64,000 nt of DNA from Dokdonella sp. Its GTDB lineage: Bacteria; Pseudomonadota; Gammaproteobacteria; Xanthomonadales; Rhodanobacteraceae. The stretch spans positions 620,001 through 684,000 of the forward strand of contig JADJQH010000002.1 of assembly GCA_016712865.1 (NCBI GenBank), read 5' to 3'. A program made the translations under genes and the position numbers. Below the pieces are notes generated by a model that worked only from the letters and a program-made list of their open reading frames with translations, ran no database searches and was not told the DNA's origin. This document shows, one piece after another, positions 1-64,000 of this stretch. Within the stretch, counting starts at the first letter, position 1. Each line of letters opens with the position of its first letter.

Positions 1-77
1 ACGGATTTGCGATCCATCGCGCATCCGTTGGCACCTTGCGATGCCCTGTCTGGTGGCCGTTTCAGATGACTCTGTCA

Positions 78-201
78 GGCGACACCATCTACGCAGGCTG
101 GGGGATTGAGACCAGTCGGACCAGTTCGGGTTGCTCCATTGCCTTGCATGCTTCCATGCATCCCGTTCTTGTCTTTCCGGTCGCCTGCGGTCTTTGACGG
201 C
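78..201 (-). promoter_or_regulatory. probable ribosomal protein L10 leader (rplJ autoregulatory region)
   Basis: This lies on the minus strand after the rplA stop, where rplJ (L10) is expected just outside the window. Two segments, GCCGTCAAAGACCGCAGG (complement of about 184-201) and CCTGCGTAGATGGTG (complement of about 83-97), resemble from memory the conserved blocks of the gammaproteobacterial rplA-rplJ spacer, where L10-(L7/L12)4 binds to repress rplJL translation. The rest of 1-277 shows no coding sequence. The boundaries are approximate and the rplJ start lies beyond the edge. The call rests on position plus remembered similarity. Confidence 0.5.
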
Positions 202-277
202 TGGCTTCAACCCGTTTCCGGGTATCCACACGCCCTCAAAACCCTGGTGATCGCCTGTGCGATCACCATGAATGTGT

Positions 278-979
278 TTACTTGAGCGGCAGGCTCGATG
301 GATCAACAATCACGCCGACGCCCATCGTGCTCGACAGCGATACCTTCTGCACGAAGATGCCCTTGGCCGACGCAGGCTTGGCCCTGATCAGGTCGGCGAG
401 CAGGTGTCCGAGGTTCTCGCTCAACGCATTGGCGTCGAAATTGACCTTGCCGATCGTGCAATGAATGATGCCTGCCTTGTCGTTGCGGAAGCGGACCTGG
501 CCTGCTTTTGCGTTCTTCACCGCAGTGACGACATCCGCTGCCACCGAGCCGTCCTTCGGGTTCGGCATCAAACCACGCGGGCCAAGCACCTGGCCCAGCT
601 TGCCGACCACGCGCATGGCGTCGGGCGTCGCAATGACGCGGTCGTAGTTGAGGTCGCCGCCCTGCATCTTCTCGGCGAGATCATCCATGCCAACCACATC
701 GGCGCCGGCGGCGCGTGCTGCTTCCGCCTTCTCACCGGCCGGGCAGAACACCGCCACGCGCACGCTCTTGCCGGTTCCATGCGGCAGCACGGAGGAGCCG
801 CGCACGCCCTGGTCGGACTTCTTGGCATCGATGCCCAGACGGATGGCTACATCCACCGACTCGACAAACTTGGTCTTGGCGCCTTCCTGCACGAGCTTGA
901 TCGCATCGGCCAGTCCGTAAGCCTTGCCCTGCGTGACTTTTGCGCGGATTGCCTTGTAACGCTTGCTGATATTCGACAT
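278..979 (-). CDS. rplA: 50S ribosomal protein L1
   Basis: L1 is a two-domain 23S rRNA-binding protein of the ribosomal L1 stalk and the translational repressor of its own rplKA mRNA. The 233-residue product is the usual bacterial length. It opens [15 protein letters not shown] and carries the L1 signature region GVGVIVDP near the C terminus and the [12 protein letters not shown] block in the middle. The ATG at 979 sits 3 nt after the rplK stop, so the two genes are translationally coupled in the rplKA unit, with rplJL expected downstream beyond the window edge. Nothing about it is unusual. Confidence 0.98.
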
Positions 980-982
980 GTC

Positions 983-1411
983 TTAACCCTCCACCACCAG
1001 GCCCATGCTGCGCGCGCTGCCGGCGATGGTTCGCACGGCGGCGTCCAGGTCTGCCGCAGTCAGATCCGGCTCTTTCGCCTTGGCGATGTCCTCGAGCTGC
1101 TTGCGTGTGACCTTGCCAACCTTCTCGGTGTTGGGGCGCTTGGATCCCGACTGGATGCCAACTGCCTTCTTCAGCAGGATGGTTGCCGGCGGGGTTTTGG
1201 TGATGAACGTGAATGTGCGATCCGAATACGCGGTGATCACGCACGGAATCGGCAGGCCGGGTTCGAGCTTCTGCGTCGCGGCATTGAATGCCTTGCAGAA
1301 TTCCATGATGTTCAATCCACGCTGACCCAAGGCCGGACCGACCGGCGGCGACGGATTGGCCTGACCGGCCTTGACCTGCAGCTTGATGTAACCGACTACT
1401 TTCTTTGCCAT
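983..1411 (-). CDS. rplK: 50S ribosomal protein L11
   Basis: L11 binds the GTPase-associated centre of 23S rRNA with L10 and is needed for RelA-dependent stringent response signalling. At 142 residues it is standard length. It starts [16 protein letters not shown] and has the Pro-rich N-terminal domain ([16 protein letters not shown]) and C-terminal rRNA-binding domain ending [12 protein letters not shown]. It precedes rplA by 3 nt and is separated from nusG by about 165 nt holding an inverted GGGAAT-type repeat. This is the conserved secE-nusG-rplK-rplA order. Confidence 0.98.
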
Positions 1412-1470
1412 TATGTTTTACTCCTGCGAGTGCAAACGCCTGTTGTCAGGCTCCTCGCTGTTTGGATTTC

Positions 1471-1555
1471 CGGGAATCGGGAATGGAGAATGGGGAATCG
1501 TCAAAGCAAAGCGAGAAGCCGCTCTACCATTCCCGATTCTCTATTCCCGAATCCC
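1471..1555. repeat. GGGAAT-type inverted repeat between nusG and rplK
   Basis: One arm (about 1471-1500) is built of GGGAATCGGGAATGG-like units. The other arm (about 1528-1555) is its approximate inverse, with a short centre containing CAAAGCAAAGCG. Related elements occur at 2685, 4383, 7010 and 8455, always in gaps between genes. It could fold into a long hairpin in the nusG-rplK transcript. I read it as a non-coding miniature repeat family typical of this bacterial group; origin unknown. Confidence 0.8.
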
Positions 1556-1577
1556 AGCTTCAACAACTCCCGGCCCT

Positions 1578-2138
1578 TCAGGCCTTCTCCACCTGGCCAA
1601 ACTCGAGTTCGACCGGAGTGGAGCGACCAAAAATCAATACCGCAACACGCAGACGGCTCTTTTCATAGTTGACTTCCTCGACCACGCCGTTGAAGTCGTT
1701 GAACGGCCCTTCCGTGACACGAACCATTTCGCCAGGCTCGAAGAGCACCTTCGGCTTGGGCTTGTCCACGCCATCCTGCACGCGACGCAGGATTGAATCC
1801 GCTTCCGAATCCTTGATCGGCATCGGACGATCAGCGGTTCCGCCGATGAAACCCATGACCTTGGGCGTTTCCTTCACCAGATGCCAGGACTCGTCGTCGA
1901 TGCGCAGGGTGCGGTTTTCTTCGTGGGTCTCGATCTGCACCAGCACGTAACCCGGGAAGAACTTCCGCTCGCTGCGCCGCTTCTGTCCACCACGCATTTC
2001 GATGACTTCTTCCGTGGGCACCAGGATCTCGCCGAAGCGCTCTTCCATCGACGCCCGCGCCACGCGTTCACGGAGCGCGCGCGCAACCTGGTTTTCAAAA
2101 CCGGAGTAAGCGTGTACGACGTACCAACGTTTTGCCAT
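1578..2138 (-). CDS. nusG: transcription termination/antitermination factor NusG
   Basis: NusG binds RNA polymerase through its N-terminal NGN domain and links it to Rho or to ribosomal protein S10 through its C-terminal KOW domain. The 186-residue protein begins [19 protein letters not shown], the hallmark NGN start, and has the KOW segment [18 protein letters not shown] around residues 138-155. The ATG at 2138 is 7 nt after the secE stop, so secE and nusG form a co-transcribed pair as in other Proteobacteria. Length is slightly above the E. coli protein (181). Confidence 0.98.
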
Positions 2139-2145
2139 GTCCGCC

Positions 2146-2535
2146 TCAGTGCCCGAGCGTCAGCAACCAGTCCATCACGACCCATTTCAAGATCAGGTCG
2201 ATCAGGCCCAGGATGAGGCTGATGATGATAACTACCACGCCGATGACGGCCGTGGTCCGCAGCGTCTCTTCGCGCGTTGGCCAAACCACCTTGCGCAACT
2301 CAAACTGCGATTCGGAGATGAACACGCGCAGGCTGCGCCCGGTGTGCGTGGCCGCACCGACAACCCCGGCAAGCACGAACGCGCCAATCAAGGCGACGAT
2401 GCGCAGCGCGGTCGTCCAGGCGCCTGCAAAGTAATAGAAGCCCACCAGTCCGGCGACGATCAACAGTCCAGCCAAGCTCAACTTGACCAGATCGATTGCG
2501 CTGTTACCCGTGGATTGTTCGACTTTTGCGTTCAT
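2146..2535 (-). CDS. secE: preprotein translocase subunit SecE
   Basis: SecE is the small essential subunit of the SecYEG inner membrane channel. The 129-residue product has the three-helix proteobacterial form: two N-terminal membrane segments (about residues 18-35 and 40-60) and the conserved cytoplasmic amphipathic helix plus third membrane helix containing [17 protein letters not shown], the most diagnostic SecE motif. It lies between tRNA-Trp and nusG in the canonical order and is followed by nusG after 7 nt. Confidence 0.97.
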
Positions 2536-2596
2536 TCAATCTGCCGTCAATGCGGAAAATCGCCATCCATTCTCATTCTGACCAGCTATGGCGAGC

Positions 2597-2672
<76 letters not shown>

Positions 2673-2684
2673 AGGTGGTGCAGG

Positions 2685-2778
2685 GAATCGAGAATCGGGA
2701 ATTGAGAATGGTTGGAGCAGAGCGGTCAATCGCTTTGCTTGGCTTTACCTATTCCCCACTCTCAATTCTCTATTCCCG
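2685..2778. repeat. GGGAAT-type inverted repeat between tuf and tRNA-Trp
   Basis: This is a second member of the family seen at 1471. A left arm of GAATCGAGAATCGGGAATT-like units and a right inverse arm (TTCCCCACTCTCAATTCTC) surround a short centre with CAATCGCTTTGCTTGG. It ends about 5 nt before the tuf stop codon, so it would form a stem right after tuf in the message and could affect mRNA 3' end stability or readthrough into tRNA-Trp/secE. That role is inference. Confidence 0.78.
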
Positions 2779-2782
2779 TCCG

Positions 2783-3973
2783 TTACTCAAAAATCTTCGC
2801 CACCACGCCCGCGCCGACCGTGCGTCCACCTTCGCGAATCGCAAAGCGCAGACCCTCGTCCATCGCGATCGGGGCAATCAAGCTCACCACCATCTTCACG
2901 TTGTCACCCGGCATCACCATCTCGACGCCTTCCGGCAGCTCGCACGCACCCGTCACGTCCGTCGTGCGGAAATAGAACTGCGGACGGTAGCCCTTGAAGA
3001 ACGGCGTATGACGACCGCCTTCGTCCTTCGACAGCACGTACACTTCCGCCTCGAACTTCGTGTGCGGCGTGATGCTGCCCGGCTTGCACAGCACCTGGCC
3101 GCGCTCCACGTCGTCACGCTTCGTGCCGCGCAGCAACAGGCCCGCGTTGTCGCCCGCCTGGCCCTGGTCCAGCAGCTTGCGGAACATCTCAACGCCCGTC
3201 ACCGTCGTCTTCTGCGTCGGACGAATGCCGACAATTTCGATTTCGTCGCCCACCTTGATGATTCCGCGCTCAATGCGGCCAGTCACCACCGTGCCGCGGC
3301 CCGAGATCGAGAACACGTCTTCAACCGGCATCAGGAATGGCTTGTCGATGTCGCGCTGCGGCTCCGGAATCCATGCGTCCAGCGCGTCCACCAGCTTGAT
3401 GATCGCCGGCACGCCAATCTCCGACTGGTCGCCTTCCAGCGCCTTCAGCGCCGAGCCCTTGATGATCGGCGTGTCGTCGCCCGGGAACTCGTACTTCGAC
3501 AGAAGCTCGCGCACTTCCATCTCCACCAGCTCCAGCAACTCGGCGTCATCCACCATGTCCGCCTTGTTCAGGAACACCAGCACGTACGGCACGCCCACCT
3601 GGCGCGCCAGCAGGATGTGTTCGCGCGTCTGCGGCATCGGGCCGTCCGCGGCCGAGCACACCAGAATCGCACCGTCCATCTGCGCCGCACCCGTGATCAT
3701 GTTCTTCACGTAGTCGGCGTGGCCCGGGCAGTCCACGTGCGCGTAGTGGCGATTCGGGGACTCGTACTCCACGTGCGCCGTCGAAATCGTGATCCCGCGC
3801 GCCTTCTCTTCCGGCGCCGCGTCAATCGCGTCATACGCCTTGAACTCGCCGCCAAAACGATCCGCGCCCACCTTCGTCAACGCCGCCGTCAGCGTCGTCT
3901 TGCCATGGTCAACGTGACCAATCGTGCCTACGTTTACGTGCGGCTTCTTGCGCTCGAATTTCTCTTTGGACAT
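2783..3973 (-). CDS. tuf: translation elongation factor EF-Tu
   Basis: EF-Tu is the GTPase that delivers aminoacyl-tRNA to the ribosome. At 396 residues it is of standard length. It has G1 GHVDHGKTT (near residue 19), G3 DCPGHADY, G4 NKAD and G5 SALKAL in the N-terminal domain, followed by two beta-barrel domains ending [10 protein letters not shown]. It lies downstream of tRNA-Tyr, tRNA-Gly and tRNA-Thr, matching the tufB-type operon, and upstream of tRNA-Trp-secE-nusG. Any second tuf copy would be outside the window. Confidence 0.99.
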
Positions 3974-4082
3974 GGCTGCCTATCTCGCTTGCGTTGTTGG
4001 CTGCTGCTCTTGTTGGAAATTGCGGCCAAGGATGGCCGCTTCTTGATCTGCTCTTGCGTTCACGGATGAACGCACTGGTAAA

Positions 4083-4158
<76 letters not shown>

Positions 4159-4195
4159 CAGTGTTACTGCCGTCCTCCATGACGGAAAAAATCAA

Positions 4196-4279
4196 GACCG
4201 ACATCCTGTCGGACTCTTCATAAAATCGTTTCCCTTCCCTGATGGCAAACCTGAGACCGGCATCCTGTCGGACTCTTCA
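4196..4279. repeat. two direct copies of a 25-nt palindrome-containing repeat between tRNA-Gly and tRNA-Thr
   Basis: The segments 4196-4220 and 4255-4279 are nearly identical: GACCG(A/G)CATCCTGTCGG followed by ACTCTTCA. Each contains a CCGACA/TGTCGG-type palindrome that could form a small hairpin. They sit in the tRNA spacer of the tuf operon and may be relics of local duplication. No gene is visible here. Confidence 0.6.
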
Positions 4280-4307
4280 CAAAAACATGTACCAACATCT
4301 ATTTCAT

Positions 4308-4381
4308 TGGAGCGGGAGAAGGGAATCGAACCCTCGTAATCAGTTTGGAAAACTGATGTTCTACCATTGAACTACTCCCGC
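4308..4381 (-). tRNA. tRNA-Gly (anticodon TCC)
   Basis: Minus-strand cloverleaf. Acceptor GCGGGAG pairs with CTCCCGC, the anticodon loop TTTCCAA gives TCC, the T arm has GGTTCGATTCC, discriminator T, and CCA is encoded. Length is 74 nt. It lies between tRNA-Tyr and tRNA-Thr upstream of tuf. Confidence 0.97.
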
Positions 4382-4382
4382 T

Positions 4383-4470
4383 TTTTTACGGGAATCGGGA
4401 ATTGGGAATGGGGAATTGCGAAAGCACTGCTTCTGACAATTCCCTACTCTCGACTCTCGACTCTCGGCAT
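4383..4470. repeat. GGGAAT-type inverted repeat upstream of tRNA-Gly
   Basis: A left arm CGGGAATCGGGAATTGGG and a right arm of inverse units (CCCTACTCTCGACTCTCG) flank a centre with GCGAAAGCACTGCTT. It is the third member of the family also seen at 1471, 2685, 7010 and 8455. The left arm touches the 5' end of tRNA-Gly on the minus strand, so it forms part of the tRNA spacer transcript. Confidence 0.72.
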
Positions 4471-4474
4471 TTCA

Positions 4475-4579
4475 TGGTGGAGGGAGGTGGATGACTCCGG
4501 GCATCCTGCCCTCCGCCCCTCCGGGGCCGCGCCGCTTTTGCGTCGCGTTAAAATTCGCTCCCGGCGAATTTTTCGAACC
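4475..4579 (-). repeat. T-loop element copy E1 joined to a tRNA-Tyr 3' end fragment
   Basis: On the minus strand GGTTCGA (about 4573-4579) is followed by an element of about 80 nt and then by the last 17 nt of tRNA-Tyr including CCA (4475-4491), identical to the 3' end of the intact tRNA-Tyr at 4640. The element opens with a stem AAATTCGC/GCGAATTT around CGGGA. It continues with a longer imperfect GC stem, a GCCCC-GGA-GGGGC hairpin and GGGC-AGGAT-GCCC, and ends GGAGTC. No tRNA 5' half precedes it, so this is a tRNA 3' fragment plus element, not a gene. It belongs to the family at 4793, 9721, 9913 and about 10012. Confidence 0.75.
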
Positions 4580-4639
4580 TTCATTTCATTTTCGGTGGCT
4601 CTGAACCACCTCCCATGAAATTTTCCGCGCTTTCAAATC

Positions 4640-4725
4640 TGGTGGAGGGAGGTGGATTCGAACCACCGAAGGCGTGAGCCAGCAGATTTACAGTCTGCCC
4701 CCGTTGGCCGCTTGGGTATCCCTCC
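4640..4725 (-). tRNA. tRNA-Tyr (anticodon GTA)
   Basis: This is a long-variable-arm class II tRNA of 86 nt. Acceptor GGAGGGA pairs with TCCCTCC, the anticodon loop CTGTAAA gives GTA, the T arm is GGTGGTTCGAATCCACC, discriminator A, and CCA is encoded. It is the only intact tyrosine tRNA here, lying between an interrupted copy upstream (4786-4935) and a 3' fragment copy downstream (4475-4491), which indicates past tandem duplication at this locus. Confidence 0.97.
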
Positions 4726-4785
4726 AGAATCTCTTTCTCGCTCCTTCTTGTTTTCCACCAACAGCGCCGCTTCGCGTCGCCGGGG

Positions 4786-4935
4786 AGGTGGATGACTCCG
4801 GGCTTCCTGCCCTTCGCCCCTGCGGGGCCAGCCTGTCGGCTGTTCAAATTCGCTCCCGGCGAATTTGTCGAACCACCGAAGGCGTGAGCCAGCAGATTTT
4901 CAGTCTGCCCCCGTTGGCCGCTTGGGTATCCCTCC
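4786..4935 (-). pseudogene. interrupted tRNA-Tyr-like copy with GAA anticodon and T-loop element E2
   Basis: From 4935 downward the sequence matches tRNA-Tyr (5' acceptor GGAGGGA, D arm, variable arm, T stem). The anticodon loop reads CTGAAAA, giving GAA instead of GTA by one base change. The T loop is split: GGTTCGA is followed by an element of about 78 nt (4793-4870) and then ATCCACC. After TCCC the 3' acceptor strand diverges and there is no CCA, so the acceptor stem cannot close fully. The element has stems AAATTCGC/GCGAATTT, CAGCC/GGCTG, GCCCC/GGGGC and GGGC/GCCC. A functional tRNA is unlikely. Confidence 0.72.
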
Positions 4936-5185
4936 AGAATCTCTTTGCGTTCTTCCTGCCTGTTGCGTCGCTTCTGTTTCACCAACCAGCGCCGCTTCGC
5001 GTCGCCACCGGTGGCAAGCAGTCGCCAGCGGGCAAACAGGTCGCGCGCCAGAGCACTACCACATCCAGAAACGGAGCCGCGCATTTTCACGGATGCGGGC
5101 GAGGGGTGTCAACAGCAATCCTTGTGCCAAACCACCCGATGCAGCGAATTCAGGCCGGTTGTGGCCGTGCCCAAGCCCCGCGAGC
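4936..5185. other. spacer without recognised gene
   Basis: The 250 nt between the interrupted tRNA-Tyr copy and the thioesterase stop show no convincing coding sequence, tRNA or terminator. The promoter of the tRNA-tuf unit should lie in or above this stretch on the minus strand, but I do not see a clear -35/-10 pair. Confidence 0.4.
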
Positions 5186-5692
5186 TCAGCTTCCGCGGAC
5201 AGGAAACAACCATGCCGGGCGCAACGCAGCGGCCTCCTGGTCGATCCGCTTGCCGACTTCCATGACCTTGAGGGCATATCGGGCCAGCGACTGGTCTTCT
5301 TCGCTGACCGGCACCCATTTGGGCACGGGCGTGGGCTTGCCATCCGGGGCATCCAGGGCCACAAACGTCATGACGCAGTGCGTGGCCAGGCGCTCCTCGG
5401 TGGAACGCAGGTCCCGGGCGATCACTTCGACCATGAAGTGCATGCTGGATGTTCCGGTGTGGACGAGCTTGCAGTTCACCCTGACCAGGTCCCCAATCAG
5501 GATCGGCGCCACGAATTCGATTCCGCCAATCGCAACCGTTACGCAGTACTTGCAACTCCAGGCAACCGCGCTGGCATAGCCGGTCTGGTCAATCCAGCGA
5601 AGGACGGCTCCACCATGCATTTTGCCCCCGAAATTGACGTCCGTCGGCTGGGCCAGGAACTGGAACTGGAGCTCACGTTGCTGACCGGGCAT
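5186..5692 (-). CDS. acyl-CoA thioesterase (hotdog fold, YciA/BACH-like)
   Basis: This is a predicted cytoplasmic acyl-CoA hydrolase. The 168-residue product (from ATG 5692, preceded by GAGG) contains the hotdog-thioesterase core TDVNFGGKMHGGAVLRWIDQ. The conserved Asn/Gly stretch and the Asp in the long helix are followed by FVAPILIGDLVRV and the C-terminal beta strands (MTFVALDAPDGKPTPVP) typical of the acyl-CoA hydrolase (BFIT/BACH/YciA) family. An upstream GTG at 5740 would add 16 residues with no domain support. It is monocistronic between the tRNA-Tyr region and ychF. Substrate chain length cannot be read from sequence. Confidence 0.88.
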   Translation of the reverse strand: MPGQQRELQFQFLAQPTDVNFGGKMHGGAVLRWIDQTGYASAVAWSCKYCVTVAIGGIEFVAPILIGDLVRVNCKLVHTGTSSMHFMVEVIARDLRSTEERLATHCVMTFVALDAPDGKPTPVPKWVPVSEEDQSLARYALKVMEVGKRIDQEAAALRPAWLFPVRGS

Positions 5693-5889
5693 GGCTTTTT
5701 CCTCGGGTTGGTCTTGCTGTGCAAGAAATGCCCACGCCACCTAAAGCCTTTCACCCCTCCCACCGGGAGAGGTCGCCGCGCATGGCGCGTCGGGTGAGGG
5801 CTCGGTCGTGCTGTGAGCTTGCACGTAGAACTCCTTCTTCAACTTGCCATTCACGCTGGATTGGCACGAGGCATGAATTGGAGAAACGC

Positions 5890-5913
5890 ATCGCCCCTGA
5901 GGGGGCTCCTACA
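5890..5913. repeat. REP-type palindrome (GTAGGAGCCCCCTCAGGGGCGA) overlapping the ychF stop
   Basis: On the minus strand the palindrome begins GTAGGAGCCCC, and its TAG is the stop codon of ychF. It belongs to the family GTAGGAGCCCCTTCAGGGGCG also seen at 36930-37170, 49172 and 56405. The GTAG opening followed by a palindrome is the layout of REP sequences mobilised by RAYT transposases. No RAYT gene is present in this window. Confidence 0.7.
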
Positions 5914-7000
5914 CGTTGAATCGGAAGTGCAGTACGTCGCCCTCCTTGACCACGTATTCCTTGCCTTCCAGACGCAGGCGGCCAGCTTCCTTGGCCCCCG
6001 TCTCACCACCATACTTGATGAAGTCCGCATAGGCGATGGTTTCCGCGCGGATAAAGCCACGCTCGAAATCCGTATGGATGACGCCAGCCGCTTGCGGCGC
6101 AGTGGCACCGACTTTTACCTGCCAGGCGCGAACCTCCTTGACCCCAGCGGTGAAGTAGGTTTGCAAACCGAGCAAGCGGTAACCCGCCCGGATGACTCGA
6201 TTCAGGCCCGGCTCCTCGAAACCCATGTCGGCCAGGAACGCATCCCGGTCGGCGTCATCCAGCTGTGAAAGTTCTTCTTCTATGGCCGCGCAAACCGGCA
6301 CCAGTTCCGCGCCTTCGGCCTCGGCCCGTACGCGGACGGCATCCAGCAGGGGATTGCCCTGGAATCCATTTTCCAGAACATTGGCTATATACATCAATGG
6401 CTTGAGCGTGAGCAGGAAGAGATCGCGCACCAGCTCAAGTTCATCCTTGTCGAGCCCCAGGGCACGCGCGGGCTTGCCTTCGTTAAGCCCAGAAGCGAGT
6501 TTCTGCAACACGGGACGCTTCGCCAACGCCTCCTTGTCATTGGCTTTGGCGGCGCGCTCGACCCGGTTCAGGGCCTTTTCGACGGACTCCAAGTCCGCCA
6601 GGGCAAGTTCGGTGTCGATGGTCTCGATATCGGAGATCGGATCCACCCGGTTGGCCACATGCACGATGTCCGCGTGCTCGAAACAGCGCACCACATGGGC
6701 AATCGCATCCACCTCGCGGATATGCGCAAGAAACTTGTTGCCCAATCCTTCGCCTTTTGATGCCCCCGCCACCAGTCCTGCGATGTCGACGAACTCCATC
6801 GAGGTGGGGATCACCTTTTGCGGCTTGACGATGGCAGCAAGCTCGGCAAGGCGCGGGTCGGGCACCGGCACGACGCCGACATTGGGGTCGATCGTGCAGA
6901 ACGGAAAATTGGCGGCAGCGATCCCCGCCTTGGTCAACGCGTTGAAAAGCGTCGACTTGCCGACATTGGGCAAACCGACGATGCCACATTTGATGCCCAT
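5909..7000 (-). CDS. ychF: redox-regulated ATPase YchF (Obg-like ATPase)
   Basis: YchF is a cytosolic P-loop ATPase of the Obg/TRAFAC class that binds ribosomes and takes part in stress and antioxidant responses. The 363-residue product is full length. It has G1 [14 protein letters not shown] at residues 8-21, the [17 protein letters not shown] switch region near residue 70, a coiled-coil insertion around residues 130-200 and a C-terminal TGS domain ending [11 protein letters not shown]. It lies downstream of pth in the conserved prs-rplY-pth-ychF order. Its stop codon is supplied by a REP palindrome. Confidence 0.97.
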
Positions 7001-7009
7001 GGATTGAAT

Positions 7010-7096
7010 CCGGGAATGGAGAATCGGGAATGGAGAATCGGCAACGGCAGCCGGCGGAGCCCTGCCATTACGACTCTCAATTCCCCATTCCCTACT
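7010..7096. repeat. GGGAAT-type inverted repeat between pth and ychF
   Basis: The arms GGGAATGGAGAATCGGGAATGG (as a pattern, about 7012-7040) and the inverse CTCAATTCCCCATTCCC (about 7075-7096) flank a GC-rich centre. It overlaps the last codons or stop of pth by a few bases, so the element supplies the gene's terminal sequence. Same family as at 1471, 2685, 4383 and 8455. Confidence 0.75.
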
Positions 7097-7673
7097 CCCT
7101 GCCCGTATGCAACTGCTTCATGGCTTCGCTGAAGTCACCGGCAATCGCCAGCGGCAACACATCCAGGGCGACGTTGATGCTGTCCAGCATGGCCTGTTCA
7201 TCGACATGGCCGGGCTTGCCAAGCACCCATGAAGTCACCCGATCCTTGTGCCCGGGATGGCCAATGCCGATGCGCAAGCGATGGAATTTGCCATGCCCGA
7301 GGTGCGCGAAGATGTCGCGCAGGCCATTCTGCCCACCATGTCCACCGTCAAACTTGAGCCGCGCCACGCCCGGCGGCAAGTCGAGGTCATCATGCACAAC
7401 CAGCAGCTCGTCGGGCTCGATCTTGTAGTAGCGCAACGCGGAAGTGACTGCCAAACCGCTCTTGTTCATGAACGTGGTTGGTTTGAGCAATTGGAGCGCA
7501 TCCCCACCGATCACGACCTTGGCCGATTCCGAATGCAGCCGGGAATCGATGCCAAAGCGTGCCTGTTCTCGCAACGCCAGCGCGTCGACAAACCAGAAAC
7601 CGGCGTTGTGCCGGTTCCTGAGATGCTCGGCCCCGGGGTTGCCGAGGCCGACGATCATGCGCAAGCGGCTCAT
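7092..7673 (-). CDS. pth: peptidyl-tRNA hydrolase
   Basis: Pth recycles peptidyl-tRNA released from stalled ribosomes by cleaving the ester bond. The 193-residue protein shows the family motifs in order: IVGLGNPG (residues 7-14), the catalytic His region RHNAGF around residue 22, the FMNKSG substrate-binding block near residue 68, and the [11 protein letters not shown] segment containing the conserved Asp near residue 93. It is placed between rplY and ychF as in most Gammaproteobacteria. The start ATG 7673 matches [14 protein letters not shown]. Confidence 0.97.
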
Positions 7674-7721
7674 TGAAGGAGCACCTGCCGCGCGCTTGCG
7701 GAGATCAGGACAGACGACAAA

Positions 7722-8375
7722 TTACTTGTCGCCCTCACCTTCCTTCTTCTCGGCGCTTTCCGCACCTTCAACCGGCGCCGCATCGACTTCCTCGCGACCC
7801 AGCTTGGCGATGACCACGGCGATATCGTGTTCCTTGCCCAGCTTGAGCTCGGGAATGGCCGTCCCTGCCGGCAGCTTGAGTGCGGAAAGATGAATGATGT
7901 CGTCGACCTTCAGGTCGCCAACGTCGACTTCGATGAACTCGGGCAGGTCCTTCGGCAAGCAGGAGATTTCGACTTCGGTGATCTCGTGCATGATGATGCA
8001 ACCGGCCGTCTTGTTCGCTGGCGAGGTTTCCTGATTGATGAAATGCAGCGGCACGCGAATACGGATTTCCTCGTTCTCGTTGATGCGCAGGAAATCCAGG
8101 TGCAGGATCTGCTGCTTGAACGGATGGCGCTGCATGTCCCTGAGCAGCACCTTCTGCACGTCGCCGTTCAGGTTCAGGTCGAGAATCGACGAATAGAACC
8201 ACTCGGTCTGCGATGCCAGCAGGACATCCTTGTGCGAAATCTGGATGCTCACCGGGGCGAGCTTGCCGCCGCCATAAACAATTGCCGGCACGTTGCCCGC
8301 ACGACGCAGGCGGCGGCTCGCACCCTTCCCCTCGTCCTTGCGCAGCGCGACCGAAATTTCATGTGTCTTTGCCAT
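7722..8375 (-). CDS. rplY: 50S ribosomal protein L25 (general stress protein Ctc type)
   Basis: L25 binds 5S rRNA. At 217 residues this is the long Ctc/TL5 form, with an N-terminal L25 domain (about residues 5-95, containing KDEGKGASRRLRRAGNVPAIVYG) and a C-terminal TL5 beta domain. An acidic Lys/Glu-rich tail (AEKKEGEGDK) follows. It lies between prs and pth in the usual order and is separated from prs by a GGGAAT-type inverted repeat. Confidence 0.97.
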   Translation of the reverse strand: MAKTHEISVALRKDEGKGASRRLRRAGNVPAIVYGGGKLAPVSIQISHKDVLLASQTEWFYSSILDLNLNGDVQKVLLRDMQRHPFKQQILHLDFLRINENEEIRIRVPLHFINQETSPANKTAGCIIMHEITEVEISCLPKDLPEFIEVDVGDLKVDDIIHLSALKLPAGTAIPELKLGKEHDIAVVIAKLGREEVDAAPVEGAESAEKKEGEGDK

Positions 8376-8454
8376 TTCTATTTGCCTTCACTTTGATGAT
8401 CCGCCTCGCGGCGGTCTGAAAACTCCCCCGCGACCAGGGGAGTGGTTGTTGAAA

Positions 8455-8551
8455 CGGGAGTCGGGAATAGGGAATGGGGAATGGGGAATAGTCAAAGCCA
8501 AGCGAAAAGCTGATTTGCAATTCCCCATTCCAAATTCTCTATTCCCGGCTC
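8455..8551. repeat. GGGAAT-type inverted repeat between prs and rplY
   Basis: The left arm has GGGAATAGGGAATGGGG units and the right arm the inverse AATTCCCCATTCC...TTCTCTATTCCC. The centre contains CAAAGCCAAGCGAAAAGC, close to the centre of the copy at 1471. It ends directly at the prs stop codon (8552), so prs is immediately followed by the stem in the transcript. Confidence 0.78.
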
Positions 8552-9520
8552 TCAATCCACATACAACGAACTGACCGATTCACCAAAGGCAATCCGGCGA
8601 ATGGTTTCCGCCAGCAGTTCGGCAACCGAAAGCTGGCGAATGCGCTTGCAAGCCTGCGCGGTGGCCGACAGCGGAATCGAATCAGTCACCACCAGCTCAT
8701 CCAGCTGGGAGCCTTCCAGATTCGAAATCGCCGGACCCGACAACACGGCATGCGTACAGTAGGCCACCACCTTGCGCGCTCCATTGCGCTTCAAGGCCGC
8801 GGCCGCCGCACACAAGGTACCCGCGGTATCGACGATGTCATCGACCAGCACGCAAACCTTGTCCTTTACCTCACCGATGATGTTCATCACCGTGGCTTCG
8901 TTGGGCCTGGGCCGGCGCTTGTCGATGATGGCCAGGTCGGCATCATCAAGGCGCTTGGCAATTGCCCTCGCACGCACCACGCCACCAACGTCCGGACTGA
9001 CCACGATCAGGTCCTCGCGCGCGTAGTAGCGCCAGATGTCCGCGAGCAGCACCGGCGATGCGTACACGTTGTCCAGCGGGATATCGAAGAACCCCTGGAT
9101 CTGATCGGCGTGCAGGTCAACCGTCAGTACCCGGTCGGTGCCCACTGCGCTGATCATCTTCGCCGCAACCTTGGCGGTAATCGCCACTCGCGCCGAACGC
9201 GGGCGGCGATCCTGCCGGGCATAGCCGAAGTACGGCAACACCGCGGTGACACTTGCTGCCGAGGCGCGCTTGAGCGCATCCACCAGCACCAGCAGTTCCA
9301 TGAAATTGTCCGCGGTCGGCGCCGAAGTCGGCTGCACGACGAACACTTCCTGGCGCCTCACGTTTTCCTCGATCTCGATCTGCACCTCGCCATCGCTGAA
9401 GCGTCCGACCTGGGCCTTGCCCATGGGCACTCCAAGCTCGCCGCAAATCGCCTGCGCCAGCGGGCGATTTGCATTGCCGCTGAACACCAGGATGCCTGTC
9501 GAATTCGCCGGGGTATTCAC
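8552..9520 (-). CDS. prs: ribose-phosphate pyrophosphokinase
   Basis: Prs makes phosphoribosyl pyrophosphate from ribose 5-phosphate and ATP for nucleotide, His and Trp synthesis. The 322-residue product has the N-terminal GNANRPLA motif, the catalytic flexible loop region [20 protein letters not shown] (about residues 105-125), the [14 protein letters not shown] signature and the PRPP-binding motif [13 protein letters not shown] near residue 225. The order ispE-tRNA-Gln-prs-rplY-pth-ychF is conserved. Here the tRNA-Gln segment directly upstream is heavily rearranged. Confidence 0.98.
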
Positions 9521-9591
9521 CGCAGTGCTCCGTAATGCCGATCATGGCTGCCGATCAAGCGCCACTCTCTGTAACCGGGTTGTTCACAACA

Positions 9592-9666
9592 TGGCTGGGG
9601 CGGCAGGATTCGAACCTGCGTATGCCAGGATCAAAACCTGGTGCCTTACCGCTTGGCGAGCAACAA
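9592..9666 (-). tRNA. tRNA-Gln (anticodon TTG), copy 1: T arm and CCA intact, 5' acceptor strand degenerate
   Basis: The minus strand reads a normal tRNA-Gln D arm (CGCCAAGCGGTAAGGC), the anticodon loop TTTTGAT giving TTG, the T arm GCAGGTTCGAATCCTGC, the 3' acceptor CGCCCCA, G and CCA. The 5' seven bases read TTGTTGC instead of TGGGGCG and cannot pair. Compared with copy 2, four bases are missing at 9660. As read this copy lacks half of its acceptor stem. It may be the real gene with a sequencing error, or a 3' partner whose 5' end was lost. It occupies the conserved ispE-prs tRNA position. Confidence 0.65.
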
Positions 9667-9706
9667 AACCTCTTCATTTTAACCAATGCCGCAAACGACC
9701 TGATTT

Positions 9707-9854
9707 CTGGGGCGGCAGGATGACTCCGGGCCTCCTGCCCTTCGCCCTTCGGGCCAGCGGCTGCGCCGCTGTTCCGATCCGCTCCCGGCGGATCTGGTCG
9801 AACCTGCGTATGCCAGGATCAAAACCTGGTGCCTTACCGCTTGGCGACGCCCCA
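9707..9854 (-). pseudogene. tRNA-Gln (TTG) copy 2 interrupted in the T loop by element E3
   Basis: Both acceptor strands are complete (TGGGGCG at 9854 downward, CGCCCCA ending 9708), as are the D arm and TTG anticodon loop. GGTTCGA is followed by a 76-nt insert and then ATCCTGCC. Removing the insert would leave a perfect tRNA-Gln with discriminator G but no encoded CCA (AAA follows). The insert (within 9721-9800) has hairpins GATCCGC/GCGGATC around CGGGA, AGCGGC/GCCGCT, GCCC/GGGC and GGGC/GCCC, and ends GGAGTC. Listed as a pseudogene because no bacterial tRNA-splicing route is known for this site. Confidence 0.7.
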
Positions 9855-9898
9855 ACAAAACCTCTTCATTTTAACCAATGCCGCAAACGACCTGATTT

Positions 9899-10141
9899 CT
9901 GGGGCGGCAGGATGACTCCGGGCCTCCTGCCCTTCGCCCTTCGGGCCAGCGGCTGCGCCGCTGTTCCGATCCGCTCCCGGCGGATCTGGTCGAACCTGCG
10001 TATGCCAGGATCCCGGGCCTCCTGCCCTTCGCCCTTCGGGCCAGCGGCTGCGCCGCTGTTCCGATCCGCTCCCGGCGGATCTGGTCGAACCTGCGTATGC
10101 CAGGATCAAAACCTGGTGCCTTACCGCTTGGCGACGCCCCA
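9899..10141 (-). pseudogene. tRNA-Gln (TTG) copy 3 with two tandem element copies (E4, E5)
   Basis: The 5' acceptor strand, D arm and TTG anticodon are complete at 10141 downward. After GGTTCGA comes element E5 (about 10012-10087). It runs without its GAGT end into a repeated piece of the tRNA (ATCCTGGCATACGCAGGTTCGA as a pattern, 9990-10012). A full element E4 (9913-9992) and the 3' acceptor without CCA follow. The 47-nt spacer between copy 3 and copy 2 repeats the spacer between copy 2 and copy 1. The unit therefore expanded by tandem duplication, and one junction recombined between GGATC and the element's CCGGGC. Confidence 0.68.
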
Positions 10142-10191
10142 ACAGCGCACAGAAATTTCCGTCCGGATCCGCTACTGAACGGCCCACCCGT

Positions 10192-11082
10192 TCAGGATTC
10201 TTGCCGAGCGTGATCCTTCAGCGTGTTCAGCAAGGGTGAAACATTGACTCCGCGGACGCACCAAGCCCGCATTCCTTCCGGACAGGCGGCCAACCGCGAT
10301 GCTGACGGGGGCGCCTGGACAACTGCAAAAACCACGCTTCCGGTACCCGTCAAGCGCGGATTTCCAAACGGTGCGAGCCAGTCCATTGCCCGCGCCACAG
10401 CCGGGTATCGCGCTCGCACGATGGGTTCGAACGCATTCCCTGTCGCAGCCCCGGAAAGCAAGCCCGCAATTGTCAATGGTGGGCTATCCCGTGTCAATTC
10501 TGGAGCCTGGAACAACGCGCCCGTGGATATGCTGGTCGCGGGGTCCAGCAACAGGAAATCGCGCTCCGGCAAATCCAGCGGCGTGAGCCTTTCCCCCACT
10601 CCTTCGGCAAAGGCGGATCGTCCCTGCACGAACACCGGCACATCCGCGCCCAGCTCCAGCCCCAGCCCTGCCAGTTGTGGCGTCGAAAAGCCGCAACCCC
10701 AAAGCTGGTTGAGAGCAACCAGAACGCTGGCTGCATTGGAGCTTCCTCCGCCCAAGCCACCGCCCAGGGGAATGCGTTTTTCGACGCGGATTTCGGCTCC
10801 CAGCCTGGCATCTGCGCGGACCTGCAACAGGCGTGCGGCGCGAATCGCCAGGTCATCGGCCGGCTCGATGCCTGAATTCTCGCCAAGACGGCGGATTTCG
10901 CCGTTCTCGCGAACCCGGATGTGGATAGTGTCTCCCCAATCGAGCAGTTGGAAGGCTGTCTGCAATTCGTGGTAGCCATCGTCGCGTCGACCGACGATAT
11001 GCAGGAACAGGTTCAATTTGGCGGGCGCGGGCCAAAGACTCCAGCCATCCGCAGGATGGCCAAGGCTCAAGGAAGCCGCCAT
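10192..11082 (-). CDS. ispE: 4-diphosphocytidyl-2-C-methyl-D-erythritol kinase
   Basis: IspE phosphorylates CDP-methylerythritol in the non-mevalonate isoprenoid pathway. The 296-residue GHMP kinase has the N-terminal PAPAKLNLFLHIVGRRDDGYHEL motif, the glycine-rich ATP loop IPLGGGLGGGSSNAA near residues 102-116, and the C-terminal motif 3 GNPRLTGTGSVVFAVV. It overlaps the 3' end of lolB by 16 nt, so the pair is translationally coupled. Position upstream of tRNA-Gln and prs is conserved. It complements ispH farther along in the window. Confidence 0.97.
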   Translation of the reverse strand: MAASLSLGHPADGWSLWPAPAKLNLFLHIVGRRDDGYHELQTAFQLLDWGDTIHIRVRENGEIRRLGENSGIEPADDLAIRAARLLQVRADARLGAEIRVEKRIPLGGGLGGGSSNAASVLVALNQLWGCGFSTPQLAGLGLELGADVPVFVQGRSAFAEGVGERLTPLDLPERDFLLLDPATSISTGALFQAPELTRDSPPLTIAGLLSGAATGNAFEPIVRARYPAVARAMDWLAPFGNPRLTGTGSVVFAVVQAPPSASRLAACPEGMRAWCVRGVNVSPLLNTLKDHARQES

Positions 11083-11654
11083 TGCTGAACGATCAGGCGC
11101 ACCGTGTAACGGCCATTGCTGGCGAAAATCCGCCGCGGCATGAGCGGATCATGGTCGGACAGGTAATCGCGAAACTCGACAACCCAGCCATGCTGGCGGA
11201 TTTCCGCCGGCAGGCCATCCTCGCGGAAACTCATTTCTGACTTGCCCGGAGCGCGCAGGCCACGCACCCACCAAGCCAGGTCGGCCACCGGCACCTTCCA
11301 GCCGAGTTCGCGTTGAAGCAGGGTGGCGGCATCGCTCGCATGGCGTGGCTGCCCGTGCAGCCCGCTCAAGCTCGCTCCCGCTTGGTCCCCAGCCAGGGTC
11401 CAGGTCTTGCCGCTGACCGGGGCATTGACCGAAATGCGGTAGTGATCGCCTTGCTGCTGCCAATGCAATGAACCACTGCCGGAATCGCCCGGCGCCGATA
11501 CGGCGATACGACCCTGCAAGGACCATTCGGGCTGCGCAGCCAGTTGCTGCTCGCGCCGCTCTTGATCGCCGGATCCTTGTGCGTCGGGCCGGGTTCGCGG
11601 TGCCGAACAGGCCGCAAGCAGCACGGCCAAGGCAAACACGAGCAGATTTTTCAT
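11067..11654 (-). CDS. lolB: outer membrane lipoprotein LolB
   Basis: LolB receives lipoproteins from LolA and inserts them in the outer membrane. The 195-residue product has a signal peptide with lipobox LLAAC (Cys at about residue 16), followed by the LolB beta-barrel-like fold with WSLQGRIAVS and GSLHWQQQGDHYRISVNAP segments. Its ATG overlaps the TGA of the upstream TPR lipoprotein gene (ATGA at 11651-11654), and its end overlaps ispE. The lolB-ispE-prs neighbourhood is standard. Confidence 0.95.
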   Translation of the reverse strand: MKNLLVFALAVLLAACSAPRTRPDAQGSGDQERREQQLAAQPEWSLQGRIAVSAPGDSGSGSLHWQQQGDHYRISVNAPVSGKTWTLAGDQAGASLSGLHGQPRHASDAATLLQRELGWKVPVADLAWWVRGLRAPGKSEMSFREDGLPAEIRQHGWVVEFRDYLSDHDPLMPRRIFASNGRYTVRLIVQQWRLP

Positions 11655-13339
11655 GAGGTCAGGCGCTTGATGGTTTCGGCCAGGACCTTGTCATCGGCAT
11701 CCTTTTCCTTGCCTTGCTCCCAGATCCGACGCGCTTCCGCCTTGTCACCGCGTGTCCACAGCGCCTCGCCCAGATGCGCGGCCACTTCACCGTCCGGCTG
11801 CTTGGCGAAAGCCTGCCGGAGCAGCTTGATGGCCTCATCCAGATTGCCGAGCCGGAACTGCACCCAGCCGTGACTGTCGAGAATGGCCGGCTCGTCCGGC
11901 TTGATCTTCAGGGCCCGCTCGATCAGCTCGTTGGCCTCACTCAAGCGGTCGGTGCGATCAGCCAAGGTATAGCCCAATGCATTGAGCGCATCGGCGCTGT
12001 CCGGATCGGCGGCGATGATGGTGCGCAAGTCGCGCTCGCCGGCGGCCAGGTCCTCGTGCTCGATGGCCAGCATGGCGCGCGCGTACAACAGCTGGGTTTC
12101 GCTGGGGAACTGGTCGATTCCGCGCGAATACACCGCCATGGCCTGCTCCGACTTGCCCTTGCGTTCCAGCATTTCGGCTTCCAGCAGGATCAGTTGCACG
12201 GCACTTGCCGAATCCACGCCCACGCCCAGGCGCAATTCGCTGAGACGCGCCGTGGCCGCGGCAGCATCCCCTTGCTTGTCCAGCAGAACCACCCGGCGGA
12301 TTCCCGCTTCCAGCCAGTTGTCATCGTCATCCGGCACCTGCGCATACCACTCCATGGCTTGCGCGTCCTTGTCGATCAGCTCCGCCACCTGGCCCAGCAG
12401 GTAATATCGCTTGCCGCTGCGCAGGCTGGTATCGGCCTGGATGTCGCGATACAGGTCGGATTGCAATTTGCGGTTCGCCGCTCTCGCCGAGTAGGCCGCC
12501 CGTGCGCCATAGATCACGTCGTTCTGCGGTCCCTTGGCCAGAACCCGCGCCGCACCCGCAAAATCCCGTTCGGCGGCCAGCATGGCCGCATATCCCGAGC
12601 GCAATTGCAGGCTTTCCGGATCGCGCTTCAAGGCATCGGCATATTGACGGCGGGCGGTGTCCTTGTCGCCTTGATCCAGGGCCAGCTTGGCACTCCAGGC
12701 CAGCGCATCGGCGGACTTGAAGCGGGCAACGGCATCACTGGCCAAACGGCTGGCCAAGGCCTTGTCGCCCAGCTTGAAGGCGAGCTGACTCATGGCCACC
12801 CATTCCTGATCGCCCGCACCAAGCTTCTCGGGAATCGCCAGTCGACGCAGCAGGATCAGGGCCTTTTGCGAATCTTCCGCACCCACCAGGACCTGCCCCA
12901 CCGGGCGCCATGGATTCTCGATCTTGCGCTGGAACAATTGATCAAGGGCGACGAAGGCCTGCTCGATCTGCCCCTCGGCCAGGGCAATGGCGGCATTGGC
13001 CTGGGCGACGCCGATGGCATCGGGTGCAAGCGCTTGCCAGCGCGCGAGCGACTGCCGCGCCAGGCTCCATTGCTTGATGGCGATGGACAAACGCGTGGCT
13101 TGCTCGGCCACTTCGGGGTCGCTGGAACTCTCGGCGGCATCCGCATAGCCGCGCGCTGCCGCCTGCATGTCGTTCCGCTGCAGGGCCATTTCCGCGGCAA
13201 TCAGCTTCAGCAGCTGATCGTCATCGCGGGAAACCGGATGCACGCTCTGCACCACGACCAGCGCCACTTTTCGCGGTGGCGTGCTGGTTGCACACGCGCC
13301 GAGCAAACCGACCAGCAGAAACATCAGGCAAAGACGCAT
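11651..13339 (-). CDS. TPR-repeat outer membrane lipoprotein
   Basis: From ATG 13339 the protein starts MRLCLMFLLVGLLGACATS: a signal peptide with lipobox LGAC (Cys at about residue 16). The rest (about 562 residues in total) is a succession of TPR-like helical repeats, for example ALNALGYTLADRTDRLSEA and PAILDSHGWVQFRLGNLDEA, typical of the large TPR lipoprotein that precedes lolB in Pseudomonas and Xanthomonas-type genomes. The frame stays open upstream to 13576 but without a signal, so the internal ATG is preferred. It is divergently transcribed from hemA across about 220 nt. A role in envelope assembly is probable; no precise function is known to me. Confidence 0.85.
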   Translation of the reverse strand: MRLCLMFLLVGLLGACATSTPPRKVALVVVQSVHPVSRDDDQLLKLIAAEMALQRNDMQAAARGYADAAESSSDPEVAEQATRLSIAIKQWSLARQSLARWQALAPDAIGVAQANAAIALAEGQIEQAFVALDQLFQRKIENPWRPVGQVLVGAEDSQKALILLRRLAIPEKLGAGDQEWVAMSQLAFKLGDKALASRLASDAVARFKSADALAWSAKLALDQGDKDTARRQYADALKRDPESLQLRSGYAAMLAAERDFAGAARVLAKGPQNDVIYGARAAYSARAANRKLQSDLYRDIQADTSLRSGKRYYLLGQVAELIDKDAQAMEWYAQVPDDDDNWLEAGIRRVVLLDKQGDAAAATARLSELRLGVGVDSASAVQLILLEAEMLERKGKSEQAMAVYSRGIDQFPSETQLLYARAMLAIEHEDLAAGERDLRTIIAADPDSADALNALGYTLADRTDRLSEANELIERALKIKPDEPAILDSHGWVQFRLGNLDEAIKLLRQAFAKQPDGEVAAHLGEALWTRGDKAEARRIWEQGKEKDADDKVLAETIKRLTS

Positions 13340-13560
13340 GCACACGCAGTTGCGTCGGGCGTGGCGAAGGGGTGACTTGATCTGCACGCAAATCCTCGAT
13401 TGGCTCTGGCTTGCTTGAACTTGCGGGTATCGACCCGCACAATCCGCTGCGCCTGAAGAACGCTGACAATCCGGGAATTGCCGGGTCAGCAGCGCGGGTT
13501 TCCTTGGACTACCCAGGATACGGTTTTGTTCAAGGGCAAGCTTAGCCGATTGTCGCACCC

Positions 13561-14832
13561 ATGGCCCTGATCGCACTCGGACTCAATCATCTTTGCGCCC
13601 CTGTCGCCCTGCGCGAACGGGCGGCATTCAGCACGGACGACACGGTCGGCGCCCTGGGTGATCTGGTGGCCCAGCCGGGCGTGCGCGAGGCGGTGATCCT
13701 CTCCACCTGCAATCGTACCGAGCTTTACTGCAACGTCGATTCCGGCGCGGAGTCCTCGCCGTTCGAGTGGCTGCACCGCCACCAGCAATTGCACGGCGCC
13801 AATATCGATGAGTTCCTCTATCGCCACACCGAGGCCGATGCGGTGCGCCACCTGTTCCGCGTCGCCACCGGCCTTGAGTCGATGGTGCTCGGCGAACCGC
13901 AGATCCTGGGCCAGGTCAAGGGTGCGTACAACATGGCCCGCGACGCACGCACCCTCGATGCGCCGCTGGAGCGCCTGTTCCAGAACACCTTCTCGGTGGC
14001 CAAGCGGGTTCGCTCCGATACCAGCATCGGCACCAATCCGGTCTCGGTCGCATTCACCGCCGTGCGCCTGGCCGAGCGGGTTTTCACCGACCTCGCCAAT
14101 GCCTGCGTGTTGCTGGTCGGCGCAGGTGAAACCATCGAACTGGCCGCACGTCACCTGACCGCGGCCAATGTGCAGCGCCTGATTGTCGCCAACCGCACCC
14201 TCGACAACGCGCAGGCGCTGGCTGGCCGGTTTGGCGGTTATGCCATTGCCTTGTCCGACCTGGAGCGGCATTTGGCCGAAGCGGATATCGTCATTTCCTC
14301 CACCGCCGCGCGCGAACCGGTGATCGGTCGTGAGATGGTGGCGCGAGCCATTGCCGCACGTCGTTCGCGTCCCATGTTCCTGGTCGACCTGGCCGTGCCG
14401 CGCGACATTGAAACCGAGGTGGCCAAGCTGCCCAACGTGTTCCTCTACAGCATTGATGACCTGCGCGAAGTGATTGATGAAAACCTGCGCTCGCGCCAAC
14501 AGGCGGCTGTCGAAGCGGAGGCGATGATCGAGCTTTCGGTCGAGCACTTCATGACCTGGTGGCGGGCGCTTGAACTCAACAATCCCATCGCCAGCATTCG
14601 CCGCAATGCCGAGGCAAGCCGCGACGAAGCCCTGGCCAAGGCACGCAACCTGCTGGCCCGCGGCAAGAGTGCGGACCAGGCCCTGGAATTCCTTGCCCAC
14701 ACCCTCACCAACAAACTGGTGCACGCACCCAGCGCCAACCTGCGCGCCGCCGCACTGCGCGGCGACAGCGATCTGCTGCAGGCAGCGGAAAGACTGTTCG
14801 ACGCGCCAGCGCGGGAAACCGAAAGCCGGTAG
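13561..14832 (+). CDS. hemA: glutamyl-tRNA reductase
   Basis: HemA reduces glutamyl-tRNA(Glu) to glutamate-1-semialdehyde, the first step of C5 tetrapyrrole synthesis. The 423-residue protein begins MALIALGLNHLCAPVALRERAAF. It has the active-site segment STCNRTELY with the catalytic Cys near residue 50, LGEPQILGQVK, the NADPH-binding domain VLLVGAGETIELAARHL and the C-terminal dimerisation domain. It is divergent from the lolB-ispE operon and followed by prfA, the conserved hemA-prfA order. Confidence 0.98.
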   Translation: MALIALGLNHLCAPVALRERAAFSTDDTVGALGDLVAQPGVREAVILSTCNRTELYCNVDSGAESSPFEWLHRHQQLHGANIDEFLYRHTEADAVRHLFRVATGLESMVLGEPQILGQVKGAYNMARDARTLDAPLERLFQNTFSVAKRVRSDTSIGTNPVSVAFTAVRLAERVFTDLANACVLLVGAGETIELAARHLTAANVQRLIVANRTLDNAQALAGRFGGYAIALSDLERHLAEADIVISSTAAREPVIGREMVARAIAARRSRPMFLVDLAVPRDIETEVAKLPNVFLYSIDDLREVIDENLRSRQQAAVEAEAMIELSVEHFMTWWRALELNNPIASIRRNAEASRDEALAKARNLLARGKSADQALEFLAHTLTNKLVHAPSANLRAAALRGDSDLLQAAERLFDAPARETESR

Positions 14833-14952
14833 CCAAACGCGGCATTTCCCTGATGCAGCCGGAACGGCTGCGCTCCAATCAGCTGCGCTCCAGAAAGCCG
14901 CTTCACGTATGATGCGCGCCGCTGTTCGGCACCCGGCAGCGCCGGAATCCCA

Positions 14953-16028
14953 ATGACCCCATCCATCCGCCGCAAACTCGAACAACTGGCCGAACGCCAC
15001 CAGGAACTGGAGCGGCACCTGGCCAGCGCCGAACTGGCGGCCGACGCCAAGCGTTTGCGCGAAGTCTCCCGCGAACACGCCCAGCTCGGCCCCTTGGTGG
15101 AAACCCTCAAGGCCTTCGACAGCAACACCCGGGAACTCGCCGCCGCGCGCGATGCTGGCCGATCCGGAGATGGCGGAACTGGCCCGCGAGGAAATCGCCG
15201 GACTGGAAGCACTCGCCACGGAACTCGAAGGCAAGCTCAATCTGTTGCTGCTGCCCAACGACCCGCGCGACGAAGCCAACCTGTTCCTGGAAATCCGCGC
15301 CGGTGCCGGCGGTGATGAAGCCGCCATCTTTGCCGGCGACTTGCTGCGCATGTACCTGCGCTATGCCGATCAGCGCCGCTGGCAGGTGGAAATCCTCAAT
15401 GAAAGCCCCGGCGAACACGGTGGCTTCAAGGAAGTGATTGTCCGCGTCGAAGGCAAGGGTGCGTATTCACGCCTCAAGTTCGAATCCGGCACCCACCGCG
15501 TGCAGCGTGTCCCGGAAACCGAATCCCAGGGGCGAATCCACACGTCGGCAGCGACCGTGGCCATCCTTCCCGAACTGGAAGAAATCGACGCAATCGAGAT
15601 CAACCCGGCCGACCTCAAGATCGACACCTTTCGCGCATCAGGCGCCGGTGGCCAGCACGTCAACAAGACCGATTCGGCCATCCGGGTAACCCATTTGCCG
15701 AGCGGCATCATCGTCGAATGCCAGGACCAGCGTTCCCAGCACAAGAACCGGGCCCAGGCACTGGCCCTGCTGCAAGCCAGGTTGCTCGATGCACAGCGCA
15801 GCCAGCAGACAGAACAGCAAGCCGAGTCACGCCGTTTGCAGGTGGGTTCCGGCGACCGCAGCCAGCGCATCCGCACCTACAACTTTCCGCAAGGCCGCAT
15901 CACCGACCATCGCGTCAACCCTGTACCGACTCCCCGAGATCATGCAGGGCGACCTCGACGAACTGATCGACACCCTGACCCGCGAAGACCAGACCGACCA
16001 GCTGGCCGGCCTGTCGGAAACACACTGA
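14953..16028 (+). pseudogene. prfA: peptide chain release factor 1, disrupted by two frameshifts as read
   Basis: RF1 reads UAA/UAG stops. The reading frame begins [20 protein letters not shown] at 14953 and moves from frame 1 to frame 2 near 15145-15153 (GC-rich GCCGCGCGCGATG). It then carries [13 protein letters not shown], the PxT codon-recognition region [12 protein letters not shown] and the GGQ loop [12 protein letters not shown] second break near 15915 lacks 5 nt compared with the consensus NLTLYRL and with the duplicate at 17355. The last part reads [19 protein letters not shown]...LSETH. The prmC gene does not follow. RF1 is normally essential, so either the sequence has errors or another copy exists. 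Confidence 0.85.
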
Positions 16029-16046
16029 TACCTTATGCCCGACTGC

Positions 16047-16488
16047 CCCTGTGGGAGCGAGCTTGCTCGCGACGCGATGCCCGACAGCACCTGTGGGAGC
16101 AAGCTTGCTCGCGACTTGGAGCCCGAAGCTGTCGCGTGCGAGCACGCTCCCACAAAAATCGAAACCGCTCGGCACCTGTGGGAGCGAGCTTGCTCGCGAC
16201 GCGATGCCCGACAGCACCTGTGGGAGCGAGCTTGCTCGCGACTTTGTGCATGAAGCTGTCGCGTGCGAGCACGCTCCCACAACAGCCAAAACCACTCGGT
16301 ACCTGTGGGAGCGAGCTTGCTCGCGACTTTGTGCATGAAGCTGTCGCGTGCGAGCACGTTCCCACAACAGCCGAAACCACTCGGTACCTGTAGGAGCGAG
16401 CTTGCTCGCGACGCGATGCCCGACAGCACCTGTAGGAGCGAGCTTGCTCGCGACTTGAGGCCCGAAGCTGTCGCGTGCGAGCACGCTC
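16047..16488. repeat. REP/BIME array 1
   Basis: Alternating palindromes fill this stretch. Forward units are G(T/TG)GGAGCGAGCTTGCTCGCGAC and opposite units are GTCGCGTGCGAGCACGCTCCCAC. They are joined by linkers such as GCGATGCCCGACAGCACCT or TTGGAGCCCGAAGCT. I count by eye about seven forward and four inverse units. The GTAG/GTGG opening plus palindrome is REP-like, and the paired head-to-head arrangement is a BIME. Open frames running through it translate to repeated ELARD peptides and are not genes. Confidence 0.9.
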
Positions 16489-16492
16489 AGGA

Positions 16493-17251
16493 TCAAAGCA
16501 TGCGGCCGATCACGTCGGTTTTCAGGGTTACCGCTGAATCCAGCGCGAGACTCTGACCTTCGCCAATGCTCACCTTGTGGATCGGCGAGAACCACCCGCA
16601 AAGGGTGTTGCGCTTGTTCACTTCTGCAACGCTATTACCGATGAAATAACAAAGCGGCGATACCAGCTTGCCCGGCACGCCTACGCCCGCGACTTGCTCG
16701 GGCTTGATCGTCCAACTCTTCGCAGCTGTGATTGAGGCATTGATCAGGCTCTCGTCCTGGCTGGAAACCTCCGGTACCACGCTGACCGACATGGGCTTGC
16801 CGGTTCCGTCGTAACTCACCTCAACCAGCACGCGCTGGACAGGGGCAAGGCGCCCACTCATCATCTTGCGCATGGCTTCCTTCGGGAATCGGGCGTGTCG
16901 ACCGATTGCGGCAACCTGTCCACCGGTTCGCACATCCTGCACCTTGATGGCAAGTTGCTCGCTGCCTTCGATGGGCACCAATTCAATCTGCACGTTCAGC
17001 CGGGTTTCGGTTGCCACAGGCTCGCTGTTGATGCGGCCGGGATCGAACTGCCAGTTGCGGATCACCGGCTCCAATTTGGCCTGCAAAGCTTCGTCATCCT
17101 TCCCCTGGGCCGCCAACGTGACAATTTTTCCGCTCGCATCCAGGCTCATGTCCCATGCCAAGGTGCGGGTCATTGGTGGCGCGCTGCTGTCGCCGGCAAA
17201 TACCGGCGTGGCAGCAAGCAAAAGCAAGGGCAATACCAACTTGGAGAACAT
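16493..17251 (-). CDS. secreted protein with TonB C-terminal-like domain
   Basis: From ATG 17251, with AAGGAG 7 nt upstream, the 252-codon gene (about 251 residues) has a Sec signal peptide (MFSKLVLPLLLLAATPVFAGD). A mixed alpha/beta region follows. Residues about 115-195 (ARFPKEAMRKMMSGRLAPVQ, then VEVSYDGTGKPMSVSVVPE and AAKSWTIKPEQ) resemble the energy-transducer TonB C-terminal fold. There is no membrane anchor or Pro-rich spacer, so it is not a classical TonB. It lies alone between two REP arrays, each next to a prfA 3' end, which suggests insertion or local duplication. Function unknown. Confidence 0.7.
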   Translation of the reverse strand: MFSKLVLPLLLLAATPVFAGDSSAPPMTRTLAWDMSLDASGKIVTLAAQGKDDEALQAKLEPVIRNWQFDPGRINSEPVATETRLNVQIELVPIEGSEQLAIKVQDVRTGGQVAAIGRHARFPKEAMRKMMSGRLAPVQRVLVEVSYDGTGKPMSVSVVPEVSSQDESLINASITAAKSWTIKPEQVAGVGVPGKLVSPLCYFIGNSVAEVNKRNTLCGWFSPIHKVSIGEGQSLALDSAVTLKTDVIGRML

Positions 17252-17354
17252 GCAAAACTCCTTGGGCCGGGGTTCGCGAACGCGACCGCCGCAACCTGCC
17301 AGTCCGGACAAGGCAACAGCCGCCATCCGCTACACCTTGCCACAATGTCGCAAA

Positions 17355-17489
17355 CTTGTCGACCATCGCCTCAACCTCACCCTGTACCGAATGCCCAAGA
17401 TCATGCAGGGCGACCTGGGCGAACTGATCGACACCCTGACCCGCGAAGACCAGACCGACCAGCTGGCCGGCCTGGCGGAAACACACTGA
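17355..17489 (+). pseudogene. duplicated 3' end fragment of prfA
   Basis: Positions 17355-17489 repeat the last part of prfA (15905-16028) with only a few differences. They encode VDHRLNLTLYRMPKIMQGDL...[15 protein letters not shown] and a TGA stop. This copy keeps the 5 nt missing at 15915 and so retains the normal RF1 reading frame. Nothing upstream encodes the rest of RF1; the similarity fades around 17345. It is followed after about 45 nt by REP array 2, just as prfA is followed by array 1. Confidence 0.85.
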
Positions 17490-17535
17490 GACGCGAAGCT
17501 CCGGCATTCGGTCACCCCGATGATTACCGTTTCAC

Positions 17536-18412
17536 CCGTGGGAGCGAGCTTGCTCGCGACGCGATGCCCGACAGCTCCTGTAGGAGCGAGCTTGCTCGCG
17601 ACTTTATGCATGAAGCTGTCGCATGCGAGCACGCTCCCACAACAATCGAAACCGCGCGGCACCTGTGGGAGCGAGCTTGCCCGCGACGCGATGCCCGACA
17701 GCTCCTGTAGGAGCGAGCTTGCTCGCGACTTTGTGCATGAAGCTGTCGCGTGCGAGCACGCTCCCACAACAGCCAAAACCGCGCGGCACCTGTAGGAGCG
17801 AGCTTGCTCGCGACTTGAAGCCCGAAGCTGTCGCGTGCGAGCACGCTCCCACAAAAGCCAAAACCGCTCGGTACCTGTGGGAGCGAGCTTGCTCGCGACT
17901 TGAAGCCCGAAGCTGTCGCGTGCGAGCACGCTCCCACAAAAGCCGAAGCCGATCTGTACCTGTGGGAGCGAGCTTGCTCGCGACGCAATGCCCGAAGCTG
18001 TCGCGTGCGAGCACGCTCCCACAACAGCCAAAACCACTCGGTACCTGTAGGAGCGAGCTTGCTCGCGACTTTGTGCATGAAGCTGTCGCGTGCGAGCACG
18101 CTCCCACAAAAGCCAAAACCACTCGGCACCTGTAGGAGTGAGCTTGCTCGCGACGCGATGCCCGACAGCACCTGTAGGAGCGAGCTTGCTCGCGACTTGA
18201 GGCCCGAAGCTGTCGCGTGCGAGCACGCTCCCACAAAAGCCGAAACCGCGCGGCACCTGTAGGAGCGAGCTTGCTCGCGACGCGATGCCCGACAGCTCCT
18301 GTAGGAGCGAGCTTGCTCGCGACTTTATGCATGAAGCTGTCGCGTGCGAGCACGCTCCCACAAAAGCCGAAACCGCGCGGTACCTGTGGGAGCGAGCTTG
18401 CTCGCGACGCAA
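17536..18412. repeat. REP/BIME array 2
   Basis: This is a second and longer array of the same two palindromes as at 16047-16488. By eye it holds about 13 forward GAGCGAGCTTGCTCGCGAC units and about 8 inverse units over nearly 880 nt, with periods of about 42 and 85-87 nt. Units differ by single bases (for example GCCCGCGAC near 17671 and GAGTGAGC near 18137). It separates the prfA fragment from the glycosyltransferase-like gene. No coding potential apart from repeat translation. Confidence 0.9.
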
Positions 18413-18524
18413 TGCCCGGCCGGTTGCCTTCGCTGGAACAAAAACGAACAATCCGCTGCGCCGAGATGACTTGTTCGATCACCTTGGGTACCGTTCGCAA
18501 TCCGCCTTCAATCGTGCATTTTCG

Positions 18525-20569
18525 GTGAACGACTCCCTCGAACACATTGCCGCATTGATCAGCCAGGGCCGGCCAGATCTGGCCTGTCCGCTTGCGGAAA
18601 AGGCTCGCGCGCGGTTTCCGGATTCGCTGGACGCGGCACGACTTCACGGTGTCGCCCTGTTGAGCACGGGCCAGGTAACTGCGGCCATCACGGCACTGAA
18701 ACAGGCACTGGCCATTGATGACCAATCCGGTGAAACCCCTGTGCAACCTGGGCTCCGCCTTGCTTGCCGCCGACGATTCTGCGGGTGCACTGCAGGTACT
18801 CGAAGCTGCAACGAAGCTCGCGCCCAATCATGCTGCTGCGCGCAACGGACTGGGTAATGCACGTCGCGCCGCTGGTGAAATTGCGGGTGCACGCGAAGCC
18901 TATTTCGCGGCGACACGCGCTGATCCCACCCATCTCGGCGCCTGGCTGAATCTCGCCGCAGCAGAGTTGGCTACTGACGATGCGCTCGCCTGTGAGCGTA
19001 TTGCCCGCATGATCCTCAAACAAGTGCCGCACCCACGTGCGAGCCTGTTGCTGAGTCAATCCTTGCTCGCACAAAACCGCGCAGCCGAGGCATTGGCGGC
19101 ATGCGAACACGGCTTGGCCAATGCGCCGCAGGATACCGACCTGCTGATGCAACTTGGTCATGTTGCCGATGAAAACAAGCAACTTGAACTTGCCGCATCG
19201 GCGTATCGACGCGCGCTCGATGTGAACGCAGACAACGCGGGCGCGCTGTCGCAACTTGTTTTCATCCAACGCCAGCTGTGCGACTGGAACAATCTCGACG
19301 CACTCTCGCGACGCCTTCACGAGGCCGTGGCGCAAGACCTGCACAACATCGCCCCTTTCGGATTCCTTGCCGAACCGGCACGCGCCGACCAGCAGCTTCG
19401 TTGCGCGCAAAATTTCGCGAAGCGACTCCTGGGAAGGATTGATCCGATGGAGCGAGACTCGCCATTCCCGCGAAGGCCGATGTCCACCGGGCCCTTGCGC
19501 ATCGGATTTGCCTCCAACGGCTTCGGCAATCATCCCACTGGGCTGCTGACTGTCGCGTTTTTCGAAGCCCTGACGACGCTCGATTGCGAAATCCATTTGT
19601 TTGCGACGACAGCCGGGGACGGCTCGCCGATCCAGGAACGACTGCACGCGGCGGCGACGCGCTGGCATGAACTTCATGGCCTCTCACCACGCGGCATGGC
19701 CCATGCCATCGCTCGGGCAAGTGGACGTGCTGGTCGATCTGCGCGTGTGGGGTGGCGGCAACATCAGCGAGGCGCTTGCCTTGCGACCCGCGCCAATGCA
19801 GTTCAATTGGCTGGCCTATCCAGGCACCTCCGGCGCAGCCTGGATCGACCACGTGATTGCCGACGAGATCGTGCTGCCTGATTCCATGCGCGCGCATTTT
19901 TCCGAGCGGGTGATCTGGCTGCCGCACTGCTTCCAGCCATCCGACCCCACGCGTGTTGTGGCGGATCCGCCGCCTCGCAGCGATTGCGGATTGCCCGAAA
20001 CCGGCGCCATCTACACCTGCTTCAACAACAGCTACAAACTTGATCCGCGCAGCATGGCGCGCATCTTCGAGATCCTGCGTCGGGTTCCGCATTCCGTGCT
20101 GTGGTTGCTGCGCGGCCCCACCAGCAGCGATGAGAATCTACGCGGCATTGCGTCATCCGCCGGAATCGATCCGCAGCGCCTTGTTTTCATGGACAAGCTG
20201 CCGCATGCGGATTATCTCGCCCGCTATCGACACGCCGACCTGTTCCTGGACACCGCCATCTACAACGCGCACACCACGGCATCGGATGCGATCTGGGCCG
20301 GCTGCCCGGTGCTGACCACGCCCGGCGAAACCTTTGCCTCGCGCGTCGCCGCCAGCCTCAACCACCACCTCGGCATGCCGGATTTGAACGTCGCCGACGA
20401 TGCCGCGTTCGTTGAATTTGCGGTGAAGGTCGGCCTCGAACGCGATCACCGCAACAACTTGCACCAACGCCTCGCAGAACGCCGCGCACAGTCAGGCCTG
20501 TTCGACATGCAAGCATTCGCCAGCGACTTCCTCACCACGCTGCGCAACATGGCCAATCACCACCCGTAG
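18525..20569 (+). pseudogene. TPR-domain O-GlcNAc transferase-like protein (SPINDLY/GT41 type), frameshifted twice as read
   Basis: The gene starts at GTG 18525 (VNDSLEHIAALISQGRPDLA). N-terminal TPRs (RLHGVALLSTGQVTAAITAL, NLGSALLAADDSAGALQVLE, LGNARRAAGEIAGAREAYFA) lead into a GT41-type catalytic region. That region has RIGFASNGFGNHPTG, LRVWGGGN, NWLAYPGTSGAAWIDHVIAD and DTAIYNAHTTASDAIWAGCPVLT. One extra C in the CCCC at 18736-18739 and one extra G in GGG at 19715-19717 break the frame, and correcting both gives one open frame of about 680 residues. The family adds sugars to proteins, and the type IV pilus locus nearby offers a possible target by inference only. The breaks are probably sequence errors. 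Confidence 0.78.
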
Positions 20570-20888
20570 GTCGGCTCAAGGCCAAAGGCCGGAGCCGACA
20601 ATTCCGACAGGCCTCCCCTCTCGCCTCTCGCCAACGTCGGTTCCGCGGCTGTGCCGCCTGAACCGACCTACGAAGCTTGAACCTGCCTGCGAAGCGGCTC
20701 CTACAATTTGCCGCGCCAATCGCCCAGAATGGCTCCCACAAAACGGTGCGATGCTCGGCTGCGATTGCTGGGAGGCGTTTACGGGCGAGGGCTTTTCCAT
20801 CGCTGCCGCAATCGCCCATGAATGGGCTCCTACAAAACCACGCTGCGATGCTCGACGTCTCGGCATTCTCCGCGCTAGGCTGGCCCCC
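20570..20888. repeat. spacer with several REP-like palindromes
   Basis: No gene is visible in this 319-nt gap. It holds a long palindrome around 20571-20605 (GTAGGTCGGCTC ... GGAGCCGAC), degenerate pieces ending GGCTCCTACAA or GGCTCCCACAA near 20690-20740, and a unit CGCCCATGAATGGGCTCCTAC near 20813-20834. Several resemble GTAGGAGCCCATTCATGGGCG-type REPs, related to the family at 36930 and 56405. The moaB promoter should lie near 20850. Confidence 0.6.
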
Positions 20889-21845
20889 ATGAAACCCGCC
20901 ACCGAATTTGTCCCGCTCTCGCTTTGCGTGCTTACCGTTTCGGATACGCGTGATGCATCCAACGACACGTCCGGCGACTACCTGATCGAAGCCTTGCTTG
21001 CGGCAGGCCATCAACTGCACGAACGCGCATTGGTCAACGACGATCGCTACCGCATGCGTGCCATCGTCTCGCAATGGATTGCCGACGAAGCCGTGGACGG
21101 CGTGCTGATCACCGGCGGCACCGGTTTCACGGGTCGCGATTCCACGCCGGAAGCCATCGAGCCCCTGCTGGACAAGGTCATGCCCGGCTTCGGCGAGATG
21201 TTCCGCGCCATCAGCATCGAGGAGATCGGCACCTCCAGCCTGCAATCGCGCGCTTTTGCCGGGCTGGCCAACCGCACATTCATCTTCTGTCTGCCCGGAT
21301 CCACCTCGGCCTGCCGCACCGCATGGGAAAACATCATCCGCGCCCAACTGGATGCCCGCACCCGCCCCTGCAACCTGGCCAACCTGCGTCCGCGGCTTGG
21401 AGCGCGCGATTGGTTTTCGCTCCCCTCGCAGCGGGAGCTGCCCGCAGGCCTGAGGGGCGCTTCGATCTACTGCAATCCAGCCCGGCTCCCCTCCATCCTG
21501 CGTTTTGAACCATCGCTGCAAAGGCACCCGGTCCGTGCGCAAGGAAGCAGGAACCGATTTCGCGCGAAGCTCCGCAGCAACATGACCGATGCCGAGCATC
21601 GACTCTGGTTTCATCTGCGCAAACACCAACTCGCCGACTTGCGCTTTCGCCGCCAGCACCCGATTGCCGGATACATCGCCACCCTGCCGGAAGCGCGACT
21701 GGTAATCGAACTCGACGGCAGCCAGCACCTCGATTCATCCAGTGACGAGTACGTGAAGCGGCGATTCGCCAAGCGGGTTTCCAGATCCTTCGCTTTTGGA
21801 ATGATGACGTGTTGCTTCGCACAGCGGGTGCTGAGGCCATTCTGA
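20889..21845 (+). CDS. moaB: molybdenum cofactor biosynthesis protein MoaB, running into repeat-derived sequence and a DUF559 domain
   Basis: Residues 1 to about 170 form a complete MoaB/MogA-type domain. It starts MKPATEFVPLSLCVLTVSDTRD and carries the MPT-binding motif LITGGTGFTGRDSTPEAI and NLANLRPRL near the usual C terminus. MoaB-type enzymes adenylylate molybdopterin before metal insertion. No stop follows: the frame continues through a palindromic repeat (21420-21460) and then enters a DUF559-like segment from about residue 215. The normal stop seems to have been lost where the repeat sits. Whether a fusion protein is made is unknown. Other Mo-cofactor genes are not in the window. Confidence 0.8.
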   Translation: MKPATEFVPLSLCVLTVSDTRDASNDTSGDYLIEALLAAGHQLHERALVNDDRYRMRAIVSQWIADEAVDGVLITGGTGFTGRDSTPEAIEPLLDKVMPGFGEMFRAISIEEIGTSSLQSRAFAGLANRTFIFCLPGSTSACRTAWENIIRAQLDARTRPCNLANLRPRLGARDWFSLPSQRELPAGLRGASIYCNPARLPSILRFEPSLQRHPVRAQGSRNRFRAKLRSNMTDAEHRLWFHLRKHQLADLRFRRQHPIAGYIATLPEARLVIELDGSQHLDSSSDEYVKRRFAKRVSRSFAFGMMTCCFAQRVLRPF

Positions 21846-21868
21846 AAACCGCTCGAAGGCGGGCGATA
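21540..21868 (+). pseudogene. DUF559 (Vsr/PD-(D/E)XK-like nuclease) domain, frameshifted
   Basis: The reading RFRAKLRSNMTDAEHRLWFH, then RFRRQHPIAGYI and ARLVIELDGSQHLDS is a clear DUF559 domain, a family related to very-short-patch and restriction-type endonucleases. Near 21773 one G is missing. In the shifted frame the expected end FQILRFWNDDVLLRTAGAEAI follows to about 21868. A short deletion after YIA shortens the core. It is joined in frame to moaB upstream. The palindromic repeat GGGAGCTGCCCGCAGGG occurs on both sides (21424 and 21895), suggesting the domain and its repeat travel together. Confidence 0.65.
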
Positions 21869-21883
21869 AACCCAGTTTTCGCT

Positions 21884-22140
21884 CCCCCTGCGCAGCGGGG
21901 AGCTGCCCGCAGGGTTGAGGGGCGCTCTTCGCGTAACCCTCACGCTCAAAATCAAAAGCGCCCCCATCCGGTTTCACCACCCCCGCCACGCAGGGGAAGG
22001 AACAGCTTGCCACCCGGCTCGCCACCTTCCCCCGCCACGCGGGCGGAAGGAACAGCTTTGACCACCCGGCTTCGCCCCCTGCTTTCGCCCCCTGCAAAGC
22101 AGGGGAGCTGCCCGCAGGGCTGAGGGGCGCTCTTGGCGTG
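21884..22140. repeat. palindromic repeat cluster (GCAGCGGGGAGCTGCCCGCAGGG type)
   Basis: Copies of CAGGGGAGCTGCCCGCAGGG, followed by (G/T)TGAGGGGCGCTCTT, occur near 21890-21935 and 22085-22137, and one copy lies inside moaB near 21424-21460. Between them are inverse-like segments CCCGCCACG(C/G)... with GGAAGGAACAGCTT twice (about 21986-22055). No gene is visible between 21869 and 22292. The cluster surrounds the DUF559 remnant and probably belongs to a repeat family distinct from the GAGCGAGC and GAGCCCC REPs. Confidence 0.65.
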
Positions 22141-22292
22141 AAGCCCGCAAGCTCAAAGTCAGGAGCGCCAGCGTCCTGTCCGCTGATGTTTTCTACCCAG
22201 CAGGGACCGTTGGCTCCAGCGCGCATCTCGCTTTGATACCGAAAATCCACCCTGCGCTAGCATGCGGCCCGTTGCAAAACGGAGTAGAAAGA

Positions 22293-23037
22293 ATGTCACG
22301 CTGGAAAGCCGCCTCCATCCACCTTTCCATCAGCATCTTCGTTGGTTTGCTCACGCTGGCGCTGCTGTTCCTGGTCTGGTTCCCGCAACCCTATTTCGAG
22401 GCGGCGGGCGGACAGCACCTGATCATCGTCCTGCTGGGTGTCGATCTGGTGCTTGGCCCCCTGCTCACCCTGATCCTGTTCAGATCCGGCAAGCGCGGCA
22501 TGGTGTTCGACCTGTGGATGATCGGCATCGTGCAAAGCACCGCGCTGGTCTATGGCCTGTACGTGATCGCCGAAGCCAGGCCCGTATTCATCGTCGGCGT
22601 GGTCGACCGCTTCAACCTCATTGCAGCAGCCGACCTGGCACCCGAAGACCTTGCCCAAGGCGACAAGCCCGAATTCCGCACGCTCTCCTGGACCGGCCCG
22701 CGCCTGATCGCCGCGCGCGTGCCACCGCCCGGCAAGGAGCGCACCAAGCTCATGTTCCAGGGTCCGATGGGCAAGGATGTACAGGACTACCCGAAGTACT
22801 ACGTCGACTACGCCGAGGAACAGGCCACCTTGCTCGCCCACGCCAAACTGCTGGCGAAACTACGCAAGACCCAGCCCGCATCGGCACCCGTGCTCGACGC
22901 CTGGCTGGCCAAGCATGGACGCACGGACGAAACGACGGTGTGGGTTCCTGTCATGGCGCGCAAATCCAGCGTCACCATGCTGCTGGATGCCAAATCCGGG
23001 GGAGGTGCTGGAGGCCTTGCCGATCTATCCCTGGTAG
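22293..23037 (+). CDS. type IV pilin accessory protein TfpZ/TfpX-like
   Basis: From ATG 22293 the product (about 247 residues after correcting one base) has three to four hydrophobic segments in the first 110 residues. It includes the GGQHLIIVLLGVDLVLGPLLTLILF stretch typical of pilin accessory proteins TfpX/TfpY/TfpZ encoded next to pilA, followed by a periplasmic domain. One extra G in GGGGG (22998-23002) shifts the frame. Without it the protein ends SGEVLEALPIYPW at 23037, the normal kind of C terminus; with it the frame runs to 23156. In Pseudomonas such proteins are needed for pili of the cognate pilin allele. Confidence 0.75.
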
Positions 23038-23173
23038 TCCGCCAATCCCATGGATTGCCACTCATCGGATCAATGCCCCCACTCCGATTTCGCGAAAATC
23101 CTCTTGCTCCCGAGAGCATCTTGTCTCCTTCAGGGCCCCTGCTAAGGAAACTCTGAACAAATACGGAACTCAT

Positions 23174-23237
23174 TCGTCGCGAGCAAGCTCGCTCCCACAA
23201 AATCAGCAATGGTGGGAGCGAGCTTGCTCGCGACAAT
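23174..23237. repeat. BIME: two inverted REP palindromes between tfpZ-like gene and pilA
   Basis: GTCGCGAGCAAGCTCGCTCCCAC and GTGGGAGCGAGCTTGCTCGCGAC are arranged as an inverted pair around AAAATCAGCAATG. It is the same family as the arrays at 16047 and 17536. It could form a hairpin that ends or stabilises the tfpZ-like transcript. The rest of 23238-23500 shows no gene. Confidence 0.85.
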
Positions 23238-23512
23238 GCTTTTTCAGCCCTTCCTTAACAGCGCAGGCCCGGATGTGCAAGCTCCTGAAAATGCTCACCC
23301 CTGCCACAGCAACTGACGGCCGGCGTCACAATTTGACGTTTCCCGCGCACCCACTTTCGTGCTGTTTCGATGCGGCCAAAAACGGGTCCGCCAAAACGGT
23401 CTCTGGCAAGCGTGACCGGCTGCTCAAATCGGGCCGAGGAGTTTTCAATCGACGTTCAGGAACGTGACCGTGGTCAACGAAAGCAGGCCGCGAGCCCAAC
23501 CAAACCCTGCCT

Positions 23513-23528
23513 TGGCACGGTTGCTGCT
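23513..23528 (+). promoter_or_regulatory. probable sigma-54 promoter of pilA
   Basis: TGGCAC (23513-23518), five bases, then CTGCT (23524-23528) places GG and GC 12 nt apart, matching the -24/-12 RpoN consensus TGGCAC-N5-TTGCW with one mismatch. It lies about 115 nt upstream of the pilA start, leaving a 5' UTR near 100 nt. Major pilin genes of Pseudomonas and Xanthomonas are RpoN/PilR dependent, so this site is expected. PilS/PilR are not in the window. Confidence 0.65.
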
Positions 23529-23644
23529 TGATAAGACCCACCCTTCCGGTATTTGTTGAAGCGGGCGGGCAGGAAAGCAACCCTGCATCGACCGAGACCG
23601 GAACCCAGGGGAATCCGGATTTACCATTCAATGAGGACGTCACC

Positions 23645-24079
23645 ATGAAGAAGACCCAAGGCTTTACCCTTATCGAGTTGATGATCGTTGTCGCCATCAT
23701 CGCCATCCTGGCTGCCATTGCGCTGCCGGCTTACCAGAACTACATCAAGCGTTCCAAGGTTACGGAAGGCGTAGTTGCCGCTGACGCGTGCAAGGCTTCG
23801 CTGGTCGAGTACGTGGCCAGCATGAACGCCATGCCGCCCGATGCGGATGCCGCTGGCTGTGGCAACTTCGTCGCCACCCAGTACGTGACTGCATTGGCTT
23901 ACAACCCGGCAAACGGATCCATCCAGACTACGTTTGCCAATGTCGGCACTGGCGTTGATACGTTCGTTTACGATCTGCGCCCGAACTCCATCGCTGCAGC
24001 AGCATCCGGTCAGTTGACCGGCTGGACCTGCGTCAACAGCTCGGTTCGTTCGGAGCTGCTGCCGGCTTCCTGCCGCTAA
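23645..24079 (+). CDS. pilA: type IV major pilin PilA
   Basis: This is the major structural subunit of the type IV pilus. The 144-residue prepilin has the short leader MKKTQG cleaved before Phe, the conserved [20 protein letters not shown] helix with Glu5, and a C-terminal disulfide-loop Cys pair (Cys in TGWTCVN and PASCR). The ATG at 23645 follows GAGGACGTCACC. A frame open from 23528 has no pilin signal. It is flanked by a TfpZ-like accessory gene upstream and a membrane glycosyltransferase-like gene downstream, and ends at a strong terminator. pilB, pilC and pilD follow 10 kb later. Confidence 0.96.
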
Positions 24080-24102
24080 TCGCACGAGCTTCAAGCTTCA
24101 AG

Positions 24103-24132
24103 AAAAACCCCCGCTTGCGGGGGTTTTTTTTG
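24103..24132 (+). terminator. rho-independent terminator of pilA
   Basis: AACCCCCGCTTGCGGGGGTT forms a GC-rich stem with a short loop and is followed by a run of eight T. It starts about 24 nt after the pilA stop. It should separate the high-level pilA transcript from the downstream membrane protein gene. Confidence 0.93.
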
Positions 24133-24221
24133 TTTCAGGAACAGTCTGACGCTTGAACATATTGCAACTGCGCTTCATGCTGCGGCTGTCATTTTCCTTG
24201 TGCCCGCGAAAGGAGTTCTCG

Positions 24222-26165
24222 TTGAAGCGCTTTGCATCCAAGGCACTCATGGCACTGACAGCGCTGTTGCTTTTCACCGTTGTGGCGTACCTGCCAGGTC
24301 TAAATGGGGGATTTGTCTACGACGACTGGAGTTCAATCACCGGCAACCCCAATGTCCAGGTTGTCGAATCAAGCGGTGCTGCTTGGTGGCGTGCCGCGCT
24401 GTCGTTTCCTTCCGGCACGCCGCCGTTCCGCTCACTGACCATGCTCAGCTTCGCGGTGAACCACTTTTTTTTTGGGCTTGATCCGCTTGCTTTCAAACTG
24501 ATCAACTTGGCCATTCATCTGCTCAACGGGGTGCTGCTGTTCCTGGTCCTGCGCGCCCTGTTCAATCTGGTGGATGCCTATCGCGCTCCCGTGCCACACC
24601 GCTTTGATGGGGGGATGGCGGCCGCTGCATTGGCGGGCTTGTGGCTGCTGCTGCCGATCAACCTGACCGGTGTGCTGTATGTGGTGCAGCGCCTGGAGTC
24701 GTTTGCCACCACCTTAATCTTCCTGGGCCTATGGTGGTACCTGCGTGCACGCCTGCGCTCCGCAAATTGCAGGGGTGGCACCCTGCAGATGTGGCTGGCC
24801 ATCATGCTGTGCACGGGAGTGGGCATCACTGCAAAGGAGCCGGCCGTGATGCTGCCGCTGTACGCGGCCCTCGCGGATTTTTGCGTCACCGGTTGGCGCA
24901 ATCGCGACGGTCGCGCGAACAAGGGCGTGCTTGGCCTCTACACAACCACCCTTCTGCTGCCGCTGGTCGTGGGAATCGTCTGGATGTGGGGGCGCTACCT
25001 GAGCCTGGACCGGCTCGTTCAGCCAGACAGCGCCCTTGTGCAGCGCCTGTTGACTGAATCACGCGTGATGTTCGACTACATGGCGTGGACGTTGCTACCC
25101 AACCTGGATTCCCTCACCCTCTATCACGATGACATCCCGATTTCTCGCGGGTTGCTGGATCCGCCCACCACGCTGGCCTCCATGCTGGGCATCATGGGAT
25201 TGCTCGGGGCGGCAGTCTGGCAACGCCACCGCCGGCCTTTGTTTGCCATCGGCATACTTTGGTTTTTCGCCGGGCACCTGCTGACCGGTACCATCATTCC
25301 CCTGATCCTTGCGTTTGAGCACCGCAACTATTTCCCGTCGGCCGGTTTGCTGCTGGCCGCCGCGAGCCTTGTTTCACTGGAAGGCGGTCTGGTTCGAACG
25401 CAGGCACGCGCAGTATTGGTGTCGGTTGCCTGCCTGTTCTGGGGCGGAACCACCTGGATGCGCGCTCAGGAATGGTCAGACCCGCTCCGGCTGGCGCAAA
25501 GCGATGCCATCAAGCGCCCACAGTCTTCGGCGGCGCAGTACGACTTCGCGCAAGCATTGTTGCTGAAATCGATCGAAACGCAAAAATCCGAACCCGCCAA
25601 CGCGGCGCTCAGAGTGCTGGATCAAGCCCGCAGGCTGCCAGGTGCTGGCATCCACTTCGAACAGAGCATGATTACCCTGTTGGCAGAATCCGGATATCGC
25701 GCCCCTGGCGAAGTGTGGGAATCGCTGATTTCCAAGCTAAAGGCGCGGGGTCCGGATACCAACGAGGTTCACGCGCTTGTCCGCCTCAATCATTGTTTCA
25801 GCAACAAGGAGTGCAAGCCAGAAGACCTCCCGATGTTGGCCAAAGGGTATGAAGTCGCGCTGTCGCATCCGAATACACCCTCCTCGTTGTTGGCAGTCCA
25901 CGGCGAGTACGCATGGCATGTAATCAACGATCGGAAGCTGGCCGAACGCGACTACCGGGAAGTACTGCGTCGCTCCCCAAAAGAGATTGAGGCGGCATCG
26001 AACCTGATCGTGGTGCTGATACACCAAGGAAAATTCGAGGAAGCAGAGGCACTGATCATGGATCTGGAAAGCCGCAATCACCTGAGTGCGCTGGATGGCT
26101 TCTTGAAGCCCTTGCACAGCACCCTGGAATCCGTGAGGAAGCGCCAAGAAACCCATGATGACTGA
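24222..26165 (+). CDS. polytopic membrane protein with C-terminal TPR, probable pilin glycosyltransferase
   Basis: Start chosen at TTG 24222 because AAAGGAG lies 7 nt upstream; ATG 24177 and TTG 24153 are in frame but lack a ribosome site. The approximately 647-residue protein has a first membrane helix, then a periplasmic loop with FVYDDWSSITGNPNV. Such an acidic DD motif is seen in GT-C type lipid-sugar transferases. About ten more membrane segments follow to residue 410, then soluble TPR-like helices. Position directly after pilA matches pilin-modifying transferases such as TfpW, but family membership is inferred from topology and context. It may transfer the glycan made by the island that follows. 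Confidence 0.7.
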   Translation: MKRFASKALMALTALLLFTVVAYLPGLNGGFVYDDWSSITGNPNVQVVESSGAAWWRAALSFPSGTPPFRSLTMLSFAVNHFFFGLDPLAFKLINLAIHLLNGVLLFLVLRALFNLVDAYRAPVPHRFDGGMAAAALAGLWLLLPINLTGVLYVVQRLESFATTLIFLGLWWYLRARLRSANCRGGTLQMWLAIMLCTGVGITAKEPAVMLPLYAALADFCVTGWRNRDGRANKGVLGLYTTTLLLPLVVGIVWMWGRYLSLDRLVQPDSALVQRLLTESRVMFDYMAWTLLPNLDSLTLYHDDIPISRGLLDPPTTLASMLGIMGLLGAAVWQRHRRPLFAIGILWFFAGHLLTGTIIPLILAFEHRNYFPSAGLLLAAASLVSLEGGLVRTQARAVLVSVACLFWGGTTWMRAQEWSDPLRLAQSDAIKRPQSSAAQYDFAQALLLKSIETQKSEPANAALRVLDQARRLPGAGIHFEQSMITLLAESGYRAPGEVWESLISKLKARGPDTNEVHALVRLNHCFSNKECKPEDLPMLAKGYEVALSHPNTPSSLLAVHGEYAWHVINDRKLAERDYREVLRRSPKEIEAASNLIVVLIHQGKFEEAEALIMDLESRNHLSALDGFLKPLHSTLESVRKRQETHDD

Positions 26166-26287
26166 GCTTTTGGAATCCCCATGAGTTCGCCAGGCGAATC
26201 AGAGAGCGCGGGATTCCCAGCTGACTGGTAAAGCAGTATTCAGAATCGCAAGCCACCTTCATTCGCTTTCTGGAGATCAAGATTCCA

Positions 26288-27448
26288 ATGAACAACGAAC
26301 CCTACCTGGTCTTTGGGGCACCAAAAATCGAGCAGCCCGAAATCGATGAGGTGGTTGCTTGCATGGAATCCGGCTGGCTGGGTACCGGGCCGCGTGTAGC
26401 CCGCTTCGAGGAGGACTTTGCCAGCTATCAGCAAACCAGCCCAGCGCAGGTTGCCGCGGTGAACTCCTGCACTGCCGCACTGCACGTCAGCATGGTCGCT
26501 GCCGATTTGGAACCGGGTTCCGAGGTCATCACCACGCCATTGACTTTCTGTGCAACGGTCAACGCCATCATCCATGCCGGATTGACGCCGGTTCTCGCCG
26601 ATGTGGACCCGGCGACCCAGTGCATTGATCCTGGTGCCATCGAAGCTGCGATCACCTCGCGCACGCGCGCAATCATTCCTGTCCACTTTGCTGGCAGACC
26701 GTGTGAAATGGACCGAATCATGGCCATCGCACGCAAGCACGACCTTGTTGTCATCGAAGACTGCGCTCACGCCATCGAAACCGAATTCCACGGAAAGAAA
26801 GCCGGCACCTTTGGTGATTTTGGTTGTTACAGTTTCTATGCGACCAAGAATGTCGTGACTGGAGAGGGCGGCATGATTCTGGGGCGGGATGAAGCGCGGA
26901 TCGCCCGCGCCAGGGTGCTGGCCCTGCATGGCATGAGCAAGGATGCCTGGCATCGATTCGGCGACAAGGGCTACAAGCACTATCAGGTTGTCGAAGCCGG
27001 CTTCAAGTACAACATGATGGACCTGCAAGCGGCCATCGGCATCCACCAACTCGCCCGCGTCGAGGCAAACTGGCTGCGACGCAGGGAGATATGGAATCAC
27101 TACCAGCAAGCTTTTGCGGACTTACCCATAGGTTTGCCAACGGAACCCGCAACCAATACCAGACATGCCCATCATCTCTACACAGTGATGGTTGCCCCTG
27201 CCCGCTGCGGGATAACCCGAGACCAATTTCTGGAGCGAACAGACAAAATGCGTATCGGAACCGGAGTGCACTACGTATCGATTCCTGAACACCGCTACTA
27301 TCAGGAGCGTTTCGGCTGGAAACCAGAGCAATGGCCAAACTCCCTGAAAACAGGGCGAGAGACCGCCAGCCTGCCAATCTCCCCACGAATTGACAACAGC
27401 TCACTTAGCCGAGTTATCACTGCTGTAACGAACAGCGTCAGGAAATAG
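26288..27448 (+). CDS. DegT/DnrJ/EryC1/StrS family aminotransferase
   Basis: This is a PLP-dependent sugar aminotransferase of the ArnB/WbpE/PglE type, transferring an amino group from glutamate to a nucleotide-linked keto sugar. The 386-residue product has the N-terminal GSGWLGTGPRVARFEEDFA-like segment, IPVHFAGRPCEMD, the Asp-containing VVIEDCAHAIET and the PLP-lysine motif YSFYATKNVVTGEGGMI. The ATG follows GGAGAT. It is convergent with the methyltransferase gene downstream, overlapping it by 11 nt. It suggests that an amino sugar is present in the glycan made here, probably attached to pilin or surface polysaccharide. Confidence 0.9.
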   Translation: MNNEPYLVFGAPKIEQPEIDEVVACMESGWLGTGPRVARFEEDFASYQQTSPAQVAAVNSCTAALHVSMVAADLEPGSEVITTPLTFCATVNAIIHAGLTPVLADVDPATQCIDPGAIEAAITSRTRAIIPVHFAGRPCEMDRIMAIARKHDLVVIEDCAHAIETEFHGKKAGTFGDFGCYSFYATKNVVTGEGGMILGRDEARIARARVLALHGMSKDAWHRFGDKGYKHYQVVEAGFKYNMMDLQAAIGIHQLARVEANWLRRREIWNHYQQAFADLPIGLPTEPATNTRHAHHLYTVMVAPARCGITRDQFLERTDKMRIGTGVHYVSIPEHRYYQERFGWKPEQWPNSLKTGRETASLPISPRIDNSSLSRVITAVTNSVRK

Positions 27449-28244
27449 ATCTCTTGCGGAATAGAAATGTCGCGTCAGCGTAATCGTACCGCGGCAATCC
27501 AAGCCGATCCCACAAAAATGACTCGAGTTTCGCAATCAACCTATATACCTTCTTTGGTATCAATCCGTACCGAATCGCATAGATCAGTGGAAATCGACCT
27601 CGCCGAATCTGCCGCCAGCCTTCGCAAATAAATCCGGCCGCCTCAAACAATTCCACAATTTCTTTGGCACTTCGTTGCAATTTGAGATTTTCTCGATCTT
27701 CCAGCGCCACGGCCCGCACTTGTTCAACTGCAACAACTATTCCGCCGGGGCTCAAGACTCGATAGAACTCGTCGCAAATATCACGGAATTCGTGATCCTC
27801 CCGAAAATACAAGAGCACACCACCGGTTGTGATGGCGTTCAGACATTCATCAGCCATTGGCAGCCTTTGTCCGTCGTACTGAAACAACCGACCGAGAAGT
27901 TCGGGACTTCTCTGAATTGCATTTCGAAGCATTACTGGCGAAATGTCCGCGCCGATTGCAAAAATCTGTGGCCGCTCGAGCCCAAACCTCGAAAGGAAGG
28001 TCCCAGTACCGCACCCAAAATCTAGTAGAACTCCATCATTGGGCACTCCCGTCAGCCCTGAATGAGTAGCGAGATCACGTACCAAAGCAATGTAGGCGTT
28101 TTTTCTCCCAGCCTTGTCGCTCGGATCAATTGCAGCGGCATCACCTGCGACTTTCCCGAGCTTATCCCAAAATTCCTTGCTAGCTGATCTGGATCGAGTG
28201 ACCCGAGCAGTACATGTCCCCGGTGTACGACGGTGCGTGCTCAA
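27438..28244 (-). CDS. class I SAM-dependent methyltransferase
   Basis: This is the last gene of the minus-strand island 33692-27438. The 268-residue product has motif I LDFGCGTGTFLSRFG near residue 83, a later acidic strand and the FYRVLSPGGIVVAVEQVRA post-motif region typical of small-molecule methyltransferases. Translation starts at a TTG (28244) that overlaps the TGA of the upstream membrane protein (TTGA), a coupled arrangement. Its 3' end overlaps the aminotransferase gene on the other strand. The substrate is unknown; glycan or lipid-linked sugar methylation fits the context. Confidence 0.82.
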   Translation of the reverse strand: MSTHRRTPGTCTARVTRSRSASKEFWDKLGKVAGDAAAIDPSDKAGRKNAYIALVRDLATHSGLTGVPNDGVLLDFGCGTGTFLSRFGLERPQIFAIGADISPVMLRNAIQRSPELLGRLFQYDGQRLPMADECLNAITTGGVLLYFREDHEFRDICDEFYRVLSPGGIVVAVEQVRAVALEDRENLKLQRSAKEIVELFEAAGFICEGWRQIRRGRFPLIYAIRYGLIPKKVYRLIAKLESFLWDRLGLPRYDYADATFLFRKRSIS

Positions 28245-29128
28245 ACTTCGCTCCCAAATAGTTTTTTGCGGTAAGCGACAATGACAATTCCGGCGGTAAC
28301 TAGTTCACTCACTGTGAAAGCCAAGCGAGCGACTACCGCGAAAGTTCCGCCTATTTCACCCGGGATCCCAAAACTCTCACATAAAACGACGAACCCACCT
28401 TCGCGAACCACCAGTCCGCCAGGAGTGATACTAACAAGACTCCCAACTAGCCACGCGACGGCGTAGAGCGCCAACATGAGGAAACTATACTCGCCGCCAG
28501 AAGAGAACGACTTGCAAACAAGCCATGCAACAAGGGCAAACGCCACCCACTCAAGCGCCAACAGGACCAGAACGCAGGCCGTTTGGCCAACCGACATCCA
28601 TTCTGGACCAGCAATCCCCAAATATCTCGCAATCCCGCCTCGCCACAACCAAGCACCCACAACAAAAAAAGAGATGGGTAAAAGAATCGCCTTCCCACCC
28701 AACGAGATTCCAAGAACTAGCAAGCTTCCAAACGTACCTAAGCAGAGCTGTGACAACGAGGCTGCGATCGCCATTCGATTGCCTACTCGTTTTCCTATGT
28801 TCATTATTTGATATGCGAAAGACCATACTCTCCCAGGGAGATACTTCAATGGCTGGGAAAGCAAGTAAATCCCGGCAGTTCGCAACACTGGCTCGGGGCT
28901 TGTGACACCCGGATGAGCCAGTAGTCCGAGCTCGAGCGATGCGAAAACCAGCATTACTGATCCGGCGACAGCCGCACCTACCAAGGCCATCAAATCCAAG
29001 TTTCCAACCAATAGGACAATCTCTCGCCACTGCCGCCCCACTCCCCAAAGAAGTGCGGAAGCTGCCGCAATGAATACGGTGACACTTACGATTCTACGAG
29101 CATAAGGCGAGACTGCGTCAAATCTCAT
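28241..29128 (-). CDS. lysylphosphatidylglycerol synthase-type TM protein (UPF0104/AglD-like flippase family)
   Basis: The 295-residue polytopic membrane protein has about eight hydrophobic helices and the motif SITPGGLVVREGGFV near residue 236. This corresponds to the P-GGLGVREG signature of the LPG_synthase_TM / UPF0104 family, whose members are found in glycan clusters and may move lipid-linked substrates. The ATG at 29128 overlaps the upstream stop (TAATG). Lower GC than the flanking pil genes suggests the island was acquired. Function is inferred from family and neighbourhood. Confidence 0.78.
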   Translation of the reverse strand: MRFDAVSPYARRIVSVTVFIAAASALLWGVGRQWREIVLLVGNLDLMALVGAAVAGSVMLVFASLELGLLAHPGVTSPEPVLRTAGIYLLSQPLKYLPGRVWSFAYQIMNIGKRVGNRMAIAASLSQLCLGTFGSLLVLGISLGGKAILLPISFFVVGAWLWRGGIARYLGIAGPEWMSVGQTACVLVLLALEWVAFALVAWLVCKSFSSGGEYSFLMLALYAVAWLVGSLVSITPGGLVVREGGFVVLCESFGIPGEIGGTFAVVARLAFTVSELVTAGIVIVAYRKKLFGSEV

Positions 29129-30027
29129 TAGATGTCCCGTTGCAGACGTCGAAGCGTAGTCATAACTGCCACGATCGAGCGACCAACTAACGAAAGCGGC
29201 GCAACAAAATATCTACGCTTCCTGCTCGCTGCCCCAAAACTTTCTTTGTACTCCACCAGCGACGACTGATTGCGAGGACTCGTGAGCATATTGAACTGAG
29301 AACAACCAAACTCGCGACTGCGTTCGATAGCCCAAACCATGCCAATGTATCCAGGCCTCAAATGGGAAAACTCCTCCAGAAATCCTCCATGCAGGTAGTA
29401 GCTGCGATCGGCGGAATGACAAGCAACTATGAATCCACATGTCGTTTGCTCAGCATCACAAACCACGCCAATAGACACGCTTTTGTTGACAGCCGCCATC
29501 CCGCATAGTGCTTGAAAATACCCAAGCGTATATCGATGCCGTCCGTTCCGTCGCTTGATCACCTCCGAATACATTCGATGCAGCAACGATCCTTCATCTG
29601 GTCGCGCCGTTCTGATTGTAACGCCGAGCTTTCTTGCTTTCCTGACCTTCGAGGCCACACTTCTCGCCAACTGACTCTCCTGCCAAACCTTCAAGTCTTC
29701 GATACAGGTCTCGACAAGATCAACCTCGTGAACAAGCCCGGGCGAGCCAGCCACCACAGATGCAATTGTGCTTAGCCTGGCAATGTGCACACCTGAGGCA
29801 CGAAGAACGCGAAAAGTCGACTCAATCGAACGAATTTCAGACGCCGCGTCATCCTCCAGGCCCACGGGAAAATTAACGTATGCGACCTTCACTCCATACT
29901 TGCTGAAGACCGTCCAAACCAACAAGTTGCCGGAGTCCCCAACGGTCTCGATTCTTTCAGCTCCAAAACCCTTGCGAAGAACTTCGCTCCATTCATGGCT
30001 GTTAAGCAGGGAACAGTGCTTGAGCAT
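29128..30027 (-). CDS. FemAB/GNAT-type aminoacyl- or acyltransferase
   Basis: The 299-residue product resembles the FemAB-related GNAT acyltransferases often found in exopolysaccharide loci. It has SKVRKARKLGVTIRTA, then RHRYTLGYFQALCGM, GFIVACHSADRSYYLHGGF, and LRPGYIGMVWAIERSREFG followed by FNMLTSPRNQSSLVEYKESFG. These are the second-domain signature. Members transfer amino acids or acyl groups to peptidoglycan or glycans. The ATG at 30027 is one base after the stop of the preceding methyltransferase gene. In this island it could decorate an amino sugar made by the DegT enzyme; that is inference. Confidence 0.75.
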   Translation of the reverse strand: MLKHCSLLNSHEWSEVLRKGFGAERIETVGDSGNLLVWTVFSKYGVKVAYVNFPVGLEDDAASEIRSIESTFRVLRASGVHIARLSTIASVVAGSPGLVHEVDLVETCIEDLKVWQESQLARSVASKVRKARKLGVTIRTARPDEGSLLHRMYSEVIKRRNGRHRYTLGYFQALCGMAAVNKSVSIGVVCDAEQTTCGFIVACHSADRSYYLHGGFLEEFSHLRPGYIGMVWAIERSREFGCSQFNMLTSPRNQSSLVEYKESFGAASRKRRYFVAPLSLVGRSIVAVMTTLRRLQRDI

Positions 30028-30028
30028 G

Positions 30029-30772
30029 TCAGACCTTTTTGCTCAACACGTAAACAAATGCTGGTGAGATCGGAACCAGCAGCTGGTGGACACACCTCGG
30101 AAGCTTACCGATGATCCTTGCCAGCACATCCATTGCTCCTTCGCCCTCGGACACAAGCATGCGATCAGGAATTGCATTGCGGGGCTTGAGCCCGGCTTGT
30201 TCGAACCACGCATTCAATCTCCAACTGCTTACAGAATACGCATCCAAGTCAAGGCATCTCCTGGATCCCAATACTTTCATCAAGCGTAGCGCTTGCGCTC
30301 TCGGCATCCAATGAACGAACGGCCAAAACACGTGGGGCTCTATCGGCCAAAGGAGGTTGGGTCCAGCGAAGTAGCAAACACCTGTGGGCTTCAGAACACG
30401 ATGAATATTCCGCAGCAGCGCCAAGGGGTTGCCAACATGCTCGTACACCTGATTGCAGACAACGACATCGAAGGATGCGTCGGGCACAGGCGGTAATTCA
30501 CAATCAAACACACCCACGTAGAGCGAAAGATTGGCATGCCTGGACATGGCATCTTGCCAAGAAGGCCATGCCTCGGGGTCGATACCATGAATCTGGCGCA
30601 CTGATCCTGCGAGTGCGGCGGCAATGCCTCCACTTCCACATCCCACATCGAGCCACCTTCCATCGGCAACCTCCGGCCCACAACAGTGTTCCAGGGTTCG
30701 CCAAATGGCAAGTGCTTTTCGATCGCGTGCCTCATTGCCCCATCGCGGCGTGCGTTGAGCTGTATCAACCAT
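30029..30772 (-). CDS. class I SAM-dependent methyltransferase
   Basis: From ATG 30772 (MVDTAQRTPRWGNEARDRKA) the product has 247 residues. It has motif I WLDVGCGSGGIAAALAG near residue 45, FDVVVCNQVYEHVGNPLALL and HRVLKPTGVCYFAGPN. The frame extends to a TTG at 30826, but that would overlap the upstream gene by about 60 nt. It overlaps the glycosyltransferase stop by 8 nt and is followed by the FemAB-like gene after 1 nt. Substrate unknown. Confidence 0.82.
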   Translation of the reverse strand: MVDTAQRTPRWGNEARDRKALAIWRTLEHCCGPEVADGRWLDVGCGSGGIAAALAGSVRQIHGIDPEAWPSWQDAMSRHANLSLYVGVFDCELPPVPDASFDVVVCNQVYEHVGNPLALLRNIHRVLKPTGVCYFAGPNLLWPIEPHVFWPFVHWMPRAQALRLMKVLGSRRCLDLDAYSVSSWRLNAWFEQAGLKPRNAIPDRMLVSEGEGAMDVLARIIGKLPRCVHQLLVPISPAFVYVLSKKV

Positions 30773-31922
30773 TAAGAAAAGCTCGCACGGGTGCCATGAG
30801 CTTCTCGATGGATCGCGCAAGCTCAAACTCTGAAGCTCGCATTTTCGTCCCCTCAGAAAACGTCATTGGCGACGATTGCAGCGCACGCGACAGTGCGTCG
30901 GCGAACGCAGATGGCTCAATCGAGGCAGCCGATAAACCGCATTGTGGCGCAGTCTTGATCAGGTGCTGCAGATCGCCGACTGGCATTGCCACAACCGGCG
31001 CACCCAACTTCATCGCATCGGAGAAGATTACCGGAATGCTTTCGATGCGGGAGGGAATCAAGACGTAGTCGGCGCGAAGCAACGCAGCCACGGCCTGCAC
31101 CTTATCGAGATAGCCTCGCAATTCGACGGGCCGACCCGCCGCCCGAAGCTCACCCACTCCATGGCGTACGATCTCCTCCAGCGGGCCGCCGCCGCAAATC
31201 TCCACGGTTGAAATCCGACTCCAATCTTCCTCGCGCAGTAATTTGAGCGCGTCGAGCAACAGATCCAGCCCTTTGTTCAGGTGCCAGCGCCCAAGAAACA
31301 ACAAACGATAGGGAGGATTGACGCGAAGCGGCTCGGTACGAACTGCGTCGATGCGCCGGGTGCTGGGCAGGAACTCAATTTTTCGGCCGCCAATTTGCCG
31401 CGCATCCTCAGCCAGTTGAATTCCATCTGCATAGGCGCACTTGGCCCACTGGATTACCCTGGCGAGATACGAGCGAACGAGCGGAATACGACCGAGACCC
31501 CACACATCACTGCCCAGCAGCCACACCGAGTAATCGATTTTGGATTCGCGCGCCACGCGACGTGCCCATTCGCCGCATGGCAATCCCCATAGAGCGAGAA
31601 TGTGCGATGTTTCCCCGCAGTTGACCGCCGCTCTGGTCGATTCGAGCCCTCCGCGCAAGACTTTCCGGATCCAGCGAAGATCGCCAAGCCGCCAGGGCTT
31701 CAAAGTCGAAAGCGGTTTGCTGGGTGCGGCAAACCGGAACACCTCGATATTGTTTCCCCAAGTCTCTCGCCCGGCTTACACGCCTGGGGCTACAACGCGC
31801 ACCGGAGTTTTCACAGCCACTTCTTCCACCAAGTCGCTCACGAACGATCCGGCAGCTTCGCTCCCATCGCCCGCAATTGGAAACGATGTCGTCACCAGCA
31901 CCAGCGCGCGTGACTTGGTCAT
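30765..31922 (-). pseudogene. GT4 family glycosyltransferase interrupted by an in-frame TAA
   Basis: The N-terminal part MTKSRALVLVTTSFP (ATG 31922, overlapping the upstream TGA as ATGA) and the C-terminal GT-B part are in the same frame. They are separated by one TAA at 31776-31778, in the context VVAPGV-stop-AGRETWGNN. The downstream part has LFLGRWHLNKGLDLLLDAL, CGGGPLEEIV and the ADYVLIPSRIESIPVIFSDAM donor-binding motif with the GT4 E-x7-E-like spacing. The total of about 385 codons is normal for GT4. A single CAA-to-TAA change would explain it. A shortened protein starting near 31742 could be made but would lack the acceptor domain start. Confidence 0.75.
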
Positions 31923-32650
31923 GGCCGCAATGCACCGATTCGATAGCCCGCTCCCAGCGCCGACCACGAAGGCATCAAGAGCCCTCCCAGCCGGGCAAGC
32001 AAATTGATCAGCGGGATTGCAATCAGAATCAACGGGATGAAAACCACTGAAAAATGTCGGCGCTGAAGAGATTCGACCGCCATACCCCCTAGTGCCAAAC
32101 AGGCAATCAGTCCGGCGGTTTCCGAACTACCAAGAGAAGGTTCCAGCTTGCTCAGCTTGAGGCCAGATAGCTCGATCTCACGCTGCAAACCATGTGCGGT
32201 GTATCGCTGATAGTCGTGGGGCGCGTCGTGGATTGGATACAGGAACGGCATGGAAAGCAGCACCTGTCCCTTGGGTCGCACGACACGGGCAATTTCACTC
32301 AACGCTTGGTGCGGCTCACGAAGATGCTCCAGCACCTCCAGCATTATGACCGTATCGAAACATGCATCGGGGAATGGCAGTCTCGCTGCATCACCAAACA
32401 CGTCAGGACATGCACCATACAGGCCCCCTCCGGTAGTGGGATAGTCCAGGCCAACATACTGGCAGTCAGGCAGAAGCGCGCCCCGAATCCAGCGATCGGC
32501 ACAGCCGATATCCAGCACTCGCCCCCTGGCCGACTCTCGCACCCATCGCCTGGTTTCCACATTGCTCCCCAGCAGCCATTGTGGATGCAATGGTGTGCGA
32601 CGCAGCCCGCGCGCGGCACTTGCAATGCTGCTTCGCATGTTGCGTTTCAA
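31919..32650 (-). CDS. class I SAM-dependent methyltransferase with C-terminal membrane segment
   Basis: The 243-residue product has motif I RVLDIGCADRWIRGAL near residue 45, DVFGDAARLPFPDACFDTVIMLEVLEHL and VVRPKGQVLLSMPFLYPIHDAPHD, typical of methyltransferases of polysaccharide loci. Near residues 195-225 a hydrophobic stretch (FIPLILIAIPLINLLARLG) suggests membrane association. Its TGA overlaps the start of the GT4 gene. About 190 nt without a visible gene separates it from the GT2 gene upstream. Confidence 0.8.
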   Translation of the reverse strand: MKRNMRSSIASAARGLRRTPLHPQWLLGSNVETRRWVRESARGRVLDIGCADRWIRGALLPDCQYVGLDYPTTGGGLYGACPDVFGDAARLPFPDACFDTVIMLEVLEHLREPHQALSEIARVVRPKGQVLLSMPFLYPIHDAPHDYQRYTAHGLQREIELSGLKLSKLEPSLGSSETAGLIACLALGGMAVESLQRRHFSVVFIPLILIAIPLINLLARLGGLLMPSWSALGAGYRIGALRP

Positions 32651-32843
32651 CGTTGGTCCAAACTGATCGGGGCGCGGATCGAGTTTCCGAGCATGCTTGC
32701 ATGAACGAATTGTAATTGAGCGTTTAATTCCATATGCGGAGTTGAATTATCCCGACGAACGCTCCCAGAAAGCTCGCTGCTTCCGCCATTCCTATCGGGC
32801 TTTCGCCTCCAACTCAGCGCCCTCGATCGAAGTAGATCGAAGT

Positions 32844-33692
32844 TCATGATTCCCGCCTGTAAGTCAAGGCGGTGATCTGCTCGGAGATCAGACCAATCAG
32901 GAAGATAATGACCGATGCGCTGATCAGCAACGCGCTCATGTTGGTAAAGCGATGCTGCGTGACAAAAGTCCACGCATAGTACCCAAGACCCAACAGGAAA
33001 AATGTCGCGCTGGCCGGCACGAACAACTTGAGTGGCGAGTACAGGGTTGCGATCTTGAAGATGATCAGCAGGAAGCGCAGCCCATCACGCAGTGGTTTGA
33101 TGTGGCTCTTGCCGATGCGTTTGGCGACCGGAATCGGCTCGTAGGCCACCGCGTAGGCGCTGCGGAAAAAGGCCATGGTGCAGGTGGTGGGATAGGAAAA
33201 TCCGTTGGGCAAAAGATGCAGGAACTCGCGGAACTTGTCGGCACGCACGGCGCGGAAGCCCGAGGTGAGGTCCTTGACATGGAAGCCCGTGATTCTGCTG
33301 GCCAGCCAATTGTAAAGGGCATTGGCCAAGCCTCGGCCTACCCCGGCCTGACCTGACCAGTCGCGAGCACCGACCACCATGTCAAAACCCTCGTCAAGGC
33401 GCTGGAGCAGACGATCAACCAGGTCCGGGGAGTGCTGACCGTCAGCATCCATGAATACGATGATTTCGCCCTTCGCCGCTCGCGCGCCGCGCTTGATGGC
33501 GGCACCATTGCCCATTGAGTAGGGCTGTCGCAAGCATTTGATTTCGTTCCGAATGCAGATTTCGAGGGTGGCGTCATTCGACCCGTCATCCACGACTAGA
33601 ATTTCGGCGGCCGGAAAGCCGGATTTCAGCCTGGGCAGCAATTCGGTGAGTGCCGCAGCCTCATTCTTGGCAGGCAGGACAATACTGAGCAT
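32844..33692 (-). CDS. glycosyltransferase family 2 (dolichol-phosphate mannosyltransferase-like)
   Basis: The 282-residue protein begins MLSIVLPAKNEAAALTELLP. It has the GT-A donor-binding motifs EILVVDDGSNDATLEI and IVFMDADGQHSPDLVDRL, then TSGFRAVRADKF. Two C-terminal membrane helices follow (about residues 220-240 and 250-270). This is the architecture of undecaprenyl- or dolichyl-phosphate sugar synthases. It would load a sugar on a lipid carrier for a GT-C transferase such as the membrane protein after pilA. First gene of the minus-strand island and divergent from pilB. Confidence 0.87.
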   Translation of the reverse strand: MLSIVLPAKNEAAALTELLPRLKSGFPAAEILVVDDGSNDATLEICIRNEIKCLRQPYSMGNGAAIKRGARAAKGEIIVFMDADGQHSPDLVDRLLQRLDEGFDMVVGARDWSGQAGVGRGLANALYNWLASRITGFHVKDLTSGFRAVRADKFREFLHLLPNGFSYPTTCTMAFFRSAYAVAYEPIPVAKRIGKSHIKPLRDGLRFLLIIFKIATLYSPLKLFVPASATFFLLGLGYYAWTFVTQHRFTNMSALLISASVIIFLIGLISEQITALTYRRES

Positions 33693-33835
33693 GACACCCC
33701 CATGGCCGGGACACGAAAGCGAATCGGCGCAAATTTTTGTGTGGATTGCGCCACTATACTGCCGGGCAGGTGTTCTTTCGGCAATCCATTTGCGGTAGAT
33801 TCGACAATGGTTTCGGGGACTTGCGCGACATTCTT

Positions 33836-35563
33836 ATGGCAACACAGTTGAATTCGGGCACATTGACGGGCCTTTCCGGCATCAGTCGGCGTTTGGTTGC
33901 CGAGGGACTCCTCGGTGAAAACGACGCGCGCAAGGCCCTGGAAGACGCCAGCAAGCAGAAAATCCCCATCGGTGCCTGGCTGGTAGAGAACGGCTTGGTG
34001 GCCAGCGACCAGATCGCCCTGGCTTCTGCATTCGAGTTCGGCGTGCCGCTGTTTGACGTCACTGCGCTGGATCTGGCGCAAATCCCGCTCAAGCTGGTCA
34101 AGGAAGAGCTGATCAACAAGCACAAGGCGTTGCCCCTGTTCAAGCGTGGCAACCGCCTGTTCGTTGGCGTTTCCGATCCCACCAACCTGCGTGCGCTGGA
34201 TGAGATCAAGTTCCAGTCGAACCACATCATCGAACCCATCCTGGTCGATGAGCAGCAGTTGGTGCGCGCCATCGAGAACGCACACAACGCCACCGCCACT
34301 ACCATTGCCGACATGGATGACACGGAAGGTCTGGAAGACCTCGACGTGGGCGATGCGGGTGACGACGAAGGCGGAACCGGGGTCGACGCAAACACTGCCG
34401 ATGATGCTCCGGTGGTCAAGTTCGTCAACAAGGTGTTGGTGGATGCCATCAAGCGCGGCGCATCGGATATCCACTTCGAGCCTTATGAGTCCAATTACCG
34501 GGTGCGTTTGCGCATGGACGGCATGCTCAAGCATGTCGCCTCACCGCCAATCAAGCTGACCCCGCGCATTTCTTCACGCATCAAGGTGATGGCTGGCCTG
34601 GACATTGCCGAGCGCCGCGTACCGCAGGATGGCCGCATCAAGCTCAACCTGTCGAAATCAAAGTCTGTCGATTTCCGCGTCAGCACCTGCCCGACGTTGT
34701 TCGGCGAGAAGATCGTGTTGCGTATTCTCGATGGCTCGGCTGCCAAGCTCGGAATCGACAAGCTGGGCTACGAAGACGACCAGCGCGATCTGTTTCTCAG
34801 CGCCATCGAGAAACCGTACGGCATGGTGCTGGTGACCGGCCCCACCGGTTCGGGCAAAACCGTATCGCTCTATACCGCGCTCAACATCCTCAATACCGAA
34901 GGGCGCAACATCTCCACGGTTGAAGATCCCGTCGAAATCCGCGTGCCGGGCATCAATCAGGTGCAGCAGAACCAGAAGCGTGGCATGACCTTTGCCGCCG
35001 CGCTGCGCTCATTCCTGCGCCAGGACCCGGATGTGGTGATGGTGGGTGAGATTCGTGATCTGGAAACTGCGGAAATCGCCATCAAGGCCGCGCAGACCGG
35101 CCACATGGTGCTGTCCACGCTGCATACCAACGATGCGCCGCAGACGGTCGCGCGCCTGATGAACATGGGTATCGCGCCGTACAACATCACCTCATCGGTC
35201 ACCCTGATCATCGCCCAACGGCTGGCTCGTCGCCTGCACACCTGTCACCGCCCGCTGCAGCTACCCGAAGCCGCGTTGTTGGCGGAAGGCTTCAGCGCTG
35301 CCGACATTGCCGCGGGAATGAACCTTCAGGAAGCCGTGGGCTGTTCAGCCTGCAACGAGGGCTACAAGGGTCGAACCGGCGTGTACCAGGTGATGCCGCT
35401 GACCGAATCGATTGCCAAGATCATTCTGTCGGGCGGCTCTGCCATCCAGATTGCTGACCAGGCCCGCGAGGACGGAATCCGTGACCTGCGTGCTTCCGCT
35501 CTGCTCAAGGCACGCAACGGCATTACCAGCCTTGCCGAAATCAACCGAGTGACCAAGGACTAA
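33836..35563 (+). CDS. pilB: type IV pilus assembly ATPase PilB
   Basis: PilB is the hexameric ATPase that powers pilus extension. The 575-residue protein has the N-terminal MshEN domain (residues about 10-150). Its secretion-ATPase core has Walker A GPTGSGKT, the Asp box EDPVEI, Walker B VVMVGEIRD and the His box STLHTNDA. The Zn-binding region near residue 470 reads RRLHTCHRP ... GCSACNEGYKGR. Compared with the CxxC...CxxC I expect in PilB, the first Cys is replaced by His and one residue is missing. Start ATG 33836 (MATQLNSGTLTG). It is followed by pilC after 3 nt. Confidence 0.97.
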   Translation: MATQLNSGTLTGLSGISRRLVAEGLLGENDARKALEDASKQKIPIGAWLVENGLVASDQIALASAFEFGVPLFDVTALDLAQIPLKLVKEELINKHKALPLFKRGNRLFVGVSDPTNLRALDEIKFQSNHIIEPILVDEQQLVRAIENAHNATATTIADMDDTEGLEDLDVGDAGDDEGGTGVDANTADDAPVVKFVNKVLVDAIKRGASDIHFEPYESNYRVRLRMDGMLKHVASPPIKLTPRISSRIKVMAGLDIAERRVPQDGRIKLNLSKSKSVDFRVSTCPTLFGEKIVLRILDGSAAKLGIDKLGYEDDQRDLFLSAIEKPYGMVLVTGPTGSGKTVSLYTALNILNTEGRNISTVEDPVEIRVPGINQVQQNQKRGMTFAAALRSFLRQDPDVVMVGEIRDLETAEIAIKAAQTGHMVLSTLHTNDAPQTVARLMNMGIAPYNITSSVTLIIAQRLARRLHTCHRPLQLPEAALLAEGFSAADIAAGMNLQEAVGCSACNEGYKGRTGVYQVMPLTESIAKIILSGGSAIQIADQAREDGIRDLRASALLKARNGITSLAEINRVTKD

Positions 35564-35566
35564 GCC

Positions 35567-36844
35567 ATGGCAACCACGACTGCTACCGCGCGTGCCGGCG
35601 TCAAGACCACTGCGGGGAAATCCCGAGCTTCTGTCAGCCAGATGGAAACTTTCGTCTGGACCGGACTCGACAAGCGCGGACAGCGCATGAAGGGCGAGTT
35701 CACGACCAAGAACGCAAGTCTGGTCAAGGCAGAGCTCCGCCGCCAGGGCATCAATCCGCAATCCGTCAAGGCCAAAGCCAAACCGCTGTTTGGCAAGGCG
35801 GGCAAATCCATCAAGCCGCGCGACATTTCCATTTTCAGTCGCCAGCTTGCCACGATGATGGCTGCGGGCGTACCCATGGTACAGGGTTTCGAGATTGTCG
35901 CAGGTGGCCAGAGCAATCCACGCGTCAAGGACATGCTGGTCGATATCAAGACGGATATCGAGGGTGGCTCCGCGCTCAATGAAGCGCTCGGCAAGTACCC
36001 GATCCAGTTTGATGAGTTATATCGCAACCTGGTTCGTGCCGGCGAATCCGCCGGTGTGCTTGATACCGTGCTGGATACGATTGCCACCTACAAGGAAAAC
36101 ATCGAGGCCATCAAGGGCAAGATCAAGAAGGCCATGTTCTACCCGGCCATGGTGCTGGGTGTTGCGGTTTTGGTGTCTGCCATCCTGCTGATTTTCGTGA
36201 TTCCCCAGTTCGAAACGGTGTTCAAGAATTTCGGCGCGGACTTGCCGGCATTCACGCAGATGCTCATCAATCTTTCTCGGTTCATGGTTGATTGGTGGTG
36301 GCTGATGCTGCTGATCGTGGTTGGCAGCATTGTCGGCATGATCATGCTGTACAAACGATCCGAAAAGTTCGCCCATCTGGTTGGCAGAGGCTTACTCAAA
36401 CTCCCGGTGGTCGGAGAGATCCTGCGCCAGTCCGCCATGGCGCGCTTTGCACGTACGTTGGGCGTCACCTTCCGCGCAGGTGTCCCGTTGGTCGAAGCGC
36501 TCGACTCTGTGGCTGGCGCAACGGGCAGCGTGGTCTACAACGAGGCCGTGAAGCGTATTCGCGAAGATGTCGCTGTAGGTCATCAGCTGCAGTTGGCAAT
36601 CCGACAGACGGGCCTGTTCCCCAACATGGTGGTGCAGATGGTTTCCATCGGCGAGGAATCCGGCGCATTGGACGCAATGCTGTTCAAGATTGCTGAGTTC
36701 TACGAGCAGGAAGTCAACAACGCGGTGGATGCCCTCTCCAGCTTGCTTGAACCGTTCATCATGATGATCATCGGCGTCATCGTGGGCAGCATGGTGATCG
36801 GCATGTACCTGCCAATCTTCAAGCTTGGATCTGTGGTTGGATAG
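35567..36844 (+). CDS. pilC: type IV pilus inner membrane platform protein PilC
   Basis: PilC is the inner membrane platform that couples PilB to pilin insertion. The 425-residue protein has a Lys/Arg-rich N terminus and two repeated GspF domains (SIFSRQLATMMAAGVPMVQG and AMARFARTLGVTFRAGVPLV). Three membrane helices lie near residues 195-215, 240-265 and 395-420. It lies 3 nt after pilB and would be co-transcribed. A repeat-rich spacer of about 350 nt separates it from pilD. Confidence 0.97.
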   Translation: MATTTATARAGVKTTAGKSRASVSQMETFVWTGLDKRGQRMKGEFTTKNASLVKAELRRQGINPQSVKAKAKPLFGKAGKSIKPRDISIFSRQLATMMAAGVPMVQGFEIVAGGQSNPRVKDMLVDIKTDIEGGSALNEALGKYPIQFDELYRNLVRAGESAGVLDTVLDTIATYKENIEAIKGKIKKAMFYPAMVLGVAVLVSAILLIFVIPQFETVFKNFGADLPAFTQMLINLSRFMVDWWWLMLLIVVGSIVGMIMLYKRSEKFAHLVGRGLLKLPVVGEILRQSAMARFARTLGVTFRAGVPLVEALDSVAGATGSVVYNEAVKRIREDVAVGHQLQLAIRQTGLFPNMVVQMVSIGEESGALDAMLFKIAEFYEQEVNNAVDALSSLLEPFIMMIIGVIVGSMVIGMYLPIFKLGSVVG

Positions 36845-36854
36845 GAACGCGAAG

Positions 36855-37170
36855 ACTCCCTCTCCCCTTGCGGGAGAGGGCCGGGGAGAGGGGAAGTGTT
36901 CGTCGAAACGAACAGAAATGCTGTACGGGGAAGTCGGGGGGTTCGCCCCTGAAGGGGCTCCAGCAAGGCGGCGCTGGGAAGCCAGTGAGTTCGCTCTTGA
37001 AGGGTCTTCTACAAGATGGCGCTCGGAAAACTTGCTGAAATCGCCCCTGAAGGGGCTCCTACAAGGCGGTGCTGGGGAAGTCGGTGGGTTCGCCCCTGAA
37101 GGGGCTCCTACAGGGCGGTGTTGGGAAATCTGATGAATTCGCCCTTGAATGGGCTCCTGCAAGGCGGTGC
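36855..37170. repeat. hairpin and REP-type repeat cluster between pilC and pilD
   Basis: A long hairpin CCCTCTCCCCTTGCGGGAGAGGG (about 36858-36880) follows pilC. Then come about five diverged copies of the unit TTCGCCCCTGAAGGGGCTCCTACAAGGCGGTGCTGG, each holding the palindrome GCCCCTGAAGGGGC, at about 36940, 36990, 37045, 37092 and 37138. They are the inverse strand of the GTAGGAGCCCCTTCAGGGGCG REP seen at 56405. No gene is visible. Confidence 0.85.
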
Positions 37171-37195
37171 TGTCACAGCCACAACGAGATGACCG

Positions 37196-38057
37196 ATGGA
37201 TTTAGTGTGGCTTGAAGATCCTGCGTTCCTGATTCCACTCACCGGCGTACTCGGCCTGTTGGTCGGCAGTTTCCTGAATGTGGTCATCCTGCGCCTGCCG
37301 CATCGCCTGGAACATGACTGGGCAAGTCAGGCACGCGAGTTTCTCGGGCATGCGCCACCCGAAACATCGGATGAGGCGCCACCCGACCTGGTGTTCAAAG
37401 CTTCGCATTGCCCGCACTGCAAGCATCCACTGTCACCTCTGGACAACATCCCCCTGCTGAGCTTTGTCTTTCTCGGCGGACGCTGCCGCTATTGCCGCGC
37501 CCGGATATCCTGGCAGTACCCACTGATCGAGGTCATCAGCGCATTGGCTTGCATGGCCGTGGCGTGGAAGTTCGGCTTTGGCTGGCCACTTCTGGCCGGC
37601 CTGGTTTTCAGCTGGATATTGATTGCCGCATCCGGAATCGATGCGCGAACGCAGTTGCTGCCGGATCAACTCACCCTGCCCTTGCTCTGGTTGGGCCTAC
37701 TGCTGTCACTGCTGCCGCTGTTCGTGAACGAATCCGATGCGATCCTGGGCGCCGCAATCGGATGGGCCAGCCTATGGTCCGTGTTCTGGATGTTCAAATG
37801 GACGACCGGCAAGGGAGGGCATGGGCTACGGCGACTTCAAGCTGCTTGGCGCCCTCGGCGCCTGGATGGGCCCGATGGCCTTGCTGCCGATCATCCTCAT
37901 GTCTTCGCTGATCGGCGCCATCATCGGTGGCATCGCCCTTTTGGCTAGCGGAAAGGACCGCAGTACGCCGATCCCGTTCGGGCCCTTCATTGCCGCCGCA
38001 AGCTGGGTATGGTTCGTGTTCGGCAATGGATTGGCCGAATTCTATTCACGCTGGTAG
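37196..38057 (+). CDS. pilD: prepilin peptidase/N-methyltransferase PilD, frameshifted as read
   Basis: PilD cleaves and N-methylates PilA and the minor pilins encoded in this window. The first part has GSFLNVVILRLPHRLE, the Zn-binding CPHCKHPLSP ... CRYCRARISW and the first catalytic Asp in ASGIDARTQLLPDQLTLP. One extra G in AAGGGAGGG (37813-37815) breaks the frame just before GYGDFKLLGALGAWMG, which holds the second catalytic Asp and is read in another frame to 38057. Correcting it gives about 286 residues, the usual size. The enzyme is needed for piliation, so a sequencing error is likely. Confidence 0.9.
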
Positions 38058-38128
38058 GTGCATTTGCCAAGCAATTGCACAGGGTGAACCTGGCTGCCCC
38101 GAAAAAGCCGGTAAATGATTGTTTTATA

Positions 38129-38203
38129 TGGTGGGCGGTGCAGGGATCGAACCTGCGACCCTTGCCGTGTGAAGGCAATGCTCTACCGCTGAGCTAACCG
38201 CCC
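38129..38203 (-). tRNA. tRNA-Val (anticodon CAC)
   Basis: Minus-strand cloverleaf. Acceptor GGGCGGT pairs with ACCGCCC, the anticodon stem TTGCC/GGCAA encloses the loop TTCACAC giving CAC, the T arm is GCAGGTTCGATCCCTGC, discriminator A, and CCA is encoded. Length is 75 nt. It lies 14 nt downstream of tRNA-Thr(CGT), with which it is probably co-transcribed. Confidence 0.95.
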
Positions 38204-38217
38204 AATGTTGCGAAAGA

Positions 38218-38293
38218 TGGTGCCGGAAATAGGAATCGAACCTACGACCTCATCATTACGAATGACGCGCTCTACCAACTGAGCTATTCCGGC
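38218..38293 (-). tRNA. tRNA-Thr (anticodon CGT)
   Basis: Minus-strand cloverleaf. Acceptor GCCGGAA pairs with TTCCGGC, the loop TTCGTAA gives anticodon CGT with A37, the T arm has GGTTCGATTCC, discriminator A, and CCA is encoded. Length is 76 nt. It complements the GGT threonine tRNA at 4083. The pair Thr-Val sits between pilD and pilE with no T-loop insertion. Confidence 0.95.
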
Positions 38294-38419
38294 GCAGAAG
38301 GGCTGCGGATTATAGACGGCGATCCCGGAGGCGACAAGATCGAACGCATTGTCGGTCTTGCATGCCCCTAAGGTTTCGGCCTTGCAAATTGCCCGAATGG
38401 TTGATCGGAGCTTGCCGCG

Positions 38420-38570
38420 CTTCCGTATTTCTACAGCCGAGCAAGCTCGGCTCTACAAAAGCATCACGATTCACGTGGAGCGGAACTTCGCTCCGCTCAG
38501 ACACGGGAGCCGAGCAAGCTCGACCCTACTAGCGGAGCGAGCTCCGCCTTACCGCGGCCAGCGTGTACCC
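38420..38570. repeat. REP-like palindromes (GAGCAAGCTCGGCTCTAC type)
   Basis: Units such as GCCGAGCAAGCTCGGCTCTAC, CGTGGAGCGGAACTTCGCTCCGC and TAGCGGAGCGAGCTCCGCC lie between tRNA-Thr and pilE. Related palindromes GTAGAGCCGAGCTTGCTCGGC occur at 61690-61925. No gene is seen in 38294-38731. Confidence 0.7.
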
Positions 38571-38731
38571 GAGGCATCGCCAATCAAATAGTCATGCCGC
38601 AGAAGTCGGACTGGCGGCAAGAACGAAATAGTCAGCCTTGCCGAGAGTCGATTGCCTGGGTTTGCCGGGGAAATATTCACTTCACCGGCTCGGCGTTTGG
38701 CAAAGAAACCCAGGCTAACGGCAATCCTGAA

Positions 38732-39133
38732 TTACCAACAGCCAGCGACGCCCAAAGTCCCGTCTGCCGTCTTTGTACCCAACTGATTCAGGCTGAGGGT
38801 TCCGCATTTGGTGTCCTGGGTTTGCGATGCCGTAGGTGTCGCTGTGATAGTGAACGTTGTTGCATCCTGCGGGTCGATTTCGATGGTGTAGTAGGCGGTA
38901 CCTGAGCGCGGGGACGTGGTGAAGGTAGACCCGTCAAACCCCGCATACGAGCGACTGAGCGTGAATTCGCGCTCCAGCATCTGCGAGATTTCAAGCAAAT
39001 CCGCCTTGGCTTGGGTACGGCGTGTTTTCCGCACATGCTCCTGATAGCTCGGCAAGGCAATCGCGGCAAGGACTGCAACAATCACGATCACGATCAAGAG
39101 TTCAATCAGAGTGAATCCCTTTGTCTTGTTCAC
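38732..39133 (-). CDS. pilE: type IV minor pilin PilE
   Basis: The 133-residue prepilin has leader MNKTKG before FTLIELLIVIVIVAVLAAIALP with Glu5. A DLLEISQMLEREFTLSRSYAG helix follows, and then a short C-terminal domain with a Cys pair (TKCGTLSL and VAGCW). This is the PilE type encoded last in fimT-pilVWXY1E clusters. It primes pilus assembly with the other minor pilins and PilY1 and is processed by PilD. It is separated from pilY1 by a hairpin at 39213, so it may have its own promoter or be expressed by readthrough. Confidence 0.93.
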   Translation of the reverse strand: MNKTKGFTLIELLIVIVIVAVLAAIALPSYQEHVRKTRRTQAKADLLEISQMLEREFTLSRSYAGFDGSTFTTSPRSGTAYYTIEIDPQDATTFTITATPTASQTQDTKCGTLSLNQLGTKTADGTLGVAGCW

Positions 39134-39212
39134 GGGGTTTTCCTCTCGGCCATTCCAATCCAGGCCATTTCAGTTGAGCGTCAATTCCATTTGAAATCAA
39201 CCTTTCAATGAA

Positions 39213-39236
39213 ACCGGGCCCAACCCTGGGCCCGGT
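39213..39236 (-). terminator. GC-rich hairpin after pilY1, possible terminator
   Basis: ACCGGGCCCAACCCTGGGCCCGGT is a near-perfect inverted repeat about 20 nt beyond the pilY1 stop. On the minus strand it is followed by TTTCATTG, a short T run, so termination is probably partial. It would reduce transcription from pilY1 into pilE. Confidence 0.6.
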
Positions 39237-39256
39237 CGTCTGGCAACCTCAATCTA

Positions 39257-42200
39257 TCAGCGCAGTTGCTTCCACGAAATGCGTCCACACGGGATAGCCT
39301 TTCCAGGTGGGCGCCCGGCGGAGTTGGGTGACCGCCATGAACAGGTGGTAACTGGCGGTTCGCAAGTTGGGTCGACCAACGGATCACACGCGGGCGGCGG
39401 TGGATTGCAACCGGGTGTTCCGATCGTGCAGGGGTTACCGTCAGCGTCAACTCCCGATATTGAAAGACCCGGTGGATGAATGATGACGATTGGCGGCTCG
39501 CCTGGTGGCGGGCCTCTAACCGTGTCTGTACCCACGAGCGCGCCGTCCGGCGGTTCCTGCCCAGCCGGCCATCCGCCACTCGGCGGAATCGGAATGAAGT
39601 CCGCGGCGCCGGTCAGCGCATCGAGAACCATGGTTGCGTTGAGGCTACCCGGATTGCAGGTATCACCCTCGGGGCGGAACGTATTGAAGATCACATCGCT
39701 GAGGATGCCCTGCGGAGTTGCGGTAACGCGCTCTCCATCCATCAAGGTGGTATCCGTGCAACCCGTGCACTTCAGTTCAAGATACCAGCCCAGTTTGCCT
39801 GTCCCAGTTGCGGTCTCTCGATAGTCCACCGGATTGCGCGTGGCTTCTCGATAACCGTCCGCTCCGGAACTCGACACGGGGATGTAGTCGGTGATCTGCT
39901 GTACTCCCAGATCTGCGTAGCTACCATCGCTGGCCCGACCTGCTATCGGGAAAAATGCGGTCCAGGTTCCATCGGCCGGATTGTAGATGCGGCTATCCCA
40001 GATGCCGTAAATGGTATCGGTATCAGCACGGGTTCCAACACCAATTTGGGTTTCGTCGGCATCGTTCGGATTCAGGTATCGGCCGGTACCGAAAATGACC
40101 ATGGTGCCCCCAGGGGATTGGCTACGGTGTAGGCGCCGCTGGTGATTGATTGCGGCGTGCCGTCAGCGTCGGTTGCCTTGAAGATCGGATTACCTGAATT
40201 TCCAATCGACCAGGTTCCACTGTTCAACTCGAAGCGCCACATGTTGCCAAGATAATCGCCGGCATAGATGGTATCGGCAGCACCGTTGCCACTGTTGTCG
40301 ACGAGCACCGCCGTTGCCAAACCATTGGGGCCTTCTACGCAACTGTTGTCGAGCGACGAGCAGCCCACGCCGGTATCCAACTTGGCGATTTCTGCGCCGG
40401 TGGAAAGGTCGCGAACATAAAGAATGGCGCGCTGGTTAGCACTGTTGAGGCCATTGCCAAACGCCGCCACCCAGGTACCACCTTCGGTGATGCCGATGTA
40501 GGGACGACCAACAAACTGGCCCATGTCCGTATCGAGGCTGCTGTTGAATTCCCACATCACGTCGTTTTCATCGAAGTTGCGTGGATCGGAAATATCCAGT
40601 GCATACACGCCACGTCCGCCGGCACCTACGGACGCTGCCAGCACGGTCTTCCATGAACCCAAGTAGGCATCCGTGATGGTCGGCGTGCCGTCGACGTAAT
40701 AGCGATGCATATAGCCGGGTTCTGCCAGTTCGTGCAGGTTGTCGAACACGGCATTGGGAATAAAGGCAAACTCCTCCACACCACCTGCGGTGCCGTCCCG
40801 GCCATCGATTGCATGCAGCATGCCGTCGTTGGCGCCAAAATAAAGAATCGGCGTCTCGGACTTGGCACCATAGATCAGCTTCTTGCCCTGCACATAAGCG
40901 GGGTAATCGGCTGCCGCACCGGGCGCGACCGTTTCCAGGATGCTGCCGTAACCGAAGCTGGTCACGCCCGCAACAGCCGGAGTCGAGTTGAGAATGTCGC
41001 CAATCCGCGAACCGCGCTGCCGGTAGGGACAATCAGCGGCACTCAGGCATCCGGTTGCACCGGCCTCGTTGCTGGCATCGCCCTTCAGAAACGCTATCAG
41101 CTCATCAATGGTGTACAGCGCTGGATCCAGCGTGCCCAACAAGCGCGTTTCCATCGCCGTATCCAAACCCGCCGAGGTAAACGGAACACCATCAAACCCG
41201 CCAGTAATGGGGGTTGCGGTGTACACATTGCGTGCACCAGCAGCGGGCATTTTGGCGCTGGCACTCCATGTAACAGGACCTGCGTTGTTGTAAGTGCCGT
41301 CGGACTTCAGTCGAAATGCCTTTACATCACCTGACCAGTCGGTGGATGTGTACGAAGCCTCATAGGCCAGGGTTGCGCCGGGAATGTATCGTGGCGTACT
41401 GGTGGCCACACTGGCTGTCGGGAATGAATTGTCCAGGATGTTGGTGAAGGCCTCGTTCAACTGGGCGCGCAACATCGCCGGATTGGTGACCAGGAAGTAG
41501 TTGTCCGGCACACCGTCGTTGTTCTCGTCATTTGTTGCCGAATCCGGTGCGCCGTACTTGGCGGCATACCAAAGCGGGTCATTGAGGTAACTCGCGCTGT
41601 TGGTTCCTGCTGCCGCCGGCGTGAAGGTGCGCGTGGAGTTGAATGGCAACATGACGGTACAAGCGGCTGGAGGCGTCGCATTTGCGCACGCTCCAGGAAG
41701 TTCCGGGTTAGGTGTGCTCAATCCGTACAGAGGTACCGGATTCAATGTTGAATCGGTATCCCGCACGTCGAGGTAGACACCATCCTGGGTAGACCCGGAC
41801 ATCACGAAGCCCATGATCTGGTTGGCACTGCCTGCCGCGTACTCGGAGTTCAAAGTAACGGTGGCAGTTCCGTCAGCATTGGCCACCACGTAGTAGCGCA
41901 CAATGGCATCCATGTCGTGGTCATTGCCTTGCTCCACGTCCTCGTAGTTGATGCGGAACACGGCGTAGGGCAATCCCCCATTTACGCTCGCGTCAAATGC
42001 TTGGCCAGGCAGGTTGACGATCTCCTCGACATAGAAATCGACGATGGTATTGGTTGGCCTGCGCGGTCCAGGTCCAGTGCCGAATGTACCGCTTGATGTC
42101 TTGGCAAACGGCAGCAAGGAAATGAATCCATCACCCACCGGGAAGCGGATACGCGGCAAAGGCGAAGCCAACGCAATGGCGTAGGTGCTGAGCGACTGAT

Positions 42201-44475
42201 CGCCAGTAACCGCATTGAGGTCAGTGTTGCGGGCAAAGCGCGAAACGCTGGCCGTGTAGTAAGTGCCGCCCTTGGAAGGTTCTTCTGGCGACAGACCTCG
42301 AATATTTCCGAAGCTTGAAGCGGTTTTCGCCGTCGGCGCTGCATCGGTGGTGTTGGCGACATCGCCAATGAAAACCTCGCGGCTGCCCGCACCAAACTCA
42401 TCGTTCCATATCGTTTGGCCTTCCGTGGCAGCATTGAAGCTGCTGATCGAAGTCGGATTGCCATTTGTGGATGTGATCGCACCGGTAAACGGACTGCCAG
42501 GCAAGTCGCCGTCATAGCTGGGGTTGATGTCGCTGATCAGTGTCTGGAACGGTCGCGAGCAGGCAAGGAATCCACCACCCCCATCATCGGCTGAGGCATA
42601 AGGATCCTTCCAGGTTTCCTGCTCCAGCTCCATCGTGGTTTCTTCACCCACGCCCTGAGTGCCACCTCCGGAACTGAACCGGGTGGTTGGCGTTGCCGCA
42701 CCGGCAAAATAGCGCATGCTTTCGTAGACCATCTCGGCCAGGGGATTGCCCCACATGCGACACTCGCCATTGTTGAGTGCACGATAGCCTTGTGACACAC
42801 AATTGCCGGTTCCGTTGGCCCAGTTCCAATTGCTGTTGCTGTTCAAGTTGTCGACCGTGCCACCCGCATAACCGCCGCCGATCATGCGCAAACGATTGAT
42901 GGTGTTGACGATGCCCAACACGTCCGGATCGAAGATACCGGTATTGGAATCGATCTCGCTGGAGAAATTCGCCATGTTCCGACGCAGCACACCGCCTTCC
43001 AGATTGTTGAACTGGCTGCCGGTGATCAGGCCAAAGTACATGCGTTCGGTTTCACCGAAGTCGTGCAGGATGCCGGTAGGCTTGTATTGACCGTTCGGAT
43101 AGCCTTTGCACGTGGTCTCGCGATAGGCGGCATTGCTGTCCGGGCAGGACAGCACGCGCACCAGATAGTCGTTTCGTGTAACCACCGCAGTGGGTGTGAA
43201 TACGAACAGGCCCCAGTTGTCACCGCCGCCACCTTCCTGATGTCGGAAGGTCACGGTATGCGCACCTGCAGCGAGAGTGATGGTGTTGGAGTGCGAGAGC
43301 AGCCCCGCATCACTGCGATCATTGCCATGGCCGCCATACCATCCGGCCACTGCCGTCGAATCTATGGTCAAGTCCACCGCATCATCGCCATCAACGGCAA
43401 AACGATAAGTGCCATCGGCCGGGATATTGATGGTGCCGGTGAGCACGGTCAGGTAATTGTCGTGCGTGCAACCATTGGTTCCAGCAAACGGATTGTTGTT
43501 GCTTCCCGTGACGTCGATTTGGCCAATCGGTCCGCTACCACACAGGTTGGAAGCGTTCGCATTGTTGGTGAACAGCGTATTCATGGCGCCGGCATTGGCC
43601 GGACTGCCTGAACCTGAGGTGCGTTTCCAGGTGGTAATGGAAAGTCCCGAGTACCAGGCCGAAGGCACCGCACCCCAGGTGCCACCAGTCTGCGATGCCG
43701 GCACGCAGTCGACGGTCACACCTCCTGGGGTCAAGCATCGATTGCCTGCCACCGGACCTTCCTTGGATACCCAGTTCCAAATGCGGAAGTCGGTATTTTG
43801 CAAGACGCGCAGCAACGGCGCCTGGTAACCGGTGGTGTAGGAATTGTTGTTGCCGGTGGTAGTGGTGACGGCAAACAGGACGTAGCGCCCGGCATCCGGT
43901 GCGGAAACCGGCGCGTATCGGGTAATGTCGTATCCATCACGGGCAACGCTCTGGTATTCCTTGCCCCAGCTGTGGCCTTCCTGCGGGAAGAAGGCGCCTT
44001 GCAGCACGGTTTCGGTTGCCGAATCAACTTGGCGCCAGCCGCCGTAGAGCACCCGGCGCAGGGCGTCCATGCGCGAGGTGGCCAAGTAATTGAGGAAGTC
44101 ACCGCTCCATGCTCCCGAACACTGCTTGTTGGTGGCGGTAGCGCTCGGCTCGAAGCGGCTTCCGGAATAGGTATAGCAAAGGTCGGAGTTGAAATAACCG
44201 AAATAGTCGATGGCGTCGGGCTTGTAGCCGATGTCCAAGGAGCCGTCGCCATCGAGGTCGGAAGCGTCATTGTAGGCTTCGTAGTAGATCTTGTGGTCCT
44301 TGCCCATCACCAGCATGTTCAGCGGCGGCTGCCCGCTCTGCGTGAACAGCGGCTGCTGGGAAACATCAATGCCTCCGCTTGATGCCTGAGCCAACGCATT
44401 CGATGGATGGGCAATTCCAGCGGCGGCACTCAGCGCAGCAAGCGCGAGGGACAGCGGAATGTTCAACGACTTCAT
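39257..44475 (-). CDS. pilY1: type IV pilus tip adhesin/assembly factor PilY1 with PA14-like domain, frameshifted near the C terminus
   Basis: Start ATG 44475 (MKSLNIPLSLALAALSAAAG signal peptide, GGGAG upstream). The N-terminal part has a Ca-type loop DLDGDGSLDIG and an adhesin-like region. Residues about 290-430 contain a PA14-like module (NIPADGTYRFAVDGDDAVDL and ITLAAGAHTVTFRHQ). A loop DENNDGVPDNYF precedes the PilY1 beta-propeller with PILYFGANDGMLHAIDG and FIPNAVFDNLHELAEPGYMH. A missing base in CCCCC (40107-40111) shifts the frame. The corrected protein is about 1739 residues, ending in a Pro/Cys-rich tail. It acts at the pilus tip and in extension control. Middle gene of the minor pilin operon. 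Confidence 0.92.
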
Positions 44476-44500
44476 GGGATTCTCCCGCTCTAGCAACGGT

Positions 44501-45001
44501 TCAAAATACGTAGACGGTTTGCACGGTGGCCCAGGCGGCGGTATCCACGGTGCTGCCTGGATCCTTTTCCTGACCGCTGATGATGTAGAAGCGCGGCTTC
44601 TTGTTGGGATCGTCCGCAACAATACTGCCGCGCTGTTCGGGGCAAGCGCCGCCGCAAGTGCGCGTGGCTACCTGGTATTCCTCAGCCGGTGGGAAGGTTG
44701 TCAGCCACGGCGTCCAGGGCAGGTCATTGGACGTAGATAGCCCGATGGGTATTCCGGAAACCTGGTCGTATGCCAGCAACAGGTCACTGGCCAGATCTCG
44801 ACCTTCCGCCATGCGGCCTTCGGCCCTTTCAAAGGCGACTTGCTGGGCACGGAAGTTGCCGGACATGCGCTCCTGCAACATCGTCACCTGCATCGCCGTG
44901 ACACCAAGCAACGTCAGCAGCAGCAACATGATCAAGGCTACGAAAAGGACGGCGCCTCGATTGCGCTGAAACCCTGGTTGAAGTTTTCTGCTCATGGTCA
45001 T
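44501..45001 (-). CDS. pilX: type IV pilus minor pilin-like protein PilX
   Basis: The 166-residue protein has a PilX N-terminal hydrophobic helix RGAVLFVALIMLLLLTLLGVTAMQVTMLQERMSGNFRAQQVAFERAE. The ALIMLLLLTLLGV...QE-R-A-N pattern is specific to PilX rather than classical pilins. It lies 2 nt after pilW and 25 nt before pilY1. PilX helps recruit PilY1 to the pilus tip complex. An internal Met at residue 3 is an alternative start. Confidence 0.92.
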   Translation of the reverse strand: MTMSRKLQPGFQRNRGAVLFVALIMLLLLTLLGVTAMQVTMLQERMSGNFRAQQVAFERAEGRMAEGRDLASDLLLAYDQVSGIPIGLSTSNDLPWTPWLTTFPPAEEYQVATRTCGGACPEQRGSIVADDPNKKPRFYIISGQEKDPGSTVDTAAWATVQTVYVF

Positions 45002-45003
45002 TC

Positions 45004-46208
45004 TCAGGAATTGAACTGGCGGTTGCGCAAGGCAACCGTGGTTTCATAGGTTTCACGGATGGCACCATCAGTGGTTGCGGGCAAGGTGACGCCCATCAAC
45101 TCATAGGTGCGCGAACCGGTAACCCCTGCCCGCTCCGGACTGCGAATCAGCATGCCGATGTGCACGCTGAGCACGCGCCGCCAGTTGGCATCCAAGATCA
45201 GGTCATCGGTTGCGCCGGCGACAACGCCTTCGGCCGTGCGGTACTCGTCAACAGCACCATCGCCGGACGGATCCGCGGAGGTATCAACGCCAAAGCGTAG
45301 TTGCATGTTTTCCACGCCCTGCACAAGTTCTTCGGGCGCGGCCATGAGGTCCGTGGTGCCTCGCTCGAATCGCAGCATCCACAGCGAAGGAAAGCCATCC
45401 GCATTGGTGCGGACAAAAAATGCGTAGTACTCTGCCCGGTGGATTTCCGCGTTCAACACCTCGTCGCCAACAATCGGCGTTGAGTTCAGGAATGCATTGG
45501 AGATGCGAAAATCCCAGGGGCACGGAGCCGAGCCGCAACTGGTCACCGATGGATCAGCATAGACATTGGGGGCGGTCAGGCCACCAACCACCACCTGTGT
45601 GCCATTGAATTCGCCGGCAAACACATCTGCGGAGCGGCAATTTTGCATGGCGAAAAGTACCGTGCTTCCGCTGGCCGGCAGGAAAGATGCACTCGTATTG
45701 CCCAAAGCCACGGTAAGTGTATTGGTGGCCTTTGAAATGTTCAGTACTGGAGTGCTTTCCTCGTCGAAAACACGCAGGATCAACACATCACTGCCATCGA
45801 CGATATTGGTTATCGACGTCAACTCCGTCGGTACCGTCATGGCCCCGGCAGTAAATGCCTCGATCGGACGCTGGAAGCGGTAGGCATTGCCATCGGGAAC
45901 GACGTTGCCGGGGAAGGTGGCCAGGTGGTTGACAAAACTTTCCTGGATGGATCGACCGGCATCGGAACCGCACCCCATGTAACCAACCATGCGCAATTCA
46001 CGCTGCATGAATTGACTGGCAAATCGACCGCTTTCCTGAACCCGGGAAAGGCCTTCGGTCATTCTGGATGTGGTGCTGGATGCGCCAAAAATCTGAATGA
46101 GGCCAAGGGTGATCAAGCTGGAAATGACGAGTGCGATCATCAACTCGATAAGGGACACGCCTGCCTGGCGGCCCCTGACAAAACTGCCTGCTTCTGCAAA
46201 TTGCTCAT
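45004..46208 (-). CDS. pilW: type IV pilus minor pilin PilW, N-terminal frameshift as read
   Basis: The natural start is ATG 46208 (MSNLQKQAVLSG), 9 nt after the pilV stop. One missing base in the CCCC at 46172-46175 moves the frame just before the prepilin signal GVSLIELMIALVISSLITLGLIQIFG. Restoring it yields about 401 residues. The mature part has the PilW pattern RMTEGLSRVQESGRFASQFMQRELRMVGYMGC followed by a large beta-rich domain. Read without correction, the frame is open from 46365 but across pilV. It acts with FimT, PilV, PilX and PilE in initiating pilus assembly. Confidence 0.9.
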
Positions 46209-46216
46209 GGGCGCCC

Positions 46217-46744
46217 CTACATGCGGCTGGAAACGATGAAAACACTGGTCTGGCCATCCATGCCGGCGCCAGGGCCATCGTCGGCGAGGGATGCGCCAAA
46301 GGTGGCTGCATCTTCCGTGCACTTGCCGGTCGAGTCGCCACTTGCAGTCTCCCAGCGCTCGTCACTCCAACGGATGCAGACAGCCACTTCGTTGACGCTG
46401 ATCGGCGCCACGGCAGCTCGCCCCTGCGGCAACTGGCAATTGACCTGAATACGCCATTCGCTCAAGTCGCGAGCAGCGACGGAACCGGTATCCGGGGTGG
46501 CACTGCACAGGAACTCGTCGTAGTCGTCGGCGTAGTAGGAGGCGATGTTGGCGCGATTCGAACGAATGTTGTCCATCATCATGTTGGCCAGCACACTCGC
46601 CTGGCTGCGCAGGTTTGCGCTTTGGTTGGCCTTGACCGAGTAGGCTTGCAGCGCGGCCAGGCCAAGCAAGCCGAAGCTCAGCACCAGCAAGGCGATCAAC
46701 ACTTCAAGCAGGGTGAAGCCTGCGCTTTGGCGATTGCGACTCAT
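46217..46744 (-). CDS. pilV: type IV pilus minor pilin PilV
   Basis: From ATG 46744 (MSRNRQSAGFTLLEVLIALLVLSFGLLGLAALQAYSVKAN as a pattern) the 175-residue prepilin has the type IV PilV signature: leader ending in Gly, FTLLEVLIALLVLSFGLLGLA and a Q-A-Y region. A frame open to 46771 adds nine residues without support. It follows fimT, whose 3' end it nearly touches, and precedes pilW by 8 nt. Confidence 0.93.
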   Translation of the reverse strand: MSRNRQSAGFTLLEVLIALLVLSFGLLGLAALQAYSVKANQSANLRSQASVLANMMMDNIRSNRANIASYYADDYDEFLCSATPDTGSVAARDLSEWRIQVNCQLPQGRAAVAPISVNEVAVCIRWSDERWETASGDSTGKCTEDAATFGASLADDGPGAGMDGQTSVFIVSSRM

Positions 46745-46761
46745 TTGAAGGTTCCAATGGT

Positions 46762-47343
46762 TCACGAGCATGCCCCCTTGGACGAACTTGAGCGGCCAAG
46801 CGAGGTGATGACTATGGTGCGCTGCTGATCGTTTGAGCAGTTGCTGGCCGGTTTCAAGGTGAAGGTCAGGTCGCTGGTCAGGTTCGACAGTCCACGCGGG
46901 TTGAAGCGGACAAAGAATTTTGCGCTGTCCGGCACCAACGAATTGTTCTCGTTGGCTGTCCAGGTGCGGATGACGGAACCGAGGGCGATTGCCGTCGGCG
47001 GAGAGGCCGTTGGCGACACGGTGTCATCCACGAAAACCATCCAGCCCTTGCCCCAGTCGGTGGAGGCACCACAGGCTGTCGGAATTGCACCGTTGCGGGT
47101 GTCGGCCGCGCATATGCTGACCCCGCGGGAGCGCGAGATGGATTCGTTGCGGGCCAGGTTGAATGCGCTGAGAAAATCATTGGTCTGCGTGCTGACCCTG
47201 TTACCGCGGATCATCACGGCAAAACTCGGCAAAGCGATCGAGGCCAAAATGGCAACGATGGCAATGGTGATCATCAGCTCGACCAAGCCAAAACCCAAGG
47301 TTCGTCGGCCGCTGGCACCGGAAAGGCAAATCTGGACAGGCAT
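46762..47343 (-). CDS. fimT: type IV pilus pseudopilin FimT/GspH family
   Basis: From ATG 47343, preceded by GAGGGGAAT, the 193-residue protein has GFGLVELMITIAIVAILASIALPSF (Glu5 present) and TNDFLSAFNLARNESISRSRGVSICA, the GspH/FimT core. In place of the usual Phe after the cleavage Gly-Phe it reads GFGLVE. FimT of related bacteria can bind DNA during natural transformation. First gene of the fimT-pilV-pilW-pilX-pilY1-pilE operon, 140 nt after ispH. Confidence 0.9.
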   Translation of the reverse strand: MPVQICLSGASGRRTLGFGLVELMITIAIVAILASIALPSFAVMIRGNRVSTQTNDFLSAFNLARNESISRSRGVSICAADTRNGAIPTACGASTDWGKGWMVFVDDTVSPTASPPTAIALGSVIRTWTANENNSLVPDSAKFFVRFNPRGLSNLTSDLTFTLKPASNCSNDQQRTIVITSLGRSSSSKGACS

Positions 47344-47482
47344 ATTCCCCTCGCCACGTACGGACTTATGACCGCGCACCGTACGGGGCCAAAGGCCGTG
47401 AAACAAGGGCGCCGAAGCGCGAGGTAGCAATTGGCGGATAAGCGGCGGCAGCGGCCGGCTGGGCCAAGACCCGCGCAATCGG

Positions 47483-48430
47483 TCAGTCGACGACGCGGAT
47501 CCGCAGTTCCTTCGGCAGGGCAAAGGTCACGTTTTCCGGCTGGCCGGCAAGCTCGCTGACCGTGTTCGCCCCCCAGTCGGCGAGACGCTCGATCACCTGC
47601 TGGACCAGACTCTCAGGGGCGGATGCCCCTGCGGTCACGCCGACCCTGGCACCGTCGCGGATCCAGGAACGCTGGATGTCATCGGCACCGTCGATCAGGT
47701 AGGCAGGGACGCCCTGCTTTTCGGCCAGTTCGCGCAGGCGGTTGGAATTGGAACTGTTGGGCGAGCCCACCACCAGCACAACATCGCACTGTTGTCCAAG
47801 CGCGCGCACTGCATCCTGGCGGTTCTGGGTGGCATAGCAGATGTCGTCATGGCGCGGGCCGACGATGGCCGGAAACCGCTCACGCAGGGTATCGATCACG
47901 GCACGGGTATCGTCAACGGACAGGGTTGTCTGGCTGACATAGGCGAGTTTTTCCGGATCCTGCGGATTCAGCGCGGCAACGCATTCCGGCGTCTCGACCA
48001 AATGGATGCGGCCTGTGTTGTCCGCGCTCCACTGGCCCATGGTGCCTTCCACTTCAGGGTGCCCGGCATGGCCGATCAGAACCACGTCGCGCCCGGCTTT
48101 GCCGTGGCGAGCCACCTCGATGTGCACCTTGGTCACCAGTGGACAGGTGGCATCGAACACGGCCAGTCCGCGTCGCGCGGCTTCGTCGCGTACTTCACGC
48201 GACACACCGTGCGCGCTGAAGATCACGGTTGCGCCATCGGGCACCTCATCGAGTTCATCGACGAAAACCGCGCCGCGCGCGCGCAGCGAATCCACCACGA
48301 AGCGGTTGTGCACGACCTCGTGGCGCACATAGATCGGCGCGCCAAAGGTTTCCAGCGCTCGCTCGACAATCTCGATGGCGCGATCGACACCGGCGCAGAA
48401 ACCACGCGGATTGGCGAGCAGGACCTGCAT
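47483..48430 (-). CDS. ispH: 4-hydroxy-3-methylbut-2-enyl diphosphate reductase
   Basis: IspH is the last enzyme of the MEP pathway, reducing HMBPP to IPP and DMAPP with a [4Fe-4S] cluster. From ATG 48430 ([21 protein letters not shown]) it has 315 residues. The three cluster Cys are in [18 protein letters not shown] and [11 protein letters not shown], with the substrate loop [13 protein letters not shown]. An ATG three codons upstream (48439) overlaps the lspA stop. It follows lspA as in the ileS-lspA-ispH arrangement. Confidence 0.97.
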
Positions 48431-48438
48431 GGCCGTCA

Positions 48439-48933
48439 TTATGGACGAGTCCCGGCCCGGGCACCGAAAAAGCTGAAGGCAATCAACAGCACCGCACCCA
48501 CGCTTACCCCGGAATCCGCCACATTGAAAGCCGGAAACGACCAGCTTCCGTAGTGCACGTCTATGAAATCCACCACATGGCCAAAGCGCATGCGATCGAT
48601 CAGGTTGCCGACTGCGCCACCGAGGATCAACGCAAGCGGCAAGGCCGTTCGCCAGTCATTGCGTGGTGTGCGCGCCAGCCAGACCACCAGCAACACGCTC
48701 ACCACGGATGCAATGATGGTGAAGAACCAGCGTTGCCAGCCGCCGGCATCGCTGAGGAAACTGAACGCGGCACCCTCGTTGTAGACAAGGGTCAGATTGA
48801 GCAGTCCGTCGATTACCGCGTACGTGTCGTGCAGCTGAAATCTCTCGAGAATCGCAAGCTTGGAGGTCTGGTCGGCAATGATGATGAAGGCCGACAGCAG
48901 CAGCCACACCAGCGCGTTGGGAGATTTCGACAT
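48439..48933 (-). CDS. lspA: lipoprotein signal peptidase
   Basis: LspA removes lipoprotein signal peptides in the inner membrane. From ATG 48933 the 164-residue protein has four membrane helices and the aspartic protease motifs [21 protein letters not shown] and [14 protein letters not shown] holding the two catalytic Asp. It serves the lipoproteins encoded in this window (LolB and the TPR lipoprotein). It lies about 290 repeat-rich nucleotides after ileS and overlaps the ispH start region. Confidence 0.97.
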
Positions 48934-49057
48934 GGGCAATGACACGCAGATTCGTGGGCGCGCATGGTACACGTTGGGCGAGCCCGAACATATTTCACCG
49001 CCCCCTTCCCTTCAGCAATCCCGTCAGGGTCGACCCGAATGTTTGGGGCCTCGCGGT

Positions 49058-49200
49058 CGCCCCGAAAAGGGGGCAAGCCCCGAAAAGGGGGCAAGCCCCA
49101 AAAAGGGGGCAAGCCCCCAAAAGGGGATAAACGCATGAATGCGCTCCTACATGCAAAACCTGCGCAACCGCTCCTGTAGGAGACCCTTCAGGGGCGACCG
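49058..49200. repeat. short tandem repeats and a REP palindrome between ileS and lspA
   Basis: About four head-to-tail copies of an approximately 19-nt unit GGCAAGCCCC(G/A)AAAAGGG cover 49062-49130. Each can pair CCCC with GGGG. They are followed near 49172-49200 by a REP GTAGGAGACCCTTCAGGGGCGACC next to the ileS stop. No gene fits the gap 48934-49225. The frame through the repeat reads repeated APKRGQ and is not a real protein. Confidence 0.8.
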
Positions 49201-49225
49201 CGATGGCCGAGCCGCCCGTCGAGCC

Positions 49226-52111
49226 TCAGAACCACTGGCGTTGTTCGCCTTTACCGGTGACGTTGGTCACGCAGCGGCCACACAGCTCCGGGTCATCAGC
49301 GAAGCTGCCGACATCAGCGCGGTAGTGCCAGCAGCGCACGCATTTTTGCGAGGTACTCGGTTTGGCGCTGATCCAGGCATTCATGCCATCCACCTGCACC
49401 GCATCGACCGGTTTCGTTGCCACATCGGCAAGGTTCACCTCGGAACAGATGAAGAAGAAGCGCAGCTCACCGGCACCTTGCGCGTGCCGTTGAAGCAAGG
49501 CCTGGTCGGCGTGGATGACCAACTCGGCCTGCAAGGACGCGCCAATCTCTCCTGCCGCGCGCATGCCTTCCAGTACGCGCGAAGCGGTGCTGCGCATGGC
49601 AAACAGTTCATTCCACTTGCTGCGCTGATCAGGCGAACCCTGCATCGCGGCCAAACCTTCGTACCAGGTCTCGAAGAGCACCGATTCGTCCCGCTTGCCC
49701 GGCAACAGCGGCCAGATTTCCTCGGCGGTGAAGCTGGTGATCGGCGCCAGCCAGCGCACCAGTGCTTCGAGGATGTGGAACATCGCGCTCTGTGCACTGC
49801 GTCGACCGCGACTGTCGGTTTGCATCGTGTACAGGCGATCCTTGGTGATGTCGAGATAGATCGAGCCCATCTCGTTGGTGCAGAAGTTCTGGATGCGCTG
49901 CACGATCTCGGGGAAGTCGTACCCCTCGTACGCAGCAATCACTGCGGTCTGCACATCATGTGCCTGCTGCACGGCCCATTGGTCGAGCAAGAGCATTTCC
50001 CCCGCCGGAACCAGGTGTCGCTCGGGGTCGAACCCGTCCAGATTGCCGAGCAGGAAGCGCGCCGTGTTGCGGATGCGCCGATAGGCATCGGACACGCGTT
50101 TGAGGATTTCGTCGGAGACGCTCATCTCGTTGCGGTAATCGGTCGAAGCGACCCACAGGCGCAACACGTCCGCACCGAGTGAATCGACCACCTTTTGCGG
50201 CGCGACCACATTGCCGAGCGACTTGGACATCTTGCGCCCGTTCTGGTCCACCGCAAATCCGTGCGTGAGCACTTCATCGTACGGCGCATGTCCGTGCATG
50301 GCTGCCGATGTCAGCAAGGAGGAATGGAACCAGCCACGGTGCTGGTCGGATCCTTCCAGATACATCACGCGGTCACCCGGCTTGCGAGCCAATTCCGCAC
50401 GTTGGTCGATCACGGCAAAATGGGTTACGCCGGAATCAAACCAGACATCCAGCACGTCGCTGACTTTCTCGTAGCGATCCGCCTCGTCACCCAGCAGCTC
50501 GCGCGCATCGATGCTCGACCAGGCATCGATGCCATCCTTTTCCACGCGCTGCGCAATCTGCTCGAACAACTCCACGCTGCGCGGATGCGGCAATTGGGTC
50601 TGGCGATCGACGAACAAGGCGATGGGCACGCCCCATGTGCGCTGCCGCGAGATGCACCAGTCAGGGCGGCCTGCGATCATGCCGGTGATGCGTTCTTCGC
50701 CCCAACCGGGAATCCAGCGCACGTCGCGGATGGCCTTGAGCGCGCAGTCGCGCAAGCCTTCCTTTTCCATGCTCATGAACCACTGCGGGGTGGCACGGAA
50801 AGCCACCGGGGTCTTGTGACGCCAGCAGTGCGGATAGCTGTGTTCGAACCTGGAGAACGCGAGCAGATGTCCGTTTTCGCGCAACAGTTCGGTGATGCTG
50901 TCGTTGGCCTTCCAGATGAACTGTCCTTCGACCACGGGAGTGCCGGCAAGATAAACACCATTGCCACCCACCGGATTGAGTTCGGCGGCCGGATGCGTGT
51001 CGATCAAACCGTAGGCCTGGCTGACCACGAAGTCCTCCACGCCATGCCCGGGCGCGGTGTGCACGACGCCGGTACCGTCTTCGGCGGTGACGTGTTCGCC
51101 CAGCAGCAACGGGATCTCGCGCTGGTAGAACGGATGGCGCAAGAGGATGCCTGAACCGCCCTGCCCCTGGGCGCCGCGCGTCTCCAGAGCCGAGCCCCTG
51201 GCGCGGCCGAGCACCTTCATTTCCGTCACGCCATAGCGCAGCAGGCACTTCTCGGCCAGGGCTTCCGCGAGCACCAGCAGGACCCGCTGGCCATTGCGCG
51301 AGGGACCTTCCACCAGAACATATTCAAGCTCCGGCCCCAGCGAGACTGCGAGGCTGGCCGGCAAGGTCCATGGCGTGGTGGTCCAGATCGGCACCGCCAC
51401 GAGGGTGGCATCGTCGATGTCCACGGCGAAAAGCCCGGCCATGGCCTTGGCGTTGATGGCGTCGTAGGCAACATCCACGGCCGGTGAAACCTTGTCGGCA
51501 TACTCGATTTCGGCTTCAGCCAATGCCGAGCCGCAGTCGAAACACCAGTGCACCGGCTTGAATCCGCGCGTGATGTGTCCGTTGGCGTAAATGCGTGCGA
51601 GCGCACGCAGCATGTCGGCCTCGAACTTCGCATCCATGGTGCGGTACGGGGCATCCCAGTCGCCAAGCACGCCCAGGCGCTTGAAATCGGCGCGCTGCAG
51701 GTCGATCTGCTTCGCCGCGTACTCGCGGCACTTCTGCCGGAACGCGGCGGCATCGAGCTTTTGCCCGACCTTGCCGAATTCCTTTTCCACCGCGATTTCG
51801 ATGGGCAGGCCGTGGCAATCCCAACCGGGAACGTAAGGCGCACGGAAACCGGCCATCAGTTTCGACTTGACCACGATGTCCTTGAGCACCTTGTTGACCG
51901 CATGGCCGATGTGGATCACGCCGTTTGCATACGGTGGCCCATCGTGCAGGATGAACGCCTTGCCGCGCGTGGCCGTGTGCTTCTGGATCTCCTGGTAACG
52001 CTGCCGCGCGTACCAGTCTTCGAGGATTGCCGGCTCGCGCACGGCCAGGTTCGCCTTCATCGCGAATGCCGTGTTCGGCAGGTTGATGGTGTGTTTGTAA
52101 TCCTTGCTCAC
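49226..52111 (-). CDS. ileS: isoleucyl-tRNA synthetase
   Basis: This class Ia synthetase charges tRNA-Ile and edits valine in its CP1 domain. The 961-residue protein has the HIGH motif in [20 protein letters not shown] near residue 68, the editing domain region [14 protein letters not shown], the KMSKS motif [11 protein letters not shown] near residue 605 and a C-terminal Zn site [12 protein letters not shown] ... LCGRCV. The start overlaps ribF by 4 nt. The ribF-ileS-lspA-ispH order is conserved. Confidence 0.98.
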
Positions 52112-53106
52112 GCAGACGCTCCGCTGGAACGAACCCTGCCACGGTCATCGGCAAAGTCGGGTTGGAATACCGGGTTGGATGGAGCAAGCAGCGCTCGCGC
52201 CTGCTCCGCATCACGTCCGATTTGCTCGACCATCGATTCGAGCGAGTCGAATTTTTCCTCGTCACGCAACTTGGCGACGAACTCCACATCGATCCGGCGC
52301 CCGTACAGGTCGCCATCGAAATCAAACAAATGGGCTTCCAGCAGCGGCTCGACGCCCGCCACCGTGGGACGCACGCCGAGGCTGGCCACCGCGGCCATGG
52401 AATGCTCGGCCACGCCGTGCACGCGCACCGCGAAGATGCCGTTGACTGGCGAGGTGCGCCGACCGAGGCGGATGTTGGCCGTCGGATAGCCGAGCTTGCG
52501 TCCAAGCTGGCGGCCGCGAACCACGTGTCCGCCGATCTTGAAAGGTCGACCGAGCAGATGACGCGCGCCCATGAAATCCCCGCGTGCCAGCATCTCGCGG
52601 ATGACGCTGCTGCGAACCGCCTGCCCACCGAGGGTGAACTCCGGAAACACCTCGGTCGCAAACCCATGGCGACCACCCATCTCACGCAAGAACGCCACAT
52701 CACCCTGGCGGTTGTGCCCGAAGCGGAAATCGGCACCCACCCAGACTTCACGTGCAGCCAATCGCTGCACCAGCACCTGCTCCACGAACTCGCCGGCCTG
52801 CATGGAGGCCATGCCTGCGTTGAAGCGCAGCAACATCAGCATGTCGAGACCAAGGCCGGCAATCTGGCGAATTTTCCCGCGCACGTCGTCCAGCCGGGAA
52901 ACCGGACTCGAGCGCGCAAAATATTCGCGCGGAATCGGCTCAAAGCTCACCGCCACCGCAGCGGCGCCAAGCCTTGCTGCCCGCTCGCGCACGCGGTTGA
53001 GCAGCGCGCGATGGCCGCAATGAACGCCATCAAAGGCACCGATGCAAACAACACTGCCTTGCGGCGCCAGAGCGGCACCTTGGCGATCTCGAACAAGCCG
53101 GAACAT
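52108..53106 (-). CDS. ribF: bifunctional riboflavin kinase/FAD synthetase
   Basis: RibF phosphorylates riboflavin to FMN and adenylylates it to FAD. The 332-residue protein from ATG 53106 ([10 protein letters not shown]) has the nucleotidyltransferase motif [14 protein letters not shown] and the [19 protein letters not shown] segment. The riboflavin kinase domain with [14 protein letters not shown] follows. The frame is open to 53142 without support. It overlaps ileS by 4 nt at its 3' end and follows murJ by about 55 nt. Confidence 0.97.
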
Positions 53107-53160
53107 CCAGCAAGTATAGCGGCTGCCCGCGCTGGCCAGCACAGGCCCAGGAGCCTGCGC

Positions 53161-54768
53161 TCAGTCTCCGCGCAGATCGCGCAGGCGAAGGCCCATCGCG
53201 TACATCACCAGCGAGAATGTGGCTGTTCCAGCGAGAACCAGTGCAGCCAACCGATACAGCCGCGTGGCAACGCCGGTATTGGCCCAGTCCGGCCACAGCG
53301 ACAACAACAGGGCAAGCACCAACGCCATGGCGCCGCAGGCCAGCAACAGGCGCAGCCAGTGTTTCCACCAGCCCGCATGCGCCACGTAGACATTGCTCTT
53401 GCGCAATGCCCGCCAAAGCAGGGCCAGATTTAGATAGCTCGCGCAGGCGCTGGCCAGGCCAAGCCCCGCGTGCAGACCGGGCGTCGTGGAAAGCCTGGCC
53501 CACCAACCGTTTACGTCGTCCCCGGGCGAGGCCCAAAGCACGAGCAGGCCTCCGACAAAGACGATGTTGAGCAGCATGCTCACGATCATCGCAATGATGC
53601 CGGCCCGCACGGGCGTCTTCGTATCCTGTCGCGCATAAAACGCCGGCGCCACCACCTTGACCAGGGCAAATGCCGGCAAACCCAGGGCCAACGCGGACAG
53701 GGACATGGAGGCCATGTTCACGTCATGGGCGGTGAATGCGCCGTACTGGAGCAAGGTGAACAGCAGCGGCTTGGCCAGCATGACCAGGCCAACCATGGCC
53801 GGCAGCGCAACCAGCAGGGTCGAACGCAGGCCCCAGTCCAGTGCACGCGAGAAGCCTTCCCGATCCGTCGCCACATGGTGACGGGACAAGGTTGGCAGGA
53901 TCACCGTCCCCAAGGCGATACCGAAAATTCCCAGCGGAAACTCGAGCAGGCGGTCACTCTGCGCCAGCCAGGTCTGCGAACCGGTGATGAGGAATGAGGC
54001 AATCAGCGTATCCAGCAGAAGATTGATCTGGGCGACCGACGAGCCGAACAGGGTCGGCACCATGAGGCGCAGGATCTTCTGCACCCCGGAATGACGCCAG
54101 CCCCAGCGTGGCCGCGGCAACAGGTCCAGGCGACGCAAGGCCGGAAACTGCACCACCAGTTGCAGTATTCCGGCTGCGAGAATCGCCCAGCCCAGGGCCA
54201 TGATCGGCACTTCCAGATGCGGGGATAGCCAGAGCGCACCTGCAATCAGGCAGAGGTTGAGGATGACCGGGGTCAGGGCCGGCAAGGCAAAACGGTGGAA
54301 ACTGTTGAGAATGCCGCCGGAAAGGGCGGTCAAGGCGACGAACAGCAGGTAGGGAAAGGTGAGGCGCAGCAGGTCCGTGGTCAATTCAAACTTGGCGGGA
54401 TCATCGATGGATCCGGGTGCGAACCCCCGTGTGAGCCAGGCAGCGCCAAGCACGCCCAGGGCGGTGATCAACAGCAGGATGATGCCGAGCGTGCCTGCGG
54501 TGCGCGCAACCAGCTCCTTCAGCTCCTCGTGGGAGCGCGTCTCCTTGACCTCGGTAAGTACCGGCACGAATGCCACCGAAAACGAACCTTCGGCAAACAG
54601 GCGACGCATGAAGTTCGGGATGCGGAAGGCGACCCAGAATGCGTCGGTTGCGGCATTGGCGCCGAAGGTCCAGGCGATGGCCATCTCGCGGATGAGGCCA
54701 AGCACGCGCGAAACGAGGGTTCCGCCACTGACGCTGAGCAGGGAACGCATCATTCCAGGCCTGCTCAT
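53161..54768 (-). CDS. murJ: lipid II flippase MurJ
   Basis: MurJ is the MOP-superfamily flippase exporting lipid II for peptidoglycan synthesis. The product (about 535 residues from ATG 54768, [20 protein letters not shown]) has 14 predicted membrane helices. The N-terminal [47 protein letters not shown] region is the MviN/MurJ signature with conserved Arg residues. It is divergent from rpsT across about 80 nt, the usual rpsT-murJ-ribF arrangement. Confidence 0.97.
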
Positions 54769-54848
54769 GCCAGCCCCCAATTGACGCGCCAGCCCGGCAT
54801 CGGCATAATTCCGCCCCTTTTTCCGCCCCCCGCTTTTGGAGTTTTACC

Positions 54849-55112
54849 TTGGCTAACATCAAGTCCGCGAAGAAGCGCGCGCGCCAGTCCGAAAAGGCTC
54901 GCCAGCGCAACGTCAGCGCCCGTTCCATGGTCCGCACCGCGATCAAGAAGGTGATCAAGGCTATCGACGCCAAGGACAAGGCTGGCGCCGAAGCTGCTCT
55001 GAAGAGCGCAACACCGATCGTCGACCGCTACGCTGCACGCGGCCTGATCCACAAGAACAAGGCTGCCCGCCACAAGAGCCGCCTCAACGCGAGCATCCGC
55101 GCCCTGGCTTGA
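54849..55112 (+). CDS. rpsT: 30S ribosomal protein S20
   Basis: S20 binds 16S rRNA. The 87-residue basic protein starts at a TTG codon (54849, TTGGCTAACATC), preceded by GGAG about 8 nt upstream. A UUG start is also used by rpsT in E. coli, where it is linked to autoregulation. Sequence [20 protein letters not shown] to the C-terminal NASIRALA is typical. It is monocistronic and ends at a strong terminator at 55138. Confidence 0.97.
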
Positions 55113-55137
55113 GCCCTGCGTGTGAAGCTGCGACATG

Positions 55138-55162
55138 AAGCCGGCGCAAGCCGGCTTTTTTG
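55138..55162 (+). terminator. rho-independent terminator of rpsT
   Basis: AAGCCGGCGCAAGCCGGCTT forms a perfect 8-bp stem with a GCAA tetraloop and is followed by TTTT. It lies 26 nt after the rpsT stop. Confidence 0.93.
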
Positions 55163-55241
55163 TTGCCAACTCAGCGGCAAGGCTGGCGTGGGACCCACGG
55201 CCTTTACCCGCGCCCAGTTGCGCGCAAAGCGTCCCCACTAC

Positions 55242-56902
<1,661 letters not shown>

Positions 56903-56905
56903 GAC

Positions 56906-57238
56906 TTACTCCTTGGTCGCCTTGGATGCACCGCTGATGCCGGTGATCTCGATTTCGGTGTAGTGCTGCCGATGCCCCTGCTGCTTCATGTGGTGCTTGC
57001 GGCGGCGGAACTTGATGATGCGGACCTTGTCGGCACGGCCGTGCGACTTGATCTTGGCGCCAACCTGAGCGCCGGCGACCAGAGGCGCACCGATGCTGAC
57101 GCCTTCGCCGGAGCCGACCATCAGCACCTGGTCGAAATTGACCGTGCTGTCGACGTCACCGACCAGTTTTTCGACGCGCAGGGTTTCGCCCTGGGTCACC
57201 CGGTATTGCTTACCGGAAATGAGCACAACTGCGTACAT
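56906..57238 (-). CDS. rplU: 50S ribosomal protein L21
   Basis: L21 binds 23S rRNA. The 110-residue product starts [25 protein letters not shown] and has the signature [26 protein letters not shown] short Ala/Lys tail (SGASKATKE) extends it slightly beyond the E. coli form. Divergent from corC across about 170-220 nt, where the promoters of both should lie. Confidence 0.98.
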
Positions 57239-57457
57239 GATTGATACCTATGTAGTTATTCTGGAAACAGCCACTCTTTCCGGACCCTTGCGCAGAGCGG
57301 GATCTGGAAAAAGGGCGCGCGATGATAGCGGCTTGCCACGCCCGGGTCAAACCCTGCGGGATGTGCCAAGTTACGGAAAACACGACAAATCTGGTCCCGT
57401 CCGGCGCTTTTGCTAAACTCCGCCGTTCCGCCCCCAATGGGCATGAATCTGCGGACA

Positions 57458-58297
57458 ATGAGCGAGGACCCTCCCAGTAGTCCCCCCCAGCGTTCCTGGT
57501 TTGAACGCCTTACCCATGCGCTTTCCGGCGAAGTCAGCAGCCGCGAGGAATTGATCGAGGAACTGCGCCTGGCCCAGTCCAACGGCCTGCTCTCGCATGA
57601 CACCCTGTCGATGATCGAAGGAGCGATCAAGGTCACTGAGTTGACCGCCGGCAGCATCATGGTTCCGCGCTCGGAAATGGTCTCGATTGCTGCGGATTCC
57701 TCCCTGGAAACCGTGCTTGGCATCGTCATCGAATCCGGCCATTCCCGATTTCCCGTGCATGGCGCGGACCGGGACGAGATTGTCGGCATCCTGCTGGCCA
57801 AGGATCTCCTGCGCCGCTTTGCCGAGGGCGGAAGCGGCGATGTGCGCAGCCTGGTTCGCCCGGTCGCCCTGATCCCCGAAGCCAAGCGCCTGAACATCCT
57901 GCTCAAGGAATTGCGCCTCTCCCACCTGCACATGGCGATCGTGGTCAACGAGTACGGCGGTGTCGTTGGCCTGGTCACCATCGAAGACGTGCTGGAGCAG
58001 ATCGTTGGCGACATCGACGACGAGCACGACGAGGAAGAAACGCCCAACCTGATCCAGCCGCAGACGGATGGCCGCTTCCTGGTCAATGCGATGACGCCGG
58101 TCGAGAGTTTCAACAATCGCTTCGAATCGCAGTTTCCGGTCGATGCCTACGACACCATCGGGGCCATGGTCACTGCCGAGTTCGGGCATGTCCCCCAGCC
58201 CGGCGAGGAGATCCGCCTGGCCGGTTTCCTGTTCCGGGTCAACAAGGGAGACAGCCGCAAGGTCGGCCAGTTTGCCGTGCGAATCCAGGAAGCATGA
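57458..58297 (+). CDS. corC: magnesium/cobalt efflux-associated CBS protein CorC
   Basis: The 279-residue protein from ATG 57458 (MSEDPPSSPPQRSWFERLTH) has two CBS domains (MVPRSEMVSIAADSSLETVLGIVIESGHSRFPV and the second ending VVNEYGGVVGLVTIEDVLEQIVGDIDDE as patterns). A C-terminal CorC/HlyC domain (LAGFLFRVNKGDSRKVGQFAVRI) follows. The soluble CorC type is linked to Mg/Co homeostasis. The frame is open to 57410, but the first Mets lack support. It overlaps the next gene by 4 nt (ATGA). Confidence 0.92.
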   Translation: MSEDPPSSPPQRSWFERLTHALSGEVSSREELIEELRLAQSNGLLSHDTLSMIEGAIKVTELTAGSIMVPRSEMVSIAADSSLETVLGIVIESGHSRFPVHGADRDEIVGILLAKDLLRRFAEGGSGDVRSLVRPVALIPEAKRLNILLKELRLSHLHMAIVVNEYGGVVGLVTIEDVLEQIVGDIDDEHDEEETPNLIQPQTDGRFLVNAMTPVESFNNRFESQFPVDAYDTIGAMVTAEFGHVPQPGEEIRLAGFLFRVNKGDSRKVGQFAVRIQEA

Positions 58298-59514
58298 TCG
58301 CCAGCCGACGGGTCCTGGCTGGCTTGCTGGCGGTTCTTGGCCTTGCGGCAAACCAGCCCGCGTCTGCGCAGGCGCCTGTTCCGAGCGTGAGCCTGGTCAC
58401 CTATGGGCCGGGGCAAGTCTACTGGGAGCGCTTCGGCCACAACGCCCTGGTGTTCCGAGATCCGCTCAGCGGCCGCGGCACCAGCTACAACTACGGCATG
58501 TTCGACTTCGAAGAAGCGGACTTCATGCTCAATTTCGCGCTTGGCCGCATGCAATACCAGATCGCGGCGGAAGACGCAGACGAGGAAATCGCCTGGTACC
58601 GCTCCGAGGGACGTTCCATCCTGGAACAGGAGCTCAACCTCGACGCTTCCCAGGTACTCGCCCTCAAGGCCTACCTGGAAACCAACCTGCTGCCGGAAAA
58701 CCGTCGCTACCCCTACGACTATTTCACATCCAATTGTTCGACCCGCATCCGCGACGCGTTGGACAAGGTGCTCGGCGGGGCGCTGCGCAAGCAACTGACT
58801 TCGCCTTCTCGGGGACTCACCTATCGCCTGCTGGCCGACGCCCTCATGTCGCCGGATGCCGCGCTCATGCTCGGCATCGACCTGGGCCTGGGTCCCTACT
58901 CCGACCAGCGGCTCTCGTTCTGGCAGGACAGCTTTGTGCCGATGCAGTTGATGCAGCATCTGCGTGACGTGCGGATCGATGACCCGAGCGGAGCGTCCGT
59001 TGCACTGGTCCGCGACGAACGGGTGCTGGCGCAATCGCGCTGGCCGGATCCACCATTCCTACCGCCGGACCTGCGCTGGCCGTTTTTCGCCATCGGTATT
59101 GTCTTTGGCGGCCTGGCACTCTTTCTCCGCCAGCGATCAGCCCGCGCGTGGGCGAGGCGTAGCCTTGCCACATTGGGCGCAGGCTTCAGCCTGTTCACGG
59201 GGCTTGCTGGCCTCGTCATGCTGGGGCTTTGGTTGTTCACCGCGCATCAGTCGGCCTGGGCCAACGAAAACCTGCTGATCATGAATCCGCTTGCACTGCT
59301 GCTGGTGCCTGCCTGGTGCGGCTCGGCGCGGTCCAACTGGTCAGCCGGGCGCTTCACCCGTGGCCTGCTCGTGGCCATTGCCCTGCTGGCGGGGTTTGCC
59401 CTGTTCAGCAAGATCCTGACCAGCTTCGAGCAGGCCAACCTGGCCTGGATCCTGCTGACCTTGCCGATTCACCTGGCGCTGGCGCACTGCGCAAGCAGCC
59501 GCCAGGCCCGATGA
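58294..59514 (+). CDS. DUF4105/Lnb-type periplasmic domain membrane protein
   Basis: The 406-residue product has a signal peptide (RVLAGLLAVLGLAANQPASAQA). Its periplasmic domain has VYWERFGHNALVFRDP, NYGMFDFEEADFMLNFALGRM and YPYDYFTSNCSTRIRDALD, the conserved His and Cys pattern of the DUF4105/Lnb (lipoprotein N-acyltransferase 2-like) domain. Four to five C-terminal membrane helices follow. It is coupled to corC by a 4-nt overlap. The biochemical role is not established; the catalytic-looking His/Cys suggests a thiol hydrolase or acyltransferase. Confidence 0.82.
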   Translation: MIASRRVLAGLLAVLGLAANQPASAQAPVPSVSLVTYGPGQVYWERFGHNALVFRDPLSGRGTSYNYGMFDFEEADFMLNFALGRMQYQIAAEDADEEIAWYRSEGRSILEQELNLDASQVLALKAYLETNLLPENRRYPYDYFTSNCSTRIRDALDKVLGGALRKQLTSPSRGLTYRLLADALMSPDAALMLGIDLGLGPYSDQRLSFWQDSFVPMQLMQHLRDVRIDDPSGASVALVRDERVLAQSRWPDPPFLPPDLRWPFFAIGIVFGGLALFLRQRSARAWARRSLATLGAGFSLFTGLAGLVMLGLWLFTAHQSAWANENLLIMNPLALLLVPAWCGSARSNWSAGRFTRGLLVAIALLAGFALFSKILTSFEQANLAWILLTLPIHLALAHCASSRQAR

Positions 59515-59530
59515 ATCAAATGCGACCCCG

Positions 59531-60991
59531 TCAGTTTTTCTTTTCTGCGGCTGGTGCGGGCGCTGATGCCGCTGCCGGCTGGGTTGCCGGGAGTCGTTGC
59601 GCGGGCTGACTGGTACCAGCGATGCCGCCTTCGTTCCACGCATAGCGCGCATTGCTGCGGAACACCTGCACCGCCTTCAACTGGTCCGGATGCTTGAGGT
59701 CGCCATACTGGCCGTACAGGCCGCGCTGGCTGTCCGCAATGAAGTACAGCTCATCGCCAACCAAGGTGCCGGAGGTGGGGAAGGTAAACGCCGGATTGGC
59801 GATGTCGATCGGCATCATCTTTTCGATGCTCCTGCCGTCCTTTGACAGCGCCAAGCGAACCACGCGCTTGGGCGACATGCCGTTTTCGATCGCGATCAGG
59901 TTGCCCTGGTAGTAGAACAAGCCTTCGATTCCGCCAAGCACCAGGCGAGCCGGATCGTGGTTGACCGCGAAACCGGTCGCCGACTTGAGATCGGCGCCGA
60001 ACAAACCCAGCGCATAGTCGGCAAAGTACAGGGTGTCGCCGTCATCACTCAGGGCGAGGCCGCGCACGCTGGTCAACTTGGGGTTGGCAATCACCAGCTT
60101 GGGCAGACTGCCCTCGATGGTGTAGATCTCGTTGTGCAGGGCATCGGCAAAGTACACCTTGCCCTGCTTGCTGACCGTGATGCTGGCCAATGAGCGGCCA
60201 CCTTGGGCGGTCGGCATCAGGATCTTGTCGATCAACTTTCCGGTCGACAGCTTGAACTTGAACACGCCACTCTTGTTGTAATCCTGTTCGCGGAAGCCCT
60301 TGAAGTAGAGCGAGGACGAGGAGGTGACGTAAAGCAGGTCACGCGGCGCATCCACCGCCATTGCATAGACGCTCCACAGCCCGCTGCCGTCTGCTGGCGA
60401 GATGAACTCCTTGAGCTTGCCCTGTTTGTCGGACAGGTAGATTTTGCCCTCGCGCACGCTGCCGACCAGGAATTGCTGCCGCTTGGCATCCCAGGCGATG
60501 GATTCGAACAGGGTGTCGCCCTTTGGCAACTCGAACGCCACCTTGCCTTCGCCGAACGGCTTCAGGTTCATGTTCAGGCTTTCGACGATGTATCCCCATG
60601 CCTCGGTTCCGGTCACCTTTTCGAATCGGGCATCGTCGCTGAGGTCGATGCCGTAGCCTTGCTCCTTCATCTTGAGCAGCAGGTCGTAGGTTTCGGATTT
60701 CTTGCCCATGCGCGCGTACGTCAATGCCAGGGCAAGGCGCATGTCGCCCGAATTGGGATTGAGTTCGCTGGCCCGCTTGAGGGTCCAGGCCAGTCGCTGG
60801 TCATCCTTGAGCTTTTCGTAACCTGCGACCATGCGCTGAAGAACGGCCATGGACGTGATTTCATTGATCTGCGATTCGCTGAAGGTGGTGGCGTCGCGCT
60901 TGGCCGGCGCTGTGGCAGCGGGCGAGTCCGCCAACGCAAGCGCGGAGGGTGCCAGCAGTGCCAGACAAAGGAGGATTCGCTTGATAATCAT
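59531..60991 (-). CDS. periplasmic TPR plus beta-propeller (NHL/SMP-30-like) protein
   Basis: Start ATG 60991 gives a signal peptide (MIIKRILLCLALLAPSALALA) and 486 residues. Residues about 40-130 hold TPR-like helices (LAWTLKRASELNPNSGDMRL). Residues about 150-450 form repeated beta-blades with SVYAMAVDAPRDLLYVTSS, VYFADALHNEIYTIEG and ALSDDGDTLYFADYALGLFG, typical of NHL/SMP-30 type propellers. An Ala/Pro-rich tail ends the protein. The frame is open further upstream to 61618 but overlaps the NUDIX gene. Convergent with the DUF4105 gene. Ligand unknown. Confidence 0.78.
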   Translation of the reverse strand: MIIKRILLCLALLAPSALALADSPAATAPAKRDATTFSESQINEITSMAVLQRMVAGYEKLKDDQRLAWTLKRASELNPNSGDMRLALALTYARMGKKSETYDLLLKMKEQGYGIDLSDDARFEKVTGTEAWGYIVESLNMNLKPFGEGKVAFELPKGDTLFESIAWDAKRQQFLVGSVREGKIYLSDKQGKLKEFISPADGSGLWSVYAMAVDAPRDLLYVTSSSSLYFKGFREQDYNKSGVFKFKLSTGKLIDKILMPTAQGGRSLASITVSKQGKVYFADALHNEIYTIEGSLPKLVIANPKLTSVRGLALSDDGDTLYFADYALGLFGADLKSATGFAVNHDPARLVLGGIEGLFYYQGNLIAIENGMSPKRVVRLALSKDGRSIEKMMPIDIANPAFTFPTSGTLVGDELYFIADSQRGLYGQYGDLKHPDQLKAVQVFRSNARYAWNEGGIAGTSQPAQRLPATQPAAASAPAPAAEKKN

Positions 60992-61072
60992 CGGTACAAC
61001 CCTGGATGCGTGCAGAATGGAAGGCGGAAAAGACCACGCCCTGATCACGAAAGTTTCGCGGAGCCGATAAAG

Positions 61073-61612
61073 ATGACGGAAACAGTGACACTTTGCAATG
61101 GAACCTGGCTGCGCCTGAAGCGGCGTGGACGCTGGGAATATGCAGAACGCACCAACCCCGGAGGAGGCGTGATGATCATTGCCGTCACCGATGCGGATTG
61201 CGTGCTGTTTGTCGAGCAATACCGGCCCGCCCTGGAATGCATGACCATCGAAATGCCGGCGGGTCTGGTCGGCGACAGCCTCGACCACTCGGCCGAGAGT
61301 GCCACCGACGCCGCTGGCCGGGAGCTGGTGGAGGAAACCGGTTATGCGGCAGCAACCATCGATTTCATCATGGAAGGACCCACCTCGGCCGGCATGAGCA
61401 ACGAGATCCTTGCATTCGTGCGCGCACGCAAGCTGACCCGGGTGGAATCGGGCGGCGGCGATGAAACCGAAGACATCACGGTGCACGAAGTACCGCGCAA
61501 GGACGCCGCGCGCTGGCTGGTGCGCAAGATGACCGACGGCTATTCCGTTGACCCCAAGATGTTTGCCGGCCTGTTTTTCCTGGAGCACGAAGACCTGATG
61601 CGCCAGGCCTGA
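61073..61612 (+). CDS. NUDIX hydrolase (ADP-ribose pyrophosphatase-like)
   Basis: From ATG 61073 the 179-residue protein has VTDADCVLFVEQYRPALECMTIEMPAGLVGD followed by the Nudix helix core ESATDAAGRELVEETGYAA, that is E-x7-RELxEExGY. The preceding Gly is two residues farther from Glu than in the strict G-x5-E pattern. The EQYRP and E-PAG elements are typical of ADP-ribose/ADP-sugar pyrophosphatases. It is divergent from the propeller protein gene across about 80 nt. Confidence 0.88.
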   Translation: MTETVTLCNGTWLRLKRRGRWEYAERTNPGGGVMIIAVTDADCVLFVEQYRPALECMTIEMPAGLVGDSLDHSAESATDAAGRELVEETGYAAATIDFIMEGPTSAGMSNEILAFVRARKLTRVESGGGDETEDITVHEVPRKDAARWLVRKMTDGYSVDPKMFAGLFFLEHEDLMRQA

Positions 61613-61689
61613 GGTCAAGGCAACGCTGACCTATTGTTCCGCCCCACAAGTACGCAAATTTTTTAAATTCGCAGAACGAAGCTTACGGC

Positions 61690-61925
61690 TTATGCAGGAG
61701 CGGAGCAAGCTCCGCCTCGGGGGCGCGCTTTGGCGGGCGGGGCGGGCAGCGGAGCAGCCGGGGAGCGACGGCTTTGTAGAGCCGAGCGCTGTGGGGGCGT
61801 GCGAACAGCGGCAAGCGGAGCAAGCTCCGCTCTACGAGGGAGCGACGCTTTTGTAGAGCCGAGCTTGCTCGGCTGCCGGCGCGCGAACAGCGGCAAGCGG
61901 AGCAAGCTCCGCTCTACGAGTCCGA
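61690..61925. repeat. REP-like palindrome cluster (GTAGAGCCGAGCTTGCTCGGC and GCGGAGCAAGCTCCGC types)
   Basis: Units GCGGAGCAAGCTCCGCTCTACGA occur twice (about 61814-61836 and 61897-61919), with variants at 61700-61720 and GTAGAGCCGAGCTTGCTCGGCTG at 61854-61876. They are joined by GCGCGAACAGCGGCAA linkers. No gene is seen between the NUDIX and MAPEG genes (61613-61944). Confidence 0.85.
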
Positions 61926-61944
61926 CCGTTTGCAGGCCAGATCG

Positions 61945-62325
61945 TTAGAGTTGCTTCCAGATCAGCAGCACAGCCATGCCAACGACTGCAAGCAAAGTCA
62001 GGACCATGCCCAGCATGCGTTCCGGCGTGGCACCTGATGATCGCGACATGCCAATGGCATGCAGAAGTCTTCCGCCCAGCAGGGTGGCTCCGCACGCATG
62101 AACGTACACGGGCGCAAACTGGTTCCATTCCAGCAAACCGAGCAGGATAAGGCCAAGCGGCAGGTATTCCACGGCATTGGCATGCACGCGAATGCGCCTG
62201 AGCAACTCGCTGTCGCCCGCGTCACCGATGCCAATGCGCCCGGAGTGCCTGCGCAGCATGACCCGGCTGGCCAGGGCAATGACCAGCAAGGCTCCGAGTG
62301 CCGCGTAAAGCGAAGTGATCTGCAT
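61945..62325 (-). CDS. MAPEG family membrane protein
   Basis: From Met 62325 (MQITSLYAALGALLVIALASRVMLRRH as a pattern) the approximately 126-residue protein has four hydrophobic helices. The motif RRIRVHANAVEYLPLGLILLGLLEWN corresponds to the glutathione-binding E-x-x-P-region of MAPEG enzymes. MAPEG members act in glutathione or eicosanoid chemistry; the bacterial substrate is unknown. The frame is open to 62343 (MTEIYR). It lies downstream of a DUF4920 gene on the same strand. Confidence 0.88.
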   Translation of the reverse strand: MQITSLYAALGALLVIALASRVMLRRHSGRIGIGDAGDSELLRRIRVHANAVEYLPLGLILLGLLEWNQFAPVYVHACGATLLGGRLLHAIGMSRSSGATPERMLGMVLTLLAVVGMAVLLIWKQL

Positions 62326-62399
62326 GCGGTAAATCTCCGTCATCCACGTCGAAAGTCAGGAGCCTGCAGGCGCACCGACTGGCGAGCGCCGGCAGACCG

Positions 62400-62900
62400 T
62401 CATTGTGCTGCGGGAATGAGCACCGACAAGGCGTCGATCTTCAACTCTTCCGCCTGCACATTGTTTGCGCCTTCGGCCTTGAGATGGTCGACTTCGCCGG
62501 CACTCTTCACGGACTTGCCAAACGTGCCGTAGACCACCGCCGGACCGCTGGAATCCTTGGGTACGCCGAAGGCGTGGTCGTGCATGGTCACCCGCGCCAA
62601 CTGCCCGTTGCTGCCGGTCAGAACAACCCAGCATCCGGAGTTCTGGCAAACCTCGGTGATGCGCCCGCTGAAGGCACCGAGCTTGTCCATGTGGGCCGCT
62701 GCGTTGTCCGCAGCTTCACCGATCTCGATTGCATTGGGCATGTCCTTCGGCAACTTTGCTCCGTACACCTTGCCTGCTTCGGTTTGTTCGATGGGCTCGG
62801 CATTCGGGGCCTTCTTTTCGTGCTCGTGCTTCGACTCGTGGGCAAAAGCAAGGCCACTGGCACCCAGGCAAAAGATGGCAACAACAAGCAGATTACGCAT
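62400..62900 (-). CDS. DUF4920 domain-containing exported protein
   Basis: The 166-residue protein has a signal peptide (MRNLLVVAIFCLGASGLAFA) and a His/Lys-rich linker (HESKHEHEKK). A domain with GRITEVCQNSGCWVVLTG, then VTMHDHAFGVPKDSSGPAVVYGTF is the DUF4920 pattern, with a Cys pair and a His-x-His that could bind metal. Likely periplasmic. Same strand as the MBL gene upstream, with about 30 nt between them. Function unknown. Confidence 0.82.
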   Translation of the reverse strand: MRNLLVVAIFCLGASGLAFAHESKHEHEKKAPNAEPIEQTEAGKVYGAKLPKDMPNAIEIGEAADNAAAHMDKLGAFSGRITEVCQNSGCWVVLTGSNGQLARVTMHDHAFGVPKDSSGPAVVYGTFGKSVKSAGEVDHLKAEGANNVQAEELKIDALSVLIPAAQ

Positions 62901-62931
62901 GGTCGGCTCCGATTGGATTCAATTCATTGAC

Positions 62932-63801
62932 TCACGCCGCAAGCGGCCAGGCAATCAATTCGCCCAGTTCATTCGCGGTTGAAAAGCGCCCCTTGTCGTC
63001 ACGCTCCACCGAAGCCAGGGCGCAGGCGGAGTCGTGGGTGAAAAACAGGCGCACATTGCGTTGCAGCTTGTCTTCCAGAAAAGCCTTCTTCTCGTCGATC
63101 AGCATTTCCGGATAGCGGTCATAGCCCATGGTGATGGGCAAATGCACCCAAGGCCGACCCGGAATGAGATCGGCGCAGAACACCACCCCGCCCTTGCTGG
63201 CACGGATTTCGGCCAGCATCAGCCCCGGCGTGTGTCCGCTGGAGTAGGAAAAGTGCACGGCATCGCCCAGGGTGTCCGAGCGCGGACCGTTGACGATTTC
63301 CAGGCGGCCGCTGGCTTCAAGCAAACCCGGCAACTCGGGAATGAATGAAGCCCGGTCCCGCGAATGCGGCTTCACTGCGCGTTGCCAATGTTCGGCGCCC
63401 ACGAGGAACCTGGCGTTGGGAAACAAGAGTGAAGGGGCCGTGCCATCCTGCCATGCGGCAAGCAATCCGCCGGCATGATCGAAGTGGAGATGCGAAAGCA
63501 CCACGGCGTCGATATCGGCATGGTCGAAACCGGCCTGCGCCAATGATTTCAGCAACACATGTTCGACTTCCGCCACACCGTATCGCACGCGCAGCTTCGG
63601 CTCGAAGAACGCGCCGATGCCGGTTTCAAACAGCACGGTCTTGCCGTCCAGGTCCTGCACCAGCAGGCAACGACAGGCCAGCGGAATGGCGTTGTTGGCA
63701 TCCGGCTCGATCCATCCCTGCCACACCGCCTTGGGCGCGTTGCCGAACATGGCACCGCCATCCAGACGCTGCGAATTGCCGAGCAATGACCAGAGTTTCA
63801 C
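62932..63801 (-). CDS. MBL-fold metallo-hydrolase (lactonase-like)
   Basis: The 289-residue product has the metal-binding motif [13 protein letters not shown], an upstream [15 protein letters not shown] and the later [15 protein letters not shown] and [12 protein letters not shown] segments. This is the layout of AHL-lactonase-like MBL hydrolases. It starts at GTG 63801, overlapping the TGA of the gamma-glutamyltransferase gene (GTGA), so the two are translationally coupled. The substrate cannot be inferred; there is no evidence of quorum-sensing genes nearby. Confidence 0.87.
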
Positions 63802-64000
63802 GGCTGCACCTTGGCGCTGCTCATTTCCTCGCGCGGATCGGACCCGGCATGCAGGGTGTTCGTCTTGCGATCCCAGCTGACCATGTTCATCAGGCCCCAG
63901 GTGCGCTCGGATTCGTTGACGATGTGGCCCATGGCCTGCAGCGCGCGGATGGTTTCCCGCGAAAACATCTTTGGTTCGGCCGAGACCACATCCGGCAGGT
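63798..64000 (-). CDS. gamma-glutamyltransferase, C-terminal part only (gene continues past window edge)
   Basis: The last 67 codons read [20 protein letters not shown], then [20 protein letters not shown] and [18 protein letters not shown]. The G-x-MN-VSWD...GGSDPR pattern is the C-terminal end of the small subunit of gamma-glutamyltransferases, which cleave glutathione and transfer the gamma-glutamyl group in the periplasm. The GGSDPR glycine is AGSDPR here. The catalytic Thr and large subunit lie outside the window. Coupled to the MBL hydrolase by a 4-nt overlap. Confidence 0.75.

Follow-up and report, generated by a model that had tools for sequence, protein, structure and literature searches.

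tRNA-linked repeats (TLRs), classified in Rfam as RtT (RF00391) and known from tyrT and the rrn operons of Escherichia coli, were, according to PMC8144298, first described in 1978 and have no known function. E. coli K-12 has 22 TLRs at ten loci, each of which closes with 18-19 bp repeating the 3' end of the gene directly upstream (PMC8144298). The same paper records that a claim about the tyrT TLR and recovery from starvation was retracted. RrA, RrB and RrF are counted there as TLRs and bind Hfq and CsrA, and the phenotypes reported for these three RNAs are only modest or unclear (PMC8144298).

We analyzed a 64,000-nucleotide stretch of a Dokdonella sp. genome (contig JADJQH010000002.1; the window), in which ispE (10192-11082, minus strand) and prs (8552-9520, minus strand) flank three copies of tRNA-Gln(UUG). 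The array occupies 9592-10141 of the minus strand and is composed as follows.

10085..10141, minus strand: copy A, tRNA-Gln(UUG) 5' part, 57 nt, ending in GGTTCGA
10013..10084, minus strand: truncated TLR core, 72 of 76 nt
9990..10012, minus strand: tRNA-Gln fragment GATCCTGG...GGTTCGA, 23 nt
9914..9989, minus strand: TLR core with four hairpins, 76 nt; Rfam RtT match at 9896-10014, 29.4 bits, E 0.012
9899..9913, minus strand: tRNA-Gln 3' part without CCA, 15 nt
9855..9898, minus strand: spacer, first copy, 44 nt; the repeat unit is 192 nt
9798..9854, minus strand: copy B, tRNA-Gln 5' part, 57 nt
9722..9797, minus strand: TLR core, 76 nt; Rfam RtT match at 9704-9823, 34.5 bits, E 6.5e-4
9707..9721, minus strand: tRNA-Gln 3' part without CCA, 15 nt
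9663..9706, minus strand: spacer, second copy, 44 nt
9592..9662, minus strand: copy C, tRNA-Gln with uninterrupted T loop, encoded CCA and damaged 5' acceptor strand, in the presumed functional gene position; Rfam tRNA match of 42.6 bits over 9603-9657

These coordinates and the identity of the units confirm the first-pass annotation in placing tandem tRNA-Gln(UUG) copies between ispE and prs on the minus strand, and both full inserts split the T loop as GGTTCGA^ATCC, the constant point at which it had located a 76-nt insert. The additional, fused insert that it described is the truncated 72-nt core at 10013-10084, which with the 23-nt tRNA-Gln fragment makes up a 95-nt tandem inner duplication in copy A. 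Within the array, two stretches of 160 nt agree at every base, so the arrangement is not due to chance. ATCCTGCCGCCCCAG is found three times (9899-9913, 9707-9721 and 9595-9609), and removing the insert from copy B does leave a complete tRNA-Gln without CCA, as had been stated. Copy C alone has both an uninterrupted T loop and an encoded CCA. A scan of 9500-10300 for promoters and terminators found none.

As judged from its sequence, the insert is the core of the TLRs. When Rfam was scanned permissively, RtT aligned with the Gln array (34.5 and 29.4 bits) and with a unit downstream of a tRNA-Tyr gene elsewhere in the window (34.4 bits), agreeing with both in the order and architecture of the parts, although all these scores are below the Rfam gathering score of 45 bits; RtT also matched 9 of 12 sampled loci, the best with 41 bits and thus below the same score. 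At tRNA-Tyr, a single intact gene has a unit of one layout upstream and a unit of another downstream. In the layout that we call classical, an intact tRNA comes first and a copy of its 3' end follows; in its mirror image, copies of the 5' part precede an intact tRNA.

4868..4935, minus strand: tRNA-Tyr 5' part of the upstream, mirror-layout unit, 68 nt
4794..4867, minus strand: TLR core splitting the T loop of the upstream tRNA-Tyr copy; identity with the Gln insert 81%
4783..4793, minus strand: tRNA-Tyr 3' piece of the upstream unit, 11 nt
4640..4725, minus strand: intact tRNA-Tyr(GUA), called by ARAGORN
4493..4572, minus strand: TLR core of the downstream, classical-layout unit; Rfam RtT match at 4475-4626, 34.4 bits, E 6.9e-4
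4475..4492, minus strand: copy of the tRNA-Tyr 3' end including CCA, 18 nt

The downstream tRNA-Tyr unit ends as the E. coli TLRs do, in a copy of the 3' end of the gene directly upstream (18 of 18 nt). The Gln units do not, as they have 15 nt, no CCA and their uninterrupted copy downstream. Imperfect palindromes of GGGAATTGGGAATGG-like units lie in the window at 4387-4468 and 7009-7102, and the Rfam mir-H1 matches there look spurious.

To describe the core we aligned inserts picked by a pattern fixing GGTTCGA, GCCCGGAGTC and ATCC, so that invariance at these strings, like the T-loop share of loci L025-L058, which the same pattern supplied, is by construction. Thirty-two inserts passed and one (L047, which has an inner duplication) was left out, giving an alignment of 31 T-loop inserts and 83 columns with four hairpins. 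Eleven of the 21 pairs changed on both sides. Pairing was possible in 98.5% of cells, against a shuffled mean of 84.6%, and both-side changes filled 90 cells, the shuffled mean here being 27.3; when the partner was shifted one column along, pairing fell below 45%. Helices 3 and 4 are nearly invariant in this alignment, partly as a result of the search pattern, which held their end constant. The core is a four-hairpin module of about 67-80 bp with GGA-containing loops. In two loci, L088 and L090, the loop of hairpin 4 contains further hairpins and the core measures 121-126 nt, which looks like the nesting of one hairpin in the loop of another.

A covariance model, R1, was built from the 31 inserts with their flanks excluded; since 3 of the 31 training sequences come from the window, its matches there are by construction. 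Outside the training set, R1 matched the anticodon-loop arrays of L082 and L085 with 47.8-55.4 bits and an E. coli rrn spacer element with 58.8 bits (E 6.4e-10), and it was weak on the E. coli tyrT units, with 18.5 bits (E 0.055) and 18.2 bits. The blastn matches in two E. coli records lie directly behind 5S rRNA, and in both records a copy of the 5S 3' end follows the element. From this sequence and from the description in PMC8144298, we read the element in these records as the spacer between the rrn terminators T1 and T2. The first-pass annotation had offered an undescribed tRNA-targeted element as one of two possibilities. Targeting of tRNA holds, as the module recurs at the same loop position of several tRNAs in many genomes; novelty does not, the module being the core of the TLR/RtT family of E. 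coli.

A phage or plasmid origin of the core was considered and rejected: a pattern search of IMG/VR gave no match, and in the 2 of 14 blastn-matching phage/plasmid records that were examined (L129 and L130) the match lies directly behind a 5S rRNA gene. At another locus (L041:4175-4351), a match to the Rfam sRNA sX4 (RF02223; 44.9 bits, cut-off 70) spans a tRNA-Ser and the start of the next TLR unit, and sX4 may be a related tRNA-plus-repeat transcript.

We next consider where the core sits. At E <= 1e-6, R1 found the core in 45 of 87 family genomes. The 116 distinct hits among the matches listed, most of which were fetched, comprise 18 in T loops, 10 in the anticodon loop of tRNA-Ser(UGA) and 88 elsewhere. 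The first-pass annotation had named wide occurrence at unrelated non-tRNA sites as an observation against its reading, and among the matches listed 68 of the 116 distinct hits have dispersed inverted-repeat flanks of the CTTTG..AAGAGAAAG type, as assigned by flanks without gene annotation; the other 20 of the 88 (again among the matches listed) lack this flank pattern. Many of the dispersed copies are related, and they are therefore not independent events.

The sites share a common step. The insertion points read TTCGA^ATCC in the T loop and CTTGA^AAAC in the tRNA-Ser anticodon loop, the third kind lying in the dispersed inverted repeats, and in 107 of the 116 family-survey hits (among the matches listed) the core is bordered by an A at either end, the A content of the flanks being 0.187. 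A survey of the class, which gave hits at E <= 1e-8 in 32 of 276 genomes and from which 29 loci with 38 hits were fetched, adds D-loop sites at four loci. Three of these (L261, L266 and L274) involve tRNA-Ser(GCT)-like copies, followed by an intact tRNA-Ser(GCT) in L266 and L274; in L261 there was no tRNA within the fetched stretch. In L260, a tRNA-Ser(UGA) copy is split in both its D and T loops, and an intact tRNA-Ser(UGA) comes next.

If the core had been inserted cleanly, joining its flanks would restore a sequence found uninterrupted elsewhere. Among the loci fetched for holding the element, such empty counterparts were found solely outside the T and anticodon loops, for 34 of 116 hits there, a set that includes some decayed tRNA sites; they fall at 12 places, and related copies among them are not independent. 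Seven of the 34 are identical over 40/40 bases, and one such pair, L137 occupied and L142 empty, lies within the Dokdonella genome itself. In an offset control on the same set of 116, with a threshold of 37/40, the exact join matched for 20 hits, the equivalent one-base shift for 15 and other offsets for 0 to 3. Where the core ends in A, the one-base shift produces an identical string. Thus no base was gained or lost, this one-base A ambiguity aside.

Complementarity of the flanks (at least eight pairs between them; 3 of 197 hits with short flanks left out) gave no support for loop targeting at T and anticodon loops and weak support at other sites. Complementary flanks were found at 30 of 52 T-loop hits (shuffles 553/1040, displaced 26/52), at 7 of 21 anticodon-loop hits (shuffles 213/420, displaced 4/21) and at 75 of 100 hits at other sites, some decayed tRNA sites included (shuffles 1265/2000, displaced 50/97). 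Since the flanks at T and anticodon loops are no more complementary than the controls, the description of the target as a hairpin loop rests on the identity of the sites.

The tRNA sites have a further regularity in what stands beside them. A tRNA was counted as intact if ARAGORN called it in the fetched stretch, on the strand of the hit, and if its sequence includes the 7 nt with which the 3' flank begins. By this definition 71 of 80 T- and anticodon-loop hits, in 48 of 53 loci, have such a neighbor. Thirty-two hits have the classical layout, with a 5' match of 6-14 nt and a 3' match of 8-18 nt; 21 of them match all 18 nt of the 3' end, with CCA, and the other 11 match 8-17. In the 39 hits of mirror layout the 3' match is only 7-17 nt, and 30 match the whole 5' part (37, 68 or 75 nt), the other nine matching 7-42 nt only. 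Measured against the intact tRNA, the 3' pieces of mirror units amount to 7-12 of 18 nt at the T loop and 9-17 of 53 nt at the anticodon loop. Wherever an anticodon-loop hit has an intact tRNA, it lies downstream (22 of 22). Elsewhere, at G000:C2:173960-174627 (L076), four TLR-like tandem units (26.8-34.5 bits) follow tRNA-Ser(GCT), and their spacers appear, by eye, to hold inverted copies of the tRNA-Ser(GCT) 3' end.

The Gln array follows the mirror plan, with copy C where the intact gene is expected, and its 3' piece (15 of 18 nt) is longer than the 7-12 nt of T-loop mirror units that have an intact neighbor. Its two hits are among the nine of 80 without an intact tRNA. The remaining seven have individual explanations: L037 and L159 lie at the end of a fetched stretch, the locus of L032:1474 does have an intact tRNA-Gln, L055 has a diverged 3' side and a tRNA upstream, the two hits of L092 are probably misclassified, and the tRNA of L231 is split by an island. 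Only in the Gln array is the expected gene in place and damaged by small changes.

That damage lies in the acceptor arm, where TGGGGCGTCGCC reads TGCTCGCC, and because of it ARAGORN reported no tRNA-Gln in the window and the Rfam tRNA match is only partial. The genome (8 contigs, 3.75 Mb) has 44 matches to the Rfam tRNA model, copy C among them, and neither tRNA-Gln nor tRNA-Ser(UGA) is among the 43 tRNAs that ARAGORN called in the window and in stretches fetched around the Rfam matches. By comparison, tRNA-Gln is matched along 72-75 of its 75 nt in 94 of 97 family genomes; two of the three exceptions are without any tRNA-Gln match, and the third is the Dokdonella genome, where the best match begins at nucleotide 8.

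Other tRNA genes of the assembly are damaged as well. tRNA-Ser(UGA) is present at G000:C1:25888-26077 (loci L123 and L282), broken after TTCGAAT by a stretch that is about nine-tenths G and includes a run of 43 G, after which come the apparent end of a related insert and then the full tRNA 3' end; the locus is probably a second TLR array, with the mostly-G stretch arising from sequencing or assembly. In a tRNA-Pro (G000:C2:393047-393122, L078) the anticodon was called with two bases and the anticodon loop has six, probably through loss of one G from a G run. In an E. coli record labelled 'complete genome', the tyrT/RtT array holds runs of 17 G and 13 C (L131:1475-1491 and 1810-1838), which suggests that TLR arrays are hard to sequence. 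Given such trouble at tRNA-Ser(UGA), tRNA-Pro and E. coli tyrT, the acceptor-arm damage of copy C is probably an assembly error, although it is not a single homopolymer slip, which counts against this reading. Copy C keeps the T loop, the CCA and the prs-side flank, and is most likely the gene that makes tRNA-Gln.

Sequence and covarying structure place the insert in the TLR family, its insertion point recurs, dispersed copies have empty counterparts, and two layouts exist with an intact tRNA beside most units. On this basis we consider it likely, with good confidence, that the insert is a TLR core placed at an A^A step with no target bases duplicated or lost, that copies of the tRNA-Gln 5' part were amplified in tandem before copy C, and that copy C, the likely source of tRNA-Gln, owes its damage to assembly. 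The core would insert at A^A, a pattern seen directly at the dispersed sites and presumed at tRNAs, and would move, or once have moved, as a unit. The intact gene would persist because the site was, or became, duplicated, and the identity of the units suggests that arrays grow by unequal exchange between them. The array may be co-transcribed and the tRNA cut from its 3' end, in which case the intact copy would give rise to tRNA and the interrupted copies to by-product RNA, with copy C presumably intact in the living cell. More tentatively, and leaning somewhat against the idea as a whole, we entertain the TLR core as a minimal non-coding mobile module that some enzyme inserts in trans at A^A in hairpin loops; the copies of tRNA and 5S 3' ends, by which TLRs have been defined since 1978, would then be consequences of its insertion into structural RNA genes, and the rrn T1-T2 spacer carried by common plasmids would be one such insertion.

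Other explanations address either the array or the family. The second possibility of the first-pass annotation, a split or intron-like tRNA in which copies A or B supply tRNA-Gln after removal of the insert from the RNA, would suit an assembled genome without an intact tRNA-Gln(UUG) and a copy B that is a complete tRNA, save for CCA, once its insert is taken out. We nevertheless find it hardly credible: in 39 of 39 mirror units beside an intact neighbor the 3' piece is too short, so that excision could not yield a tRNA, and near-complete tRNA-Gln matches (72-75 of 75 nt) occur in 94 of the 97 family genomes. Furthermore, no Rfam intron family matches the window at cut-off, the core is common at non-tRNA sites, and copy C occupies the expected place of the intact gene. 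It is also very unlikely that the Gln array itself is an artefact of assembly. The same layout recurs at tRNA-Tyr in the window and in other genomes, some of few contigs (one in G025, four in G009, six in G020), which outweighs for us the identity of units over 160 nt, the odd 95-nt inner duplication and the assembly trouble seen in the mostly-G stretch of tRNA-Ser(UGA), the short loop of tRNA-Pro and the G/C runs of the E. coli tyrT array.

With the array taken as real and copy C as its gene, the origin and the upkeep of the units can be viewed in further ways. The mirror layout might derive from the classical one if tandem duplication gave tRNA-TLR-tRNA and a deletion then joined the GGTTCGA of the first tRNA to that of the TLR. 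GGTTCGA is common to both deletion partners, an E. coli tyrT locus has the required order (tRNA-TLR-tRNA-TLR-TLR), and both layouts stand side by side at tRNA-Tyr in the window; yet mirror units at anticodon and D loops would need the same event at other sequences, and no classical unit was found there among the loci examined (22 of 22 anticodon-loop hits have the tRNA downstream; D loops, four loci), which leaves this derivation possible if doubtful. By analogy with RrA, RrB and RrF of E. coli, the units might instead be kept because the processed core RNA works as an sRNA that binds Hfq and CsrA. The conserved, covarying hairpins with GGA-containing loops would fit, as would the binding of RrB to Hfq and CsrA that PMC8144298 includes; set against them are the modest or unclear phenotypes in the same paper, a patchy presence (45 of 87 genomes at E <= 1e-6) and the fact that genomes within one family differ in copy number and in host tRNA, and we think such a role rather unlikely. 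The ends, insertion point, empty counterparts, mirror layout and further loop sites seen in relatives turn the 'odd repeats behind tRNA genes' into a testable question about insertion. There is also a practical warning that TLR arrays can assemble badly, so that an essential tRNA may look lost or split.

Among described systems, the TLR/RtT units of E. coli tyrT are the closest. Both have hairpins with GCCCGAAGGGC, a GAGT-like 3' end, GGTTCGA before the core, ATCC and a tRNA 3' end after it, and tandem copies beside a tRNA. The Gln units differ from them in carrying the whole 57-nt tRNA 5' part, in lacking CCA, in having the copy whose T loop is uninterrupted downstream of them and in scoring below the Rfam cut-off. 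RrA, RrB and RrF, the spacer RNAs between T1 and T2 of E. coli rrn operons, are alike in the R1 match of 58.8 bits behind 5S rRNA, but their host gene is a 5S rRNA gene, two terminators flank them and they do not sit in a tRNA loop.

Integrative islands insert in the anticodon and T loops of tRNA genes and hence at the same sub-sites as the TLR core. Such an island of about 3.8 kb in G066 (L281, about 16100-19915) splits the tRNA-Ser(UGA) copy of a TLR array in its anticodon loop (CTTGA^AA), with CTTGAAA at both ends. The island brings along a complete tRNA-Ser(UGA) and encodes a protein with a caspase domain (PF00656, E 3.3e-12); an integrase was not among the two ORFs of at least 150 aa that overlap 17000-20000 of L281. 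The TLR core, in contrast, is about 75 bp long and non-coding, and comparison with its empty counterparts reveals no direct repeat beyond a single A. REP/RAYT palindromic elements are short hairpin DNAs with dispersed copies and no target duplication, all of which is true of the TLR core. An identification with REP/RAYT was rejected: a Y1 transposase is present in 33 of 45 genomes with the core and 30 of 42 without it, and is thus unrelated to its presence (Fisher p = 1). Group I introns sit in the anticodon loops of bacterial tRNAs and likewise interrupt a tRNA gene in a loop, but they are far longer, no Rfam intron family matches the window, and the interrupted copies here are redundant; a group I intron was also considered directly and rejected, as the seven Rfam matches in the window at gathering score are all to tRNA.

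To the E. coli descriptions, the relatives in Lysobacterales and other Gammaproteobacteria add defined ends, an A^A insertion point, empty counterparts, the mirror layout and sites in anticodon and D loops. Within the literature searched, three features appear to be new: a mirror layout whose units carry whole 5' tRNA parts, sites in anticodon and D loops, and clean insertion at A^A.
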